64,000 bases of DNA from Kineosporiaceae bacterium SCSIO 59966 (lineage in GTDB: Bacteria; Actinomycetota; Actinomycetes; Actinomycetales; SCSIO-59966), in assembly GCA_020881835.1 (NCBI GenBank), contig CP052876.1:1798001-1862000 (forward strand), given 5' to 3'. Positions 1 to 64,000 of the stretch are shown here, piece after piece. The stretch's first letter is position 1. Every line of letters starts with the position of its first letter. The notes under the pieces are model-generated. The model was not told the DNA's origin. It ran no database searches and was given only the letters and a program-made list of their open reading frames with translations. The translations under genes were made by a program, and so were the position numbers.

Positions 1-153
1 CGGCGTGTCGCCTCCACCGGCTGTCTGCGGCGGACGCCGTCCTGGCGAACCCGATCGGTCCCGGTTGCGCCCGGTCCGCGCCCCAAGCATGATCACAAGT
101 AGCAGCAGGGTGGGCACCGGTCCTGGTGCCACCACCACACGAGGAGGCAGCTG

Positions 154-375
154 ATGGCATTCACCTGGCCCGAGGACCGCAAGGGCAAGCGCATCCGGGG
201 CGACGAGCGCGCGGCGATGGCCGCCGAGGCGCGGCGGCTCTACGAGTCCGGCAAGTCCATCCGGGACATCCACGAGATCTCCGGGCGCTCCTTCGGGTTC
301 ATCCGCAACCTCCTCGTCGAGAGCGGCGTGACCTTCCGCGGCCGCGGTGGAGCCACCCGGCGCAAGGCCTCCTAG
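154..375 (+). CDS. Small helix-turn-helix domain protein
   Basis: Encodes 73 residues. The middle (about residues 24-60) reads as one helix-turn-helix: an AAEARRLYESG helix, a KSIRDIHEISGRSFGFIRNLL turn-plus-recognition pattern typical of Hin/resolvase-like or sigma-region-4-like HTH units, then a basic tail. Small stand-alone HTH proteins of this type are common in actinobacteria; DNA binding is inferred from the fold and no target is known. GAGGAGG lies 7 bases before the ATG and fixes the start. It sits about 220 bp upstream of an ABC operon on the same strand and could regulate it, but nothing in the sequence proves that. Confidence 0.75.
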   Translation: MAFTWPEDRKGKRIRGDERAAMAAEARRLYESGKSIRDIHEISGRSFGFIRNLLVESGVTFRGRGGATRRKAS

Positions 376-390
376 CGCAAGGCCTCCTAA
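361..390 (+). repeat. 15-bp tandem duplication at a stop codon
   Basis: CGCAAGGCCTCCTAG is followed directly by CGCAAGGCCTCCTAA. The first copy holds the last codons and TAG of the HTH gene; the second is a non-coding duplicate ending in TAA. It looks like replication slippage. Confidence 0.9.
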
Positions 391-592
391 CTGGCCCAGG
401 CTCCCGACGACGGCGCGTGATCGCCGTCCGAGGAGGAGAAGTCGCGCCGCCAGCGCCACCCGCCCCCGCGCACGGCCGCGACTCCTCCCCCGGTGGCGAT
501 CACGCCCGGGTGTCGCACCAGCTGCCCGTCCCTGGCCTTTCGCCCCTGGCCGGCCTTCAGCACGCGGCGCAGGCTGACCGCGGGAGGCAGCC

Positions 593-1534
593 ATGCACGC
601 CATCACGGTCTCGGACCTGCACAAGCGCTACGGCGACGTCAGGGCCGTGGATGGCCTGTCGTTCACCGTTGGCTTCGGGGAGGTCTTCGCCGTGGTCGGC
701 CCCAACGGGGCTGGCAAGACGACGACGGTGGAGATCCTCGAGGGGCACCGCCACCGCACCTCCGGCACCGTCGACGTCCTGGGCACCGACCCGGCCACCG
801 GCGGGCGCTCCTACCGGGAGCGGATCGGCATCGTGCTCCAGGACGCCGGCCTGGAGGAGGACTTCACCGTCGCTGAGCTGGTCCGGCTCTACCGCGGCAT
901 GTACCCACGCCGGCTCGACGTGGACGAGGTCGTCGCACTGGTCGGGCTCGCCGACAAGCGCGACGCCCGGGTCAAGACGCTCTCGGGCGGGCAGCGGCGC
1001 CGCCTCGACCTCGCCCTGGGACTCGTCGGCGACCCGGACGTGCTGTTCCTGGACGAGCCGACCACCGGGTTCGACCCCTCGGCCCGGCGCCGCGCCTGGG
1101 ACCTCGTCGGGTCACTGCGCGGCCTCGGCAAGACGGTCCTGCTCACCACGCACTACATGGACGAGGCCGAGCACCTCGCGGACCGCGTCGCCGTCGTCGT
1201 CGCCGGTCGGCTCGTCGCCTGCGGCACGCCGGAGGAGATCCGGGCTACCGGCGACGCCGTTGCCACCGTGGCGTTCCGGCTTCCGGCCGGCGTGGTGCCC
1301 GCCGACCTGCCCGAGCTGGACGGCGCCCTCCTGCCCCGAGGTGCCGGCTGGCGGCTGAGGACGACGACCCCGACCCTGGCGCTGAACAGGCTGACCGGGT
1401 GGGCGGTCGGCCGCGGCGAGGAGCTGCCGCAGATCGAGGTGACCCTGCCGTCCCTGGAGGACGTCTACCTCGAGCTCGTCGCGGCTGCGGGCACCGACGC
1501 CCGTCCCGACGCCTCGACTTCGGGACCCCGGTGA
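593..1534 (+). CDS. ABC transporter ATP-binding protein (DrrA-like)
   Basis: A 313-residue nucleotide-binding subunit that would power an ABC-2 exporter at the inner face of the membrane. Walker A is GPNGAGKTTT (about residue 36), the signature is LSGGQRRRLDLALG, Walker B LFLDEPTTGFDP, and the switch histidine lies in TTHYMDEAE. The C-terminal extension after residue 220 is the small accessory domain usual in DrrA-type drug or lipid exporters. GGGAGG precedes the ATG at 593. The next gene starts 4 bp after the stop, so the ATPase and the fused permease are almost certainly one transporter. Substrate unknown. Confidence 0.9.
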   Translation: MHAITVSDLHKRYGDVRAVDGLSFTVGFGEVFAVVGPNGAGKTTTVEILEGHRHRTSGTVDVLGTDPATGGRSYRERIGIVLQDAGLEEDFTVAELVRLYRGMYPRRLDVDEVVALVGLADKRDARVKTLSGGQRRRLDLALGLVGDPDVLFLDEPTTGFDPSARRRAWDLVGSLRGLGKTVLLTTHYMDEAEHLADRVAVVVAGRLVACGTPEEIRATGDAVATVAFRLPAGVVPADLPELDGALLPRGAGWRLRTTTPTLALNRLTGWAVGRGEELPQIEVTLPSLEDVYLELVAAAGTDARPDASTSGPR

Positions 1535-1538
1535 GTCC

Positions 1539-3251
1539 GTGAGCACAGGCCTGTCCAGCCGAACGGCACGCCCGTCCACCGAACGACGTCCGTCTCTGGG
1601 CCGGCTCGGCCTGGACCAACTGCGGTTCACCCTCACCGACCTGTGGCGGGCTCGGCTCGTCGTCATCTTCACCCTCGTGCTGCCGCTGACCTGGCTCGTC
1701 GTCCTCGGGTTCCTCGCCGGCAACGACGTGCTCGACGGCACCTCCGGGATCCGCGTCATGCAGGTGGTGACCCCGAGCGCCGCAACGATGGGCGTGCTGT
1801 TCGCGGCCTTCCCCACCGTGGCCACGGCAGTCGCCGTCGCTCGCGAGCGCGGAGTGCTCCGCCGGGTGCGCGGGACGCCGCTACCCGCCGGCGTCTACCT
1901 CGGGGCCAAGGTGGTCAGCGCAGCGCTGGTCGCGGTCGCCGCCTACACGCTGATGCTCCTCGTCGGCGTCCTGGTCTACGACGTCCAGGTGTTCTGGCGG
2001 ACCGTGCCGGCCATGGCAGTCACCGTCCTGGTCGCCACCGCAGCCTTCGCAGCCCTCGGCCTCGCCGTCGCGGCACTGGCCCGCTCGGGCAACACCGCTC
2101 AGGCCGTCGCGATCGGGCTGGCGGTGACGATGTCTTTCCTGTCCGGGTTGTTCACCGTCGGGGAGATGCCGGCGTGGATGCAGCACGTCGCTGACGTCCT
2201 GCCGGTCGGGGTGCTGCTGCGGGCCCTGCAGGGGCAGCTCGACCCGTTCTCCACCGGCTCAGGGTGGGACGGCGGGGCGCTGGCCGTCCTCGTCGTCTGG
2301 GGCGCCGGGGCGGCGGCAGTCACCCTGCGCACCTTCCGCTGGGAGCCGGCGGCCGACCGGACGTCGTCCCGGGGACGGCGGGCCACCACCCACCCGGCAC
2401 CCGGGCCGACGCCCGACAGCAGCGGGGCCCCTCGGCGTCCGGCGAGTCTGGCCGTGGCCGAGGCCGGTCGTCCGGGCCCGGTGTCCCTGGTCGTCGCGCA
2501 GACGGCGGCGGCGACCCGGGCAGCGATGCGGGACCCCGGCTGGCTGTTCTTCGCCGTCGCGATGCCGCTCGGCCTCTTCGTGCTCAACGCGGGGATGAGT
2601 CGCTCCGCCGGGGGCGACCCGGATCTGGTCGCCGTCCTGGCGGCCGGCATGATCGCCTTCGGGACGGCCGTCACCGCGTTCGTCAACCTGCCGGAAGCCG
2701 TGGCCACCGCCCGGGACCGCGGTGTGCTCAAGAGGCTGCGTGGGACGCCGACACCGGCCGCGGCCTACCTCGCCGGGCGGATCCTGTCGGCGCTCTGGAT
2801 CGCACTGCTCACCGCCGTCCTCGTTGTCGGGGTGGGCGTGCTGTTCTTCGGCCTGACCCCCACCTGGCCCGGCCTACTGCTCGCCGGCGCGTTCGTCGTC
2901 CTGGGTGCGGTGACCCTCGGCGCGTGCGGCTTCGCCCTCGCCGGCGGCCTCCCGGACGCGAAGGCCGTCGGCGCGGTGGGGCTCGGCGTGCTGCTGCCGG
3001 CGTCGTTCTTCTCCGACGTCTTCGTCGTGAACCCGCCGCAGTGGATGTCGACGGTCGGGTCGGTGCTGCCGCTGCAGCACGTCGTCCGGCTGCTCGACCG
3101 TGCCCTGGACCCGGCTGGGACGGCCGTGGCATGGGGCTCGTTCGCCGTCGTCGTCGTCTGGCTGGTGGGCGCCTCCCTCATCGCGCTGCGAACCTTCCGG
3201 TGGGAGGCACGCGAGGACCACGGCCGCGGACGGCGCCCCCACGGCCGGTAG
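1539..3251 (+). CDS. ABC-2 permease with two fused permease domains
   Basis: 570 residues, about twice the usual ABC-2 permease. Residues about 25-270 and 320-555 are two homologous permease units, each with six hydrophobic segments, an ARERGVLRRVRGTP-like / ARDRGVLKRLRGTP cytoplasmic loop and a closing LRTFRWE motif. A Pro/Arg/Ser-rich linker separates them. Such exporters normally need two permease subunits; here both halves of the channel are one chain. GTG start 4 bp after the ATPase gene. The internal similarity indicates duplication and fusion. Substrate unknown; a DrrAB-like drug or lipid exporter is possible. Confidence 0.88.
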   Translation: MSTGLSSRTARPSTERRPSLGRLGLDQLRFTLTDLWRARLVVIFTLVLPLTWLVVLGFLAGNDVLDGTSGIRVMQVVTPSAATMGVLFAAFPTVATAVAVARERGVLRRVRGTPLPAGVYLGAKVVSAALVAVAAYTLMLLVGVLVYDVQVFWRTVPAMAVTVLVATAAFAALGLAVAALARSGNTAQAVAIGLAVTMSFLSGLFTVGEMPAWMQHVADVLPVGVLLRALQGQLDPFSTGSGWDGGALAVLVVWGAGAAAVTLRTFRWEPAADRTSSRGRRATTHPAPGPTPDSSGAPRRPASLAVAEAGRPGPVSLVVAQTAAATRAAMRDPGWLFFAVAMPLGLFVLNAGMSRSAGGDPDLVAVLAAGMIAFGTAVTAFVNLPEAVATARDRGVLKRLRGTPTPAAAYLAGRILSALWIALLTAVLVVGVGVLFFGLTPTWPGLLLAGAFVVLGAVTLGACGFALAGGLPDAKAVGAVGLGVLLPASFFSDVFVVNPPQWMSTVGSVLPLQHVVRLLDRALDPAGTAVAWGSFAVVVVWLVGASLIALRTFRWEAREDHGRGRRPHGR

Positions 3252-3261
3252 CGTGCCACCC

Positions 3262-4185
3262 GTGACCAGGGGGCTCGGCGTCCGCGACGTGGCGCACGCG
3301 TTCGGCGGACGGCAGGCGCTGGCCGGGGTGTCCTTCGACGTCGTCCCGGGAGTGATCACCGGCCTGCTCGGCCCCAACGGCGCCGGCAAGACGACGCTGC
3401 TGCGGGTGCTGCTCGGCGTCCTGACCCCCGACCGTGGCGAGGTCACCTACGACGGCCGGCCGGTCCTGCCGCAGGACCGGCAGCGCTGGGGGTACATGCC
3501 GCAGGAGCGTGGCCTGTACCCGGCGATGCCCGCCGGTGAGCAGGTCATCTACTTCGGCCGGCTGCACCGGCTGGCCAAGGACGACGCCACCACCCGGGCC
3601 CGGGCGCTGCTGGCCGAGCTCGGGCTGGGCGACCGGTGGGACTCACGCACCGACAAGCTGTCCGGCGGGATGCAGCAGCGGCTGCAACTGGCCACCGCGC
3701 TCGTCCACGACCCCGACGTCATCGTGCTCGACGAGCCGTTCAACGGGCTCGACCCCGTCGCGGTGGAGAACCTGTCCTCGACGCTGCGCCGGCGCGCCGA
3801 GGCCGGACGCACCGTGCTGTTCTCCTCCCACCAGCTCGACCTGGTCCAGGACCTCTGCGAGGACATCGTCATGGTGGACGCCGGACGCACGGTGCTGGCC
3901 GGACCGGTGGCCCGGCTGCGCGCCTCCTCCGGGGAGCGCCAGCTGCGGCTGCACGTGCGCGGGGCCGGCCGCGACTGGGTCGCCCGCTTTCCCGGCGTCC
4001 GGGTGGTCAGCGACGAGGTCGACGAGCTGCGGCTCTCCCTGTCCCCGGACGTCGACGCGCTCGCCGTCCTGGACGCCGCCCGCGCGCAGGGCGAGGTGGT
4101 CGACTTCGGGCTGGACCTGCCCACCCTGTCCCACCTGTTCCTCACCGCCGCCGGGAGGACCAGCGTCGAGGAGGTGCCAGCGTGA
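3262..4185 (+). CDS. ABC transporter ATP-binding protein (NatA-like)
   Basis: About 307 residues with all ABC ATPase marks: Walker A LLGPNGAGKTTLLR, Q-loop YMPQERGLYP, signature LSGGMQQRLQLATALVHDP, Walker B VIVLDEPFNGLDP and the switch in SSHQLD. The fold and the C-terminal domain match NatA/DUF4162-type export ATPases. It follows the fused permease with no real gap and overlaps the next permease by 4 bp (GTGA), so it pairs with that downstream gene. Start is GTG at 3262; an in-frame GTG at 3253 is equally possible because no clear ribosome site separates them. The family often exports sodium, antibiotics or peptides; the substrate here is unknown. Confidence 0.88.
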   Translation: MTRGLGVRDVAHAFGGRQALAGVSFDVVPGVITGLLGPNGAGKTTLLRVLLGVLTPDRGEVTYDGRPVLPQDRQRWGYMPQERGLYPAMPAGEQVIYFGRLHRLAKDDATTRARALLAELGLGDRWDSRTDKLSGGMQQRLQLATALVHDPDVIVLDEPFNGLDPVAVENLSSTLRRRAEAGRTVLFSSHQLDLVQDLCEDIVMVDAGRTVLAGPVARLRASSGERQLRLHVRGAGRDWVARFPGVRVVSDEVDELRLSLSPDVDALAVLDAARAQGEVVDFGLDLPTLSHLFLTAAGRTSVEEVPA

Positions 4186-5363
4186 GCGAGTGGTGGCGCG
4201 GCACCCGGCTTGTCGCCGGACGGGCGATGACCGAGACCGTCCGGTCGCGGTCGTTCAGGGTGGTCACGTTGATCCTGCTGCTCATCGGCACCGCCGGGGT
4301 CGTGCTGCCGCAGGTGCTCGGCGGGGACGACGGCACCCGGGCCCTGGCGATGGTCGGGCCAGCCCCGGAGGGTCTCGTCGAGTCGCTCGACGCGACCACG
4401 GCCGGCAGCGGCCTCGAGGTCGAGTACGTCGAGGTCGACTCCTCGGACGCCGCGCGCCAGGCCGTCGAGGGCGGCGACGCCGACGCGGCCCTGGTCGGCG
4501 ACACGCTCTACGCCGGCAGCAACCTCACGGACACGTTCCCCGGGACGGTCGCGCAGGCCGTCACCATGCTGGAGACCTCCGAGCGGCTCGCCGACGCCGG
4601 ACTGTCTGCTGAGCAGGTCGCCGAGCTGCAGCAGGTGTCGCCGCCGCAGCTGGTGCGGGTCGGGGGCGCCGAGGACGCCGACCGGGCGGGCGCCGGCTTC
4701 CTGGTCGGGATCGTCCTGTACCTGGCGGTGACGTTCGCCGGCAGCGCGATCGCGACGTCCGTAGCGACGGAGAAGGCGAGCCGGATCTCCGAGGTGCTGC
4801 TGCCGGTACTGCGCTCCAGCCAGATCCTCGTCGGCACGGTGCTCGCCGTGGGGCTCGCCACCCTCGCCCAGCTGCTCGTCCTGCTCACCCCGGTCGCGGT
4901 CGGCGTCCGGGTCACCGACGAGATCGGGCTGCCCGAGGCCGCCGCGGCCGACCTCGCCCTGGGTGTCGTGTGGTTCGTCCTCGGGTTCGCGCTGTTCGCG
5001 TTCGTGTTCGCGGCGTCCGGGGCGATGGTCGACAAGGTCCAGGACGTCGGCGGGACGATCGCCCCGATCAGCATCATCCTGATCGCCGGCTACATGCTCG
5101 GCGTCGTGTTCGCCGCGCAGGACAGTGACGGACCGGTCGCCGTCGTCGCCTCGATCGTGCCGGTCACCGCGCCGCTCGTGATGCCGATCCGCTGGGCGGC
5201 CGGCACCGTCCCGGTGTGGCAGCTCGTGCTCGCGATGGTGCTCACCGCGGCGACCGCCGTCCTGCTCGCGGCGTTCGCCTCCCGGGTGTACCGCCGGGCG
5301 TTGCTCATCACCGGCCGGCGGGCGAAGTGGAGTGAGGTCCTCGGCGGCTCCACCCCCGCCTGA
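4182..5363 (+). CDS. ABC-2 permease, NatB-like
   Basis: 393 residues. An N-terminal membrane segment (VTLILLLIGTAGVVLPQ, about residue 30) is followed by an extracytoplasmic region of about 140 residues, then five to six membrane segments from residue 180 on. This layout is that of NatB/YhaP-type ABC-2 permeases. The loop ATEKASRISEVLLPVLRSSQ is the typical conserved cytoplasmic element. A GGAGG site precedes the GTG start at 4182, which overlaps the ATPase stop, so the two are translationally coupled. The operon ends here, just before a repeat module. Transported substrate not readable from sequence. Confidence 0.87.
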   Translation: MSEWWRGTRLVAGRAMTETVRSRSFRVVTLILLLIGTAGVVLPQVLGGDDGTRALAMVGPAPEGLVESLDATTAGSGLEVEYVEVDSSDAARQAVEGGDADAALVGDTLYAGSNLTDTFPGTVAQAVTMLETSERLADAGLSAEQVAELQQVSPPQLVRVGGAEDADRAGAGFLVGIVLYLAVTFAGSAIATSVATEKASRISEVLLPVLRSSQILVGTVLAVGLATLAQLLVLLTPVAVGVRVTDEIGLPEAAAADLALGVVWFVLGFALFAFVFAASGAMVDKVQDVGGTIAPISIILIAGYMLGVVFAAQDSDGPVAVVASIVPVTAPLVMPIRWAAGTVPVWQLVLAMVLTAATAVLLAAFASRVYRRALLITGRRAKWSEVLGGSTPA

Positions 5364-5376
5364 CCCCCACCCCCTC

Positions 5377-5524
5377 GGTGATCATGCAATCCCGCCACCC
5401 TGCCCACTGAGCGCCCGCTGCCAAAATGCTGGATTCAGCGCCGCCCTTGCGGCGTGTCGCGCCAACAACCCAGCATTCTGCGAGCCGGACGGTGGCCGGG
5501 GGGGTGGCGGGATTGCATGATCAC
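5377..5524. repeat. A-B-A' intergenic repeat module 1
   Basis: The most compact of four modules. Left: unit A at 5377-5399 (core TGATCATGCAATCCCGCCAC). Right: the same unit inverted (A') at 5503-5524. Between them is the B hairpin, arms AATGCTGGATT (5425-5435) and AACCCAGCATT (5467-5477), with the conserved GGCGTGTCGCGCC stretch in its right half. The whole is 148 bp with inverted-repeat ends and no credible reading frame. It fills the gap between the convergent ABC operon and the EamA gene, so a two-way terminator is one possible role; a MITE-like non-autonomous element is another. Confidence 0.9.
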
Positions 5525-6576
5525 GAAGGGGAGCTCTCCGGGTCGGGGACGGCGTCCGGGTCGGGGACGACGTCCGGGCCAGGGACGACGTCCAGCCCCG
5601 CGAGGACGTCCGGGCGCTCCCGCAGCTCGTCGTACCGGACGGCCAGGACGCCGGCGACGATGAGCACCCCGCCCGCAAGCTGCACCGGCATCGGCAGCTC
5701 CCCGAGCACGAGCCAGGCGAAGACCACGCTGAACAGCACCTCGGTGAGCCCGACGAAGCTGGCCATCTTGGAGCCCAGCCGCCGGGTGGAGGCGATCCCG
5801 GTGGCGTAGGCGAGCGCCGCGGCGACGACGACGAGCAGACCCGCGGGCACCCACCAGGGGACGAGCGCACCCGCCAGCCGGACGTCGTCCGCCGCCCAGG
5901 TCATCGGCATCACGCCGACCGCCCCGGCCACGGCCAGGGCGACGGTCGCGACGACCATGCCGCCCGCGGCCATGACGAGCGGCGGCAGCCCGGTGGTCTC
6001 CCGCGCGGACAGGACGAAGTAGAACGCCAGGCCGACCGCCGCACCGAGTCCCCACAGCGCGCCGCCGAGGTCGACGCGCATGCCGCCGGTGAGGTCAAGC
6101 ACGAGCAGCAGACCCGCCACCGACAGGACGACGCCGACGAGCGTCCAGGACCGGGGCCGCTGGCCGTGGCGCAGCCACAGCCACAGGACGACGAGGACCA
6201 CGCCGAGGTACTCCAGCAGCAGGGCGACGCCGACGCTGAGGGTCGTCACCGCGTTGAAGTAGAACAGCTGGACGGCGGCCATCGCGACGAGGCCGTAGAC
6301 GGTGATGAGACCGGCGTTGCGGCGCAGCACGTCCCAGCGGCCCCGCAGCGCGACGACGGCCGGCACGACGAGCAGCAGCGCCGCTCCCCCGATCCGGAAG
6401 GTGACGGCCGCACCGGGCGACCAGCCGGTCTCGAGCAGGGACTTCGCCAGCGTGCCCGAGCTGCCGAACGCCGCGGCCGAGACGAGTGCCAGCCAGATGC
6501 CGGCTGCATCGACGCCCGGACGGCGCCGCGCGGGGGTGGCGGGACGGTCCAGGACGGCAGGGCGCACGGCAGTCAC
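5521..6576 (-). CDS. EamA/DMT-family transporter
   Basis: 351 residues with ten hydrophobic segments in two five-helix halves (about residues 25-160 and 170-310), the EamA drug/metabolite transporter layout. The family exports amino acids and other metabolites from the cytoplasm; the substrate cannot be told. Start is a GTG at 6576. The C-terminal tail is a low-complexity Pro/Asp/Val repeat (VVPGPDVVPDPDAVPDP) ending at a TGA supplied by the TGATCA inside repeat unit A'. The tail may therefore have been reshaped when the repeat arrived. It is divergent from the CGNR gene and shares a 76-bp upstream region with it. Confidence 0.88.
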   Translation of the reverse strand: MTAVRPAVLDRPATPARRRPGVDAAGIWLALVSAAAFGSSGTLAKSLLETGWSPGAAVTFRIGGAALLLVVPAVVALRGRWDVLRRNAGLITVYGLVAMAAVQLFYFNAVTTLSVGVALLLEYLGVVLVVLWLWLRHGQRPRSWTLVGVVLSVAGLLLVLDLTGGMRVDLGGALWGLGAAVGLAFYFVLSARETTGLPPLVMAAGGMVVATVALAVAGAVGVMPMTWAADDVRLAGALVPWWVPAGLLVVVAAALAYATGIASTRRLGSKMASFVGLTEVLFSVVFAWLVLGELPMPVQLAGGVLIVAGVLAVRYDELRERPDVLAGLDVVPGPDVVPDPDAVPDPESSPS

Positions 6577-6652
6577 GGCGGCAACCTCATCTGACAGGGG
6601 TAAACTGCGGGAACGGTGATGACACTACGAGCCCGCAACGTCAGGAGTCAAC

Positions 6653-7306
6653 ATGGTCTTCGCCCATGACACCGAGACGTCTCTGGCGTCGTCCGCGGCC
6701 TTGATCAACACCCTCGGCGACGGCACCGAGCAGGGCGACACCCTGCGCACGGTCGAGGACCTCGACGCGTTCGTCGAGGCCTGGGAGTACACCGGCAGCC
6801 GGACTCACGACGAGGCCGAGCTGTCCGCCGTCCGGGACCTGCGCCCGGTGCTGCGCCGGATCTGGACCGCCGAGGACGACGAGGTCGTCGTGGCGGAGGT
6901 GAACGCCCTGCTCAGCGGTGCCCGGGCGCTGCCGCAGCTCGTCCGGCACGACGGCTGGGACTGGCACCTGCACGCGACCAGTCCGGAGCAGCCGCTGGCC
7001 ACCCGGATGGCGGTGGAGGCCGCGATGGCGCTCGTCGACGTCGTCCGCAGCGGGGAGCTGAGCCGGCTGCGAGTGTGCGAGGCCGAGGACTGCGGCGCCG
7101 TGCTGGTCGACCTGTCCCGCAACCGGTCCCGCCGGTACTGCGAGGGCGGCTGCGGCAACCGGGTGGCCGTCGCGGCCTACCGGGCGCGCCGGGCGGCCGG
7201 CCCTCAGCCCACCGGGCCTCAGCCCACCGGGCCTCAGTCCGCCGGGCCTCAGCCCACCGGCTCGAGCACGAACAGCGGGATCTCCCGCTCGGTGCGCTCG
7301 GCGTAG
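6653..7306 (+). CDS. CGNR zinc-finger (ABATE-type) regulator
   Basis: 217 residues. The C-terminal part carries the CGNR zinc finger: CEAEDCGAVLVDLSRN, then RRYCEGGCGNRVAVAAYRARR, giving the Cys pairs and the CGNR tetrad. The N-terminal half matches the ABATE stress-response domain found with this finger. Proteins of this family are predicted DNA-binding transcription factors; the target is unknown. CAGGAG lies before the ATG at 6653. The tail beyond residue 182 is a GPQPT repeat made by a 15-bp tandem repeat. The last 58 bp overlap the end of the convergent nitroreductase gene. Confidence 0.88.
   Translation: MVFAHDTETSLASSAALINTLGDGTEQGDTLRTVEDLDAFVEAWEYTGSRTHDEAELSAVRDLRPVLRRIWTAEDDEVVVAEVNALLSGARALPQLVRHDGWDWHLHATSPEQPLATRMAVEAAMALVDVVRSGELSRLRVCEAEDCGAVLVDLSRNRSRRYCEGGCGNRVAVAAYRARRAAGPQPTGPQPTGPQSAGPQPTGSSTNSGISRSVRSA
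7203..7262 (+). repeat. 15-bp tandem repeat, four copies
   Basis: Unit CTCAGCCCACCGGGC; copies start at 7203, 7218, 7233 (two changes) and 7248 (last copy incomplete). It encodes the GPQPT tail of the CGNR protein, and the last copy also lies inside the 3' end of the opposite-strand nitroreductase gene. Confidence 0.88.
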
Positions 7307-7713
7307 TCGGCGTAGTCACCGAAGGCCGCCACCGCCCGCTGCCACCACACCGCGCGCTCCTCGCCGTGCACGAGCCGGGCCCGGCAGTCGACCACCCGCG
7401 GACCGTCCTGCACCCGGACGTCGGGGTGGGCGAGCAGGTTGTGGTACCAGTGCGGGTGCCGCGGCGCCCCGCCCTCGGACGCAACCGCGCAGTAGACCCC
7501 GTCGTGCTCGACCCGCATCAGCGGCACCTTGCGCAGCCGGCCGCTCCGGGCCCCCCGCATGGTCAGGACGACGACCGGTAGCCCGCGCATCGTCGTCCCG
7601 CGGGTGCCGCCGGAGGACTCGTACTCCTCGACCTGGCGGCGGACGTGCTCGTTCGGGCTGGGTTCGTAGTGGCTCAGCTCGGACTGGCTCAGCTCGGGGT
7701 CCTGTGTCTGCAC
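7249..7713 (-). CDS. Deazaflavin (F420)-dependent nitroreductase family protein
   Basis: About 154 residues of the Ddn/nitroreductase family, split-barrel proteins that bind F420 and reduce quinones or nitro compounds. The family core is visible: GGTRGTTMRGLPVVVLTMRG, then RSGRLRKVPLMRVEHDGVYCAVASEGG, PRHPHWYHNLLAHPDV and a C-terminal FGDYADYAERTEREIPLFVLEPV. Start taken as GTG at 7713, shortly after the preceding immunity gene; the frame stays open upstream but those residues overlap that gene. It would be the last gene of a minus-strand run, though no functional link to the toxin cassette is evident. Exact activity is unknown. Confidence 0.85.
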   Translation of the reverse strand: MQTQDPELSQSELSHYEPSPNEHVRRQVEEYESSGGTRGTTMRGLPVVVLTMRGARSGRLRKVPLMRVEHDGVYCAVASEGGAPRHPHWYHNLLAHPDVRVQDGPRVVDCRARLVHGEERAVWWQRAVAAFGDYADYAERTEREIPLFVLEPVG

Positions 7714-7733
7714 GGCCGCACCGTACGCGGCGC

Positions 7734-8720
7734 TCAGCGCGACCACCCGCCCAGGGCGTAGTCGTCGATGGGCGTGCCGTGCTCGTCGCGCAGGGGGCTG
7801 CCGATCCGGTTGCGGATCATCTCCAGCCACGGCCGCACGGCTCCGGTCCGCACGTGGCTGCCCATCGCCTCGACCGCGGCGGCCAGCCCCGCGTCGTCCG
7901 GGTGGTCGGCGAGCAACCGGTCGAGCTGCTCGCGGACGGCGGCCCGGGCCGGACCGACGGTGGACCGGACCAGCAGCTGCTGCCCGGTCCACGCCGACTC
8001 CCCCGCCGCCGCCAGCCACGACCCCAGCGCACTGGCGAGGTCGGGGTACCGGGCCCGCAGCTCGGCGTCCAGTGGCACCTCCGGCCACACGGTCACCGCC
8101 CTCGGCGTGCCGCCGGACCGCTGCTCGAGAACGAGCGCGGCGCCGCTCACCTCGGTCTCCCGCCCGGTACGCAGGTCGGTGACCACCCCGACCGGACGGC
8201 CGGTGTCGGCGTAGCCGTGCCAGCGCCAGGCGCCGCGGCTGTCGGCCGCCCAGCGCTGGATCTCCTCGCCGTGGGCGGCGGCGACCGCGCGGGCCGCGAC
8301 GTCCTGGACGCCGGGCTCGGGGTGGAAGCGGCTGGTCCGCAGCGGCCGGGCGACCTCGTCGTCCGGCGTCAGGACGGTGAGCGTGCCCGGGGCGGTGCGG
8401 GCCAGCTCGACGAGCGCCTCCAGCTGGTCGAGCAGCTCGGTCCACGGCACGCCGTCCGGTGGCCCGTCGGGGTCGCCGAGCCACGGTCCGAGGACGGCGG
8501 CGAGCGCGGCCTCGGGGTCGGCGGCGGCAGCCGTCAGCTCGCGCAGCTCGGCGACCTCGGCGGCCCACCGCTCGGTCTCGCCGTCCTGGGTCAGCCGCCA
8601 CACGCGGGAGCCCAGGGCGAGGTCCGGGTCGAGCCGGTCACGCTCGTAGCCGGGCGGGAAGGCGCCACGCAGGAGGGCACCGGTCAGCGGGACGTCGGGG
8701 ACGGTCGGCATGGGTGTCAT
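7734..8720 (-). CDS. Probable immunity protein of the RNase A-like toxin
   Basis: 328 residues without signal peptide or membrane segments. The last ~100 residues (RYPDLASALGSWL, then Glu/Leu-rich helices and HVRTGAVRPWLEMIRNRI) resemble CdiI-type contact-dependent inhibition immunity proteins; the N-terminal two-thirds is not recognised, apart from a WRWHGYADTGRPVGVVTDL stretch. The ATG overlaps the toxin stop by 4 bp, so the two should be co-translated, as expected of a toxin and its antidote. The protein is large for an immunity protein, so it may have a second job such as chaperoning the toxin. The immunity role is inferred from position and the C-terminal similarity. Confidence 0.6.
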   Translation of the reverse strand: MTPMPTVPDVPLTGALLRGAFPPGYERDRLDPDLALGSRVWRLTQDGETERWAAEVAELRELTAAAADPEAALAAVLGPWLGDPDGPPDGVPWTELLDQLEALVELARTAPGTLTVLTPDDEVARPLRTSRFHPEPGVQDVAARAVAAAHGEEIQRWAADSRGAWRWHGYADTGRPVGVVTDLRTGRETEVSGAALVLEQRSGGTPRAVTVWPEVPLDAELRARYPDLASALGSWLAAAGESAWTGQQLLVRSTVGPARAAVREQLDRLLADHPDDAGLAAAVEAMGSHVRTGAVRPWLEMIRNRIGSPLRDEHGTPIDDYALGGWSR

Positions 8721-10024
8721 CGTCGGCTCCGGTCGGTGAGAAGGGGGGTGTCGGGGTAGGCGGTCAGGATGAACACGTCGTCGCCGTCCCGGGCCAGGAC
8801 GACGCGGACCGTCGACGGCGCGAGCAGCTGGGGTCGGCCGTCGACGAGTGTCATCACCGTGCCGACGTCCGGGTCGGCCGGCACCTGGACGACGAGGGGG
8901 CGCCGGCCGCGGCCGGCGGCCCACTCGCGGACCTCGGCCTCGTGCCGCCGCAGCGCCTCGCCGACCCAGCGCTCCGCGGTGGCGGCGTCCGACCAACTCG
9001 ACGCCCGCCGGGAGGCCGGCGGCGGGCCGCGGTACCCCTCGTCGTAGACGGTGCCGTAACGCAGCCGGTCCTCGAGCAGGTCGGCCTCGAGCCGGTGGCG
9101 ACGCAGGGTGTGACCGAGCGCGTGGTGCTCGTGGGCGGTGAGGTCCACTCCGGCGAAGAGCTCCTCGAGGCTCTGCAGCCGAGGGCGCGGGGCGTCGGGA
9201 TCGGCCAGGTACGGCGCCCAGCGGGCCCGCTCCTCGGGGGTGAGCCGGGTGCCGAACCGCCACGGCAATGCACCGGCCAGCAGGGCACCGACCCCGGCGC
9301 CCCACTCCCCCGCCCGCCAGTACGGCCCGGCGAGCATCTCGTCGAGCGTGCGGACCGGGTGGCGCACGGTGTCGAGCAGCCCGTCGCGCAGTCCGGCCAC
9401 CGTGTCGCGCCACGCGTCCCGGTCGGTGACGAACCCCGCGGTGAGGGCCCAGGCGAGCCGGGCCGGGTCCACCACGGCGTCCTGCCAGAACTGCTCGACG
9501 CCGGCGCGCAGGTGCGCGGCCGGGCCGGTGGCCAGGGCGGCCGTCTCGGCCTCGACCTCGGCCAGGGCGGCGGTGGCGTCCAGGACGGCGGCGGTGTACC
9601 GGCGCTCGGCCGCCGCGTGGTCGGCCCACGCCCGCTCGATCCGGGCCGCGGCCGCCGGGGACGCCGGGTCGGCGGCCTGCAGCCGCAGGCCGGCCTCGAG
9701 GTCCTCCCCCGCCCGGCGCATCGCGGCCAGTGCGGGCGCGACCCGCGCGGCGTAGTCCGCCAGGACGGCCGCGACGGCGCCGGCCAGCCGCTCCACCTGC
9801 TCGGCCTGGCGGGCGAGGTCGGCCCGGACGGCGCGCTCGGCGTCCGCGGCCCGGCCGTACCACTGGACCGGGACGGTTCTGCCGACGTCCTGGGCCGCGC
9901 CGGCGGCCACGGCGGCGGCGCGCGCCAGCCGTTCGGCGTCCCGCCCGGCGGCGGCGGGGTCGACCGCGGGGATCTGAACCGGCGGGGTCGCCCCCGGGGC
10001 GGCCCGGACCGGGGCGGGGGTCAC
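8717..10024 (-). CDS. WXG-like polymorphic toxin with RNase A-like C-terminal domain
   Basis: About 435 residues. The N-terminal ~170 residues are Ala-rich helices with a WYG turn (VQWYGRAADAERAV), like WXG100/ESX secretion domains. Residues about 300-425 match the bacterial RNase A-like toxin fold of CdiA-CT type: GHTLRRHR with the predicted catalytic His (about 305), an RLR arginine, the SSWSDAATAERWVGEAL helix and the terminal ILTAYP holding the Thr/Tyr pair. The likely role is a ribonuclease delivered to rival cells. It has no Sec signal, fitting type VII export; no secretion machinery lies in this window. GTG start overlaps the upstream gene's stop (GTGA); the stop overlaps the immunity gene (ATGA). 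Confidence 0.75.
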   Translation of the reverse strand: MTPAPVRAAPGATPPVQIPAVDPAAAGRDAERLARAAAVAAGAAQDVGRTVPVQWYGRAADAERAVRADLARQAEQVERLAGAVAAVLADYAARVAPALAAMRRAGEDLEAGLRLQAADPASPAAAARIERAWADHAAAERRYTAAVLDATAALAEVEAETAALATGPAAHLRAGVEQFWQDAVVDPARLAWALTAGFVTDRDAWRDTVAGLRDGLLDTVRHPVRTLDEMLAGPYWRAGEWGAGVGALLAGALPWRFGTRLTPEERARWAPYLADPDAPRPRLQSLEELFAGVDLTAHEHHALGHTLRRHRLEADLLEDRLRYGTVYDEGYRGPPPASRRASSWSDAATAERWVGEALRRHEAEVREWAAGRGRRPLVVQVPADPDVGTVMTLVDGRPQLLAPSTVRVVLARDGDDVFILTAYPDTPLLTDRSRR

Positions 10025-10359
10025 CGCGGCCACCAGGTGTCGCTGGCCGCGTAGGACTCGGCGGCCCGGCGCAGTGCGTCCTCGAGCGCGGATGCCGCGT
10101 CGCCGCCGAGCCGGGCCGCGGCGGCGATCCCGGCGACGGCACGGCGGGCGGTCGCGGCCAGAGCCGGGTCCTGCGCCCACGGGTGCGGTTCGCCGGCGGC
10201 GAGCGCGAGGTCGTGGGCGGCGCGCAGCCGCTGCCCGATCTCGCGGGCGGCCGCGGCGGCCCGGTGCAGCTCACCGGGGTCGACGCCGAACCGGACGGAG
10301 GTGGTGCCCACGGGGGGAACGGTAGGCAGGACCGGGGTCACCGCGGGTTCGTCGTCCAC
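10021..10359 (-). CDS. EspC-like type VII secretion-associated small protein
   Basis: 112 residues, helical and Ala-rich, first gene of the toxin cassette. The spacing of FGVDPGELHRAAAAAREIGQ, PWAQDPALA and a C-terminal ALRRAAESYAASD resembles the EspC family of ESX targets, whose members pair with WXG proteins. No signal peptide. GTG start at 10359; its TGA overlaps the toxin GTG. A carrier, partner or chaperone for export of the toxin is the most economical reading, but the family match is weak and based on pattern only. Confidence 0.6.
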   Translation of the reverse strand: MDDEPAVTPVLPTVPPVGTTSVRFGVDPGELHRAAAAAREIGQRLRAAHDLALAAGEPHPWAQDPALAATARRAVAGIAAAARLGGDAASALEDALRRAAESYAASDTWWPR

Positions 10360-10450
10360 AGGCTCCCGGGTGCGGCTGCGGGGTGCTGGTGCGGTGAACC
10401 TGTGGCGGCCGCGGGCTCAACCCGTCCCCGGGTCACGCCGATGGGTGATC

Positions 10451-11731
10451 GTGCCCCTGTCCCGCCGCCTGCGCCGTGCCGCCGCCGCGGCCCTGGCCGC
10501 TGCCGGGCTCGGGGTCGCGCCGCTCGCCGTCCCGGCTGTGGGGGCCGCGGTCGCGGTCGCGCAGCCGTCGGCGCCGTCGCAGGAGCAGGTCGAGGCGCAG
10601 CGCGACGTGGCACACCGGCTGCGGTCCGTCGCCGACCAGCGCGCGCGAGACGTCACCGAGGCGCAGCGCCGCCTCGACGAGGCCGCCCGGGCGGCGAACG
10701 CGGCGCTCGAGGTGTACGCGGTGGCGATGCGCGAGCAGCAGGAGGCGGAGGCCGAGCACTGGGAGCGCTCCGAGGAGCTCACCGCGGCGCGGACCCGGTA
10801 CAACGCGAGCCGGGACGACCTGGGTCGGTGGGCCGCCCGCACGTACCGCGAGGGTTCCGGGTTGGCCGCCTACGAGGGCGTGATGACCCTGCTCGAGGCC
10901 CGGGACCCCGAGGACCTGTCGCGGCGGGTCGCCATGCTGCAGGTGGTCGGACGGGCCCAGCAGGACACCGTCGTCGTGGCCGGGGCCGCGGTGGACGAGC
11001 AGGAGGACGCCGCGGCCGCCGCCGAGCGGACGGCGCTGCGGGTCCGGGAGACGACCCAGGCGGCCACCGACGCCAAGGAGGACGCCGACCGGCTGGTCGC
11101 CGCCCACGAAGCAGAGCTGAGCCGACTGCGGGGGCTGCTGCTGTCCAGCGAGACGGCGGTGGCGACGGCGGACGCCGAGGCCGAGCGGCTTGCCGAGGCC
11201 CGTCGTCAGGTGCTCGATGGGACGACCACGTCGGCCCCGCCGGCCAACCTCGACGGCCTGGACGTCGGGACCCTCGGCGTCGGTGGCAACGCCGTGACCG
11301 GGCGGACCGGTGCGTGCACGAGCCAGGGCGTCGAGCGGTTCCCCAACGGGCAGATCCCGCGCTCGGCGCTGTGCCCGCTGTGGGGCGCCCCGGGGCACCT
11401 GCTGCGCGCGGACGCCGCCTACGCCTTCGACCGGCTGGCGGAGGCGTACGCCTCGACGTTCGCCGAGCCGATCTGCGTCACGGACTCCTACCGCACGCTG
11501 CAGTCACAGGTCCGGCTGCGCGAGCAGAAGCCGGCCCTGGCGGCTCGGCCGGGCACCAGCAACCACGGCTGGGGCACTGCCGTCGACCTGTGCGGCGGCA
11601 TCGAGCGGTTCGGCACGCCCGAGCACCGGTGGATGCAGCTCAACGCCCCGCGCTTCGGCTGGTTCAACCCCGGGTGGGCTCAGCAGGACGGCAGCAAGCC
11701 CGAGCCCTGGCACTGGGAGCTCGGCGCCTGA
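10451..11731 (+). CDS. Secreted D-alanyl-D-alanine carboxypeptidase, VanY type, with coiled coil
   Basis: About 426 residues. A twin-Arg-rich N-terminus and hydrophobic stretch to about residue 38 form a signal peptide. Residues about 40-260 are a long Ala/Glu/Arg coiled coil like that of NlpC/P60 and EnvC-type wall enzymes. The end is a VanY zinc peptidase: SNHGWGTAVDL gives the HxxxxxxD ligand motif and EPWHWE the final His. It should trim D-Ala-D-Ala stem peptides outside the membrane, perhaps at division sites, as the coiled coil suggests. Start GTG 10451 (GATGGG just upstream) or GTG 10445. Confidence 0.83.
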   Translation: MPLSRRLRRAAAAALAAAGLGVAPLAVPAVGAAVAVAQPSAPSQEQVEAQRDVAHRLRSVADQRARDVTEAQRRLDEAARAANAALEVYAVAMREQQEAEAEHWERSEELTAARTRYNASRDDLGRWAARTYREGSGLAAYEGVMTLLEARDPEDLSRRVAMLQVVGRAQQDTVVVAGAAVDEQEDAAAAAERTALRVRETTQAATDAKEDADRLVAAHEAELSRLRGLLLSSETAVATADAEAERLAEARRQVLDGTTTSAPPANLDGLDVGTLGVGGNAVTGRTGACTSQGVERFPNGQIPRSALCPLWGAPGHLLRADAAYAFDRLAEAYASTFAEPICVTDSYRTLQSQVRLREQKPALAARPGTSNHGWGTAVDLCGGIERFGTPEHRWMQLNAPRFGWFNPGWAQQDGSKPEPWHWELGA

Positions 11732-11746
11732 CCCCTTCACGCCCTC

Positions 11747-12400
11747 GGTGATCATGCAATCCCGCCACCCCTGGACGCCGCCCTCCTCGGTGATCATGCA
11801 ATCCCGCCACCCCCGGACAGCCCACGTCCACCCACAAAGTGCTGGGTTGCTGGCGCAACACGCCGCAAAAACCATGGTGAATCCAGCATTTTGTAACCGC
11901 CCGCAGCACCGTAGCAATGCATTCAATCGCCCGACGCCGCGACATCTCCCGTTTCGTGATCATGCAATCCAGCCACCTTGCAGAAGGCAGCCAGCAGCGG
12001 CTAGACCTGGTATCCCACCTCGCGACGTTGCACGTAGGCCGAACTCCGGGGAGAGCGCCAGGACGGCCCGGTTCCACCTGGAGGCTCGTCGCAGGACGGG
12101 CCCGGGATTGCCGTGCCCGCCTCTTCCAGATGGCGCAGTGCTGCCACAGGGCTCTGAATCAGTCAGAACTTCCCCGTGTCACGCCACTCCGCGCGGGCGA
12201 TGCGTGAAGAGGTGGCGGGATTGCATGATCACCGAGGGGGGCGGCGTCCAGGGGTGGCGGGATTGCATGATCACCGAGGAGGGCGGCGTCCAGGGGTGGC
12301 GGGATTGCATGATCACCGAGGAGGGCGGCGTCCAGGGGTGGCGGGATTGCATGATCACCGAGGAGGGCGGCGTCCAGGGGTGGCGAGATTGCATGATCAC
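11747..12400. repeat. A-B-A' intergenic repeat module 2 (expanded)
   Basis: Two A units at 11747-11769 and 11789-11811 (period 42), a B hairpin with arms ACAAAGTGCTGG (11834-11845) and CCAGCATTTTGT (11883-11894), a degenerate lone A at 11955-11977, about 230 bp with no recognisable content (11978-12210), then five A' units. It fills the 676-bp gap between the convergent VanY and LysM genes. The arrangement repeats that of module 1, with both arms amplified and the centre interrupted. I see no gene here; short frames across it just translate the repeat (MIMQSRHP or GWRDCMITE). Confidence 0.85.
12211..12400 (-). repeat. 42-bp tandem array, five A' units
   Basis: Inverted A units start at 12211, 12253, 12295, 12337 and 12379, an exact 42-bp period. 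The spacer is nearly constant (GAGGAGGGCGGCGTCCAGG); only the last unit has a base change in its core (GCGAGATTG). The same 42-bp period and a related spacer separate the two A units at 11747 and 11789, so both arms appear to share one ancestral repeat. Confidence 0.92.
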
Positions 12401-12407
12401 GGATGGG

Positions 12408-12827
12408 TTAGGGGGTGGCTGGGACGAGGAGCTCCTGACCGACGTTCACGGCCGAGGTGCTTAGGCCGTTGAGAGTCCTGATCTCGACGATCACGTCGCG
12501 GACGTCCTCACCTGGCGCGGCGACGCCGGAGGCGATGCCCCACAGCGTGTCGCCCGGCAGGACCACGACAGTGTCCATCGGCGGCGGGGCGGCGTCCGGA
12601 CCGGCGAGAGCCTGCCCTGCGGCACCCAGCCCGGCGACGGCGAGGACCGCCGACAGGACCAGCGTCAGGGTGAGTCGCCCGCGCCGGGTGATCCGCAGCG
12701 GCACGGCCGGTCCACCCGCTACGGCAGCCGGCGCCTGCCGCACCGGCAGGGGAACGACGTCGGCGGGCCGGTGCGACCTCGCACGACGGACGGGGACCAG
12801 GCGGTGGTCGATCGTGACTGCGCTCAT
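12408..12827 (-). CDS. LysM domain protein, predicted SOS-controlled
   Basis: 139 residues: a basic N-terminus, one membrane segment (LTLTLVLSAVLAVAGLGAAG, about 55-75) and one LysM domain at the end (VVLPGDTLWGIASGV ... IRTLNGLSTSAVNVGQELLVP). It would be a type II membrane-anchored protein that binds peptidoglycan. GGAGG precedes the ATG at 12827. It is divergent from lexA with two SOS-type boxes 34-65 bp upstream. LysM proteins beside lexA in Gram-positives (YneA and the like) halt division during DNA damage; that role is inferred from position, size and the boxes. Confidence 0.82.
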   Translation of the reverse strand: MSAVTIDHRLVPVRRARSHRPADVVPLPVRQAPAAVAGGPAVPLRITRRGRLTLTLVLSAVLAVAGLGAAGQALAGPDAAPPPMDTVVVLPGDTLWGIASGVAAPGEDVRDVIVEIRTLNGLSTSAVNVGQELLVPATP

Positions 12828-12860
12828 CAGGTACCTCCAGGGCGTTCCGTGACGTAGGGT

Positions 12861-12876
12861 CCGAACGTGTGTTCGA
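12861..12876. promoter_or_regulatory. SOS (LexA) box 1
   Basis: CCGAACGTGTGTTCGA, one change from the actinobacterial LexA consensus TCGAAC-N4-GTTCGA. It is 34 bp upstream of the LysM gene start and abuts box 2. Confidence 0.8.
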
Positions 12877-12892
12877 TCGAACGCCTGTCCGA
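12877..12892. promoter_or_regulatory. SOS (LexA) box 2
   Basis: TCGAACGCCTGTCCGA, one change from consensus, directly adjoining box 1 without a spacer. Two head-to-tail boxes would allow cooperative LexA binding at the LysM promoter. Confidence 0.75.
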
Positions 12893-13056
12893 TGTCTAGC
12901 ACTCGGAAGCGGCTGTGTCCACCGCTCCCAGCACAGCCATCGGCCGGCCGCTCGCATCCCACCTGGACGTCACTCCAGCACCGGGCACCGACAACGCCTC
13001 TACCAAGCGGCCTCGCCAGCACACCGCCGAGCAGCGCTGACATCGCGACGACACGC

Positions 13057-13072
13057 TCGAACAGGTGTTTGA
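13057..13072. promoter_or_regulatory. SOS (LexA) box 3, lexA operator
   Basis: TCGAACAGGTGTTTGA, one change from consensus, about 190 bp upstream of the lexA start. It overlaps the predicted -35 element at 13069-13074, as expected of an autorepressing operator. Confidence 0.8.
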
Positions 13073-13097
13073 AACCGTCGGTGCCCCGGTCTAGCGT
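13069..13097 (+). promoter_or_regulatory. Predicted lexA promoter
   Basis: TTGAAA at 13069-13074, a 17-bp spacer and TAGCGT at 13092-13097. The -35 overlaps SOS box 3. Transcription would start near 13104, leaving a leader of about 155 bases. Confidence 0.55.
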
Positions 13098-13159
13098 GTC
13101 GATCACCAGGCACCGGCCGGCAGGGCAACAGAGCCGGCAGAACGGCAGAACCGGTCGAA

Positions 13160-13244
13160 CAGAGCCAGCAGCACAACAGAACCAGCAGCACAACAGAACC
13201 AGCAGCACAACAGAACCAGCAGCACAACAGAACCAGCAGCACAA
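13160..13244 (+). repeat. 17-bp tandem repeat in the lexA leader
   Basis: Five copies of CAGAACCAGCAGCACAA (the first has one change) at 13160, 13177, 13194, 13211 and 13228. They lie between the predicted lexA promoter and its ribosome site, so they would be transcribed. The A/C-rich, nearly G-poor run differs sharply from the surrounding composition and would be unstructured in RNA. Confidence 0.92.
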
Positions 13245-13260
13245 CAGGGACGGAGCGGAC

Positions 13261-14001
13261 GTGGCCAGAGCGAAGGACCATCCCGGCACGACGGACGGCG
13301 CGACGGTGCACGAGCTGCCGGACCAGCCCGCCGGCGGGGACGGCCTCACGGCCCGGCAGCGCACGATCCTGGAGAGCATCCGCCATGCCGTGGAGACCCG
13401 CGGCTACCCGCCGAGCATGCGGGAGATCGGTCAGGCGGTGGGGCTGACGAGCCCGAGCAGCGTCGCGCACCAGCTCGCTGCCCTGGAGCGCAAGGGGTAC
13501 CTGCGGCGGGACCCGAACCGGCCGCGGGCCATCGAGGTGGTCACGCCGGGACGGGGTGCTCGTGCCACGGCCAAGTCCGAGCTGCCCCCGGACGTCGACG
13601 AGACAGGTGTCGGGGACGCGCGGCCGGCGGCGTCGTACGTCCCGGTGGTCGGCCGGATCGCCGCCGGCGGACCGATCCTCGCCGAGCAGGCGGTCGAGGA
13701 CGTCTTCCCTTTGCCCCGTCAGCTCGTGGGTGACGGGCAGCTCTTCCTGCTCAAGGTGTCCGGTGACTCGATGATCGACGCCGCCATCTGCGACGGCGAC
13801 TGGGTCGTCGTCCGGCAACAGCCGGTCGCCGAGAACGGTGAGATCGTCGCCGCGATGATCGACGGCGAGGCGACGGTGAAGACGTTCAAGCGACGGGACG
13901 GTCACGTCTGGCTGCTGCCGCACAACCCGGCCTACGAGCCGATCCCGGGCGACGAGGCCACCGTGCTCGGCAGGGTCGTCGCGGTGCTGCGCAGCGTCTA
14001 A
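13261..14001 (+). CDS. lexA: SOS repressor LexA
   Basis: 246 residues. The winged helix-turn-helix (about 29-95) starts [12 protein letters not shown] and has the actinobacterial [24 protein letters not shown] recognition region. The self-cleavage site is Ala135-Gly136 in RIAAGGP; the Ser-Lys dyad is Ser170 in SGDSMID and Lys207 in ATVKTF. With RecA filaments it cuts itself and frees SOS genes, here probably recA, the LysM gene and lexA itself. The GTG at 13261 gives the usual N-terminal length and has GGGACGGAG upstream; an open frame further upstream is the non-coding leader. Confidence 0.95.
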
Positions 14002-14029
14002 CCGGCACAGCGGCTAACCAGCACAGCGG

Positions 14030-14401
14030 CTATCCGGCACAGTCGATGCACACCCGCGCGGTGGGCCGGGCCGCCAACCGCTCCGCGGCCACCGGTCGTC
14101 CGCACCGCTCACACACCCCGTAGCGGCCGGCGTCCAGCCGTTGCACGGCCGCCTCGATCTCGGCGAGCTGCTGGCGTGCCTGCTCGCGCAGCGCCTGCAG
14201 CTGGGCTCGACCGACCGCGAGCCCGCCGGAGCCGTCCGGGTCGTGCTCGTCGTCGGTCGCCACCTCGGCAGCGGACTCCTCGAGCCGGCGGAGCTCCGCG
14301 TCCAGGGAGTTGACCCGGTCGCGCGTCGCGACGCGTTCAGCGTCCAGCCGCCGGCGCGGGTCCGCGTCCAGCCGCCGGCGCGGGTCGGCCTCCCCGCTCA
14401 C
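14030..14401 (-). CDS. DksA/TraR-type C4 zinc-finger protein
   Basis: 123 residues. A coiled-coil N-terminal part (RVNSLDAELRRLEES ... LQALREQARQQLAEIEAAVQRL) is followed by CERCGRP ... CIDCAG, the DksA/TraR zinc finger. Such proteins enter the RNA polymerase secondary channel and alter initiation; small actinobacterial members may act like RbpA-independent stress factors, but the role is unproved. The GTG start overlaps the aminotransferase stop (GTGA). A 24-bp in-frame tandem duplication near the N-terminus gives DPRRRLDA twice. Confidence 0.82.
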   Translation of the reverse strand: MSGEADPRRRLDADPRRRLDAERVATRDRVNSLDAELRRLEESAAEVATDDEHDPDGSGGLAVGRAQLQALREQARQQLAEIEAAVQRLDAGRYGVCERCGRPVAAERLAARPTARVCIDCAG

Positions 14402-15477
14402 GCGGGGGTGGCGAGGGCGTCGAGCACCAGCCGTACGTCGTCCTCGTCGTTCCACAGGTGGAAGGCGATCCGCACACTGCCCGCCCGGGCCGCGACGACC
14501 GCCCCGGCCCGCTCCAACCTCGCCTGCCGGTCGCCGTCCGGGTCCGGCAGGGACACGACCGCGCGCCCGGCCGGGGCGAGACCCAGCCCCTCGCGGAGTC
14601 GGTCGGCGAGCGCAGCGTCGTAAGCGCGCACCTCGGCCGGGTCCAGCGCCGCGAACAGCCGCAGCGCCGGCACCGTGCCCACCCAGGACAACCACGCCGG
14701 GGACACGTCGAAGCGCCGGGCGTCCTGGGCCAGCCGCATCCGCGGTCCGTAGATGGAGTCCCACACGTCGTCACCGGCGTACCACCCGGCCGAGGTGGGT
14801 CGCAGCCACCCTGCCGCGCGCTCGCTGATCGTCGCGAACGCCGACCCGCGTGGGCTGCACAGCCACTTGTACGCCGAGCAGATGGTGACGTCGAAGCGTG
14901 AGGCGTCCACGGGCATCCACCCCACCGCCTGGGTGAGGTCGCACAGGGTGGCCGCGCCGGCGTCGGCGGCCGCCTCGGCCACGGCGTCCCCGTCGACCAC
15001 GGTTCCGCACGCCGACATCGCCAGCGAGAAGGCGACGAGGTCGGTGCTGGGACGCACCTCCTCGGCCAGTCGCTCCAGCGGGACGTGCCGGACGGTCACT
15101 CCGCGGTCGGCGTGGACGAGGAACGGGAAGACCACCGAGGTGAAGTCGCCGTCGACGCAGAGCACCTCGGCGCCGTCGGGCAGTGAGCTCGCAACCAGGC
15201 CGGCGAGCACGGACACCTGTGAGCCGACCGCGACCCTGGCGGGGTCGACGCCGACCAGCCCGGCGTACAGCCGGCGGGACTCCGCGACCGCGACGTCGTA
15301 GCGGCCGGGGGTGGCCCGGCCCCGGCGCCACTCGTCGAGCGCGTCCTGGAGCGCGGCGAGCACGCCTGTCGTCGGCAGGCCCATCGAGGCGGCGTTGAGG
15401 TAGCCGGGCACGGGCTCGAACTGCGCCCGGGCGTCCGCGACGCTCATCGGCACCGTCTGCTCAGCAGGAGTCGTCAC
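14398..15477 (-). CDS. Class V aminotransferase-fold PLP enzyme
   Basis: 359 residues of the class V (cysteine desulfurase / isopenicillin epimerase-like) PLP fold. The Schiff-base lysine is in CSAYKWLCSPRG (about residue 200) after the DLTQAVGWMPVD aspartate region. No conserved desulfurase active-site Cys loop is evident, so a desulfurase role in Fe-S assembly is unlikely. The reaction and substrate cannot be named. It is followed with a 4-bp overlap by the DksA/TraR gene. Confidence 0.85.
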   Translation of the reverse strand: MTTPAEQTVPMSVADARAQFEPVPGYLNAASMGLPTTGVLAALQDALDEWRRGRATPGRYDVAVAESRRLYAGLVGVDPARVAVGSQVSVLAGLVASSLPDGAEVLCVDGDFTSVVFPFLVHADRGVTVRHVPLERLAEEVRPSTDLVAFSLAMSACGTVVDGDAVAEAAADAGAATLCDLTQAVGWMPVDASRFDVTICSAYKWLCSPRGSAFATISERAAGWLRPTSAGWYAGDDVWDSIYGPRMRLAQDARRFDVSPAWLSWVGTVPALRLFAALDPAEVRAYDAALADRLREGLGLAPAGRAVVSLPDPDGDRQARLERAGAVVAARAGSVRIAFHLWNDEDDVRLVLDALATPA

Positions 15478-15525
15478 ACGGGTCAGCGTGCCGTGCCCGC
15501 GGTCGACGCCGCGAGCGGGGGTCCC

Positions 15526-17583
15526 TCAGCCGCCCGCAGCCAGGGCCCGGGCGACCGGTTCGGCGACCGGCCACGGCTGCCCCGCGGCGGCGTCGATGCG
15601 GCGCAGCGCGTCCAGCACGGTGGCGCGGTCGGTCGTGCGCCACAGCGGCGGCAGCGACCGGGCCAGGAACGTGCCGTAGCGGGCGGTGGCCAGCCGGGAG
15701 TCGAGCACCGCGACCACGCCGCGGTCCTCCGCGGAGCGGATCAGCCGGCCGGCTCCCTGGGCCAGCCGCAGCGCGGCGTGGGTGGCGGCGACGGCCATGA
15801 AGCCGTTCCCTCCCGCGCGTGACACGGCCTCCTGCCGGGCGGAGGACAGCGGGTCGTCCGGTCGCGGGAACGGGATCCGGTCGATGACGACGAGCTGGCT
15901 GGCCGGCCCCGGCACGTCGACGCCCTGCCACAGCGACAACGTGCCGAACAGGCAGGTCGCCGGGTCTGCGGCGAACTGGCGGACGAGGGTGGCCGTCGTG
16001 TCGTCCCCCTGGCACAGCACCGGGACGTCGAGCCGGGCACGCAGCGCCTCGGCAGCGGCCTCGGCGGCGCGCCGGGAGGAGAACAGCCCGAGGGTGCGCC
16101 CGCCGGCGGCCTCGACGAGCTGGGCGAGCTCGTCCATGGCGGCGTCCGGGGTGCCGCTCCGGGTCGGCGGCGGCAGGTGCCGGGCGACGTAGAGGATGCC
16201 CTGGCGGGGGTAGTCGAACGGGCTGCCGACGTCCAGGCCGCGCCAGTCGGGGGCGTCGTCCCCGAGCAGGCCGACCGAGCCGGCCGCGGCGTCGAAGGTG
16301 CCGCCGAGCGACAGCGTGGCCGAGGTGAGGACGACGGTGCGCTCGTCGAACAGCTGCTCCCGCAGCGTCTCGGCGACCGACAGCGGCGCCACGTGCAGCG
16401 CCCGGCGCACCAGGGAGAAGCCGTCGTCGCGCACCGACAGCCAGGCGACGTCGTCCTCGGTGAGGGCGGCGAGCCGTTCGGCGACGTCGAAGACCTCCAG
16501 GACGGCGGACCGGGCGACCTGGCGGCCGCCGTCCCCCGTCTGGTCGTCCCCGCCGGTGGGCCGGTCGCCGTCCTTGAGCTGGGAGAGCACGTCGCGTGCG
16601 GCGTCCCGCAGTGAGACGACGGTGGCGAGCAGCGCCTCCGGCAGCCCGCTGGCGAACCGTCCCTCCGGGACGCCGTCGAGCACGGCGTCCAGGTCCTCAC
16701 CGGCGACCTCGAGGCGCTGGGTGTCGGCGTCGCCGTGCCGCCGGGCACGGGTGGCAGCGGCCGACACCATGCCGGCGGTCAGCTGGCCGGAGACGACGGA
16801 GGTGACCCGGTCGGCCAGCTCGTGCCCCTCGTCGACGACGACCACGTCGTGCTCGGGCAGCAGCTGGCGGCCCTCCATCGCGTCGATGGCGAGGAAGGCG
16901 TGGTTGGTGACGACGACGTCGACGTGCCGGGCGCGCTCGCGCGCCCGTTCGACGAAGCACTCGGTGGCCTGCGGGCACCGCTGCGCGCCGAGGCACTCCG
17001 CGGCGGTGACGGACACCTGACGCCAGGCGCGCTCGGTCACCCCGGGGACGAGCTCGTCACGGTCGCCGCTGTCGGTGCCCTCGGCCCACTCCCGCAGCCG
17101 GACGACGTCGCGCCCCAGCCGGGACGTCGCACCAGCACCGGTGCCAGCACCGGTGCCGGCGCCGGCGTCCGGGACCGAGAAGAGGACGGCGTCGTCGTCC
17201 ACCGGGAAGCCGCCGACGAGCTTGTGCCGGCAGACGTAGTGGGAGCGGCCCTTGACGAGCTGGTAGGTGGGCCGGCGACCGAGCGGACCGGCCAGGGCGT
17301 CGGCGAGGCGGGGCAGGTCCCGGTCGACGATCTGGGCCTGCAGCGCCAGGGTGGCCGTCGAGACGACCACCGGCCGGCCGGTGGCCACCGCGTGCCGGAC
17401 GAGCGGCACGAGGTAGCCGAGCGACTTGCCGGTGCCGGTCCCGGCCTGGACGAGCAGGTGCTGACCGGAGTCGATCGCCTGCGCCACCGCGTCGACCATC
17501 CGCTGCTGGCCCTCGCGGGGGACGCCACCGAGGACGGCGACCGCGGTCCGCAGCAGGTCGCCGGGCGGGGGCAGGTCGGTCAC
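15526..17583 (-). CDS. DinG-family ATP-dependent DNA helicase
   Basis: About 685 residues, superfamily 2 Fe-S helicase of the XPD/DinG type. Walker A is QAGTGTGKSLGYL, the four Fe-S cysteines lie in HYVCRHK and ECLGAQRCPQATECF, the DEAH-like box is VVVDEGHELAD, and motif VI is QGAGRLIRS. It unwinds DNA with 5'-to-3' polarity in repair and R-loop removal. GTG at 17583 (VTDLPPPG) is chosen because it begins the family core; an open frame continues about 25 codons upstream. It is downstream of hflX on the same strand, 74 bp away. Confidence 0.9.
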   Translation of the reverse strand: MTDLPPPGDLLRTAVAVLGGVPREGQQRMVDAVAQAIDSGQHLLVQAGTGTGKSLGYLVPLVRHAVATGRPVVVSTATLALQAQIVDRDLPRLADALAGPLGRRPTYQLVKGRSHYVCRHKLVGGFPVDDDAVLFSVPDAGAGTGAGTGAGATSRLGRDVVRLREWAEGTDSGDRDELVPGVTERAWRQVSVTAAECLGAQRCPQATECFVERARERARHVDVVVTNHAFLAIDAMEGRQLLPEHDVVVVDEGHELADRVTSVVSGQLTAGMVSAAATRARRHGDADTQRLEVAGEDLDAVLDGVPEGRFASGLPEALLATVVSLRDAARDVLSQLKDGDRPTGGDDQTGDGGRQVARSAVLEVFDVAERLAALTEDDVAWLSVRDDGFSLVRRALHVAPLSVAETLREQLFDERTVVLTSATLSLGGTFDAAAGSVGLLGDDAPDWRGLDVGSPFDYPRQGILYVARHLPPPTRSGTPDAAMDELAQLVEAAGGRTLGLFSSRRAAEAAAEALRARLDVPVLCQGDDTTATLVRQFAADPATCLFGTLSLWQGVDVPGPASQLVVIDRIPFPRPDDPLSSARQEAVSRAGGNGFMAVAATHAALRLAQGAGRLIRSAEDRGVVAVLDSRLATARYGTFLARSLPPLWRTTDRATVLDALRRIDAAAGQPWPVAEPVARALAAGG

Positions 17584-17657
17584 CGCGACAGCGTAGGCCG
17601 ACGCGGTGACACCGCCGAGCGCCGTGCACAGCCGCCCAGCCGCTTCCTGGCGCGACC

Positions 17658-19136
17658 TCACACGGCGGCGGTGCGGAACTCCCCCAGGTCGGCCGCGACG
17701 TCCTGGCGGACCCTGGCGCGCAGCCAGGTGCCCTCGGCCCGGTGCTCGCTGGCGATGACCTCGCCGGTGGAGTGGACCCGGCTGACGACGTCGCCGCGCT
17801 CGTACGGGACGAGCAGCTCGACCTCGGTGTCGGGACGGGGCAGGGCCTCGGCGATCACCTCGCGCAGCACCGCCAGCCCCTCACCGGTACGGGCCGACAC
17901 GACGACGCTCGTCGGCTCGCGCCGGCGGACCCGGTCGACGACGTCCGGGTCGGCGGCGTCGGCCTTGTTGAGGACGACGACCTCCCGGACGTCGGACGCG
18001 TCCACCTCGCCGAGGACCTCCCGGACCGCCGCGATCTGGCCCTCGGGATCGGGGTGGGAGACGTCGACGACGTGCAGCAGCAGGTCGGCGTCCGCCACCT
18101 CCTCAAGGGTGGAGCGGAACGCCTCGACGAGCTGGTGCGGCAGGTGCCGGACGAAGCCGACGGTGTCGGCGAGGGTGTAGAGCCGGCCGTCCGGCGTCTG
18201 CGCCCTGCGGACGGTCGGGTCGAGGGTGGCGAACAGGGCGTCCTCGACGAGCACCCCGGCGCCGGTGAGCCGGTTGAGCAGGCTCGACTTGCCGGCGTTG
18301 GTGTAGCCGGCGATCGCGACCCCGGGGACGTGGTTGCGACGCCGACCGGACCGCTTGGTCTCCCGCGCAGGCTTCATGTCCTTGATCTCGCGGCGGAGGC
18401 GGGCCATCCGGGTGCGGATGCGGCGCCGGTCCAGCTCGATCTTGGTCTCGCCGGGACCGCGGGAGCCGATGCCGGCACCGGCGGCGACCCGGCCACCGGC
18501 CTGGCGGGACATCGACTCGCCCCAACCACGCAGGCGCGGCAGCAGGTACTCCAGCTGAGCCAGCTCGACCTGGGCCTTGCCCTCCCGGGACTTGGCGTGC
18601 TGGGCGAAGATGTCGAGGATCAGCGCCGTCCGGTCGATGACCTTGACCTTGACGATGTCCTCCAGGCCCCGGCGCTGGGACGGCGACAGCTCGCCGTCGC
18701 AGATCACGGTGTCGGCGCCCGTCGCTGCGACGACGCCCCTGAGGTCCTCGGCCTTGCCGGAGCCGAGGAAGGTCGCCGGGTCCGGGGACGGCCGACGCTG
18801 GATGACCCCCTCGAGCACCTCGGAGCCGGCGGTCTCGGCGAGCGCGGCGAGCTCGGCCAGGGAGTTCTCGGCGTCCTGGACGCTCGTGCCGCTGGTCCAC
18901 AGGCCGGCGAGGACGACGCGTTCGAGCCGCAGCTGGCGGTACTCGACCTCGGTGACGTCGGTGAGCTCGGTGGACAGTCCCGCGACGCGACGCAGGGCCT
19001 GGCGCTCGGCGAGGTCCAGCTGTTCGCCGTCCGCTCCCTCGATCGGGTCGATCGGGTCGACGGGGTCGGGGACGCCGGCGTGCCGGTCAAGGATGCGGTC
19101 GACGGTGGACCCGTTGGGCCGCTCGGGGTGGGTCAT
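17658..19136 (-). CDS. hflX: Ribosome-associated GTPase HflX
   Basis: 492 residues. The N-terminal HflX domain (about 120-260, with the GxGE-type GIGSRGPGETKIELDRR) precedes a GTPase domain: G1 GYTNAGKSSLLNRLTG, the DTVGFVRHLPHQLVEAF G3 region typical of HflX, and NKAD as G4. HflX splits stalled or heat-damaged 70S ribosomes. AGGAGG lies six bases before the ATG at 19136. In actinobacteria it commonly follows dapF/miaA and precedes a DinG helicase, as here, except that the broken HNH gene and two small genes now lie between dapF and hflX. Confidence 0.95.
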   Translation of the reverse strand: MTHPERPNGSTVDRILDRHAGVPDPVDPIDPIEGADGEQLDLAERQALRRVAGLSTELTDVTEVEYRQLRLERVVLAGLWTSGTSVQDAENSLAELAALAETAGSEVLEGVIQRRPSPDPATFLGSGKAEDLRGVVAATGADTVICDGELSPSQRRGLEDIVKVKVIDRTALILDIFAQHAKSREGKAQVELAQLEYLLPRLRGWGESMSRQAGGRVAAGAGIGSRGPGETKIELDRRRIRTRMARLRREIKDMKPARETKRSGRRRNHVPGVAIAGYTNAGKSSLLNRLTGAGVLVEDALFATLDPTVRRAQTPDGRLYTLADTVGFVRHLPHQLVEAFRSTLEEVADADLLLHVVDVSHPDPEGQIAAVREVLGEVDASDVREVVVLNKADAADPDVVDRVRRREPTSVVVSARTGEGLAVLREVIAEALPRPDTEVELLVPYERGDVVSRVHSTGEVIASEHRAEGTWLRARVRQDVAADLGEFRTAAV

Positions 19137-19289
19137 GTGCCTCCTGACTCGTGGTGCCGCGTTCGGCACCATCTGACCACTCCAACAGCGGACGGCGCGA
19201 CCGTGTTTCCCCGCGGTCGTCCCGGTCGTCCCGGCCGTCCGTTCCCCTCCCGACCTCCCCACCTCCGGCGCGAGTGACGTGGACGCCGG

Positions 19290-19916
19290 ATGACACACTC
19301 GACGCCGATGGACGGCGACCACTACTTCTCCGCCGCCCCCGCGACCCCGGACCAGCGGCGGACCCTGCGGGTGCGGCTCGCCGGCCGCGACGTCGAGGTG
19401 CAGACCGCGCGCGGGGTGTTCAGCGCCGACCGGGTCGACCTGGGCACCTCGGTGCTGCTGCGCGAGGTCCCGGACCCGCCCGAACGGGGCGACCTGCTCG
19501 ACCTCGGCTGCGGCTGGGGACCGGTCGCGCTGACGATGGCGATGCTGTCCCCGGGTGCGACGGTGTGGGCGGTCGACGTCAACGCGCGGGCGCTGGACCT
19601 CGTGCGGCGCAACGCCGAGTCGCTGGGTCTGCGCAACGTCCGGCCGGCGACCCCCGAGGAGGTCCCGGACGACGTCCGGTTCGCCGCCCTGTGGTCGAAC
19701 CCGCCGATCCGGGTCGGCAAGACCGAGCTGCACGCCCTGATGACCCGCTGGCTGCCGCGGCTGGACGACGGCGCGTCGGCCTACCTCGTCGTCCAGCGCC
19801 ACCTCGGCGCGGACTCGCTGCACTCCTGGTTGCGGCACACGATGCCGGACCTGGACACCACCCGGGTGGGCAGCGCCAAGGGCTTCCGCGTGCTGCGGGT
19901 CCACCGGGCCGGCTGA
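19290..19916 (+). CDS. RsmC-like class I SAM-dependent methyltransferase
   Basis: 208 residues. The SAM motif is LLDLGCGWGPVAL (about 66-78), the acidic residue follows in VWAVDVN, and NPPI (about 136-139) is the catalytic NPPF-like motif of amino-group methyltransferases acting on RNA bases. Small single-domain forms related to RsmC methylate 16S rRNA G1207 in the family; this exact target is inferred. Start ATG at 19290 or ATG at 19308. It is divergent from hflX. Confidence 0.85.
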   Translation: MTHSTPMDGDHYFSAAPATPDQRRTLRVRLAGRDVEVQTARGVFSADRVDLGTSVLLREVPDPPERGDLLDLGCGWGPVALTMAMLSPGATVWAVDVNARALDLVRRNAESLGLRNVRPATPEEVPDDVRFAALWSNPPIRVGKTELHALMTRWLPRLDDGASAYLVVQRHLGADSLHSWLRHTMPDLDTTRVGSAKGFRVLRVHRAG

Positions 19917-19935
19917 CCGGCCCGCTCGTCCGCAG

Positions 19936-20139
19936 TCAGGCCGTCCGGTCGGCGAGCCGGCGGCGTCGTAGCCGCCGGGAGAGCTCGATGCTGTGAACGA
20001 GCTGGTCGCGGCGACGCAGCCGCTCGGCGCGGTCGAGCTCGCCGTCCTGGACCGGACCCACGGCGGACCGCAACCGGACCCGCTGGGCCGCCAGAGCGGC
20101 GTCCGGCGCAGCCCCGTGCGGCTCGAAGAGCTCCCGCAT
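19936..20139 (-). CDS. Hypothetical small basic protein
   Basis: 67 residues, not recognised. Helical and very Arg-rich (RLRRRDQLVHSIELSRRLRRRRL) with no Cys and no membrane segment. GGGGGA stands before the ATG at 20139. It ends 20 bp from the convergent methyltransferase. Codon use is like its neighbours and the start has a good ribosome site, so it is probably real. Confidence 0.6.
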   Translation of the reverse strand: MRELFEPHGAAPDAALAAQRVRLRSAVGPVQDGELDRAERLRRRDQLVHSIELSRRLRRRRLADRTA

Positions 20140-20358
20140 GTCTCCCCCTGCTCGTGACGACCGGTCGTCCCTCTCACCCGGTGTGACGCACGAGACGCCG
20201 GAAAGGTTGCCTGCGCGCCCGGACTCTGTGCGGCCGACGCCTGCCCGCAGCGTGAGATCCGTGTCCCTGCGCGCATCAAGCCCGCGCCCTCGCCGGCCGA
20301 CACACCGGACAGAACCTGACCGGGCCGAGGCACCCGGCGGGCACCGAGGAGGCACAGG

Positions 20359-21458
20359 ATGCGGGCACGACGACTGACGACGGCTGCCGCCGCAGCACTG
20401 GTCGCGGCGGGGGCGCTGACGTCCCCGGCGGCCGCGTCCCACGGGTACGACGTCGACTGCGGGGACTTCTCCTACCAGCAGGACGCGCAGGCCCACCTCG
20501 ACGCCCACCCCGGCGACCCGGACCAGCTCGACGCGGACGGCGACGGCGTCGCGTGCGAGTCGCTGCCCTCCCGGCCCGGGACGCCCACCCCCACGCCGAC
20601 GCCCGCCCCGGGCGTTCCCCGCCCCGTGGCCGAACCTCGCGACATCGCCCCGGCGTGCCCACCCGGCGTCATCGGTGAGGACGGGTTCACCGACGTCCCG
20701 GCGACCAGCCCGTTCGAGACCGCCGTCGACTGCGTCCGGCACTGGCAGGTGGCGAACGGACGGACCACCACCACGTACGCCCCGGCCGACCCGGTGACCC
20801 GGGAGCAGATGGCGGCGTTCATCGCGCGGCTCATCCAGTACACAGGCGGGACGCTGCCGGTCGCGCCACCGAACGCGTTCACGGACGACGACGGCTCGAA
20901 CTTTGCCGCGGACATCGACCAGCTGGCGGCAGCGGAGGTCGTCCGGGGCACGAGCACGACGACCTTCTCACCTCGCCAGCTCGTCACGCGCGCCCAGATG
21001 GCGGCGTTCCTCGTCCGCGCCTACGACTACCGGGCCGGTCAGGCCGGCCTGCCCCCACTGGCCCCGGGCGGCGACTACTTCCCGGACGACGACGGCAGCA
21101 CCCACCGCGACGACATCGACACCGCTGCGGCGGCGGGGTTCGCCGCCGGCGGCACGGACGGCACCTACCGCCCCGGGGATCCGGTGCGACGCGACCACAT
21201 GGCGGCCTTCCTGTCCCGCGTCCTGGCCGCGACGGTGGAAGCCGGGATGGCGACCGTTCCGAGTGCCCCGGGCACGGACGGCGGGGCACCCGCCCCCACG
21301 GGAAGCACCGACGGCACCACCGACGGTGGGGTCACGACCGCTGCCCAGCTGCTCGCCGAGCTGCCCCTGGCACCGGAGTCCGGAGCGGGCTATGACCGGG
21401 ACGCCCTCTTCGGCGGGTGGACCGACGACGACGGGGACGGTTGCGACACCCGCTCAGA
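20359..21458 (+). pseudogene. Excalibur-SLH-HNH protein, 5' part, interrupted by nested IS
   Basis: The first 367 codons of a 515-codon gene. A signal peptide ends near ASHG. Residues about 30-70 are an excalibur calcium-binding domain (CGDFSYQQDAQAHL ... DADGDGVACE). After a Pro-Thr linker come three SLH-like modules (about 115-300), each with an AFxxR- or MAAFxxR-type core. GGWTDDDGDGCDTR begins a GmrSD-C/DUF1524-type HNH nuclease domain, and the frame is cut there by an insertion after TCAGA. Translation would run on into the IS and stop at 21501. The intact protein would be a secreted, wall-associated nuclease. Confidence 0.85.
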
Positions 21459-21681
21459 CCCTGATTTTGCAGCCGGCGATGACTTGACGCCCGTGTCGTG
21501 ACGCGAAAGTGCCCTTGCTGCAAGGGAAGATCGTGGTTGTCGAAGCCGCGATCACCGAGCAGGAAGGGCACCTTCGAGGTGAACGATACCGGGCTGTTGT
21601 TCGAGGTCGAGGATGTCGTGCTGGCGCGTCCGGCGCGGCCGGTGCCGGTGCCCGTGGTGAGCGCCTCGGAGGCGGATCTGA

Positions 21682-23400
21682 CCCTGATTTTTCAGCCGGG
21701 TTCGCCCTGCCCGGTTTGTCTTGATCGGATTCGACGATTCCGGGCCCGTTGGGGTCAGCGGTTGAGGCGTCGGCTCGGTCGCTGACTCCGTTGGGTTGCT
21801 GTCTGCTGCTGATGAGGGCGTCCGGGGGTGATCAGGGCGCGTGTCATCGCATTGGGTGCTCGGTGATCTTGTGGTTCGGTGGTGGTCAGCCGAAGGCGGG
21901 CAGGGCCCGTATCCGTTTGAGCGCGTCGGTGAACGCTTCGACGTGGGGGTAGGCGGCGGCGAACCGCAGGTGCAGGCGCCGCCCGGAGCGCACGAGGCGG
22001 GCGGCGACGTTCAGGAACGCCAGCCGCAGTCGTTTGCCGCGGGCGCGGCGGTACGCCCGGGGCAGGGCCAAGGTCCGCAGCCACAGGGCGACGTTGTGGG
22101 CCAGCGCGGCGGCCTGCCAGTACAGCCAGTTCCCGAAGAACGACTGGACGGGTGCGTGGATCATCCCGAAGTCGTTCTTGAGCGCCCGGATGGTGTCCTC
22201 GGGGATCCCGCCGCGCAGCCGGTGGTGGGCCTCCACCTCGGCTGCGGTCATCCGCTCGCCCGGCACGTTGGTGATGATGGCGTGCAGCCGCCAGCCGTCC
22301 AGGTCGTCGATCGCCAGCTGCTCGCCGTCGGCCTTGGGTTGGCGGCGCACGATCAACCGCACGGTGCGCCCGAGCAACGTCGTGCTGGTCTCGGCGACCT
22401 GGCTGCCCTTGCCGGTCTCGTTGCCGAGTGCCGGCGCCCAGACCGTGGCGTCGTCGCTGGCCAGCGCGTGCACCGCGGCGGCGACGTTCGGGTAGTCGCG
22501 GGCGGTGACCGAGTAGTCCGCGTCGTGGCGTTCGGCGGCCGCGATCACCTGGTCCTGGTAGCCGGCGGAGTCCACCCGGATCCACAGTCGATAGGAGCCC
22601 CGGCAGCCCGTTGGGATGGCGCCGACGCACTCGTCGATGAAGCTGCCCATCGCGCGGCCGTCGTTGGCGGCGCCGCCGCGGGCCCGCAGCGCCAGCACGT
22701 CCCCGGTCTCCCCGCACACCCCGACCAGCGGGGACAGCGCCGTCTGCCCGGTCCGGGAGAACGCGCTGCCTTCCTTGCCCGGCCCGTAGACCGCCACCCT
22801 CGTGGCGTCCGGGTCGATCGTCAGCCGGTTCCCGTCGGGGGCGGCGCCGCAGGCCCACGCCCGGCGCAGCATCGCCCGGTTGACCGCCGCGGCCTTGACG
22901 ACCCGGCCCAGGTCCGCCCCGGCCAGGAACCGCCACGAGGTGGCGACGCTCGGCAGCGCGTTCGCGCCGCGCAGCGCGGCGGTCGCGGGGTCGGCCAGCA
23001 GGTACCGGTCGGACAGGAAGTCCCCGCCGGCCAGCAGCATCTCCACCAGCGCCCGGTAACATTCACCCCCGGTGTAGCCGCCGGGGCCGATCGGGCGCAG
23101 CTCGCGCCGGTCGGCCTCGGCCACGAGATTCAGCCGGTCCAGCACCGGACCCCACAACGCCACCCCCGCCACCGGCGTCAGATCCGCCTCCGAGGCGCTC
23201 ACCACGGGCACCGGCACCGGCCGCGCCGGACGCGCCAGCACGACATCCTCGACCTCGAACAACAGCCCGGTATCGTTCACCTCGAAGGTGCCCTTCCTGC
23301 TCGGTGATCGCGGCTTCGACAACCACGATCTTCCCTTGCAGCAAGGGCACTTTCGCGTCACGACACGGGCGTCAAGTCATCGCCGGCTGCAAAATCAGGG
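21682..23400 (-). mobile_element. IS1380-family element copy 2, intact, inside copy 1
   Basis: 1719 bp from CCCTGATTTTTCAGCC at 21682 to GGCTGCAAAATCAGGG at 23400. The 5-bp target duplication TCTGA lies at 21677-21681 and 23401-23405. It is inserted inverted into the transposase N-terminal region of copy 1. Since both copies encode the same residues in every frame compared, the copies must be almost identical, so the event is recent. Confidence 0.93.
21886..23280 (-). CDS. IS1380-family transposase, intact
   Basis: About 464 residues from GTG 23280 (VNDTGLLFEVEDVV), the point at which IS1380 transposases usually begin; a GTG at 23361 would add 27 residues of odd Cys/Lys-rich sequence. The DDE fold is seen around LTIDPDATRVAVYG (first Asp), LWIRVDSAGYQ (second Asp) and the late ALKNDFGMIHAPVQSFFGNWLYWQAAALAHNVALWLR helix region with YREKT-like features. 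It cuts and pastes the element. This is the only undamaged IS1380 transposase in the window. Confidence 0.9.
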   Translation of the reverse strand: MNDTGLLFEVEDVVLARPARPVPVPVVSASEADLTPVAGVALWGPVLDRLNLVAEADRRELRPIGPGGYTGGECYRALVEMLLAGGDFLSDRYLLADPATAALRGANALPSVATSWRFLAGADLGRVVKAAAVNRAMLRRAWACGAAPDGNRLTIDPDATRVAVYGPGKEGSAFSRTGQTALSPLVGVCGETGDVLALRARGGAANDGRAMGSFIDECVGAIPTGCRGSYRLWIRVDSAGYQDQVIAAAERHDADYSVTARDYPNVAAAVHALASDDATVWAPALGNETGKGSQVAETSTTLLGRTVRLIVRRQPKADGEQLAIDDLDGWRLHAIITNVPGERMTAAEVEAHHRLRGGIPEDTIRALKNDFGMIHAPVQSFFGNWLYWQAAALAHNVALWLRTLALPRAYRRARGKRLRLAFLNVAARLVRSGRRLHLRFAAAYPHVEAFTDALKRIRALPAFG

Positions 23401-24921
23401 TCTGACGCCGGTGGCGGGGGTGGCGTTGTGGGGTCCGGTGCTGGACCGGCTGAATCTCGTGGCCGAGGCCGACCGGCGCGAGCTGCGCCCGATCGGCCCC
23501 GGCGGCTACACCGGGGGTGAATGTTACCGGGCGCTGGTGGAGATGCTGCTGGCCGGCGGGGACTTCCTGTCCGACCGGTACCTGCTGGCCGACCCCGCGA
23601 CCGCCGCGCTGCGCGGCGCGAACGCGCTGCCGAGCGTCGCCACCTCGTGGCGGTTCCTGGCCGGGGCGGACCTGGGCCGGGTCGTCAAGGCCGCGGCGGT
23701 CAACCGGGCGATGCTGCGCCGGGCGTGGGCCTGCGGCGCCGCCCCCGACGGGAACCGGCTGACGATCGACCCGGACGCCACGAGGGTGGCGGTCTACGGG
23801 CCGGGCAAGGAAGGCAGCGCGTTCTCCCGGACCGGGCAGACGGCGCTGTCCCCGCTGGTCGGGGTGTGCGGGGAGACCGGGGACGTGCTGGCGCTGCGGG
23901 CCCGCGGCGGCGCCGCCAACGACGGCCGCGCGATGGGCAGCTTCATCGACGAGTGCGTCGGCGCCATCCCAACGGGCTGCCGGGGCTCCTATCGACTGTG
24001 GATCCGGGTGGACTCCGCCGGCTACCAGGACCAGGTGATCGCGGCCGCCGAACGCCACGACGCGGACTACTCGGTCACCGCCCGCGACTACCCGAACGTC
24101 GCCGCCGCGGTGCACGCGCTGGCCAGCGACGACGCCACGGTCTGGGCGCCGGCACTCGGCAACGAGACCGGCAAGGGCAGCCAGGTCGCCGAGACCAGCA
24201 CGACGTTGCTCGGGCGCACCGTGCGGTTGATCGTGCGCCGCCAACCCAAGGCCGACGGCGAGCAGCTGGCGATCGACGACCTGGACGGCTGGCGGCTGCA
24301 CGCCATCATCACCAACGTGCCGGGCGAGCGGATGACCGCAGCCGAGGTGGAGGCCCACCACCGGCTGCGCGGCGGGATCCCCGAGGACACCATCCGGGCG
24401 CTCAAGAACGACTTCGGGATGATCCACGCACCCGTCCAGTCGTTCTTCGGGAACTGGCTGTACTGGCAGGCCGCCGCGCTGGCCCACAACGTCGCCCTGT
24501 GGCTGCGGACCTTGGCCCTGCCCCGGGCGTACCGCCGCGCCCGCGGCAAACGACTGCGGCTGGCGTTCCTGAACGTCGCCGCCCGCCTCGTGCGCTCCGG
24601 GCGGCGCCTGCACCTGCGGTTCGCCGCCGCCTACCCCCACGTCGAAGCGTTCACCGACGCGCTCAAACGGATACGGGCCCTGCCCGCCTTCGGCTGACCA
24701 CCACCGAACCACAAGATCACCGAGCACCCAATGCGATGACACGCGCCCTGATCACCCCCGGACGCCCTCATCAGCAGCAGACAGCAACCCAACGGAGTCA
24801 GCGACCGAGCCGACGCCTCAACCGCTGACCCCAACGGGCCCGGAATCGTCGAATCCGATCAAGACAAACCGGGCAGGGCGAACCCGGCTGAAAAATCAGG
24901 CTCTCCTGACTGATCCGTGGG

Positions 24922-26211
24922 TCATCTGCGGCCGGGGAGGGTGGGGCGGTGGCCGCCGAGGTTGAGCATGGCGAGGGCGATGAGGGCCTGTGGTGAGGCG
25001 AAGCCGAACGCGATTCTCGTGATGAGCCGGATCTTGGTGTTGACCGATTCGATGCGGCCGTTGGACAGTCCGTGGGCGATCGCGGCGAGGATCGCGGCCT
25101 TGTGTTTGACGATGCGGCGCTGGAGCGCGACGAAGGCGTCGATGCGGCAGCGTCGCGCCCAGGCGATCCAGGCCTCGAGCGCCTCGACGGCTTCCTGGTA
25201 GGGGAGCTGGAAGACCAGCCGCAGGCCCTCCTTGAGCAGGTACGCGCGGTACAGCTTCGGGTCGTTCTTGGCGATCCAGTCCAGTTTGGCTGCCTGTCGT
25301 GGGGTCAGGTTCTCGGGGTTCTTCCACAGTGCCCAGCGGGCGCGTTTGAGGGTCTTGGCGTGGCCGGTGGCGATGCGTTGGGGTCGTCCGTGGGAGCGGC
25401 CGTTGCCGGTGGTCCCGCCCGGTGCTCGGCGGGCGGTGTTCCAGGCCTGCCGGCGCACGGCGTCCAGGGCGTCGGTGGCCCAGCGCACGACGTGGAAGGA
25501 GTCCGCGCAGCGCACCGCGTTCGGGCAGCGCTGGGTGACCACGTCCTCGATCCAGTCAGCGCCATCGGCGCTGACGTGAGTGATCAACGCGCAGCGGTCC
25601 TCGCCGAGGGCATCGAAGAACGCCGCGACGGTGCGCCGGTCCCGTCCCGGCGCGGCCCACACCAGGCGGCCGGTGTCGTGGTCGACGACCACGGTGAGGT
25701 ACTTGTAACCGCGCTTGTAGGAGATCTCGTCGATCCCGATGCGCCGCAACCCGGCGAACCGGTCGTTCACCGCCTCGACGTCGGCCCAGACCCGGCTCAC
25801 GATCGACCCGACAGTGCGCCACGCGATCCGCATCAACTCGGTGATCGCGGTCTTGGAGCACTGGGTGGCCAGCCAGGCGACCTGCTCGTCGAAGGCGAGG
25901 GTGTGTCCGGCGTCGTGCCGCGCCCACGGCACCGCCGCCACCGTCGGACCATGCACCGCGCAGTTCACCCGCGGGGCGTCGGCCTCCAAGAACACCTGGA
26001 CCGTGCCCAGGTCCAGGGCACGCCACCGCCGTCGTCCCTGCCCGCGGTCGTAGGAAGGAGCTCTGCGCTGGCACCGCCCACACCGCGCACGGGCCCGGGC
26101 ACGCGGCCGCACATGGGCGACCAACCGCTGGTCGTCCTCCTCGAACTCAACGTCCTCGACGACCGTCTTCTCGACCCCCAGCAGGGCCCGCCATAAGGTG
26201 CTGTTCTGCAC
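24922..26211 (-). CDS. ISL3-family transposase
   Basis: 429 residues, intact. Zinc-finger N-terminus CGRCQRRAP, an HTH around TELMRIAWRTVGSIV, then the DDE domain: GIDEISYKRG (first Asp), ADSFHVVRWATDALD (second Asp) and NGRIESVNTKIRLITRIAFGF (final Glu), all as expected of ISL3. Start is GTG 26211, inside the arm of a 16-bp inverted repeat that can mask it. Confidence 0.93.
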   Translation of the reverse strand: MQNSTLWRALLGVEKTVVEDVEFEEDDQRLVAHVRPRARARARCGRCQRRAPSYDRGQGRRRWRALDLGTVQVFLEADAPRVNCAVHGPTVAAVPWARHDAGHTLAFDEQVAWLATQCSKTAITELMRIAWRTVGSIVSRVWADVEAVNDRFAGLRRIGIDEISYKRGYKYLTVVVDHDTGRLVWAAPGRDRRTVAAFFDALGEDRCALITHVSADGADWIEDVVTQRCPNAVRCADSFHVVRWATDALDAVRRQAWNTARRAPGGTTGNGRSHGRPQRIATGHAKTLKRARWALWKNPENLTPRQAAKLDWIAKNDPKLYRAYLLKEGLRLVFQLPYQEAVEALEAWIAWARRCRIDAFVALQRRIVKHKAAILAAIAHGLSNGRIESVNTKIRLITRIAFGFASPQALIALAMLNLGGHRPTLPGRR

Positions 26212-26276
26212 GCCGTTCTCCGCTCACTGGTTCCTGGCCCTTGACAGCTCAGAAACCTACGCAGAGAACGGCGTGC
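26208..26276 (-). promoter_or_regulatory. Hairpin over the ISL3 transposase start
   Basis: Arms 26208-26223 and 26261-26276 pair at 15 of 16 positions (GCACGCCGTTCTCCGC with GCAGAGAACGGCGTGC). In a transcript entering from outside the IS, the stem would bury the GTG and the GGAGA site before it. Such hairpins in IS elements block translation of read-through transcripts; that function here is inferred. Confidence 0.65.
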
Positions 26277-26338
26277 GCCCATCCAGGCACGCCCACCCAC
26301 CCACGGAAGCAGCAGGAGAGCCAAAAATCAGGGTCAGA

Positions 26339-26786
26339 GGTGCTGCAGCGCGACTCGGAGGTCGCCGTCACGTTCGGCTCCGGGTGCACGGTGGCGACCG
26401 GCCGCTGGACCTCCCCCTACGACGGCGCCGTGTGGACCCTGGCCTCGGACGTCGACATCGACCACGTCGTCCCGCTCGCCGAGGCGTGGGCGTCCGGGAT
26501 CCGGACCGACGGCTGGCCGGCGTCCCGGCGGGTCGCCTACGCCAACGACCTCGGGTACGACTGGTCGCTGCTGGCGGTGACCGACAACGTCAACCAGAGC
26601 AAGGGGGACCGGGACCCGGCCGAGTGGCTCCCGCCGTCCCCCGAGGCCCGGTGCACCTACGCCGTCCAGTGGGTCTCGGTGAAGCACCGGTGGGACCTCA
26701 GCGTCGACACGACCGAGCAGTCCGCGCTCACGTCGCTGCTCGACACCTGTGAGCCGGTGCCGGTCGCGGTCCCGCCCCGGCCCTGA
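26339..26786 (+). pseudogene. HNH nuclease domain, 3' part of the interrupted gene
   Basis: After removing 21459-26338 the frame continues DTR-SEVLQRDSEVAV, restoring a DUF1524/GmrSD-C-type HNH nuclease. Diagnostic parts: CTVATGRWTSPYDG, VDIDHVVPLAEAW (HNH histidine), YANDLGYDWSLLAVTDNVNQSKGD and WLPPSPEARCTYAVQWVSVKHRWDL. The tail from 26339 has no start of its own, so it is presumably silent unless transcribed from an IS-derived promoter. It ends 47 bp before the convergent dapF. Confidence 0.88.
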
Positions 26787-26833
26787 GGCCGTCTGGGCCA
26801 GTCTGGGCCCGTCTGGGCCCGTGTGCGCCGGCG

Positions 26834-27763
26834 TCAGCCGGCGGCGACCCACCCCGGGTCCAGGACGCCGTCCGCGACCAGCACGGCGGGCCCGGCGAGC
26901 TCCACCCGTGACCCGCTGACCCGGACGCCGAGCGTCCCACCCGGGACGTCGACCAGCCAGCGGTCCGGGCCGGTCGCACCGGCCCAGGCCCGCGCGGCCA
27001 GGGCGGCCGCGCAGGCCCCGGTCCCGCAGGAGCGGGTCTCGCCCACCCCTCGCTCGTGCACCCGCATCCGCAGCCGCCCGACCGTCTCACCGCCGACGTC
27101 CTCGGGGTCGAGGGGGACGACGAGCTCGACGTTCGTGCCGTCCAGCGGCACGGGCTCGACGAGCGGGGGGCGGGTGAGGTCGACGGCGGCGAGCTCGGCG
27201 TGCTCGGCCAGGGCGACGACGGTGTGCGGGTTGCCGAGGTCGACCGACAGCGCGGGCCGGGCGACCTCCAGGCCCGGCACGTGCACCGTCGCGTCGTGAC
27301 CGGCGGCGACGGCGTCCCGACCGCCGGGCACCCGCCACGGCCCCATGTCGACGGCGATCCAGGCCGGGTCCACGGCCCCGGCCGTGCCGCCGTCCCGGAC
27401 GGTCTTGACCCCGTCGCGGGTGCCGATCGGCAGCCCGGCGGCGAGCGCCCCGGGCTCGACGAGCCGCTCGCGCAGCAGGTAGGCGGTGAGCACCCGGACG
27501 CCGTTGCCGCACATCTCGGCGACGGTGCCGTCGGCGTTGCGGTAGTCCATAAACCACTCGCTGGCGGCGGAGTCCGGCACGTCCTCGCCCAGCGCCGCGG
27601 TGCGGACCACCCGGATGAGCCCGTCGCCGCCGACACCGGCGCGCCGGTCGCAGATGCGGGCGACGAGACGGGCGTCGAGGTCGAGGTCGCCGTCGGGGTC
27701 GGGCACGAGGACGAAGTCGTTCTCGGTGCCGTGCCCCTTGGTGAACCGGATGCCCTCGCCCAT
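26834..27763 (-). CDS. dapF: Diaminopimelate epimerase
   Basis: 309 residues. Converts LL- to meso-diaminopimelate for lysine and the wall. Family motifs with the two catalytic cysteines: CGNGVRVL (after ADGTVAEM) and ETRSCGTGACAAA; N-terminal FTKGHGTENDFVLVPDPD is the usual start. Start ATG 27763. Nine bases separate its start from the end of miaA, so it shares its transcript. Confidence 0.95.
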   Translation of the reverse strand: MGEGIRFTKGHGTENDFVLVPDPDGDLDLDARLVARICDRRAGVGGDGLIRVVRTAALGEDVPDSAASEWFMDYRNADGTVAEMCGNGVRVLTAYLLRERLVEPGALAAGLPIGTRDGVKTVRDGGTAGAVDPAWIAVDMGPWRVPGGRDAVAAGHDATVHVPGLEVARPALSVDLGNPHTVVALAEHAELAAVDLTRPPLVEPVPLDGTNVELVVPLDPEDVGGETVGRLRMRVHERGVGETRSCGTGACAAALAARAWAGATGPDRWLVDVPGGTLGVRVSGSRVELAGPAVLVADGVLDPGWVAAG

Positions 27764-27772
27764 GGCTCGAGC

Positions 27773-28786
27773 CTACGGGCCGGGCCGTTGGGCGCCGTCC
27801 GCCGCGGGGCCGGCGTCCGCCGCGTCCACGGCGTCCACGTCGTCCAGAGAGTCCACGGCGTCCACGACGGCCAGGGCCCGGTCGAGCAGGTCGGGGGCGG
27901 CCGCGTCCAGCCAGACGACGCGCTGGTCACGGGCGAACCACCGCTCCTGACGGCGGGCGAGCCGGCGGGTCGCGCGGACCGTGTCAGCGCGTGCCTGGCT
28001 GTCGGTGAGCCTGCCGTCGAGCAGGTCGAGCACCTGGGCGTAGCCGACGGCGCGGGACGCCGTCCGGCCGCGACGCAGCCCCGCGGCCTCCAGCCGGCGC
28101 ACCTCGTCGACCAGGCCGCTTGCCCACATGGCGTCGACGCGGGCGGCGATCCGCTCGTCGAGCACCGGCCGCGGCAGGGTGAGCCCCAGCCGCACCGAGG
28201 GCATCGCCGGTCGTCCGGTCGGCAGGGTCGCGGTGAACGGGCGCCCGGTGATCTCGACGACCTCCAGGGCCCGGACGACGCGGCGCACGTTGCCGGGCAG
28301 GATCGCCGAGGCCGCGGCGGGGTCGACGGCGGCCAGGCGGGCGTGCAGAGCCGCCGGTCCGACGTCGGCGGCCTCGGCCTCCAGCCGGGCCCGGACGGCG
28401 GGGTCGGTGCCGGGCAGGTCGAGCTCGTCGAGGACGGCGCGGACGTACAGCCCGGAGCCACCGACGAGCAGCGGGGTGCCCCCACGGGCGGCTACCGCGG
28501 CGAGGTCGGCGCGGGCGTGCCGCTGGTAGGCCGCGACGCTGGCCTCCTCGGTGACGTCGAGGACGTCGAGCTGGTGGTGCGGGACGCCGCGGCGCTGGGC
28601 CAGCGGGACCTTGGCGGTGCCGACGTCCATCCCCCGGTACAGCTGGGAGGCGTCGGCGTTGACCACTTCCCCGGGGCGGCCACGGTCCGCGAGAGCCTCG
28701 GCGAGGTCGAGGGCGAGGTCGGACTTGCCAGTGGCCGTCGGCCCCACCACCGCCACCACGACCGCCCTCGTCCTCGTCGTCGTCAC
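27773..28786 (-). CDS. miaA: tRNA dimethylallyltransferase
   Basis: About 337 residues. Puts the dimethylallyl group on A37 of tRNAs reading U-start codons. The P-loop is [43 protein letters not shown] and [15 protein letters not shown] are MiaA signatures. GTG at 28786 is preferred because GAGGAG sits five bases upstream; GTG 28792 is an alternative. That GAGGAG is the outer edge of repeat unit A (28798-28820), so the ribosome site adjoins the module. The C-terminal tail ([18 protein letters not shown]) is low complexity. It works with miaB upstream. Confidence 0.94.
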
Positions 28787-28797
28787 ACCCACTCCTC

Positions 28798-29065
28798 GGT
28801 GATCATGCAATCCCGCCACCCCGACCCGAGCCGCACCCCCTCGGTGATCATGCAATCCCGCCACCCCGCGAGCCGCACCCCCTCGGTGATCATGCAATCC
28901 CGCCACCCCCCCCGAGAGATGAAAGCTTGTCGTGGTTGCCATGTCAGCCCACGTCGGGAGGCACGCCTCCACCACAGAATGCTGCGTCGGGCACAGCCTG
29001 GCCGGCGTGTCGCGCCCACAACCCAGCATTCTGCGAGCGGGAGGGTGGCGGGATTGCATGATCAC
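28798..29065. repeat. A-B-A' intergenic repeat module 3
   Basis: Three A units at 28798-28820, 28843-28865 and 28885-28907 (periods 45 and 42), about 65 bp of unassigned sequence, a B hairpin with perfect 10-bp arms CAGAATGCTG (28975-28984) and CAGCATTCTG (29024-29033), and one A' at 29044-29065. It stands between miaB and miaA, which are both on the minus strand, so here it cannot be only a convergent terminator. The 60 bp beyond it (29066-29126) carry GTCAGCGGG-type short repeats before the miaB stop. Confidence 0.9.
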
Positions 29066-29126
29066 GAATGAAGGGGACGCAGCGGGTCAGCGAGTCAGCG
29101 GGTCAGCGGGGCGGCGGCACAACGGG

Positions 29127-30605
29127 TCAGTGGCGCAGCGTGGGCAGCCCCAGCGGGACCGGACCTCCCGCCGCGGCACCCGCTGCCGCGGTCGCCGGGA
29201 CGCCGCAGGTGTCGGCCTGCCGCCGGTCCCACGCGTCCCCGGCCCGGGTTCGGCGCAGCGCGATGACCCCGCCGTCGGCAACAAGGTGGTGCGGAGCGCC
29301 GTAGTCGACCCGAACGGTGACGACGTCGCCGGGCCGCGGCACCTCGGCGGCGTCACCGAGCGCGAAGTGCACGAGCCGACCGTCGCGGGCCCGGCCGGTC
29401 AGCCGCGCGGTGGCGTCGTCCTTGCGCCCCTCTCCCACCGAGACGAGCACCTCGAGCTCCCGCCCCTCCTGAGCCCGGTTCTCCTCCCAGGAGATCTGCT
29501 CCTGCAGGGCGACGAGCCGCTCGTAGCGCTCCTGGACCACCGTCTTCGGGAGCTGGTCCGGCAGGTCGGCGGCCGGCGTCCCCGGTCGGCGGGAGTACTG
29601 AAAAGTGAAGGCCTGGGCAAACCTGGCCTGCTCCACGACGTCCAGGGTGGCCTGGAAGTCCTCCTCTGTCTCGCCCGGGAACCCGACGATGATGTCGGTG
29701 GTGATCGCGGCGTCCGGGATGCGCGCCCGCACCCGGTCGAGGATGTCGAGGAACCGCGCCGACCGGTAGGAGCGGCGCATCGCGCGCAGCACCCGGTCCG
29801 AGCCGGACTGCAGCGGCATGTGCAGCTGCGGCATGACGTTGTGGGTCTCGGCCATGGCGGCGATGACGTCGTCGGTGAACGCCGCCGGGTGGGGGCTGGT
29901 GAACCGGACCCGTTCGAGGCCGTCGATGGTGCCGCAGGCGCGCAGCAGCTTGCCGAACGCCTCCCGGTCGCCGAACTCGACGCCGTAGGTGTTGACGTTC
30001 TGCCCGAGCAGGGTGACCTCGACGGCGCCGTCGTCGACGAGCGCCTGCACCTCGGCGAGGACGTCCCCGGGCCGGCGGTCCTTCTCCTTGCCGCGCAGCG
30101 ACGGCACGATGCAGAACGTGCAGGTGTTGTTGCAGCCGACACTGATCGACACCCACCCGGACGACGTGCTGTCGCGCTTGGTCGGCAGGGTGGAGGGGAA
30201 CACCTCGAGCGCCTCGAGGATCTCGACCTGGGCCTCCGCGTTGTGCCGGGCCCGCTCGAGCAACGCCGGCAGCGAGCCGATGTTGTGCGTGCCGAAGACG
30301 ACGTCGACCCACGGGGCGCGCCGCACGATCGTGTCGCGGTCCTTCTGGGCCAGGCAGCCGCCGACGGCGATCTGCATCCCCGGCCGGCCGGCCTTGCGCG
30401 GGGCGAGGTGGCCGAGGTTGCCGTAGAGCTTGTTGTCCGCGTTCTCCCGGACGGCGCAGGTGTTGAGGACGACGACGTCCGCGGCGTCCGGGTCGGTCGC
30501 CGGCACGTACCCGGCGTCCTCGAGCAGGCCGGCGAGGCGCTCGGAGTCGTGGACGTTCATCTGGCACCCGAAGGTGCGCACGGTGTAGCTGCGGGGGGTC
30601 GTCAT
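29127..30605 (-). CDS. miaB: tRNA-2-methylthio-N6-dimethylallyladenosine synthase
   Basis: 492 residues. A radical-SAM methylthiotransferase that adds the 2-methylthio group to the A37 made by MiaA. UPF0004 domain ([32 protein letters not shown], three cluster cysteines), radical-SAM loop [14 protein letters not shown] with CxxxCxxC, and a C-terminal TRAM domain. ATG at 30605. The last ~25 residues are Ala/Gly-rich and not conserved in kind. The A' array and the divergent gluA promoter lie upstream. Confidence 0.95.
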
Positions 30606-30655
30606 GGCGCCGTCCAGGGTACGTCGTCCGGGCCGGGGCCGAGGCCGCGCACGAG

Positions 30656-30754
30656 GGTGGCGGGATTGCATGATCACCGACGGGAGGGGGGAGGGTGGCG
30701 GGATTGCATGATCACCGAGGGGAGGGGGCAGGGTGGCGGGATTGCATGATCACC
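30656..30754 (-). repeat. Array of three A' units in the miaB/gluA divergent gap
   Basis: Units start at 30656, 30694 and 30732, an exact 38-bp period with AGGGGGAG-type spacers. There is no facing A unit and no B hairpin, so this is a half module. It lies 51 bp upstream of miaB and 86 bp upstream of gluA. Confidence 0.9.
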
Positions 30755-30818
30755 GGGGAGGTTGCGGGATGGTCACAGTCGGGGCCTGATCTCGGCGCGA
30801 TGGTGTGCTCAGGCTGTC

Positions 30819-30835
30819 CGGAACGCTAGGTTCCG
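30819..30835. promoter_or_regulatory. Palindrome just upstream of gluA
   Basis: CGGAAC-GCTAG-GTTCCG, a perfect 6-bp inverted repeat ending four bases before the ATG at 30840. No normal ribosome site lies between, so the palindrome may be an operator over a leaderless start, or an RNA hairpin. No regulator can be named. Confidence 0.5.
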
Positions 30836-30839
30836 CACC

Positions 30840-31580
30840 ATGTCCGAGCCCCTCGTCGTGCTGGAGAAGGTCAACAAGCACTTCGGCGACCTGCACGTCC
30901 TCAAGGACATCGACCTCACCGTGCACCGTGGTGAGGTGGTCGTCGTCATCGGCCCGTCGGGGTCCGGCAAGTCCACGCTGTGCCGAGCCATCAACCGGCT
31001 CGAACCCATCGAGTCCGGCCGGATCACCCTGGACGGCGTGCCGCTGCCGGAGGAGGGCAAGGACCTCGCCCGGCTGCGCGCGGACGTCGGCATGGTGTTC
31101 CAGTCCTTCAACCTGTTCGCCCACAAGACCGTGCTGGAGAACGTGACGCTCGGTCCGCTGAAGGTGCGACGGCAGAAGAAGGACGCCGTCGAGCAGCGGG
31201 CCCGCCAGCTCCTCGAGCGCGTCGGCGTGGCCGACCAGGCGGACAAGTACCCGGCCCAGCTCTCCGGCGGCCAGCAGCAGCGCGTCGCGATCGCCCGGGC
31301 CCTGGCCATGGACCCCAAGGTGATGCTCTTCGACGAGCCCACGTCGGCACTCGACCCCGAGATGATCAACGAGGTGCTCGACGTCATGACGAACCTCGCC
31401 CAGGAGGGCATGACCATGATCGTCGTCACCCACGAGATGGGGTTCGCCCGCCGCGCGGCGAACCGCGTCGTGTTCATGGCCGGCGGCGAGATCGTCGAGA
31501 CCAGCACCCCCGACGAGTTCTTCACCAATCCTCAGTCCCCGCGGGCGCAGGACTTCCTGTCGAAGATCCTGACCCACTGA
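30840..31580 (+). CDS. gluA: Glutamate-type polar amino acid ABC transporter ATPase
   Basis: 246 residues. Walker A GPSGSGKSTLCR, signature LSGGQQQRVAIARALAMDP, Walker B VMLFDEPTSALDP; the set is that of the PAAT family (GlnQ/GluA). First gene of gluABCD, a complete importer with binding protein and two permeases; corynebacterial GluABCD takes up glutamate, and order plus similarity support that here. ATG 30840 follows the palindrome; RBS is weak. Confidence 0.92.
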   Translation: MSEPLVVLEKVNKHFGDLHVLKDIDLTVHRGEVVVVIGPSGSGKSTLCRAINRLEPIESGRITLDGVPLPEEGKDLARLRADVGMVFQSFNLFAHKTVLENVTLGPLKVRRQKKDAVEQRARQLLERVGVADQADKYPAQLSGGQQQRVAIARALAMDPKVMLFDEPTSALDPEMINEVLDVMTNLAQEGMTMIVVTHEMGFARRAANRVVFMAGGEIVETSTPDEFFTNPQSPRAQDFLSKILTH

Positions 31581-31656
31581 GATGCTCACCCACGGCGGGC
31601 GCAGCCGCACTGGCGCCGTCCGAACCACCCGCACACCGACACTGGAGGACCACCTC

Positions 31657-32523
31657 ATGCGGTTCCGTCGCAGCACTTTCGCCGCCGGCCTGGCCGTCGC
31701 GGCCCTGACCCTGTCCGCCTGCGGAGGCGGGGAGGACGAGCCCGTCACCGAGGTGGAGGAGAGCCCCGAGTTCGAGGCCGGCACCACCATGGCCGAGCTC
31801 GCCGAGGCCGACTCCATCACCATCGGCACGAAGTTCGACCAGCCGCTGTTCGGCCTGCGCGGCCCCAGCGGTGACCCGGAGGGCTTCGACGTCGAGATCG
31901 GCAAGCTCATCGCCGCCGAGCTGGGCATCGAGCCGGAGAACATCGAGTGGGTCGAGACCGTCTCGGCCAACCGTGAGTCGTTCATCGAGGAGGGCCGCGT
32001 CGACATCGTCGTCGCCACCTACACGATCAACGACGCCCGCAAGGAGCGGGTCGACTTCGCCGGCCCGTACTTCGTCGCCGGCCAGACCCTCCTCGTGCTC
32101 GAGGAGAACACCGACATCAACGGCCCGGAGGACCTGGCCGGCAAGACCGTCTGCACCGTGGAGGGCTCGACCCCGGCGGAGAACATCCGGGAGAACTTCC
32201 CCGAGGCGGAGCTGTCGCTCACCGACGCCTACGGCAACTGCCTCGAGCCGCTGCGCAACGGCCAGGTGGACGCCGTGACGACGGACAACGTCATCCTGTC
32301 CGGCTTCGTGGACCAGAACCCCGGTGAGTTCAAGATCGTCGGGGAGCCCTTCACCGAGGAGCCGTACGGCATCGGCCTGCAGAAGGGCGACGACGCCTTC
32401 CGCGACTTCATCAACGACGTCCTCGAGGAGTCCTACGAGAACGGCGCCTGGGCGGAGGCCTGGGAGAAGACCGCGGGCACCGTCCTGGAGACCCCGGAGC
32501 CGCCGGCGGTCGACCGGTACTGA
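31657..32523 (+). CDS. gluB: Glutamate-type solute-binding lipoprotein
   Basis: 288 residues. The N-terminus is a signal peptide with lipobox LSAC (Cys at about 21), so it is anchored outside the membrane. The SBP_bac_3 core begins DSITIGTKFDQPLFG, with DVEIGKLIAAELG and TYTINDARKERVDFAGPYF. The pattern matches GluB glutamate-binding proteins. GGAGG lies 8 bases before the ATG. It is 76 bp after gluA. Confidence 0.92.
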   Translation: MRFRRSTFAAGLAVAALTLSACGGGEDEPVTEVEESPEFEAGTTMAELAEADSITIGTKFDQPLFGLRGPSGDPEGFDVEIGKLIAAELGIEPENIEWVETVSANRESFIEEGRVDIVVATYTINDARKERVDFAGPYFVAGQTLLVLEENTDINGPEDLAGKTVCTVEGSTPAENIRENFPEAELSLTDAYGNCLEPLRNGQVDAVTTDNVILSGFVDQNPGEFKIVGEPFTEEPYGIGLQKGDDAFRDFINDVLEESYENGAWAEAWEKTAGTVLETPEPPAVDRY

Positions 32524-32592
32524 CGACCTGGACGACGTCCCGGGCCCGTCCGTCGGGCCCGGGACGTCGCCGGACCGCGCCGAGGAGGTGAC

Positions 32593-33240
32593 GTGGACGC
32601 CATCATCGACAACGCCGACCTGTACTGGGAAGGCTTCACGACGACGCTGAGCCTGGCGGTCGTGTCCGGTGCCCTGGCCCTGGTGCTGGGCACCGTGCTC
32701 GGGGCGTTCCGCGTCTCGCCCATCCCGCCGTTGCGGCTCGCCGGCGCCTGGTACGTCGAGACGGTCCGCAACACCCCGCTGACGGTGGTGTTCTTCTTCA
32801 CCGTCTTCGTCATGCCGCAGGTCGGCATCCAGGTGCCGTTCTACTCCTCGGCGGTCGTCGCCCTGACCGTCTACACCGCGGCGTTCGTCTGCGAGGCGGT
32901 CCGCTCCGGGGTGAACTCGGTCGGGGTGGGGCAGGCGGAGGCGGCCCGCTCCATCGGCCTGACGTTCGGCCAGTCGCTGCGTCACATCATCCTGCCGCAG
33001 GCGTTCCGCACGGTCATCCCGCCGCTCATCAACATCTTCATCGCGCTGACCAAGAACACGTCGGTGGCTGGCGGGTTCTTCGTCGCGGAGCTGTTCAACG
33101 TCGGGCGCCGGCTGTCGAACTCGCTGTCCGACCAGGTCCCCTGGGTGCTGCTCGGGGTCGCCCTGTTCTACCTGCTCATCACGATCCCGGCCGGCGTCCT
33201 CGCCGGCTGGGCGGAGCGGAAGGCGGCGTTCGCCCGATGA
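32593..33240 (+). CDS. gluC: Glutamate-type ABC permease 1
   Basis: 215 residues, five membrane segments and the EAA loop EAARSIGLTFGQSLRHIILPQAFR, the HisM/GlnP family signature. GAGGAGG precedes the GTG start. The stop overlaps the gluD ATG (ATGA), so both permeases are made together. It forms the channel with GluD. Confidence 0.92.
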   Translation: MDAIIDNADLYWEGFTTTLSLAVVSGALALVLGTVLGAFRVSPIPPLRLAGAWYVETVRNTPLTVVFFFTVFVMPQVGIQVPFYSSAVVALTVYTAAFVCEAVRSGVNSVGVGQAEAARSIGLTFGQSLRHIILPQAFRTVIPPLINIFIALTKNTSVAGGFFVAELFNVGRRLSNSLSDQVPWVLLGVALFYLLITIPAGVLAGWAERKAAFAR

Positions 33241-34160
33241 GCTCGGTCCTGTACGACGAGCCCGGCCCCCGCACCCGCCGGCTGATCCAGGTCGGCACCG
33301 TCGCCGGTGCCCTGGTGCTGGCCGGTGTCGCCGCCTTCGTCCTCGTCCAGTTCAGCTCTCGCGGGCTCTTCGACGCCGACCGCTGGGACATCTTCGTCGA
33401 GCGGACCGACGTGTGGGAGTTCCTCGGCCGGGGGCTGCTCGCCACGCTGCAGGCGGCCGCCACCGGCGCGGTGCTCGCCGGCGTCCTCGCCGTCGTGCTG
33501 GCCGTGCTGCGGATGTCGCGCAACGGGTTCGTCCGGCGTACCACCGCGGTGGTCATCGAGCTGTTTCGCGGGCTGCCGGTCGTGCTGCTCATGCTCGCCG
33601 GCGCGCTGCTGCTGCCGGTGTCGCTGTTCTGGGCCGTCGTCATCGGGCTGACGATCTACAACGCCGCCGTGATGGGCGAGATCCTGCGGGCCGGCATCCT
33701 GTCGCTGCCGAAGGGCCAGACGGAGGCGGCGTACGCGATCGGGCTCACCCACTTCCAGACGCTGCGGATGATCCTGCTGCCGCAGGCGGTCCGGCAGATG
33801 CTGCCGTCCCTGGTCAGCCAGCTCGTCGTGCTGCTCAAGGACACCTCACTCGGCTACATCGTCGGCTACCTGGAGCTGCTGCGGTCGGTGCAGAACCTGC
33901 GCGACTTCTTCGGCAACCGGTACCTGTTCTCGGTCTTCTTCGTCGCCGCCGCCATCTACATCACGGTGAACTTCCTCGTCTCCCGGCTGGCGGTGCTCAC
34001 CGAGCGGGTGCTGTCCCGCTCGCGCAGCGGTGGCGGCGGGGACGTCGCCCCGGTGAACCTCGACGAGGGCACCCGGGACGGCGGGGTGGACACCAGGGGC
34101 GGGTCCGCCCCCACCGCTACGTCGCAGTCGCGGTCGCCCGGGACTCGCGAACGACAGTGA
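33237..34160 (+). CDS. gluD: Glutamate-type ABC permease 2
   Basis: 307 residues. Five to six membrane segments (the first at 20-40) and the EAA loop EAAYAIGLTHFQTLRMILLPQAVR. The soluble tail after about residue 260 is Arg/Gly-rich and its last 44 bp overlap the 3' end of the convergent rny. It is the last gene of the operon. Confidence 0.92.
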   Translation: MSSVLYDEPGPRTRRLIQVGTVAGALVLAGVAAFVLVQFSSRGLFDADRWDIFVERTDVWEFLGRGLLATLQAAATGAVLAGVLAVVLAVLRMSRNGFVRRTTAVVIELFRGLPVVLLMLAGALLLPVSLFWAVVIGLTIYNAAVMGEILRAGILSLPKGQTEAAYAIGLTHFQTLRMILLPQAVRQMLPSLVSQLVVLLKDTSLGYIVGYLELLRSVQNLRDFFGNRYLFSVFFVAAAIYITVNFLVSRLAVLTERVLSRSRSGGGGDVAPVNLDEGTRDGGVDTRGGSAPTATSQSRSPGTRERQ

Positions 34161-35664
34161 TCCGGATCTGCCCCGGGTAGGTGAGCTCCTCGGTGACCTG
34201 GCGGGCGATGTCGCGGGCCAGCAGGTCCGCGGCGAGGTCGTCGACCTCCTCGGGGCGGACCATCACCCGGACCTCACGGCCGGCGGACATCGCGTAGACC
34301 TTCTCCACCCCCGGCCGGGACCCGGCGATCTCCTCGAGCCGGTGCAGCCGCTCGACGTAGGTCTCCAGGGCCTCGCGGCGGGCGCCCGGCCGCCCGCCGG
34401 AGCAGGCGTCCGCGGCCTGGGTCAGCACCGCCTCGACCGTCTGCGGCGGCACCTCGTCGTGGTGGGCGGCGATGGCGTGCACGACGTCGTCCGACTCCCC
34501 GTAGCGACGCGCCAGCTCGGCGCCGACGGCGGCGTGCGTGCCCTCGGCCTCGTGGGTGAGCGCCTTGCCGATGTCGTGCAGCAGCGCGCAGCGCTTGACC
34601 AGGGCGACGTCGACCCCGAGCTCGGCGGCCATCACGCCGGCGAGGTGGGCGCTCTCGACGAGGTGCGCGAGCACGTTCTGCCCGTAGGAGGTGCGCAGGT
34701 GCAGGGCGCCGAGGGTGCGGACGAGCTCCGGGTGCAGCCCGGTGACCCCGGCCTGCTCGACGGCGCGGGCACCGGCCCGCTCGATGGCCCGGGCGAGGTC
34801 GGCGTCCGCGGCCTCGACGGCCGCCTCGATCCGGCCGGGGTGGATCCGGCCGTCGGCGACGAGGGCCTCCAGCGCCAACCGGGCCCGCTCGCGGCGCACC
34901 GGGTCGAAGCAGGAGAGCAGGACCGCACCGGGCGCGTCGTCGACGACGAGGTTGACACCGGTGACGGCCTCGAAGTGCCGGATGTTGCGGCCCTCCCGGC
35001 CGATGATCCGTCCCTTCATCTCGTCGTTCGGCAGGTGGACGACGCTGACGACGGACTCGGCGGTCTGGTCCGAGGCGACCCGCTGGACGGCGTCCGCCAC
35101 GATCCGACGGGCGATCGCCTCCCCGTCGCGCCGGGCCTCCTCCTCGATCCGGCGGACCGTGCCGAGCGCCTCGAGGCGAGCGGAGTCCCGCACCTCGGAG
35201 ACGACCTCGGCCCGGGCCTGCTCGGCGGTCAGTCCGGCGACGCGCTCGAGCTCGGTGCGCCGCGCCTCGTCGGCGACCTTCCAGGCGGCGCGCCGCTCGG
35301 CCTCCTCGGCGTCCAGGGCCGCGCGCTGCTCCTCGGCGTCCCGGCGGGCCGCGGCCTGGTCGGCCTCGAGCCGGCGACGGGCCTGCTCCAGCTCGAGGCG
35401 GTCGGCGTCGAGCCGGTTGACCGCCTCGACGAGCCGGGCCTCCCGCTGGGCGAGCCGACGCTCCCGGGCGGCGAGCTCGCGGTCGGCACGCTCACGCTCG
35501 GTGCGGGTCTCGGTGAGCAGCTCCTGCGCCCGGGCGTGGGCCTCGGCGACCTCGCGCTCGGCGCGAGCGTGCAGGGCCCGTGCCTCCCGCCGGGCCAGCA
35601 CGGTGAGGGCAGCGGCGACGAGCAGTCCCAGGACGAGGACGACGATCCCGGCGAGATCCGCCAC
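34117..35664 (-). CDS. rny: Ribonuclease Y
   Basis: 515 residues: an N-terminal membrane helix (about 5-23), a long charged coiled coil to about 200, KH domain (ESVVSVVHLPNDEMKGRIIGREGRNIRHFE) and an HD domain with LLHDIGKALTHE and HHDE. It is the membrane-bound endoribonuclease that starts mRNA decay in Gram-positives; many actinobacteria rely on RNase E instead, so its presence is a lineage clue. ATG 35664. It lies after recA-recX in the common order. Confidence 0.93.
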   Translation of the reverse strand: MADLAGIVVLVLGLLVAAALTVLARREARALHARAEREVAEAHARAQELLTETRTERERADRELAARERRLAQREARLVEAVNRLDADRLELEQARRRLEADQAAARRDAEEQRAALDAEEAERRAAWKVADEARRTELERVAGLTAEQARAEVVSEVRDSARLEALGTVRRIEEEARRDGEAIARRIVADAVQRVASDQTAESVVSVVHLPNDEMKGRIIGREGRNIRHFEAVTGVNLVVDDAPGAVLLSCFDPVRRERARLALEALVADGRIHPGRIEAAVEAADADLARAIERAGARAVEQAGVTGLHPELVRTLGALHLRTSYGQNVLAHLVESAHLAGVMAAELGVDVALVKRCALLHDIGKALTHEAEGTHAAVGAELARRYGESDDVVHAIAAHHDEVPPQTVEAVLTQAADACSGGRPGARREALETYVERLHRLEEIAGSRPGVEKVYAMSAGREVRVMVRPEEVDDLAADLLARDIARQVTEELTYPGQIRITVVRESRATATAT

Positions 35665-35712
35665 GGCGCACCTCCTGCCAGCTGCCTACCGTTCTGGGAG
35701 GCTACCTCGGCG

Positions 35713-36381
35713 TCACCCGTCGTCGGCGGCCAGACCCGGCGGATGGTCCGGACCGAAGGCCTCGCCGGCCTCACCGGCGTTGCCCGCGTCGTGGGCCAGG
35801 CCGGCACCGGGGTCCTCGCCGGCCGACGTCTGCGCCTCCGCGGCGAGAGCGTCCCGGACGACCGCGATCGCCGTCCCCGGCGGGTAGCCCTTGCGGGCGA
35901 GCATCGAGGCGAGGCGCCGGATACGCCGCTCCCGGTCGAGCCCCCGGGTGGCCGGCAGCCGGCGCTCGACGAGGGCCCGGGCAGTGCGCAGCTCGTCGTC
36001 CGGCTCGAGCTCGTCGAGCGCCTCCCGGACCGTGTCGTCGTCGACCCCGCGGTGGCGGAGCTCCTGGGCCAGGGCCCGGCGGGCCAGGCCCTTGCCCGCC
36101 GAACGGGACCGCACCCACGTCCGGGCGTACTCGGCGTCGTCGACGAGGCGCACCTCCTCGAACCGGTCGAGCACCCTGTCGGCGACGTCCTCCGGGACGT
36201 CGCGGCGGGCCATGGCCTCGGCCAGCTGGTGCCGCGTACGGGGTGCTGCGGTGAGCTGGCGCAGGGCGATGGCGCGGGCGACCGACTCCGGGTCCGGTTC
36301 GGGGTCGGCGGCCGCTGGTCCCGACTGCGGTGGTTCCTCGGCCGGCCGGCGGCCCCGGGAACCGCGCGGTCCCGTGCTCAC
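35713..36381 (-). CDS. recX: RecA regulator RecX
   Basis: 222 residues with three RecX three-helix repeats from about residue 40: ALRQLTAAPRTRHQLAEAMARR, RLVDDAEYARTWVRSRS, and GLARRALAQELRHRGV with RRLASMLARKGYP. It limits RecA filament extension. The GTG at 36381 (VSTGPRGSRG) is chosen since an upstream frame overlaps the recA end without a start; it is 49 bp downstream of recA and co-transcribed. The C-terminal tail is Ala/Gly/Glu-rich. Confidence 0.9.
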   Translation of the reverse strand: MSTGPRGSRGRRPAEEPPQSGPAAADPEPDPESVARAIALRQLTAAPRTRHQLAEAMARRDVPEDVADRVLDRFEEVRLVDDAEYARTWVRSRSAGKGLARRALAQELRHRGVDDDTVREALDELEPDDELRTARALVERRLPATRGLDRERRIRRLASMLARKGYPPGTAIAVVRDALAAEAQTSAGEDPGAGLAHDAGNAGEAGEAFGPDHPPGLAADDG

Positions 36382-36430
36382 CTGCGCGCTCTTCTGCTCA
36401 TCTGCGGTGTCAACCGTGGCGCCGGACGGC

Positions 36431-37477
36431 TCAGAAGTCGACCGGCGGGTCGACCGGCGCGTCAGCCGGCGCGTCGAGACGCGGCCCGACGCCGAGCTTC
36501 TCCTTGATCTTCTTCTCCAGCTCGTCGGCGAGGTCGGGGTTGTCCCGCAGGAAGGCGCGGGCGTTCTCCTTGCCCTGCCCGAGCTGGTCGCCCTCGTAGG
36601 TGTACCAGGCGCCGGACTTGCGCACGAAGCCCTGCTCGACACCCATGTCGATCAGACCACCCTCCCGGGAGATGCCGACGCCGTAGAGGATGTCGAACTC
36701 CGCCTGCTTGAACGGCGGCGACATCTTGTTCTTCACGACCTTGATGCGGGTCCGGTTGCCGACCGGCTCGCTGCCGTCCTTGAGCGTCTCGATCCGGCGG
36801 ACGTCCAGCCGGATCGATGCGTAGAACTTCAGCGCCTTGCCCCCGGTCGTGGTCTCGGGGGAACCGAACATCACACCGATCTTCTCGCGCAGCTGGTTGA
36901 TGAAGATGGCGGTGGTCTTGGAGTGGCTCAGCGCGCCGGTGATCTTCCGCAGCGCCTGGGACATGAGCCGGGCCTGCAGCCCGACGTGGCTGTCCCCCAT
37001 CTCGCCCTCGATCTCCGCGCGGGGCACGAGCGCGGCCACCGAGTCGATGACGATGACGTCGAGCGCCCCGGAGCGGATCAGCATGTCCGCGATCTCCAGG
37101 GCCTGCTCGCCGGTGTCCGGCTGAGAGACCAGGAGGGCGTCGGTGTCGACACCGAGCTTCTTCGCGTACTCCGGGTCCAGGGCGTGCTCGGCGTCGATGA
37201 AGGCCGCGATACCGCCGGCCTTCTGCGCGTTGGCGACCGCGTGGAGGGCGACGGTCGTCTTGCCGCTGGACTCCGGGCCGTAGATCTCCACGACCCGGCC
37301 GCGGGGCAGGCCGCCGATGCCGAGAGCGACGTCGAGGGCGATCGACCCGGTGGGGATGACCTCGACCGGAGGACGCACGTCGTCGCCGAGGCGCATGACG
37401 GAGCCCTTACCGAACTGTCGGTCGATCTGCGCGAGAGCGGTGTCGAGCGCCTTCTCACGGTCTGCGGGAGCGGGCAT
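36431..37477 (-). CDS. recA: Recombinase RecA
   Basis: 348 residues. Walker [14 protein letters not shown], Walker [16 protein letters not shown], the L2 loop [30 protein letters not shown]. It forms filaments on single-stranded DNA, pairs homologous strands and triggers LexA cleavage. ATG at 37477 with GAGG upstream. No intein is present. It is followed by recX. The upstream region has an SOS-like box and a long palindrome. Confidence 0.97.
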
Positions 37478-37654
37478 GGCCTCACCTCTGGTCGGCGGCG
37501 CGGAGCGCCGGGGCTGCATGGTCCGTGCTGCGGTGGCTACTGGGGTCTTCGCTGTCGTGGCTGCTGGGGTCTTCATCGTCGGGGACGCTAACCGCCGCCA
37601 CCGACACCGCCCGGCACGAGGACCGCCGCTGTGGACGACGACAGCACCCGGCCC

Positions 37655-37690
37655 GGGTTGTGCACAACCCTAGGACGTACAGGTGTTCGA
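37655..37690. promoter_or_regulatory. recA regulatory region: SOS-like box plus 16-bp palindrome
   Basis: ACGTACAGGTGTTCGA at 37675-37690 keeps 10 of the 12 fixed LexA-box positions. GGGTTGTGCACAACCC at 37655-37670 is a perfect 16-bp palindrome immediately downstream toward recA; its TTGTGCACA is one change from an actinobacterial DnaA box. A weak -10, TAGGGT, would read minus-strand at 37672-37667. Confidence 0.55.
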
Positions 37691-37739
37691 GCGTCGGGCG
37701 ACACGCCGCGACGCGGCCGACGGTGCCTACAGTGGCCGG

Positions 37740-38108
37740 GTGACCATCCCCGTCCCGCTCGAGGACCTCGCCGAAGCGCTCGCCGACCGCCCGTGGGCCT
37801 ATCTCATGACGGTCTCCGACGACGCCCGGGTGCACGTGGTCGCCGTCGTCCCCGAGCTCACCGCAGCCGGGTTGCGGGTGGCCGAGCCCGGACGCCGGAC
37901 CCGCGCCAACGCCGGCGCCCGCCCCGACGTCACCCTCGCCTACCCCCCTGCCGAGCCCGAGGGCTTCACCCTCGTCGTCGACGGCACCGCCACTGCCGAC
38001 GAGGACGGGCCCCTCGTCGTCCGGCCCTCCTCGGCCGTCCTGCACCGACCGGCGCCGGTCCCCTCTCAGGACAGCAGCAGCCGCTCCAGCCGCCGGCCGG
38101 TGACGTAG
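37740..38108 (+). CDS. Pyridoxamine 5'-phosphate oxidase-family protein
   Basis: 122 residues with the split-barrel flavin fold: LADRPWAYLMTVSDDARVHVVAVVPEL at the front, then VTLAYPPAEPEGFTLVVDGTA. Such small members bind FMN, F420 or haem; none of the key residues fixes which. The start GTG 37740 gives the family length. Its 3' end overlaps the convergent ABC permease by 43 bp. It is divergent from recA. Confidence 0.8.
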   Translation: MTIPVPLEDLAEALADRPWAYLMTVSDDARVHVVAVVPELTAAGLRVAEPGRRTRANAGARPDVTLAYPPAEPEGFTLVVDGTATADEDGPLVVRPSSAVLHRPAPVPSQDSSSRSSRRPVT

Positions 38109-38881
38109 AACCCGACCAGCCCCATGACGACGAGGTACGCGACGTGGCCGAGCAGGCCGACGTGCAGCTGGCCGATCATGACGTCGCGCACGAGCGCCAC
38201 CCCGTGGTACAGCGGCGTGGCCTGCACGACGAGCTGGAGCGAGTCCGGGTACGTCGACAGCGGGAAGAACGTCGCGGAGAACAGGAACATCGGCAGGATG
38301 GCGAGCTGGACGTAGTCGAAGTCGACCCAGCTGCGCATGAACGTCGTCGCGGCCATGCCGACGCCGGCGAACGCGAACCCGATGAGGGTGGCGGCGGGCA
38401 GCGCGAGCAACGCCCACCAGGACTCGACCAGACCCGCCACCGCCACGACGACGAGGAACGCCACCGCGTACACCTGGCCGCGCAGCAGCGCCCAGCTGAT
38501 CTCCCCGACCGCGACGTCACGCGGACCGAGCGGGGTGGCCAGCACCGAGTCGTAGAGCTTGGCGTACTTCAGCTTGAAGAAGACGTTGAAAGTGGAGTCG
38601 TAGACCGCGCCGTTCATCGCCGAGGCGGCAAGCAGCGCCGGGGCGACGAACGCGGCGTAGGGCACCTCGGCGCCGGAGTCGGTCGTCACGGCGCCGACGA
38701 GGGAGCCGAGCCCCACCCCGAGGGAGAACAGGTAGAAGACCGGCTCGAAGAACCCGGACACCAAGGTGATCCAGCCGTGCCGGAAGGCGCGCAGGTTGCG
38801 CTCGACGAGGGTGCGGGCCATCCCGGCCCCGGCGGGCAGTGGGACGGCGCGGGCCAGCCGGGTGGCGACCGGGACGCTCAC
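38066..38881 (-). CDS. ABC-2 permease, NodJ/DrrB-like (second)
   Basis: 271 residues with six membrane segments. The conserved pieces VPYAAFVAPALLAASAMNG, KYAKLYDSVLATPLGPRDVAVGE and LFSATFFPLSTYPDSLQLVVQATPLYHG are those of NodJ-type permeases. GTG start at 38881. It belongs with the next two genes upstream (38883, 39707), which complete the transporter with one ATPase and two different permeases. Confidence 0.88.
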   Translation of the reverse strand: MSVPVATRLARAVPLPAGAGMARTLVERNLRAFRHGWITLVSGFFEPVFYLFSLGVGLGSLVGAVTTDSGAEVPYAAFVAPALLAASAMNGAVYDSTFNVFFKLKYAKLYDSVLATPLGPRDVAVGEISWALLRGQVYAVAFLVVVAVAGLVESWWALLALPAATLIGFAFAGVGMAATTFMRSWVDFDYVQLAILPMFLFSATFFPLSTYPDSLQLVVQATPLYHGVALVRDVMIGQLHVGLLGHVAYLVVMGLVGFYVTGRRLERLLLS

Positions 38882-38882
38882 C

Positions 38883-39707
38883 TCACACCTCCAGCCGCGA
38901 GCGGAAGGCGCGCCGGGCGAGGAGGAAGCCGCCCGCCGTCCACACCGCCAGGACGAGCACGTGACCGAGCACCGGCAGCACCTCCGCGGTCCCCAGGGAC
39001 AGCGCCCGGCTCGCCGACACCCCGTGCCACAGCGGGGTGAACCAGGCGACCGGCTGCAGAACGCCGGGCAGCTGGCTGATCGGGAAGAACGTGCCGGAGA
39101 ACAGGAACAGGGGCATGACGACGAACCGGAACAGCACGTTGAACCCGGCGTCGGACTCGGTGGTGGCGGCGAACGCGAACACCGGGGTCGCGAAGGCCAT
39201 CCCGGTGAGGACGGCGACCGGCAGGGCGAGCACCACCCACCATGACAGGAGCACCCCGAGGGCCCCGGCGACGAGGAGGAACACCGCGCTGGTCACCAGC
39301 ACCCGCAGCGCGACGTAGACGAGGTGGCCGACGAGCACGTCGGTGACACCCATCGGGCCGGCGAGCATGGCGTGGTACTGCCGCTGCCACTTGATCGCGC
39401 CCATGACGCTGAACGTGGACTCCCCCACGGCGGTCTGCATCGCGGTGGCGGCGAGGACCCCGGGGGCGATGAAGGAGACGTACGGGACCCCCAGCGCGTC
39501 GTTCGGGCCGCGGTCGACGAGGGTGGCCAGCCCGAAGCCCATCGCGGCGAGGAACAGCAGCGGGGTGAGGAAGCTCGACACCACCGACCCGCGCCAGGTC
39601 CGCCGGTAGTTCAGCAGCCAGTAGGACAGCGCCCGCGGCCACATCCTCCCGGGGCGGTGGACGACGGCCGCGGCGGTTCCGCGCGCGGGCAGGGTCGGGG
39701 CGCTCAT
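38883..39707 (-). CDS. ABC-2 permease, NodJ/DrrB-like (first)
   Basis: 274 residues, six membrane segments; same motifs as its neighbour (VPYVSFIAPGVLAATAMQT, RQYHAMLAGPMGVTDVLVGH, LFSGTFFPISQLPGVLQPVAWFTPLWHG). Its ATG shares one base with the ATPase stop. A pair of unequal permeases with one ATPase implies a heterodimeric channel. Confidence 0.88.
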   Translation of the reverse strand: MSAPTLPARGTAAAVVHRPGRMWPRALSYWLLNYRRTWRGSVVSSFLTPLLFLAAMGFGLATLVDRGPNDALGVPYVSFIAPGVLAATAMQTAVGESTFSVMGAIKWQRQYHAMLAGPMGVTDVLVGHLVYVALRVLVTSAVFLLVAGALGVLLSWWVVLALPVAVLTGMAFATPVFAFAATTESDAGFNVLFRFVVMPLFLFSGTFFPISQLPGVLQPVAWFTPLWHGVSASRALSLGTAEVLPVLGHVLVLAVWTAGGFLLARRAFRSRLEV

Positions 39708-40702
39708 CAGTCGACCAGGGTCCGACCGGTGAGCCGCAGGAAGACGTCCTCCAGCGTGCTGCGGCGCACCAGGCTCGACAGCGGCTCGATGCCGCGCTGG
39801 TGCAGGGCAGCGGTGGCGGCGTCGCCGTCGTCGGTGTAGAGCAGGAGCCGGTCGGGCAGCACCTCGACCCGCTCGGCCAGACCGTCGACGGCGGCGGCGA
39901 GCGGGGCGTGGTCGTCGACGGCGAACCGCAGCTCGAGCACCTCCCGGGTCGAGTACTGCTCGATGAGCGAGCGCGGAGAGCCCTCGGCGACGATCCGGCC
40001 GCGGTCCATGACGACGAGCCGGTCGCACAGCTGCTCCGCCTCGTCCATGTAGTGCGTGGTGAGCACCAGGGTGACGCCGGAGCGCTTGAGTCGGAACAGC
40101 CGGTCCCACAGGGCGTGCCGGGCCTGCGGGTCGAGCCCGGTGGTCGGCTCGTCGAGCAGGAGGATCTCCGGGGCGTTGACGAGTGACCGCGCGATCGTCA
40201 GCCGCCGCTTCATCCCGCCGGACAGCGGCTCCACCTTGGCGCCGGCACGCTCGGTGAGCTGGGCGAACTCGAGCAGCTCACGGGCGCGCTCACGCACCAG
40301 GGCGCGGGGCAGCCCGAAGTAGCGGCCGTAGACGAGGATGTTCTCCTCGACCGTCAGCTCCTCGTCGAGGGTGTCCCGCTGCGGGACGACGCCGAGCCTG
40401 GCGCGGATGGCGGGCCCGTCGGTGCGCGGGTCCATCCCGAGGATCCGCAGGTCACCACCGGACGGCGGGGACACGCAGCCGATCATCCGCATCGTCGAGG
40501 ACTTCCCGGCGCCGTTCGGCCCGAGGAAGCCGAACGCCTCGCCGCGATGAACCCGGACGTCGATCCCGTCGACGGCGGTGAAGTCGCCGAACCGCTTGGT
40601 CAGGTTCCGGGCCTCGATGAGCACGTCGGCGTCCCCGGACGGAGGTGGTGAACCGGCCCCGGCAGGTCTGGCCTCGCTGCTCGCCTCGACGGGTGGTCGC
40701 AC
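39707..40702 (-). CDS. ABC export ATPase, NodI/DrrA-like
   Basis: 331 residues. Walker A GPNGAGKSSTMRMIG, Q-loop VVPQRDTLDEELTVEEN, signature LSGGMKRRLTIARSLVNAP, Walker B ILLLDEPTTGLDP, switch TTHYMDEAEQL. It powers the two downstream permeases. NodI/DrrA relatives export lipo-oligosaccharides or drugs; the cargo here is unknown. GTG start at 40702. Confidence 0.9.
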   Translation of the reverse strand: MRPPVEASSEARPAGAGSPPPSGDADVLIEARNLTKRFGDFTAVDGIDVRVHRGEAFGFLGPNGAGKSSTMRMIGCVSPPSGGDLRILGMDPRTDGPAIRARLGVVPQRDTLDEELTVEENILVYGRYFGLPRALVRERARELLEFAQLTERAGAKVEPLSGGMKRRLTIARSLVNAPEILLLDEPTTGLDPQARHALWDRLFRLKRSGVTLVLTTHYMDEAEQLCDRLVVMDRGRIVAEGSPRSLIEQYSTREVLELRFAVDDHAPLAAAVDGLAERVEVLPDRLLLYTDDGDAATAALHQRGIEPLSSLVRRSTLEDVFLRLTGRTLVD

Positions 40703-41041
40703 GGTTCCGCACCCTAACCCCGGGGCCCGACATCCCGCGAAGGCGTTTCCCGGTCCGCCCCTGGACGCGGCTTCGACCCACCAGACCGTGTCCGTCGGTC
40801 ACTATTCGGTAACGATCATCCTCTGCGACGGCCCCCCACGTTCACGTACCAAACCCGCAGGTCACGCGGCGGACGGCCACCCCTGGAGACGTCCCGTCGC
40901 CGGTCTTCGCCGACTTGGGAGGGCGCGGGGGCACCGCCTACGGTCAACCCGCCCATGACCATTCGGGGCGACATCCGTCCGGTGCGCGCGACCGTCGCGC
41001 GTGACGGGAGGCCGTGCCTCGTTCAAACCGAAGGGACCATG
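40703..41041. other. Intergenic region between divergent ABC ATPase and ehuB
   Basis: About 340 bp with no gene. It must hold the promoters for both operons. The stretch near 40800-40825 (CACTATTCGGTAACGATCAT) is markedly AT-richer than its surroundings and is the best place for a promoter or operator; nothing more definite is visible. AAGGGA lies just before the ehuB start. Confidence 0.5.
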
Positions 41042-41941
41042 ATGAGCGCACGAACACGCCGCCGCGGCGTGATGGCAGTGACCGGTGGAGCGCTGGCTCT
41101 GGTGCTCGCCGCCTGCGGAGACAGCGGCGACGGCAACGGCACCGCCGAGGGCGGCGAGGGCCGCCTCGCCGAGCTGCAGGAGGCCGGCACCATCACCGTG
41201 GGCTTCGCCGGTGAGGCTCCGTACAGCTTCACGAACGACGAGGGCGAGCTGGTGGGTGCCTCGGTCGCCCTCCAGGAGCGCATCTGGGGCGAGCTGGGCA
41301 TCGACAACGTCGAGGGTGTGCAGGCCGAGTTCGGCCAGCTCATCCAGGGCCTGAACGCCGGCCGCTTCGACATCGTCGCCGCCGGCATGTCGATCCTGCC
41401 GGAGCGGTGCGAGCAGGCGCTGTTCTCCGACCCCGAGTTCCAGTACACGACCGCCCTGCTCGTCGAGGCCGGCAACCCGCACGACCTCACGGACATGCAG
41501 TCGATCGGCGAGTCCGACGTCACGATGGCCGCCATGCGCGGGGCGATCGAGGCCGACTACGCGAACGACCTCGGCATCGAGCCGGTTCTGGTCGGCAACC
41601 CGCAGGACGGCATGGACGCCGTGACGAGCGGCCGCGCGGACGTCTTCGCCCTGACCGGGATCTCACTGAACTGGATGGTGGAGAACTCCGGCACGGACGC
41701 CGTCGAGGTCACCGAGTCGTTCGTCGCCGAGATCGACGGCGTCGAGCAGTACGGCGCCGGCGGCACCGTCTTCCGCCAGGAGGACGAGGAGCTGCGCGAC
41801 GCCTACAACGAGCACCTCGCGGAGATCGTGGGCGACGAGGAGACCTACCTCGACGTCGTCGGTGACTGGGGCTTCACCGCCGAGGAGCGGCCGACCGGGG
41901 AGTTCACCACCGAGGAGCTCTGCGCCGGCGAGATCGGGTAG
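41042..41941 (+). CDS. ehuB: Ectoine/hydroxyectoine-type solute-binding lipoprotein EhuB
   Basis: 299 residues. Signal peptide with lipobox LAAC (Cys about 23), then SBP_bac_3: LQEAGTITVGFAGEAPYSFTNDEGELVGASVALQERIW ... PERCEQALFSDPEF. The EAPYSFTN beginning and context fit the EhuB family, which supplies compatible solutes to the EhuCD channel. ATG 41042 (41039 also possible). The operon ehuBCDA is complete. Confidence 0.85.
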   Translation: MSARTRRRGVMAVTGGALALVLAACGDSGDGNGTAEGGEGRLAELQEAGTITVGFAGEAPYSFTNDEGELVGASVALQERIWGELGIDNVEGVQAEFGQLIQGLNAGRFDIVAAGMSILPERCEQALFSDPEFQYTTALLVEAGNPHDLTDMQSIGESDVTMAAMRGAIEADYANDLGIEPVLVGNPQDGMDAVTSGRADVFALTGISLNWMVENSGTDAVEVTESFVAEIDGVEQYGAGGTVFRQEDEELRDAYNEHLAEIVGDEETYLDVVGDWGFTAEERPTGEFTTEELCAGEIG

Positions 41942-41953
41942 GCACCCGACACC

Positions 41954-42679
41954 ATGAGCGACAACCTCACCGCACTGGAGACGATGCTGCCGAGGTTGGC
42001 TGACGGGTTGCTCGTCACCCTGCAGCTGACCGTCGGCGGTGCCACGCTGGCATTCGTCATCGCAGTGGTCCTGGGCCTGGCCGCGCGCCACCACAGCCCG
42101 GTGGTGCGCGGCCCGGCCCGGGTGCTCATCGAGTTCTTCCGCGGCACCTCACTGCTCGTGCAGCTGTTCTGGCTGTTCTACGTGATGCCCCAGCTCGGCC
42201 TGACGCTGACCTCGCTGTTCACCGGCGTCCTCGCCCTGGGCCTGAACTACGGCGCCTACGGCGCCGAGGTGGTGCGCGGGGCGATCAACTCGGTTCCCAA
42301 GGGCCAGTGGGAGGCGGCGGTGGCCCTCAGCCTGTCGCCGGTGCGGCGGATGAGGAAAGTCATCTGGCCGCAGGCGTGGGCCATCATGATCCCGTCCCTG
42401 AGCAACCTCGCGGTGATGCTGCTCAAGGGCACCGCGGTCGCCTACGTCATCCTCATGCACGACATCACGTTCGTCACCGAGCAGCTGCGCCAGCGGACCA
42501 ACGACACGTTCTTCTCCTACGGCGTCGGGATGGTGATGTACTTCGCGATCGCCTACCTGATCGTGCTGCTGGCCAACGCGCTGGAGATCCGGGCGAAGAA
42601 CCGGCTCGGCACCGGTCCGCCGCTACGTGACGTCTTCCGGCCACGGGACCCGGCTGCGCACGCGGGCGAGGTGACGTGA
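41954..42679 (+). CDS. ehuC: EhuC-like ABC permease
   Basis: 241 residues, five membrane segments, EAA loop EAAVALSLSPVRRMRKVIWPQAW. EhuC-type features: GTSLLVQLFWLFYVMPQLGL and the C-terminal NRLGTG. ATG 12 bp after ehuB. Its stop overlaps the ehuD start (GTGA). Confidence 0.87.
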   Translation: MSDNLTALETMLPRLADGLLVTLQLTVGGATLAFVIAVVLGLAARHHSPVVRGPARVLIEFFRGTSLLVQLFWLFYVMPQLGLTLTSLFTGVLALGLNYGAYGAEVVRGAINSVPKGQWEAAVALSLSPVRRMRKVIWPQAWAIMIPSLSNLAVMLLKGTAVAYVILMHDITFVTEQLRQRTNDTFFSYGVGMVMYFAIAYLIVLLANALEIRAKNRLGTGPPLRDVFRPRDPAAHAGEVT

Positions 42680-43329
42680 TGGGTGACATCTGGAGCTGGG
42701 AGCGCGCCGCCGAGGTGCTCCCGATGCTGCTCGAGTCCTTCGTCGAGGTGACACTGCTGGCAACCGTGGTCGGGTCCGCGATCGCCGCTGTACTCGGACT
42801 GGTGGTCGCCGTCATGCGCCGGTCGGCCCCGGCGGTGGTCGCCAAGCCGGTGCACGCCGTGATGGAGTTCATCCGGATGACGCCGATCGTCATCCAGCTG
42901 CTCTTCGTCTACTACACGTTCCCGACCTGGCCGCCGCTGTGGATCGGGATCGGCGTCCTCGGGGTGCACTACGCCACGTACATGGCCGAGGTGTACCGCT
43001 CCGGGATCGACGCCGTCCCGAAGGGCCAGTGGGAGGCCGCGACCGCGCTGTCGCTGCCGCGGCGGCGCACCTGGGTGCGGATCGTCATCCCGCAGGCGCT
43101 GCGCACCACGCTGCCCGCGCTCGGGACGTGGGTGATCTCGATGTTCAAGGACACGCCGTTCCTCATCGTGATCTCGGTGCTCGAGATGGTTGCTCGGGCC
43201 GAGCTGTACGGATCCCGCACCTTCGTGTACATCGAGGCCTTCACGCTGGCAGGCCTCATCTTCCTGGCCGCCAGCTACCCCACGTCCGTGGGCCTGCGGA
43301 AACTGGAGGCACGTCTTGCCCGCTACTGA
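42676..43329 (+). CDS. ehuD: EhuD-like ABC permease
   Basis: 217 residues. Five membrane segments, EAA loop EAATALSLPRRRTWVRIVIPQALR, and MTPIVIQLLFVYYTFPTWPPLWIG, shared with EhuD. GTG 42676 (or ATG 42679). It is translationally coupled to ehuC and overlaps ehuA by 14 bp. Confidence 0.87.
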   Translation: MMGDIWSWERAAEVLPMLLESFVEVTLLATVVGSAIAAVLGLVVAVMRRSAPAVVAKPVHAVMEFIRMTPIVIQLLFVYYTFPTWPPLWIGIGVLGVHYATYMAEVYRSGIDAVPKGQWEAATALSLPRRRTWVRIVIPQALRTTLPALGTWVISMFKDTPFLIVISVLEMVARAELYGSRTFVYIEAFTLAGLIFLAASYPTSVGLRKLEARLARY

Positions 43330-44098
43330 TTCCGGCACTCCCGTCATCACGTTCGACGACGTCGTCAAGAGGTTCGGTCGCACCACTGTGCTCGACGGAC
43401 TGAACTTCCAGGTCGACAAGGGCGAGCGAGTGACCCTGATCGGGCCCAGCGGGTCCGGCAAGACGACGATCCTGCGGCTCGTGATGACGTTGGAGGACCT
43501 GACCGACGGCTACATCTACATCGACGGCGAGCCGTTCACCTACGAGCAGCGCAACGGACGGCGCGTCCGTCGCAAGCCGAAGGACGTGGCGAGGATCGCC
43601 CAGCGAATCGGGATGGTGTTCCAGCAGTTCAACCTGTTCCCGAACATGACGGTGATCGAGAACATCGTCGAGGCGCCCATCCACGTCCTGGGCCAGTCCA
43701 AGGAGGAGGCCGTGACCCGCGGCAAGGAGCTGCTGGACCTGGTCGGGCTGGGGGACAAGGTCGACGAGCACCCCACCCGGCTGTCCGGCGGTCAGCAGCA
43801 GCGGGTCGCGATCGCCCGCGCACTGGCGATGGACCCGGAGATCCTGCTGCTCGACGAGGTGACCTCCGCTCTTGACCCCGAGCTCGTCGGCGACGTGCTC
43901 AACGTGCTGCGCAACATCGCACAGACGACCGACATCACGATGCTCATCGTCACCCACGAGATGCAGTTCGCCCAGGAGGTCTCCCACCGGGTGCTGATGT
44001 TCGACCATGGTCGGATCATCGAGGACGCCCCGCCGGACGTGATGTTCTCGGCCCCGCAGGAGCAGCGGACCAAGGACTTCCTCAAAGCAGTGCTGTAG
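43316..44098 (+). CDS. ehuA: EhuA-like ABC ATPase
   Basis: 260 residues. Walker A GPSGSGKTTILRLVM, signature LSGGQQQRVAIARALAMDP, Walker B ILLLDEVTSALDP (Val instead of the usual Pro-Thr). The TTG at 43316 is the start: GGAGG lies seven bases upstream and the frame begins naturally there, inside the end of ehuD. The last 17 bp overlap the convergent MFS gene. Confidence 0.88.
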   Translation: MPATDSGTPVITFDDVVKRFGRTTVLDGLNFQVDKGERVTLIGPSGSGKTTILRLVMTLEDLTDGYIYIDGEPFTYEQRNGRRVRRKPKDVARIAQRIGMVFQQFNLFPNMTVIENIVEAPIHVLGQSKEEAVTRGKELLDLVGLGDKVDEHPTRLSGGQQQRVAIARALAMDPEILLLDEVTSALDPELVGDVLNVLRNIAQTTDITMLIVTHEMQFAQEVSHRVLMFDHGRIIEDAPPDVMFSAPQEQRTKDFLKAVL

Positions 44099-45362
44099 GT
44101 CGGTCTCCGACCCGGCGCAGAGCCAGCACGGCCACCGGGACGAGCAGCACCCCGGCAGCCAGTGTCAGCACCGGGTAGCCGCCGGCGGCGAGCACGGGCC
44201 CGGCCAGGGCCCCCGCGGCGGCCCCCGCCAGCCCCATGACGAGGTCGGAGGCGCCCTGCACACCGGTGCGGGCGGCGACGGGGACCGACTCGGACAGCAG
44301 CGTCGACCCGCCGACGAGCGTGCCGGACCAGCCGAGGCCGAGCAGGAACAGCGAGACTCCCAGCGCCAGGTGGTCACCCGGGGCGGCGAGCGCGCCGAGC
44401 AGCACGGAGACGGCGAGGACCGCCAGACCGATGACGATCGTCTGCACCCGCCCGAGCCGGTCGGACAGCCAGCCCATCACCGGGCTCAGCGCGTACATCC
44501 CGGCCACGTGCACGCTGATGACGACCCCGACGACGGTCAGCGAGGCCCCGTGGTGGTTCAGGTGCACCGGCGTCATCACCATCACCCCGACCATCACCGC
44601 GTGGCCGACCGCGACGGCGGCCATCCCGAGCCGGGCACGCGGAGCGGCCTGCACGGTGCGCAGCGTCTCCCGCAGGCTCGGACGTGGCCGGTGCGGCACG
44701 ACACCGCTGGCCTGGTGGGCCGCACGCGCCGCGTGCAACGGGTCGGGGCGCAGCAGCAGACCGATCGCCAGTGCGGCGGTGAGGAACGAGACGACCGAGA
44801 ACAGGTACGGGCCGACGAGGGACGGCAGGCCCAGCGACACGCCGAGCCGGCCGCCGACGCCGGACAGGTTCGGGCCGGCGACGGCGCCGATCGTGGTGGC
44901 CCAGACGACGACGGACAGGGCGCGCCCGCGGGTGGCCGCGGAGGACGCGTCGGTGGCGGCGTACCGGGCCTGCAGGTTGGACGCCGTCCCGCCGCCGAAC
45001 AGGGCGGCGGCCACGAGCAGCAGCGGGAAGGAGGAGACCACGCCGGCGACGACGGCGAGCGCGGCACCGAGCAGGCCGAGGCCGTAGCCCAGGGCGAGGG
45101 CCCCGCGGCGTCCCAGCCGGTCCGCTGCCCGGGCCAGCGGCAGCGCGAGCAGGGCGGCCCCGAGCACGGTGAAGGTCTGGGCGAACCCGGCCAGGGACGT
45201 CGACCCGGACACCTGCTCGGCGAGCAGGCCGCCGACGGCGATACCGCTGGCCACCCCGACGCCGCCGAGGACCTGGCTGGTGACGAGCACCCGCACCGTG
45301 CGGGTCTGCACGAGGGCGAGCCGGGCCTGCGCGGCCTCGGCCGAACGCTCCTGGGTGCTCAC
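44082..45362 (-). CDS. MFS transporter
   Basis: 426 residues with twelve membrane segments and the MFS loop ARAADRLGRRGAL between the second and third. WLSDRLGRVQT is the second-half copy. Substrate unknown; drug or metabolite efflux is usual. GTG at 45362 overlaps the DUF3046 stop (GTGA). Confidence 0.87.
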   Translation of the reverse strand: MSTQERSAEAAQARLALVQTRTVRVLVTSQVLGGVGVASGIAVGGLLAEQVSGSTSLAGFAQTFTVLGAALLALPLARAADRLGRRGALALGYGLGLLGAALAVVAGVVSSFPLLLVAAALFGGGTASNLQARYAATDASSAATRGRALSVVVWATTIGAVAGPNLSGVGGRLGVSLGLPSLVGPYLFSVVSFLTAALAIGLLLRPDPLHAARAAHQASGVVPHRPRPSLRETLRTVQAAPRARLGMAAVAVGHAVMVGVMVMTPVHLNHHGASLTVVGVVISVHVAGMYALSPVMGWLSDRLGRVQTIVIGLAVLAVSVLLGALAAPGDHLALGVSLFLLGLGWSGTLVGGSTLLSESVPVAARTGVQGASDLVMGLAGAAAGALAGPVLAAGGYPVLTLAAGVLLVPVAVLALRRVGDRPTALL

Positions 45363-45586
45363 CTGCGCGCGGCGCGCGGGTCGCGCCCGAACCGCCGGTC
45401 GGCGGGCACGTGCATGTGCTCGCAGACCGCCGCCCACACGTCCCGGGGCCGGACGCCGTCCTCGAGGGCCTGGCGGGCGGTGCGCTCGCCGAGGCCGGCG
45501 ATCACCTGGTCCCCGGCCAGGGTCCGGGCGTACTCGGGGCCGAACTCGTCGTCCATGAGCCGCCAGAAGTCGGAGTGCCGCACCAC
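45359..45586 (-). CDS. DUF3046 domain protein
   Basis: 75 residues matching DUF3046: RHSDFWRLMDDEFGPEYARTLAGDQVIAGLGERTARQALEDG, then DVWAAVCEHMHVP. The family is actinobacteria-only and usually lies beside recA; function unknown. GTG 45586 (or 45583). Here it is separated from recA by the MFS, ehu and ABC blocks, suggesting these were inserted between. Confidence 0.9.
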   Translation of the reverse strand: MVRHSDFWRLMDDEFGPEYARTLAGDQVIAGLGERTARQALEDGVRPRDVWAAVCEHMHVPADRRFGRDPRAARR

Positions 45587-45660
45587 GGCAGGATCGCACG
45601 GCGGCGCGGCCCACCCGGGCAGCGGGGCGCACTGTCGGTGCCGGAGGCGACAATCGGCGG

Positions 45661-48600
45661 GTGCCCGACGTCCTGGACCGGTTCTCCCCGGCGACCCGCG
45701 AGTGGTTCCGCGGGGCGTTCGCGGCGCCCACCCCGGCTCAGGAGGGGGCGTGGGCGGCGATCGCCGGCGGCGACCACGCGCTGGTCGTCGCCCCGACCGG
45801 GTCGGGCAAGACGCTGTCGGCGTTCCTGTGGGCCCTGGACCGGGTCGTCACCGCCGACGCGCCCACCGACCGGGAGCACCGTTGCCGGGTGCTGTACGTC
45901 TCCCCGCTCAAGGCGCTGGCCACCGACGTCGAGCGCAACCTGCGAGCGCCGCTGACGGGGATCCAACACGCGGCGGCCCGGCTGGGCCAGCAGGTGCCGC
46001 AGGTCCGGGTCGCCCTGCGCTCCGGGGACACCCCCGCTGACGAGCGACGCGCCCTCACCCGGACCCCTCCGGACGTGCTGATCACCACCCCGGAGTCGCT
46101 GTTCCTGCTGCTCACCTCCCGGGCGCGTGAGGTGCTCGCCGGGGTGGAGACGGTCATCGTCGACGAGGTGCACGCGCTCGCCGGGTCGAAGCGGGGCGCG
46201 CACCTGGCGCTGTCCCTCGAGCGGTTGGACGCGCGCCTGGAACGCCCGGCGCAGCGGATCGGGCTGTCCGCGACGGTACGTCCGGTCGAGGAGGTGGCCC
46301 GGTTCCTCGGGGGCGCCCGCCCGCCCGGTGACGGGACGGCGGGCGGACGGCGGGTGGTGGTCGTCCAGCCCCCGGCGGACAAGCGGATCGAGGTGGACGT
46401 CGTCGTCCCGGTGCCGGACATGGGCGAGCTCGGCCAGGTCACCGACGACCTCACCGGCCCGGCCGCCGGGCCCGAGCGGCGGACGTCGATCTGGCCCCAC
46501 GTCGAGGAGCGGGTGGTCGACCTCGTCGCGGCGCACTCCTCGACACTGGTGTTCGCCAACTCCCGCCGCCTGGCCGAGCGGCTCACTGCCCGGCTCAACG
46601 AGGTGTGGGCCGAGCGGCAGGGGCAGCGGCTGCCGGCCCCGGGTGAGACGGCGCCCGCGCAGGTGATGGCGCAGGCCGGGGCGTCGACCGGTGCCCCGGC
46701 GGTGCTGGCCCGCGCCCACCACGGGTCGGTGTCCAGGGAGCAGCGCACCCTCATCGAGGAGGAGCTGAAGTCCGGCCGGCTGCCGGCGGTGGTCGCCACC
46801 TCGAGCCTCGAGCTCGGCATCGACATGGGAGCCGTGGACCTCGTCGTCCAGGTGGAGTCCCCGCCGAGCGTGGCCAGCGGCCTGCAGCGGGTCGGGCGCG
46901 CAGGTCACCAGGTCGGCGCCGTCAGCCGGGGGGTGGTCTTCCCGAAGTACCGCGCCGACCTCGTGCAGACCGCGGTCGTCGCCGAGCGGATGCGCTCCGG
47001 CCAGATCGAGGCGCTGCGGGTGCCGGCGACCCCGCTCGACGTGCTCGCCCAGCACGTGGTGGCGATGACGGCGATGGACGACTGGACGGTGGATGACCTG
47101 CTGGAGACGACGCGCCGGGCGGCGCCGTTCGCCAGCCTCACCCGCGGCGTCCTGGAGTCCGTGCTCGACATGCTGTCCGGGCGCTACCCCAGCGACGAGT
47201 TCGCCGAGCTGCGCCCGCGAATCGTGTGGGACCGGGTCACCGGGGTGCTCTCCGGGCGCCCCGGCGCCCAGCGGCTCGCGGTGACCAGCGGCGGGACCAT
47301 CCCGGACCGGGGGCTGTACGGCGTCTTCCTCGCCACCGGCGAGGGGCCGGGCCGGCGGGTCGGTGAGCTCGACGAGGAGATGGTCTACGAGTCGCGGGTC
47401 GGGGACGTGTTCACCCTCGGCGCGAGCACGTGGCGGATCGAGGACATCACCCACGACCGGGTGCTCGTCACCCCGGCACCCGGGCAGCCGGGCAAGCTGC
47501 CGTTCTGGCACGGGGACGCCCTCGGCCGGCCGGCCGAGCTGGGCCGCGCCCTCGGCGGCTTCGTCCGGGAGGTGCTGTCCCTGGACGACGAGGCCGCGCG
47601 GGCGCGGGTCGGTGCGGCCGGGTTGGACGAGTGGGCGACCGACAACCTCCTGGCCTACCTCGCCGAGCAGGCCGAGGCGACCGGGCACGTGCCGGACGAC
47701 CGGACCGTCGTGGTGGAGCGCTTCCGCGACGAGCTGGGCGACTGGCGGGTCGTGGTCCACTCCCCTCTCGGCGCGCAGGTGCACGGACCGTGGGCGCTGG
47801 CGGTGGCGGCTCGGATGCGTGAGCGGCACGGCGTCGACGTGCAGGCGATGCCCGCCGACGACGGGATCGTGCTGCGCCTGCCCGACCTCGACCTGGAGGA
47901 CGGCTCGGTGCCCGACGTCGTGGACTCCCTGCTGCTGGCGCCCGAGGAGGTCGAGCAGCTCGTCACCGAGCAGCTCGGCGGGTCGGCTCTGTTCGCTGCC
48001 AGGTTCCGTGAGTGCGCCGCCCGGGCCCTGCTGCTGCCACGCCGGCGACCCGACCGCCGTCAGCCGCTGTGGCAGCAGCGGCAGCGGGCCGCGCAGCTGC
48101 TCGAGGTCGCCAGCCGCTACCCGTCGTTCCCGATCGTGCTGGAGGCGGTGCGCGAGGTGCTCCAGGACGTCTTCGACGTCCCCGGTCTGGTCGCGCTCAT
48201 GCGCGACCTCGCCGCGCGCCGGGTCCGGGTGGTCGAGGTGACGACCGACCAGCCCTCACCGTTCGCCCGGTCCCTGCTGTTCGGCTACGTCGCACAGTTC
48301 CTCTACGAGGGCGACTCCCCGCTGGCCGAGCGGCGGGCCGCGGCGCTGGCGCTCGACCCGTCCCTGCTCGCCGAGCTGCTCGGCCGCGGCGAGGGAGCGG
48401 CGCTGGCGGACCTGCTGGACCCGGCGGCGGTCGAACGCACCCACGCCGAGCTCCAGCGGCTGGCCCCCGAACGTCGGTCCCGGGACGCCGAGGACGTCGC
48501 CGACCTGCTGCGGGTGCTCGGCCCGCTCAGCACGCAGGAGGTGGCCAGCCGGTCGGTCGCCGGCGCGGACGTCGTGCGGTGGCTCACCGGGCTGGCGACC

Positions 48601-50316
48601 ACCCGCCGGGTGATCCAGGTCCGGGTCGCGGGCCAGGACCGGTGGGCGGCGGTCGAGGACGCCGGGCGGCTGCGGGACGCGCTCGGCGTCCCCCTGCCGG
48701 TGGGGGTGCCGGAGGCGTTCACCGCGCCGGTCGCCGACCCGGTCGCCGACCTGGTGGCCCGCTACGCGCGCACCCACGTGCCGTTTACCGCGGCCGCGGT
48801 CGCGGCGCGGCTCGGTGTCGGCGTCGCCGTCGTGACCGACGCGCTGGCCCGGTTGGAGCGGGCCGGCCGGGTCGTCTCCGGCGAGCTGCTGCCGCCGGAG
48901 TCCCGGCGCACCCTGGAGGAGCACCCTGGCGCGGTCGACTGGTGCGACGCCGAGGTGCTGCGGGTGCTGCGCCGCCGGTCGCTGGCGGCGTTGCGGGCCG
49001 AGGTCGAGCCGGTGCCGCCGCGGGCACTGGCCCGGTTCCTGCCCGCCTGGCAGGGCGTCGGGTCGACCAGCCGCGGCCGGCTGCGCGGGGTGGACAGCGT
49101 GCTGCGAGTCGCCGAGCAGCTCGCGGGGGCGGTGCTGCCGGCCAGCGCCCTGGAGACGCTGGTCCTGCCGTCGCGGGTGCAGGGGTACTCCCCCGCGATG
49201 CTCGACGAGCTGACCGCCGCCGGGGAGGTGCTGTGGTGCGGGCACGGCGCGCTGCCCGGGCACGACGGGTGGGTGTCGCTGCACCTGGCCGAGACGGCGG
49301 CGCTCACCCTGCCCGGGCCCGACGACGCCTTCGACCCGGGTCCGGCGCACCGGGCGGTGCTCGACGCTCTCGCCGGGGGCGGTGCCTACTTCTTCCGGGG
49401 GCTGTCCGACGCGGTGGGGTCCACGGACGACGCCGCGCTCACCGAGGTGCTGTGGGACCTGCTGTGGGCCGGGTACCTGACCAACGACACCCTCGCGCCG
49501 CTGCGGGCCCGGCTGTCCGGGGGCCGCACGGCGCACCGAGGCCGGCGGCCCGCGCCCCGGGCCCGGTACGCGCGGCGTCCGGCCCTGCCGAGCCGGCAGG
49601 GCCCACCGTCGGCCGCGGGCCGCTGGTCGGCGCTGCCCGCCGTGTCCGGTGACGCGACGTCGCGGGCACACGCGACCGCCGAGGTGCTGCTCGACCGGCA
49701 CGGGGTGCTGACCCGCGGCGCCGTGGCCGCGGAGCGGATCTCCGGAGGGTTCGCCGGGGTGTACCGGGTGCTGGCCGCGATGGAGGAGGCGGGCCGGGTC
49801 CGGCGCGGCTACTTCGTCGAGGGTCTCGGCGCGGCCCAGTTCGCCACCGCCGGGGCGGTGGACCGGTTGCGGGCCGGGGCAGACACCGACGCGGTGGCAA
49901 GTGCCGACCCGGCAGCGGGTGCCGTCGTCCTGTCGGCGGGTGCCGTCGTCCTGGCGGCGGCGGACCCGGCCAACCCCTACGGCGCGGCGCTGGGGTGGCC
50001 CGAGCGCGAGCAGTCGCTGAGCACCGGGCACAAGCCGGGCCGCAAGGCCGGCGCGCTCGTCGTCCTCGTCGACGGCCGGCTGGTCCTGTACGTCGAGCGC
50101 GGCGGCCGCTCCCTGCTCACCTGGAGCGAGGACCCGGGCGAGCTGCGGGCCGCCGCGGACGCCCTCGCCCGCGCCGTCCGGGACGGCGCGCTGGGCCGGC
50201 TCACCGTCCAGCGCACCGACGGTGAGGGCGTGCTCACCGGGGGCCATCCGCTGGCGGGCGCGCTGGAGGCCGCCGGGTTCCACGCCACTCCGCGCGGACT
50301 GCGGCTGCGGGCCTGA
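45661..50316 (+). CDS. lhr: Lhr-family ATP-dependent helicase
   Basis: 1551 residues. SF2 core: Walker A APTGSGKTLSAFLWAL, motif II VDEVHALAGSKRG, HHGSVSREQR, and QRVGRAGHQ as motif VI, followed by the winged helix and Lhr-CTD. Lhr is a large 3'-to-5' helicase that prefers RNA:DNA hybrids and is induced by DNA damage in mycobacteria. GTG 45661. It is close to a Nei-type glycosylase, as in mycobacteria, with fba between. Confidence 0.93.
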   Translation: MPDVLDRFSPATREWFRGAFAAPTPAQEGAWAAIAGGDHALVVAPTGSGKTLSAFLWALDRVVTADAPTDREHRCRVLYVSPLKALATDVERNLRAPLTGIQHAAARLGQQVPQVRVALRSGDTPADERRALTRTPPDVLITTPESLFLLLTSRAREVLAGVETVIVDEVHALAGSKRGAHLALSLERLDARLERPAQRIGLSATVRPVEEVARFLGGARPPGDGTAGGRRVVVVQPPADKRIEVDVVVPVPDMGELGQVTDDLTGPAAGPERRTSIWPHVEERVVDLVAAHSSTLVFANSRRLAERLTARLNEVWAERQGQRLPAPGETAPAQVMAQAGASTGAPAVLARAHHGSVSREQRTLIEEELKSGRLPAVVATSSLELGIDMGAVDLVVQVESPPSVASGLQRVGRAGHQVGAVSRGVVFPKYRADLVQTAVVAERMRSGQIEALRVPATPLDVLAQHVVAMTAMDDWTVDDLLETTRRAAPFASLTRGVLESVLDMLSGRYPSDEFAELRPRIVWDRVTGVLSGRPGAQRLAVTSGGTIPDRGLYGVFLATGEGPGRRVGELDEEMVYESRVGDVFTLGASTWRIEDITHDRVLVTPAPGQPGKLPFWHGDALGRPAELGRALGGFVREVLSLDDEAARARVGAAGLDEWATDNLLAYLAEQAEATGHVPDDRTVVVERFRDELGDWRVVVHSPLGAQVHGPWALAVAARMRERHGVDVQAMPADDGIVLRLPDLDLEDGSVPDVVDSLLLAPEEVEQLVTEQLGGSALFAARFRECAARALLLPRRRPDRRQPLWQQRQRAAQLLEVASRYPSFPIVLEAVREVLQDVFDVPGLVALMRDLAARRVRVVEVTTDQPSPFARSLLFGYVAQFLYEGDSPLAERRAAALALDPSLLAELLGRGEGAALADLLDPAAVERTHAELQRLAPERRSRDAEDVADLLRVLGPLSTQEVASRSVAGADVVRWLTGLATTRRVIQVRVAGQDRWAAVEDAGRLRDALGVPLPVGVPEAFTAPVADPVADLVARYARTHVPFTAAAVAARLGVGVAVVTDALARLERAGRVVSGELLPPESRRTLEEHPGAVDWCDAEVLRVLRRRSLAALRAEVEPVPPRALARFLPAWQGVGSTSRGRLRGVDSVLRVAEQLAGAVLPASALETLVLPSRVQGYSPAMLDELTAAGEVLWCGHGALPGHDGWVSLHLAETAALTLPGPDDAFDPGPAHRAVLDALAGGGAYFFRGLSDAVGSTDDAALTEVLWDLLWAGYLTNDTLAPLRARLSGGRTAHRGRRPAPRARYARRPALPSRQGPPSAAGRWSALPAVSGDATSRAHATAEVLLDRHGVLTRGAVAAERISGGFAGVYRVLAAMEEAGRVRRGYFVEGLGAAQFATAGAVDRLRAGADTDAVASADPAAGAVVLSAGAVVLAAADPANPYGAALGWPEREQSLSTGHKPGRKAGALVVLVDGRLVLYVERGGRSLLTWSEDPGELRAAADALARAVRDGALGRLTVQRTDGEGVLTGGHPLAGALEAAGFHATPRGLRLRA

Positions 50317-50377
50317 CCCCGGCTCGACCCTGCGCCCGGGACTCGCGGCACGCGGCTCCTGGGTGGAGCGCTCGCCG

Positions 50378-51394
50378 TCAGGCGGCCTCGTCCGCCGGGT
50401 CGTACCGGCCCGAGCGCGCGAGCCCGTTGAGCCGGGCTCGCCGCAGCAGCGCCTGCTGGGCGGCCGCGACGTTCTCCGGCCGACCGGCCCAGGTGCGCAG
50501 TGCGGTCTGCTGCAGCGCGCGGCCGTAGCTGAAGCTCAGCTCCCAGGGCGCACCGCCGATCCGGTTCATCAGCGACAGGTGGTGGGTGGCCTCGGGCTCG
50601 GTCTGCCCGCCGGACAGGAACGCGATGCCGGGGACAGCCGCCGGCACGTGCCGCAGCATGACCCGCAGCGTCGCCTCGGCGACCTCCTGGGGTCCGGCCC
50701 GGTGCTCGGCCTGCAACCCGGAGATGACCATGTTGGGCTTGAGCACCATGCCCTCGAGGACCACCCGGTGGGCGTGCAGCTGGCTGAACACGGCAGCCAG
50801 CACCTCCTCGGTGACCTCCGCGCACCGCTCGATCGAGTGGTCGCCGTCCATCAGCACCTCCGGCTCGACGACCGGTACCAGCCCCGCCTCCTGGGCCAGC
50901 GCCGCGTAGCGGGCCAGCGCGTGGGCGTTGGCGTGGACGCCGAACGGCGTGGGGACGTCGGGCGAGACGTCGATCACCGCCCGCCACTTGGCGAACCGGG
51001 CGCCCATCTCGACGTACTCGGCGAACCGGTCCCGCAGGCCGTCCAGGCCCTCGGTGACCCGCTCACCGGGGAACCCGGCGAGCGCCTTGGCCCCCTTGTC
51101 CACCTTGATCCCGGGGACGATCCCGGCGCGCTCGATGACGGTGGCCATCGGGACGCCGTCCGAGGTCTGCTGCCGCAGGGTCTCGTCGAAGAGGATGACC
51201 CCGCCGATGTGCTCGCCCAGGCCGGGGGTGGTGAAGAGCAGCTCCCGGTAGGCGCGGCGGTTCTCCTCGGTCGACGCGACCGAGACCGCCGCGAACCGCT
51301 TGGCGATCGTCGGGCTCGACTCGTCCGCCGCGAGAATGCCCTTGCCCGGAGCGACCATGGCCCGGGCGACGTGCTCCAGCTGCGAGATGTCCAT
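50378..51394 (-). CDS. Class I fructose-bisphosphate aldolase
   Basis: 338 residues. Starts SQLEHVARAMVAPGKGILAADESSPTIAKRF, diagnostic of class I aldolase. The Schiff-base lysine is in VVLEGMVLKPNMV; another conserved Lys is in KWRAVI. It cleaves fructose-1,6-bisphosphate without a metal ion. ATG 51394. It is convergent with lhr and divergent from the glycosylase. Confidence 0.93.
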   Translation of the reverse strand: MDISQLEHVARAMVAPGKGILAADESSPTIAKRFAAVSVASTEENRRAYRELLFTTPGLGEHIGGVILFDETLRQQTSDGVPMATVIERAGIVPGIKVDKGAKALAGFPGERVTEGLDGLRDRFAEYVEMGARFAKWRAVIDVSPDVPTPFGVHANAHALARYAALAQEAGLVPVVEPEVLMDGDHSIERCAEVTEEVLAAVFSQLHAHRVVLEGMVLKPNMVISGLQAEHRAGPQEVAEATLRVMLRHVPAAVPGIAFLSGGQTEPEATHHLSLMNRIGGAPWELSFSYGRALQQTALRTWAGRPENVAAAQQALLRRARLNGLARSGRYDPADEAA

Positions 51395-51521
51395 GCCCCC
51401 ACCCTGCGCCGCGGCGGCGGCGGGGGTCCAGGGACGATGGTCACCGGGTTTCGGCGGGGCCAGCCCGCAGGAGCGGCCGCCCGGCACGGGGCCGCCCAGC
51501 ACACCGGAGGGGTGAGGCGAG

Positions 51522-52349
51522 ATGCCCGAGGCAGACGTCGTCTGGCGCACCGCGCGGCGCCTCGACCAGGCGCTGGCCGGGCGCGAGCTGGTGCGCGTCG
51601 ACCTGCGCTGGCCCTCGCTGGCCACGGTGAACCTGACCGGGCGCCGGGTCGACGCGGTGGCCAGCACCGGCAAGCACGTCCTGGTGCGGATCGCGGCAGC
51701 CCCGGGCGCACCTGCGGTGACGCTGCACAGCCACCTGCGGATGGACGGCTCGTGGCACGTCCACCGCACCGGGCAGGGACGGGCAGCGGGCGGGCCGGCG
51801 TCCGGCGTCCGGGCCGTGCTGGCGAACCGGGAGTGGACGGCGGTCGGCCACGACCTCGGCATGCTGGACCTGGTGGCGACCGCCGAGGAGGAGACGCTCG
51901 TCGGCCACCTCGGCCCCGACGTCCTCGGTCCGACCTGGGACGCGGCGACCGCGGCGGCGAACCTGGCCGCCGACCCGGGGCGCCCGGTCGGGGAGGCGCT
52001 GCTGGACCAGCGGGTGCTGGCCGGCGTGGGGACGTTCTTCATGGCCGAGGTGCTGTTCGTGCTCGGCGTCACCCCGTGGACGCCGGTCGGCTCGCTGGCC
52101 GACCCGCGGGTGGTGGTCGACCGGGTTCGCGACATGATCGCGCTCAGCGCCCGGTCGGCGCTCCAGACCACGACCGGGGACAGCCGGCCGGGCAGGCGGC
52201 AGTACGTGCACGCGCGGGCAGGGCGGCCGTGCCGCCGGTGCGGGACGACGGTGCGGGTGGCGCCGCTCGGTGCGGCGCCGCAGGAGCGGGTCGCGTTCTA
52301 CTGCCCGCGCTGCCAGGAGGGACCGCTGCCGGGCGGTCCCGCCGAGTAG
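51522..52349 (+). CDS. Fpg/Nei-family DNA glycosylase
   Basis: 275 residues. N-terminal MPEADVV supplies the catalytic Pro2-Glu3; Lys at GKHVLVR (about 50) fits the family; the H2TH region holds LLDQRVLAGVGTFFMAEVLF; the zinc finger is PCRRCG ... YCPRCQ. It removes oxidised bases and nicks the strand. The type is mycobacterial Nei2-like. GAGGGGTGAGG is upstream of the ATG. Confidence 0.92.
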   Translation: MPEADVVWRTARRLDQALAGRELVRVDLRWPSLATVNLTGRRVDAVASTGKHVLVRIAAAPGAPAVTLHSHLRMDGSWHVHRTGQGRAAGGPASGVRAVLANREWTAVGHDLGMLDLVATAEEETLVGHLGPDVLGPTWDAATAAANLAADPGRPVGEALLDQRVLAGVGTFFMAEVLFVLGVTPWTPVGSLADPRVVVDRVRDMIALSARSALQTTTGDSRPGRRQYVHARAGRPCRRCGTTVRVAPLGAAPQERVAFYCPRCQEGPLPGGPAE

Positions 52350-52364
52350 CCGGGCTCACGGACG

Positions 52365-52411
52365 GCCGGGGCTCAGGGACTGCCGGGGCTCAGGGACTGC
52401 CGGGCTCAGGG
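52365..52411 (+). repeat. 17-bp tandem repeat between nei and clgR
   Basis: GCCGGGGCTCAGGGACT at 52365-52381 and 52382-52398, then a third copy shortened by one G. It fills the 56-bp gap between convergent genes and reaches the clgR stop. Confidence 0.85.
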
Positions 52412-52738
52412 GACGCCGGCACCGACAAGACCACCAGAGGCCATCCCGTCCGCCAGGTCGACCGGGACCGTGTCCGGTACGGACAGCGGCTGCAGGTCAG
52501 TGCCCTCGCTGAGGGCCACCCGCTCGGTCACCTCACGCAGCACGATCGACATGGGGACGTCGAGTGCGCCGCAGATCGAGGACAGCAGCTCCGAGGAGGC
52601 CTCCTTCTGCCCGCGCTCGACCTCCGAGAGGTAGCCGAGGGAGACACGCGCGGCGGACGACACCTCGCGCAGGGTGCGACCCTGGCGCTGGCGAGCGTCG
52701 CGGAGGACGTCGCCGATCTCGCGACGGAGCAGGACCAC
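52406..52738 (-). CDS. clgR: XRE-family regulator ClgR
   Basis: 110 residues. Nearly the textbook ClgR pattern: [27 protein letters not shown] and [25 protein letters not shown] form the helix-turn-helix. ClgR activates clp protease genes after stress. GGGAGG before the GTG at 52738 decides the start. It follows cinA/pncC in the conserved order, with the subtilase gene inserted between. Confidence 0.93.
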
Positions 52739-52921
52739 GACACGCCTCCCCTCCCCGGGCTTCTTGCCTGCCGGATCGGCACCACGGTACCCCGACGGGG
52801 GGACGGTGAGCGCGCGGTCCGCTGGGTGAGCACGGTTCGGTACCACGTACGGCTCAACTCCCGGAGCACCAACGGTGTTCCGGGAGCTGAGCCGCACAGG
52901 AACTGCCGACTGCGCAGGTGG

Positions 52922-54502
52922 CTACGGCCGGGCCGTCTCCAGGGTGTAGGAGCCCGAGCCGGAGTAGGAGTACACCTCCCAGTAGTACGAGCCGGCGGTG
53001 CCCGAGTAGCTGATCGTCTCCGTCGACGTGACCGACTCGCTACGGGCGACGACCACCCAGCGCGACCCGTTCCACTTGTACAGGTACAGGTCGAAGTCGG
53101 CGCTGGACGGGCCGGTGAGGCAGCCGACGTGGGTGCCGGAAGTCCCCGAGGAGTAGTAGGTGCCGTTCGGCTGGATGTCGTAGTCACCCCTGCCGGACAG
53201 CGTGCCGGTGTAGGTGGCCGTGGTGGCGTCGCACCCGGACGGTGCGGGCGTGCCGCCGCCGCCCCCGGACCCGGTCAGCGGCGAGTACACCAGCCGGTTC
53301 GGCGAGCCGGAACCGATCCCGGTGAGCACCCCCGTCGTGGCGGTGCTGGTGATCGCGTCGGTCACGGTGGCGGGGCTCGCGCCGGTGCTGCCCTGCAGGT
53401 AGAGGGCGGCCACGCCGGCGACGTGCGGGCTGGCCATCGACGTCCCGCTGATGGTGTTCGTCGCGGTGTTCGAGGTGTGCCACGCGGAGGTGATCGAGCT
53501 GCCGGCGGCGAACACGTCGAGACAGCTGCCGTAGTTCGAGAAGCTCGCGCGGGCGTCGCTGCTCGTGGTGGCGCCCACGGTCACCGCGTTCGGCACCCGG
53601 GCCGGGGAGCTGTTGCAGGCGTTCTGGTTGTCGTTGCCGGCGGCGACCACGTACGTGACGCCGGCCGAGATCGACCGGTTGACGGCGTCGTCCAGTGCGG
53701 TCGACGCACCGCCGCCGAGGCTCATGTTCGCCACCGACGGGCCGGACCGGTTCGCCGTGACCCAGTCGACGCCGGCGATGACACCGGAGTTCGTGCCGCT
53801 GCCCTGGCAGTCCAGCACCCGGACGGGGACGATCGTGACGCCCTTGGCCACGCCGTAGGTCGAGCCCCCGACGGTGCCGGCCACGTGCGTGCCGTGCCCG
53901 TTGCAGTCGTCGGTGCCCCGGCCGTCGTTGACGGCGCTGTAGCCGGAGGTCACCCGGCCGCCGAAGTCCGTGTGCCCGGCGCGCACACCGGTGTCGATGA
54001 CGTACGCCTTCACGCCGGCGCCGGTCGGCGTGTACGTGTACGTGCCGTTGAGCGGCAGGTTGCGCTGGTCGATCCGGTCCAGGCCCCAGGTGGCGTCGTT
54101 CTGCGTCGTGCTGGCCTGCACGACCTGGTCCACCTCGACGTAGGCCACCTGCGGGTCGTCCTGCACCCTGGCGAGCTGGGCGGGGGTCATCCGCGCCGCG
54201 TACCCCTTGATCGCGGACCGGTACTCGCGCTGCACCGTCGCGCCGTGCCCGCGGGCCCGGTCGGCGGCGGCCCGGACGCCGGAGGGGCTCACGTCGTCGT
54301 CCAGGACGACGATGTACTGGCCGGGGACCGCCCGGGCCGAGGGCGCGGCCTTGACCGGTGCCTGGCGCTGGGACTGGGAGACGCCCGGTGGCTCGTCCGG
54401 CGCCGCCGACTGTGCCGCGGTGGCGGCAGCGACCGGCGCGCCGAGCAGCGCCGCGAGCCCGACGGCGGCGATGACCGCCCGGACCCGCACTGTGCTTCTC
54501 AC
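52922..54502 (-). CDS. Secreted subtilisin-like (S8) serine protease
   Basis: 526 residues. Signal peptide to about residue 30; inhibitor I9 propeptide ([17 protein letters not shown] ... YVEVDQVV, about 60-130); S8 domain with Asp in [15 protein letters not shown], His in [12 protein letters not shown] and Ser in [11 protein letters not shown], of the proteinase K type; a Gly/Pro linker and a C-terminal beta-rich PPC-like domain of ~100 residues. It is exported as a proenzyme. AGGAGG precedes the GTG at 54502. It breaks the usual cinA-clgR neighbourhood, so it is probably an accessory insertion. Confidence 0.93.
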
Positions 54503-54579
54503 ATGGACCTCCTGGTGGGTGCCGGCCCCCCGGCGGTCCGTCCGCCACCGGCCAGGCGGACGTTAGGAGCAATCCGGAC

Positions 54580-54599
54580 AACTCCACCAGACTGGAGTT
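54580..54599. promoter_or_regulatory. Inverted repeat in the subtilase leader
   Basis: AACTCCA-CCAGAC-TGGAGTT, a perfect 7-bp inverted repeat in an unusually AT-rich stretch (54570-54620) upstream of the protease. A regulator site or leader hairpin is possible; a promoter for the protease is expected near here (CATATAGCAC on the minus strand). Confidence 0.45.
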
Positions 54600-54645
54600 T
54601 CACTCTGTGTAGTGCTATATGCACCCACCGCAACCCCTCGCCGTC

Positions 54646-54709
54646 CGATCTCTGGAGACTTTCCGTGCTCTCGACCGGCGTCGACACCCCGGAAAGTCTC
54701 CAGAGATCG
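54646..54709 (-). terminator. 19-bp perfect inverted repeat after cinA/pncC
   Basis: Arms 54646-54664 (CGATCTCTGGAGACTTTCC) and 54691-54709 pair without mismatch around a 26-base loop that itself holds a smaller TCGACC/GTCGA hairpin. It lies six bases beyond the pncC stop and could end that transcript, although no run of U follows. Confidence 0.6.
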
Positions 54710-54714
54710 CGCCG

Positions 54715-55194
54715 TTACGGGCGGGTGGCGGTGGTGAGGAGGAGCGTGAGGGCGAGGTCGACGGTGGCTGCACGGACGGCGGCACGGTCGCCGGGCAGGT
54801 GCTCGCCGAGCACCTGGGAGGTGCGGTCGGTGGCGACGGCGACGTAGACCGTGCCCGGCGGCCGGCCGTCGGCGGGGTCGGGTCCGGCGACGCCGGTGGT
54901 GGCGACGCCGATGTCGGCGCCGAGCCGCTCCCGCACCCCGCGGGCCATCTGCGTGGCCACCTGCGGGTCGACGGCGCCGGCGCGGCGCAGCAGCCCGGCG
55001 TCCACGCCGAGCAGGGAGGCCTTGAGGTCGCTGGCGTAGGCGACCACCCCGCCGCGCAGCACGTCCGAGGCGCCAGGGACGTCGGCCAGCCGGGCGGCCA
55101 CCAGGCCGGCGGTGAGCGACTCGGCCACCGCGACGGTGAGACCGGCGGCCCGGCAGGCGGCGACGACGTCCGCCGGCTCGGTCACCGCGGTCAC
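54715..55194 (-). CDS. CinA-family nicotinamide-nucleotide amidohydrolase
   Basis: 159 residues, the stand-alone PncC (CinA C-terminal) domain: VAVAESLTAGLVAARLADVPGASDVLRGGVVAYASDLKASLLGV, then ATTGVAGPDPADGRPPGTVYVAVA. It deamidates NMN in NAD salvage. GTG 55194 overlaps the pgsA stop (GTGA). Confidence 0.92.
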   Translation of the reverse strand: MTAVTEPADVVAACRAAGLTVAVAESLTAGLVAARLADVPGASDVLRGGVVAYASDLKASLLGVDAGLLRRAGAVDPQVATQMARGVRERLGADIGVATTGVAGPDPADGRPPGTVYVAVATDRTSQVLGEHLPGDRAAVRAATVDLALTLLLTTATRP

Positions 55195-55832
55195 GTCCCG
55201 CTCTGGCGGCGGGCCTTCTTCCTCGCCGTCCGGGCGCTGTGCCGCCTCAGCTGCAGCGCCGCGTAGACGTACGCCACCCCGGTGGCCACCGTGACCGCGA
55301 CGGCCGCGAGCATCACCCACCACGCCACCGTGGTGGCCCAGGTACCGAACCACTCCTGCAGGGGCAGCAGGTAGAGCCCGATCGCCGTGGCCTGCAGCAC
55401 GGTCTTGATCTTCCCGCCGCTGGAGGCCGGCATCACGCCGTGCCGGATGACCACGAAGCGCAGGGCGGTGATCCCCAGCTCCCGGGCCAGGATCACGACC
55501 GTGACCCACCAGGGCAGCTCACCGAGCACGGACAGCGTGACGAGCGCCGCGCCGATGAGCGCCTTGTCGGCGATGGGGTCGGCCACCTTGCCGAAGTCGG
55601 TGACGAGGTTGCGCCGCCGCGCCAGCTCGCCGTCCACCCGGTCGGTGAGGATCGCGACGGAGAACGCGGCCCAGGCGCCGAGTCGCCACCCCGTCTGGTC
55701 GCCCCCGTCGTACGCGAGCAGCCAGACGAACAGGGGCACCAGCGCGATCCGGACGACGGTCAGGGCGTTCGGCAGGTTCCACGCGCTGGGCGCCGTGGCG
55801 GCGTCCGCGAGGTGGTCGTGGTCGGCGGTCAC
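55191..55832 (-). CDS. pgsA: CDP-diacylglycerol-glycerol-3-phosphate 3-phosphatidyltransferase
   Basis: 213 residues. The CDP-alcohol phosphotransferase signature is seen as [12 protein letters not shown] with [12 protein letters not shown] (four Asp), among five or six membrane segments. It makes phosphatidylglycerol phosphate. GTG 55832 overlaps rimO's stop. Confidence 0.93.
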
Positions 55833-57259
55833 GCGCCGGCTCCCGGCTCGGCGAGCAGGTCCACGCCCTCGCTGCCGACGACGCGCGCGGTGACGAGGTC
55901 GCCCACCGGCACCGGCCCGGTCAGCCGGGTCACGCCGTCCACGTCGGGTCCCTGGTGCGCCGCCCGGCCGACCGGCTCGCCGTCCTCGACCTCCTCGACG
56001 AGCACCTCGACCAGCGAGCCCACCCGCTCCTCCGCCCGCTGTGCGGTGAGCTCCTCGACCAGCCGGGAGACGTGGTCCACCCGGGCGGCGATCTCGGCCT
56101 CGTCGAGCTTGCCGTCGAGACCGGCGGCCTCCGTGCCCTCCTCGTCGGAGTAGCCGAACACGCCCACGACGTCGAGACGGGCTGCCACCAGGAATCGCTC
56201 GAGCTCGGCGAGGTCCTCCTCGGTCTCCCCCGGGAAGCCGACGATCACGTTCGAGCGCACCCCCGCCTCCGGTGCCCGGCGACGCACGTCGTCCAGCAGA
56301 CCGAGGAACTCCTGCGTGCCGCCGAACCTGCGCATCCGCCGCAGCACCGTCGGCGAGGAGTGCTGGAAGGACAGGTCGAAGTACGGGACGACGCCGGGCA
56401 CGGAGGTCATCGCGTCCAGCAGCCCGGGACGCACCTCGGCGGGCTGCAGGTAGGAGACCCGCACCCGCTCCAGCCCCTCGACGGCGGCGAGCTCGGGCAG
56501 CAGCGCCTCCAGCAGCCGGACGTCGCCGAGGTCCTTGCCGTAGGAGGTCGAGTTCTCGCTGACCAGGTAGACCTCGCGAACCCCCTGACCGGCCAGCCAG
56601 CGCGCCTCGTCGAGGACCTCGGCCGGACGCCGGGACACGAACGCCCCCCGGAACGCCGGGATCGCGCAGAACGAGCACCTCCGGTCGCAGCCGGTGGCGA
56701 GCTTCAGCGGCGCCCACGGCCGCCCGTCCAGCCGGCGCCGGACGACGCGCGGCCCGGACGCGGGTGCGACCCCGTCGGGGAGGTCACCGGTCACCGCCCG
56801 CCCGGCCTGCCGCTCGGCCGGGGCGACCGGCAGCAGCCGCCGCCGGTCCGCAGGGGTGTGGGACGCCGGACGCTCACCGCGCAGGACGGCGGCCAGGTGG
56901 TCGGAGAGCCCGGCGTAGGAGTCGAAGCCGAGGACGGCGTCCGCCTCGGGGAGCGCGTCGGCCAGCTGGGTGCCGTACCGCTCGGCCAGGCACCCGACAG
57001 CGACGACGGCGCGAGTCCGACTCGCGCCGTCGTCCTTGAGCCCGGCGGCCTCGAGCAGCGCGTCGACAGAGTCCTTCTTCGCCTGCTCGACGAAACCGCA
57101 GGTGTTGACCACCACGACGTCCGCGGCGGCGGGGTCCGCCGCGAGGCGCCACCCGGCCTGTGCCAGCCGACCGGCCAGCTCCTCGGAGTCCACCTCGTTG
57201 CGGACGCACCCGAGGGTCACCAGGGCCGCGGAACGAGACGTCTCGGTCGCGGCAGCCAC
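55829..57259 (-). CDS. rimO: Ribosomal protein S12 methylthiotransferase RimO
   Basis: 476 residues. UPF0004 domain ([35 protein letters not shown]), radical-SAM cluster [26 protein letters not shown] domain at the end. It methylthiolates Asp88/89 of S12. The motif AKKDSVDA and position next to pgsA separate it from MiaB. Confidence 0.94.
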
Positions 57260-57325
57260 ACCCCACAGACTACGGCGTCAACTCACCTGCCCGTGCGTCT
57301 GTCAGTTCGTGTGCCAGTTCGTCTG

Positions 57326-57682
57326 TCAGTGCGCCGTCACCTGCCTCACGTGCTCGCTGCGGCTCTCCGGCAGCGCCCACAGCCCCATCACGACGGCGAC
57401 GGCGCCGGTGACCCACGCTGTCCACGACAGCCCGGTCAGGTTGGCGAAGCCCATCACCCAGGGGGAGAGAACGAGCAGCGCACCGAGCGCCACGTGGGTC
57501 CACTCGGACACCACTGCGTCCGGTCGGACGACGGACCAGGCCGCTGCGAGTGCCAGCAAGGCGCCCAGGCCGACCATCGTCCAGGTAGCAGAGGCCTCGG
57601 TCGTCGTCCAGATCGGCGACAACACGGCGTACAGACCGGCCACCAGGGCTACCCAGTCCTGCCACCGACTCTTGAGGTTCAT
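57326..57682 (-). CDS. SPW-repeat membrane protein
   Basis: 118 residues, four membrane segments arranged as two SPW repeats: WQDWVALVAGLYAVLSPIW and WTHVALGALLVLSPWVMG. The family has no known function. GGAG is upstream of ATG 57682. Downstream (57270-57325) are GTCTGTCAGT-type short repeats. Confidence 0.85.
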   Translation of the reverse strand: MNLKSRWQDWVALVAGLYAVLSPIWTTTEASATWTMVGLGALLALAAAWSVVRPDAVVSEWTHVALGALLVLSPWVMGFANLTGLSWTAWVTGAVAVVMGLWALPESRSEHVRQVTAH

Positions 57683-57782
57683 CTCCTGCACCTCCGCGCA
57701 CGACGTCGCGGTCGACGCCTTGTCGACCGGCGTCAACTGGTAGAACACCGAGCGGGGCCTGGGAATGCCCGGTGCTGGCAGG

Positions 57783-58277
57783 ATGACCACCGTGGATCTG
57801 GTGGAGACGCTGCTGCCAGGGGTCGGCATCCGGTACGAGCTCACGACGCGGTCGGGGCTGGTGCTCGGCATCGTCGTCCAGCGGGAGGGCCCGGTCGAGA
57901 TCGTCGTCTACGACGCGAAGGATCCCGACCGGGCCAAGGGCGTCTTCCAGCTCGACCGGGACGAGGCGGAGGCCGTCGCCGACATCCTCGGCGCACCCCG
58001 GCTGACCGAGCGGTTCGCCGACCTGTCCCGCGAGGTCCCGGGACTGCGGTCGGGCCGCTTCGCGATCCGGCCCGGCAGCCCGTTCGTGGACCGCCCGCTG
58101 GGCGACACCCAGGCCCGCACCCGGACGGGTTGCTCGATCGTGGCGATCGTGCGTGGCGCGGACGTCGTCACCTCCCCGGGGCCCGGTGACGTGCTGCGCA
58201 CCGGCGACGTCCTCGTCGTGATCGGATCGGAGCAGGGACTCGAGCAGCTGGGGGCGCTGCTCGCCGGCGACGCCTGA
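57783..58277 (+). CDS. KhtT-like TrkA-C regulatory subunit of a cation:proton antiporter
   Basis: 164 residues. N-terminal regulator part (VDLVETLLPGVGIRYELTTRSG), then a TrkA-C (RCK-C) domain: PLGDTQARTRTGCSIVAIVRGADVVTSPGPGDVLRTGDVLVVIG. It would gate the next gene product, as KhtT does KhtU for K+/H+ exchange, probably through a nucleotide such as c-di-AMP. ATG 57783; ATG 57765 also possible. Confidence 0.85.
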   Translation: MTTVDLVETLLPGVGIRYELTTRSGLVLGIVVQREGPVEIVVYDAKDPDRAKGVFQLDRDEAEAVADILGAPRLTERFADLSREVPGLRSGRFAIRPGSPFVDRPLGDTQARTRTGCSIVAIVRGADVVTSPGPGDVLRTGDVLVVIGSEQGLEQLGALLAGDA

Positions 58278-58278
58278 G

Positions 58279-59424
58279 GTGCCGCCGGTGGGGGACGTCG
58301 CGGCGTTGCTGCTCGAGCTCGGCGGCCTGTTCCTCGGGCTGTCGGTGCTCGGTCTGCTCGCCCGACGGCTGGGGCTGTCCCCGATCCCGTTCGTGCTGCT
58401 GGCCGGCCTCGCCTTCGGCGAGGGCGGGATCGTCCCGCTGGAGTCGGCGGAACCGTTCGTCGAGGTGGCCTCGGAGATCGGGGTGGTGCTGCTCCTGCTC
58501 ACCCTGGGACTGGAGTTCACCGCCACCGAGCTCGTCGCGAGCCTGCGGCGGCACACGCCGTCCGGGCTGGTGGACCTCGCTCTCAACGCCCCGCCGGGGC
58601 TGGTCGCCGGCCTGCTCCTCGGCCTGCCGTGGCAGGGGGCGCTGGCGCTGGCCGGCGTGACGTGGATCTCCTCGTCGGGCATCGTCGCGCGGCTGCTGGG
58701 CGACCTGGGACGCCTGGCGAACCGGGAGACGCCCGCGGTGCTGTCCGTGCTCGTGCTCGAGGACGTCGCGATGGCGCTGTTCCTCCCGCTGCTCGCGGTG
58801 GCGCTGGCCGGTGGCGGGCCGGTGCAGGCCGTCGGCGGCGCCGTCCTGGCGGTCGGCGCCGTGCTCGTCGTGCTCGTTGCGGCGCACCGTCACGGTCACC
58901 GGCTCGGGCGGTTCCTCACCCACACGGACGACGAGCAGGTGCTGCTGCGGCTGTTCGGGCTGACCTTGCTCGTGGCCGGGGTGGCGCAGACGCTGGGGGC
59001 CTCGGCCGCGGTCGGCGCCTTCCTCGTCGGGATCGCGATCCCCGCGTCGATGGCGGACCGGGCCCGGACGCTGCTCTCCCCTCTGCGCGACCTGTTCGCA
59101 GCCACGTTCTTCGTGGCGTTCGGCCTGGCCACCGACCCACGGGCGGTGCTGCCGGTGCTGCCCGTGGTGCTGGCCCTGGCGGCGGTGTCGCTGGTGACCA
59201 AGCTGGCCACCGGCTGGTACGCGGCCCGCCGGGACGGCGTGGGCGCGGCGGGCCGGCTGCGCGCCGGCGCGGCCCTGGTCGCCCGCGGCGAGTTCTCCAT
59301 CGTCATCGCCGGGCTGGCAGTCGCGGCCGGCCTGGACGACGTCGGGCCGGTCGCCACCGGCTACGTGCTGGTGCTCGCGGTCGTCGGCCCAGTGCTCGCT
59401 CGGGTCGTCGACCGCTCGGCCTGA
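58279..59424 (+). CDS. Kef/KhtU-type cation:proton antiporter
   Basis: 381 residues with twelve or so membrane segments (CPA2 family): GLSPIPFVLLAGLAFGEGG at the front, the mid core VTWISSSGIVARLLGDLG, a late VAFGLATDPRAVLP. It has no C-terminal RCK domain; the preceding gene supplies it. The GTG is just after its stop. Likely K+ or Na+ efflux. Confidence 0.88.
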   Translation: MPPVGDVAALLLELGGLFLGLSVLGLLARRLGLSPIPFVLLAGLAFGEGGIVPLESAEPFVEVASEIGVVLLLLTLGLEFTATELVASLRRHTPSGLVDLALNAPPGLVAGLLLGLPWQGALALAGVTWISSSGIVARLLGDLGRLANRETPAVLSVLVLEDVAMALFLPLLAVALAGGGPVQAVGGAVLAVGAVLVVLVAAHRHGHRLGRFLTHTDDEQVLLRLFGLTLLVAGVAQTLGASAAVGAFLVGIAIPASMADRARTLLSPLRDLFAATFFVAFGLATDPRAVLPVLPVVLALAAVSLVTKLATGWYAARRDGVGAAGRLRAGAALVARGEFSIVIAGLAVAAGLDDVGPVATGYVLVLAVVGPVLARVVDRSA

Positions 59425-59461
59425 GCCCTGGACGATCCGACGCGACCACCCCACCCCCCTC

Positions 59462-59753
59462 GGTGATCATGCAATCCCGCCACCCCACCCCCCTCGGTGG
59501 TCATGCAATCCCGCCACCCCACCTGCCGCCGTCCAGCTCGCAGAATGCTGGGTTGGTGGCGCGACACGCCGGCCATGCTGTGCTGAATCCAGCATTCTGC
59601 GAGGAGCGGGGCCCAGGGCAGGGAGCATCAGAGGCTGCCCTGCAGGGTGGCGGGATTGCATGATCACGGCGCGGAGGGGGCCCTGCAGGGTGGCGGGATT
59701 GCATGATCACGGCGCGGAGGGGGCTGTGCAGGGTGGCGGGATTGCATGATCAC
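59462..59753. repeat. A-B-A' intergenic repeat module 4
   Basis: A units at 59462-59484 and 59496-59518 (period 34; the second has TGGTCATG for TGATCATG), B hairpin with perfect 15-bp arms CTCGCAGAATGCTGG (59537-59551) and CCAGCATTCTGCGAG (59589-59603), A' units at 59646, 59689 and 59732 (period 43). It fills the gap between the convergent Kht antiporter and ftsK. B here is oriented opposite to module 1, since the GGCGCGACACGCC half is on the left. Confidence 0.92.
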
Positions 59754-59799
59754 GAGCAGGGGTAGAGCGCGGGGTGGGGCGGAGTGCCGGGCCTCGCTC

Positions 59800-62568
59800 T
59801 CACTCGCGCCCGGTGAGCTCCCAGGCGTCCTCGGCCGGACCGTCGTCCGGGTCGGCGACGTCGACGACGTCGACGGCCTGGTCGTACGCCTGGTCCCCCG
59901 ACGCCGCGGGCGGGGGGTCGTCGCCGCGGATGAACGCCAGGGTCTGCGGCAGGTCGTCAGCCTTGACGAGCACGTCGCGGGCCTTGGAGCCCTCCGAGGG
60001 GCCGACGACGCCGCGGGACTCCAGCAGGTCCATCAGCCGGCCGGCCTTGGCGAACCCGACCCGCAGCTTGCGCTGCAGCATGGACGTCGACCCGAACTGG
60101 GTGGTGACGACGAGCTCGGCGGCCTGCAGGAGCAGGTCGAGGTCGTCGCCGATCTCCTCGTCGACCTGCTTCTTCTCCACGGTGGGGACGACGTCGTCCC
60201 GGTAGCTGGGCTGCAGCTGGGTCTTCACGTGGGCGACGACCTGGTGCACCTCGGACTCGGTGACCCACGCGCCCTGCACGCGCATGGGCTTGCTCGCGCC
60301 CATCGGCAGGAACAGGGCGTCGCCCTGACCGACGAGCTTCTCGGCACCGGGCTGGTCGAGCACGACCCGGGAGTCGGCCAGCGAGGACGTCGCGAACGCC
60401 ATCCGGGAGGGGACGTTCGCCTTGATCAGACCGGTGACGACGTCCACGCTCGGTCGCTGGGTGGCCAGGACGAGGTGGATCCCGGCGGCCCGGGCCAGCT
60501 GGGTGATCCGGACGATCGAGTCCTCCACGTCGCGCGGGGCGACCATCATGAGGTCGGCGAGCTCGTCGACGATGACGAGCAGGTACGGGTACGGCGCCAG
60601 CTTGCGCTCACTGCCGGGCAGTGGCTGGATCTTGCCGGAGCGCACCGCCTTGTTGAAGTCGTCGACGTGCTTGAACCCGAACGTGGCCAGGTCGTCGTAG
60701 CGGACCTCCATCTCACGGACGACCCACTGCAGCGCCTCGGCGGCCTTCTTCGGGCTCGTGATGATCGGCGTGATGAGGTGCGGGATCCCCTCGTAGGCGG
60801 TGAGCTCCACCCGCTTGGGGTCCACGAGCACCATCCGGACCTCGTCGGGGGTGGACCGCATGAGGACCGACACGATCATGGAGTTGACGAAGCTCGACTT
60901 GCCCGCGCCGGTGGCCCCGGCGACGAGCAGGTGCGGCATCTTCGCGAGGTTCGCCACGACGTAGCCGCCCTCGACGTCCTTGCCGACACCGATGACCATC
61001 GGGTGCTCGTTGCGCCGCGCGGCCTGGCTGCGCAGGACGTCGCCGAGGCTGACCGTCTCCCGGTCGGCGTTAGGGATCTCGATGCCGATCGCCGACTTCC
61101 CGGGGATCGGGGACAGGATCCGGACGTCGGCGGAGGCCACCGCGTAGGCGATGTTCCGGCTCAGCGCGGTGACCCGTTCGACCTTGACACCCGTGCCGAG
61201 CTCGACCTCGTAGCGGGTGACGGTCGGGCCGCGGGAGAACCCGGTGACCTGCGCGTCGATGCCGAAGCTGTCGAGGACCTGGGTGAGCGCCTCGACGACC
61301 CGGTCGTTCGCCGCGCTACGGGCCTTGTGCGGGGTGCCGGGGGCGAGGATCTCGTTGGGCGGCAGCGTGTAGGTGACGTCGCCGGCCAGGGCGAGCTGCT
61401 CGACCCGCTGCGGCAGCGGTGTGGTCGGCGGGGTCTCCGCCGCTGCCCGGTCGGACGCCGGGGCAGCGGCCGCGGGCTCACCGGACGCCGGGCCGGTGCC
61501 GGACGCCGGGCCGGTGCCGCCCACGGCCGGGGAAGCAGCCGGGGCCGCCGAGGACGGGCCGGAGCCGGTGCCGCCAGCAGCGGGGCGCTTCTGCCCGGGC
61601 AGCAGTCCCCCGCGGCGGGCGGGGGCGACGTCCGCCGCCTGCTCGAACGCCTCGTCGCCGACCCGGGTGTCGTCGTCCCGGCGCATGCTGCCGACCCGAC
61701 GTCGGGCGCCGCGGCCTCGGCGCAGACCCGGCCGGTCCGGCTCACCGGCCACGGGGCGGGCACCGGCACTGTCCGGCCGACCGTCGGCGTCCGCATCAGC
61801 CGGGCGCCTGGTGAGGCGGTGGTAGAGGCCGGTGAGTCGCTCCGGGATGGCGTGCACCGGGGTGGCGGTGACCACGAGCAGTCCGAAGAAGCCCAGCAGG
61901 AGGAGCAGCGGCACGGTGACCCAGGCGGTCAGCGCGGCGACGAGGGGGCTCGAGGCGAGGTAGCCGATGATGCCGCCGGCCTCGCGCATCGCCTCCGCGC
62001 CGTCCGGGGGGGTGGGCACCCCGGCGGCCACGTGCACGAGCCCAGCGGTGGCGACGGCGAGCGCGGTGAGCCCGATCCCGATCCGGTTGGTGGCCCCGGC
62101 GCGGTCGGGGTGGCGCAGCAGCCGGACGCCGAAGCCCAGCAGCAGCAGCGGGACGACGAGCCCGACCCGGCCGAGCGTGCCGGCGACGACGGCGTGCACG
62201 GCGTCCCCGAACGTGCCGGGCAGGCCCCACCACTCCCGGGCAGCGACGACGATGGCCAGACCGATGAGGGCCAGGCCGATCCCGTCCCGGCGGTGGGCCG
62301 GGTCCAGGTCGCGGGCGCCGTCCCCGATCCGGCGCGCGGTGCCGCCGACGAGGTGGGCGGTGCCCATCCAGGCGCCGCGGACGACGCGCACCGGTAGTGG
62401 CGGGCGCTGCCGCTGGCCGCGGGCCGGGCTGCTGCCGCGGGACCGGGACGCACCGCCGGCGGGTCCACCCCAGCCGGAGCCACCCCGCGCGGGAGCACGG
62501 CCGGGGCTGCGCGCGCCGGAGCCGCGCGGGGAGCCCGACCTGTTCGCGGTGGAGCCACGGGTCGCCAT
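59800..62568 (-). CDS. ftsK: DNA translocase FtsK/SpoIIIE
   Basis: About 922 residues. A basic Gly/Arg/Ser-rich N-terminus, four membrane segments (about 110-265), a Pro/Ala linker and the motor: Walker A GATGAGKSSFVNS, DPKRVELTAYEG and LLVIVDELADLMM, then the gamma winged helix at the end (AAELVVTTQFGSTSMLQRKLRVGFAKAGRLMDLLE). It pumps chromosome ends through the septum, reading KOPS. ATG 62568 chosen over GTG 62595. Confidence 0.95.
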   Translation of the reverse strand: MATRGSTANRSGSPRGSGARSPGRAPARGGSGWGGPAGGASRSRGSSPARGQRQRPPLPVRVVRGAWMGTAHLVGGTARRIGDGARDLDPAHRRDGIGLALIGLAIVVAAREWWGLPGTFGDAVHAVVAGTLGRVGLVVPLLLLGFGVRLLRHPDRAGATNRIGIGLTALAVATAGLVHVAAGVPTPPDGAEAMREAGGIIGYLASSPLVAALTAWVTVPLLLLLGFFGLLVVTATPVHAIPERLTGLYHRLTRRPADADADGRPDSAGARPVAGEPDRPGLRRGRGARRRVGSMRRDDDTRVGDEAFEQAADVAPARRGGLLPGQKRPAAGGTGSGPSSAAPAASPAVGGTGPASGTGPASGEPAAAAPASDRAAAETPPTTPLPQRVEQLALAGDVTYTLPPNEILAPGTPHKARSAANDRVVEALTQVLDSFGIDAQVTGFSRGPTVTRYEVELGTGVKVERVTALSRNIAYAVASADVRILSPIPGKSAIGIEIPNADRETVSLGDVLRSQAARRNEHPMVIGVGKDVEGGYVVANLAKMPHLLVAGATGAGKSSFVNSMIVSVLMRSTPDEVRMVLVDPKRVELTAYEGIPHLITPIITSPKKAAEALQWVVREMEVRYDDLATFGFKHVDDFNKAVRSGKIQPLPGSERKLAPYPYLLVIVDELADLMMVAPRDVEDSIVRITQLARAAGIHLVLATQRPSVDVVTGLIKANVPSRMAFATSSLADSRVVLDQPGAEKLVGQGDALFLPMGASKPMRVQGAWVTESEVHQVVAHVKTQLQPSYRDDVVPTVEKKQVDEEIGDDLDLLLQAAELVVTTQFGSTSMLQRKLRVGFAKAGRLMDLLESRGVVGPSEGSKARDVLVKADDLPQTLAFIRGDDPPPAASGDQAYDQAVDVVDVADPDDGPAEDAWELTGRE

Positions 62569-62637
62569 TGAGACGAGGCTAGTGCGTCGTCCCACCCATC
62601 ACACGCCTCACACGCCGGGTCTGGGAGAGTTCGCGCC

Positions 62638-63063
62638 ATGAGCGACGACACCCGACGGTCCGTGTCCCTTGAACGGGTTGAGACCGGCGTCTACCGGGCC
62701 CGTAACGACCGTGGCGGCGAGCTGGTGTTCGGCAGCCACGCCGGCGCCGGCTTCACCCCGGTCGAGCTGCTGCTCGCGGCGATCGCCGGCTGCTCGGCGG
62801 TCGACGTCGACGTCGTCACCGGGCGGCGGGCCGAGCCCGAGCGGTTCGAGGTGCGCTGCTCGGCGGACAAGGTCCGCGCGGACGGCGGCAGCCAGCTGGA
62901 GAACATCGAGCTGACGTTCTCGCTGCGGTTCCCGGCCGGGGCGGACGGCGACGCGGCCCGAGAGATCCTGCCGCGGGCCGTCGCGGCGTCCCACGACCGG
63001 ACCTGCACGGTGAGCCGGACGATCGAGCGTGGCACCCCGGTCACGGTGCGGGTCGAGGACTGA
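62638..63063 (+). CDS. OsmC-family protein
   Basis: 141 residues. The OsmC/Ohr fold: FTPVELLLAAIAGCSAVDVDVV carries one reactive Cys, and HDRTCTVSRTIERG the second. Members reduce organic hydroperoxides. ATG 62638. It overlaps the convergent thioesterase by 23 bp. Confidence 0.9.
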   Translation: MSDDTRRSVSLERVETGVYRARNDRGGELVFGSHAGAGFTPVELLLAAIAGCSAVDVDVVTGRRAEPERFEVRCSADKVRADGGSQLENIELTFSLRFPAGADGDAAREILPRAVAASHDRTCTVSRTIERGTPVTVRVED

Positions 63064-63916
63064 GCCCCAGCCGCAGCGACGCGAGCTGGTGACCGGTCGC
63101 GACGAGAGCACCGGTGGAGTCCCACACGTCGCAGGTCTCGTCGACAGTCGCCGAGCGGCCGCCGGACGCCGACCCGTCGTCGACGACCCGCACCAGCTGC
63201 CGGACGGCGAGCGGGCCGGGTGCCGGGTGAGCGCGCAGCCAGACGGACAGCTGCAGGGTCGGCACCCACCCGGTCAGGCCGAGGTCGAAGGTGGCCGGCG
63301 GCAGCGCGTCGGCGGCGAGCAGGAGTGCCAGCCCGTCCGGCGGCCGGCCGTCGTCGAAGGTCAGGTAGCCGCGCAGCTCGCCCCGCCCGGACGGCGGACC
63401 GGTGACCCAGCCGAGGCAGTCGGGGTCCACGTGCTCGGCGACCTGCCCGAGCAGCGGCGCCTCGTAGTCCTTGGTGCCGGCGGGCAGCCGGACGCACCGC
63501 TCCAGCGGCGGCAGCGCGACCGGTGGGACGGCGTCGTGCCGGTGGCCGCGACCAGCAGCGGGCAGGGTCCCGCAGGTGAGGGTGACCGCAACGTAGGCCT
63601 CGCCGTCCTGCGGTGCGTGCACGGTCGCCCGCAGGACGCTGGTCCCCCGCCCGGTGCGCAGCACCTCGACGTCGACGTCGAGGGGACCGGCCGGGGCGAC
63701 GGCGAGGTAGGCGCCGCTGACGGCGAGCGGGTCGAGGTGCTCCCCGCCGCGCGCGTCGACCTCGGCGAGCGCGGCGCGGGTCGCCAGCGCGAGCAGGTAC
63801 CCGCCGTTGGGGCGTCCGCCGATGGTCCACTCGGGGTCCACCGCGCAGCGCCACCGGCCTGGGACGCCGGTCGCCGTGACGGCGGTCGCCGCGTCGAAGC
63901 GGTACGTCCCGGTCAC
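63041..63916 (-). CDS. Thioesterase-family (double hot-dog) protein
   Basis: 291 residues: two hot-dog units (about 20-130 and 160-285), TesB-like: IGGRPNGGYLLALATRAAL, then WVPTLQLSVWLRAHPAPGPL and VDETCDVWDSTGALVATGHQLA. It would hydrolyse acyl-CoA thioesters; natural substrate unknown. GTG 63916 overlaps the upstream stop by 4 bp. Confidence 0.85.
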   Translation of the reverse strand: MTGTYRFDAATAVTATGVPGRWRCAVDPEWTIGGRPNGGYLLALATRAALAEVDARGGEHLDPLAVSGAYLAVAPAGPLDVDVEVLRTGRGTSVLRATVHAPQDGEAYVAVTLTCGTLPAAGRGHRHDAVPPVALPPLERCVRLPAGTKDYEAPLLGQVAEHVDPDCLGWVTGPPSGRGELRGYLTFDDGRPPDGLALLLAADALPPATFDLGLTGWVPTLQLSVWLRAHPAPGPLAVRQLVRVVDDGSASGGRSATVDETCDVWDSTGALVATGHQLASLRLGLSPRPAP

Positions 63917-64000
63917 GACGCGGCGGCGGCCCGCACGTCGGCCGCGATGGCGACCGCGACCTGGGGGTCGAGCTCGTACGGGGTGTACAGGCCGGCCCGG
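63913..64000 (-). CDS. Partial gene at the window edge, C-terminus only
   Basis: The last 28 codons (GLYTPYELDPQVAVAIAADVR and a short Ala tail) of a minus-strand gene whose TGA overlaps the thioesterase GTG. Coupling suggests one operon. The piece is too short for a family call. Confidence 0.45.
   Translation of the reverse strand, partial: RAGLYTPYELDPQVAVAIAADVRAAAAS

What the first reader, a model, noticed from the sequence alone, without database searches (positions are those of the whole stretch)
5421..5484. Conserved B core in both orientations
The half GGCGTGTCGCGCC with the arm AACCCAGCATTCTG lies right in modules 1 and 3, and inverted on the left in module 4 and, degenerate, in module 2. 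Flipping inside constant A/A' flanks could mean inversion by recombination between A and A', or independent insertions.
Basis: partly seen in the sequence, partly recalled or inferred. Interest (0 to 1): 0.6.

Follow-up and report, generated by a model that had tools for sequence, protein, structure and literature searches.

The report
Dispersed mosaic repeats targeted by IS110
The "flipping core" is one part of a gene-free repeat scattered over this bacterial chromosome in both orientations; nothing shows that it flips in place, but one of its building blocks is the exact landing site of a jumping gene that seems to find it with a guide RNA.

Summary
Module 1's core is a 59-bp imperfect palindrome (B, window 5422-5480) between inward-facing 18-bp A repeats. 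Genome-wide there are 436 A copies and 106 B halves (up to 2 mismatches). In 102 clusters examined, all 50 two-sided ones read A>...<A. B's conserved half has a same-direction A beside it in 80 of 90, never an opposite one, usually at 12 or 22-26 nt. The A frame is mirror-symmetric, so "core flipped inside A/A'" equals "whole module in the other orientation". No orientation bias was found. Left and right arrays share a private spacer in 1 of 25 testable modules (window module 2), so inversion in place is not the general explanation. The family resembles REP/BIME mosaics, but no Y1 (RAYT-type) transposase was found.

New finding: all seven IS110-type elements detected in the genome sit at the same point, ...TCGT|IS|GTGATCATGCA(A/G)TCC..., at the 5' edge of an A copy. 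Their downstream non-coding region folds into a loop carrying both matching guide halves (15 nt; at most 11 in 3000 shuffles). A is thus the landing site of a predicted bridge-RNA element, as REPs are for ISPpu9 or ISPa11. How A and B themselves spread is unknown.

The parts
5380..5397 (+). module 1, left A repeat (exact)
5422..5480 (-). module 1, B core, 59-bp imperfect palindrome; conserved half 5451-5480
   Evidence: folds as ssDNA with z -3.22
5505..5522 (-). module 1, right A repeat (exact); its TGA is the called stop of the gene 5521-6576
11750..11809 (+). module 2, left A array (2 copies, 24-nt spacer)
11835..11893 (+). module 2, degenerate B core (conserved half 11835-11864, 4 mismatches)
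11958..11975 (+). module 2, extra inner A copy (1 mismatch)
12213..12398 (-). module 2, right A array (5 copies); spacer identical to that of the left array
28801..28905 (+). module 3, left A array (3 copies)
28975..29033 (-). module 3, B core
29046..29063 (-). module 3, right A repeat, 12 nt from B
30658..30751 (-). A array without B (3 copies)
59465..59516 (+). module 4, left A array (2 copies)
59541..59599 (+). module 4, B core in the orientation opposite to modules 1 and 3
59648..59751 (-). module 4, right A array (3 copies)

Best explanation
The modules are copies of a REP/BIME-like mosaic intergenic repeat. SHOWN: there are two building blocks. A is a conserved 24-nt segment, (C/G)GTGATCATGCA(A/G)TCCCGCCACCC, facing inward in every two-sided cluster examined. 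B is a 59-bp asymmetric imperfect palindrome whose conserved half mostly sits 12 or 22-26 nt inside an A of the same direction. A occurs in tandem arrays whose spacers are mostly private to a locus. Modules lie in both orientations without detectable bias, so the opposite cores in the window are modules lying in opposite orientation. SHOWN: the 5' edge of A is the insertion site of all seven IS110-type elements detected in this genome, with GT at both junctions. INFERRED: the element's downstream non-coding region makes a bridge/seek RNA whose target loop reads CCTTCGT and GTGATCAT, so A arrays are harmless landing sites for it. INFERRED: arrays grow by slippage or unequal exchange between neighbouring A copies. 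INFERRED, weaker: B acts as a folded single strand in its own spread, by an enzyme I did not identify.
For: All 50 two-sided clusters inward. Conserved half of B beside a same-direction A in 80 of 90, opposite in 0, none in 10; canonical spacing in 64 of 80 on that side against 4 of 59 on the other. Orientation 46 to 60 (p 0.21), no replication bias (42 to 48), no transcription bias (14 sense, 19 antisense). Spacer identity 0.85 within a locus, 0.41 between. Seven of seven IS110-type elements at the same point of an A copy. Predicted guide loop: 15 nt anchored match, 0 of 3000 shuffles reach it; z -4.64. All seven targets have TCGT, which only 96 of 309 A copies have (p 3e-4). G.T against A.C departures in the B stem 107 to 10.
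Against: The agent that spread A and B was not found. The left guide's full 7 nt fits 3 of 7 targets, TCGT all 7; donor guides are only partly legible. No subterminal inverted repeats were found. The strand preference of B could partly come from shared descent and transitions at positions 46-48; its inner hairpin leans the other way (3 G.T, 10 A.C) and the second inner hairpin is poorly paired (202 of 336 cells). Clusters were not sampled at random.
Confidence: 0.75

Rival explanations
1. Each core inverts in place by homologous or site-specific recombination between its inverted A repeats, possibly by an IS110-family enzyme acting like the Piv invertase.
For: Module 2 has the same private spacer in its left and right arrays. 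Three of 25 modules have left/right spacers of at least 0.9 identity, permutation p 0.0003. Two right arrays resemble the opposite core edge more than their own (1495673: 14 against 4 nt; 1665353: 10 against 6). Piv belongs to the IS110 family (passage in PMC1525189).
Against: Two of those three pairs use a spacer type found at many loci; the mean left/right similarity is not above permutation (p 0.18). Opposite-side matches of at least 10 nt are 2 of 60 against 1.3% at random (p 0.67 for the whole distribution). Orientation in a symmetric frame needs no flip.
Confidence: 0.07
2. The modules are kept because they work, as bidirectional transcription terminators or as sites for a DNA-binding protein between convergent genes.
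For: 40 of 98 clusters lie between convergent genes against 63 of 371 gene pairs (p 3e-8); the A strand, which is the sense strand after both convergent genes, is C-rich (C 47%, G 20%), as Rho likes (recalled).
Against: 13 of 98 lie between divergent genes; B orientation does not follow transcription. Convergent gaps are about a quarter of intergenic bases, so part of the excess is opportunity. Function would not explain the locus-private arrays.
Confidence: 0.12
3. They are ordinary REPINs moved by a REP-associated Y1 transposase (RAYT).
For: More than 100 copies, intergenic, mosaic, tandem units that include flanks, hairpin core, as described in passages of PMC2817692 and PMC3116915.
Against: No Y1_Tnp match in the whole genome, while the same search rings in 5 of 14 control genomes. 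A itself does not fold better than shuffles (z 0.43 and 0.90) and starts GTGATC, not GTAG or GTGG.
Confidence: 0.06

Closest known systems
REP / BIME / REPIN extragenic repeats (mainly gammaproteobacteria)
   Same: Hundreds of extragenic copies, mosaic clusters, inter-repeat segments that differ between loci, a hairpin-forming core, use as insertion-sequence targets (passages in PMC2817692, PMC3116915, PMC1525189).
   Different: No Y1/RAYT gene found; A is not palindromic; the palindrome B is a separate block placed at a set distance from A.
REP-targeting IS110-family elements (ISPpu9, ISPpu10, ISPa11, IS621)
   Same: IS110 transposase domains; every detected copy in the repeat at one fixed point, 7 of 7, as ISPpu9 7/7, ISPpu10 7/7 and ISPa11 6/6 in PMC1525189; dinucleotide at the junctions; guide-like loop.
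   Different: The target is the A repeat of this lineage; the longer non-coding region is downstream, as in IS1111-type elements, but no subterminal inverted repeat was found.
A-plus-palindrome modules of the MAG Actinomycetales BWSM_131 (genome G015)
   Same: A-like repeats (97 matches to a degenerate A pattern) and a 59-bp imperfect palindrome (15 places); where both were seen together A faces inward, 6 of 6 rows.
   Different: Core arms are GCGACGTTC...GAACGTCGC; A spelling varies; its single IS110 match is not beside a convincing A-like site.

Membership tests
REP/BIME (RAYT-associated) | High copy number in extragenic space | tested here: met
   436 A and 106 B matches; 1 of 102 clusters inside a called gene (own rough gene caller)
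REP/BIME (RAYT-associated) | Repeat unit is an imperfect palindrome with a GTAG/GTGG-type head | tested here: not met
   A folds no better than shuffles (z 0.43 and 0.90, two copies) and begins GTGATC; B is palindromic but is a separate block
REP/BIME (RAYT-associated) | Cognate Y1 transposase (RAYT) in the genome | tested here: not met
   PF01797: 0 matches at E 0.001; control rings in 5 of 14 genomes
IS110 family | DEDD and Transposase_20 domains in the transposase | tested here: met
   PF01548 and PF02371 over cut-off for one copy; PF01548 for seven
IS110 family | Insertion at a specific short site around a core dinucleotide | tested here: met
   7 of 7 junctions, GT on both sides
IS110 family | Non-coding RNA with target and donor guides | tested here: inconclusive
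   Target loop predicted; donor guides partial; no RNA data
IS1111 subgroup | Subterminal inverted repeats of about 7-17 bp | tested here: not met
   None among windows of 6-15 bp in the 40 terminal bases of one copy; the downstream non-coding region, 263 against 94 nt, would fit
Invertible DNA switch | Both orientations of one locus present | not testable with these tools
   No second isolate or reads; indirect spacer test gives one private left/right match in 25 modules

The most novel reading that the evidence does not exclude
A RAYT-free way of making REP-like genome-wide mosaics: an unidentified enzyme copies the A-B unit through a folded single strand (B, one strand favoured), while an IS110 element has evolved a guide RNA that parks it only in A arrays. 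The same architecture with a different 59-bp core exists in a second actinobacterial lineage, so the plan and the core length are kept while the sequence is rewritten.
Probability: 0.25. Interest if true: 0.75.

Novelty: new variant of a known kind. Interest (0 to 1): 0.5.

Why it matters
It gives an actinobacterial counterpart of REP/BIME elements without the enzyme usually credited with making them, and two lineages to compare. The A repeat offers more than 400 natural target sites and seven natural insertions against which a legible guide can be tested, so the target choice of an IS110 element can be checked by sequence and then at the bench. It also warns that "inverted cores" inside symmetric repeat frames need a marker outside the frame before a switch is claimed.

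Tried and rejected
RAYT/Y1 transposase: none found. Rfam at gathering scores: no match in the window. Plasmids and phages: no blastn match for module 1. Viral contigs: no exact match for A or B patterns. B as a sense-strand mRNA element: orientation does not follow transcription. Link to replication direction: no bias (terminus assumed near 1.55 Mb). A pairs as ends of a gene-carrying transposon: the genes between nearby clusters looked, by eye on their translations, ordinary and different from locus to locus, except the IS110 pair. The first left/right spacer test on 13 modules gave p 0.03; with 25 modules the mean gives p 0.18 and the count of matches of at least 0.9 gives p 0.0003; two of those three matches use a recurring spacer type, so I keep module 2 alone. 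Clusters with several B halves were dropped before the count, and spacers outside 4-60 nt or 10-60 nt were left out. Literature: the A sequence gave 0 papers, RAYT with Actinobacteria and REP 0 papers; broader searches gave listings of mostly other subjects plus the five papers cited. All this is one open-access library.

Full report
WHAT IS THERE. The window lies at 1798001-1862000 of a single-contig genome of 3.095 Mb. The order is inferred to be Actinomycetales, because the genome rated "same order" has the coordinates of a MAG titled Actinomycetales bacterium BWSM_131. The core, here called B, is a 59-bp imperfect palindrome: conserved half CAGAATGCTGGGTTG(G/T)TGGCGCGACACGCC, a variable part, then CAGCATTCTG. 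Of 90 copies 86 have exactly this length. It is framed by an 18-bp repeat, A (GATCATGCAATCCCGCCA), with (C/G)GT before and CCC after also conserved.

ARCHITECTURE. I surveyed 102 clusters with 317 A copies (up to 3 mismatches) and 90 B halves (up to 8 mismatches) in 889,066 bases. The sample is not random: it joins contiguous stretches (464 kb around and including the window, 183 kb and 80 kb elsewhere) with stretches picked because a search had listed an A or B there. Those lists were capped (one search printed about 100 of 436 places, mostly plus-strand; one search scored 40 of 117 candidates). All 50 two-sided clusters have every A> left of every <A. Contents: 47 A>B<A, 14 A>B, 12 B<A, 3 A><A, 15 A> only, 6 <A only, 5 B only. 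The conserved half of B has a same-direction A within 80 nt in 80 of 90, an opposite one in 0, none in 10. That distance is 12 or 22-26 nt in 64 of 80, but in only 4 of 59 on the other side of B. In 14 of 69 copies a further shared stretch follows B.

ARRAYS. In the first 66 clusters A occurs 1 to 6 times per side. Spacers are alike within a locus (mean identity 0.85, 51 pairs) and unlike between loci (0.41, 1770 pairs). One 19-nt spacer type (CCCCGCACGACCCACTCGT and near variants) recurs at several loci. This fits amplification in place.

DOES THE CORE FLIP? Read from the other strand, A>B...<A becomes A>...B<A, so an inverted core inside symmetric flanks and an inverted module are the same thing. 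Orientation genome-wide is 46 forward and 60 reverse (p 0.21). With dnaA at 641-1126 and a terminus assumed near 1.55 Mb, 42 of 90 are co-leading and 48 co-lagging. Between co-directional genes 14 are sense and 19 antisense. Array spacers give an internal test, since an exchange between a left and a right A would carry spacers across. Of 25 modules with spacers on both sides, 3 have a left/right match of at least 0.9 (permutation p 0.0003), but two of these use the recurring spacer type; mean similarity is not above permutation (p 0.18). Only module 2 (window 11750-12398) shares a private spacer. Spacers match the core edge of their own side by at least 10 nt in 8 of 83 arrays, of the opposite side in 2 of 60, of random loci in 1.3%; at 8 nt the figures are 16 of 83, 7 of 60 and 6.2%. 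In-place inversion is therefore not the general cause, and at most rare.

WHERE THEY SIT. With a simple codon-bias gene caller of my own, 40 of 98 clusters with both neighbours called lie between convergent genes, against 63 of 371 neighbouring gene pairs (p 3e-8); in the 464-kb stretch alone it is 10 of 21. Convergent gaps make up about a quarter of intergenic bases there, so part of the excess is opportunity. 13 of 98 lie between divergent genes. In 16 of 99 gene ends facing an A, the stop codon is the TGA inside GTGATC.

FOLDING OF B. The four window cores fold better than shuffled sequence as single-stranded DNA (z -2.97 to -4.29), while A does not. In the outer stem of 84 distinct copies, departures from Watson-Crick pairing on the conserved strand are G.T in 107 cells, A.C in 10 and other in 20. 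Predicted energy favours that strand in 77 of 84 (RNA) and 81 of 84 (DNA). In the ten outermost pairs alone it is 35 against 7. This suggests recognition as a folded single strand, RNA or DNA. Copies are related, and at positions 46-48 transitions alone would give G.T, so I rate it moderate. The short inner hairpin leans the other way (3 G.T, 10 A.C), and a second inner hairpin is poorly paired (202 of 336 cells).

THE IS110 LANDING SITE. Two nearly identical transposase genes turned up between A copies. The genome has seven matches to the IS110 transposase family. All seven elements (1704 or 1706 bp) have the same junctions...TCGT|AGTAATGG...TTACGCTG|GTGATCATGCA(A/G)TCCCGCCACC. So each sits at the 5' edge of an A copy, in one orientation relative to it, with GT on both sides. 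Two lie within 2 kb of each other. One copy's protein hits PF02371 and PF01548. The longer non-coding region is downstream (263 against 94 nt with the start codon I chose), as in most IS1111-type elements (passages in PMC11187229 and PMC11208160), but no subterminal inverted repeat was found. This region folds into a stem with an internal loop (z -4.64). The loop's two strands carry CCTTCGT (left target plus core) and ATGATCAC (complement of core plus right target), the layout described for the target-binding loop in PMC11208160 (passages). The combined match of 15 is not reached in 3000 first-order shuffles (maximum 11). The left 7 nt fit 3 of 7 targets in full, TCGT all 7. As a further check, TCGT precedes only 96 of 309 A copies (p 3e-4 for 7 of 7). 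Donor guides are only partly seen. None of the seven lies in the window.

RELATIVES. At one mismatch 4 of 99 genomes match, two of them once. B halves are found in none of the 395 other genomes of the order searched. A looser A pattern hits 7 of 198 genomes: this one 405 times, BWSM_131 97 times, five others 1 to 9 times. BWSM_131 has its own palindrome with arms GCGACGTTC...GAACGTCGC: 16 places with exact arms, of 59 (13), 60 (1) or 48 bp (2), and 15 places of the 59-bp pattern at up to 3 mismatches. Of 18 rows printed (two spurious, one a repeat), 6 have an A-like repeat within 600 bp, all facing inward.

COMPARISON. REPs/BIMEs share copy number, extragenic mosaics, differing inter-repeat segments and use as IS targets. 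The defining RAYT was tested and not found and A is not a palindrome, so I do not file the module as a REP; it looks and may work like one. The IS is a new member of the REP-targeting IS110 kind. Papers were read as passages only.

VERDICT. The switch reading is not needed. The real content is a lineage-restricted mosaic repeat family whose A block is the landing site of every IS110-type element detected in the genome, with a legible predicted guide.

Noticed in passing
G000 1395587-1396843, 2793751-2795007 and five more (L165-L171): Seven IS110-type elements, 1704 or 1706 bp, all inserted at the 5' edge of an A repeat; two of them within 2 kb of each other (2586439 and 2588258).
   Followed up: yes
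L042 and L043 (G000 646598-646966 and 650640-651003): Larger tandem units of about 130 bp that contain a whole B core plus A, three in a row.
   Followed up: no
upstream of several A copies, e.g. G000 1665314, 1878780, 2007959: A degenerate A-like sequence, roughly GTGATCAGTCGACAATCCCC, often precedes the outermost A; it may be a second repeat type or a decayed A.
   Followed up: no
window 5521 and 15 further gene ends: The stop codon of the neighbouring gene is the TGA inside the A repeat (16 of 99 gene ends facing an A), and no called gene ran further into an A on that side.
   Followed up: partly
G100 and G142: Two genomes of another family carry a few copies (9 and 3) of GTGATCATGGACTTCCGC-like sequence, perhaps unrelated or coding.
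   Followed up: no
L146 and L156 (genome G015): Two 48-bp cores of the second genome contain GCGACACGCCGGCG, close to the inner hairpin of B, and may link the two core types.
   Followed up: no
L172 (G015:C268): The only IS110 match of the second genome; no convincing A-like site beside it.
   Followed up: partly
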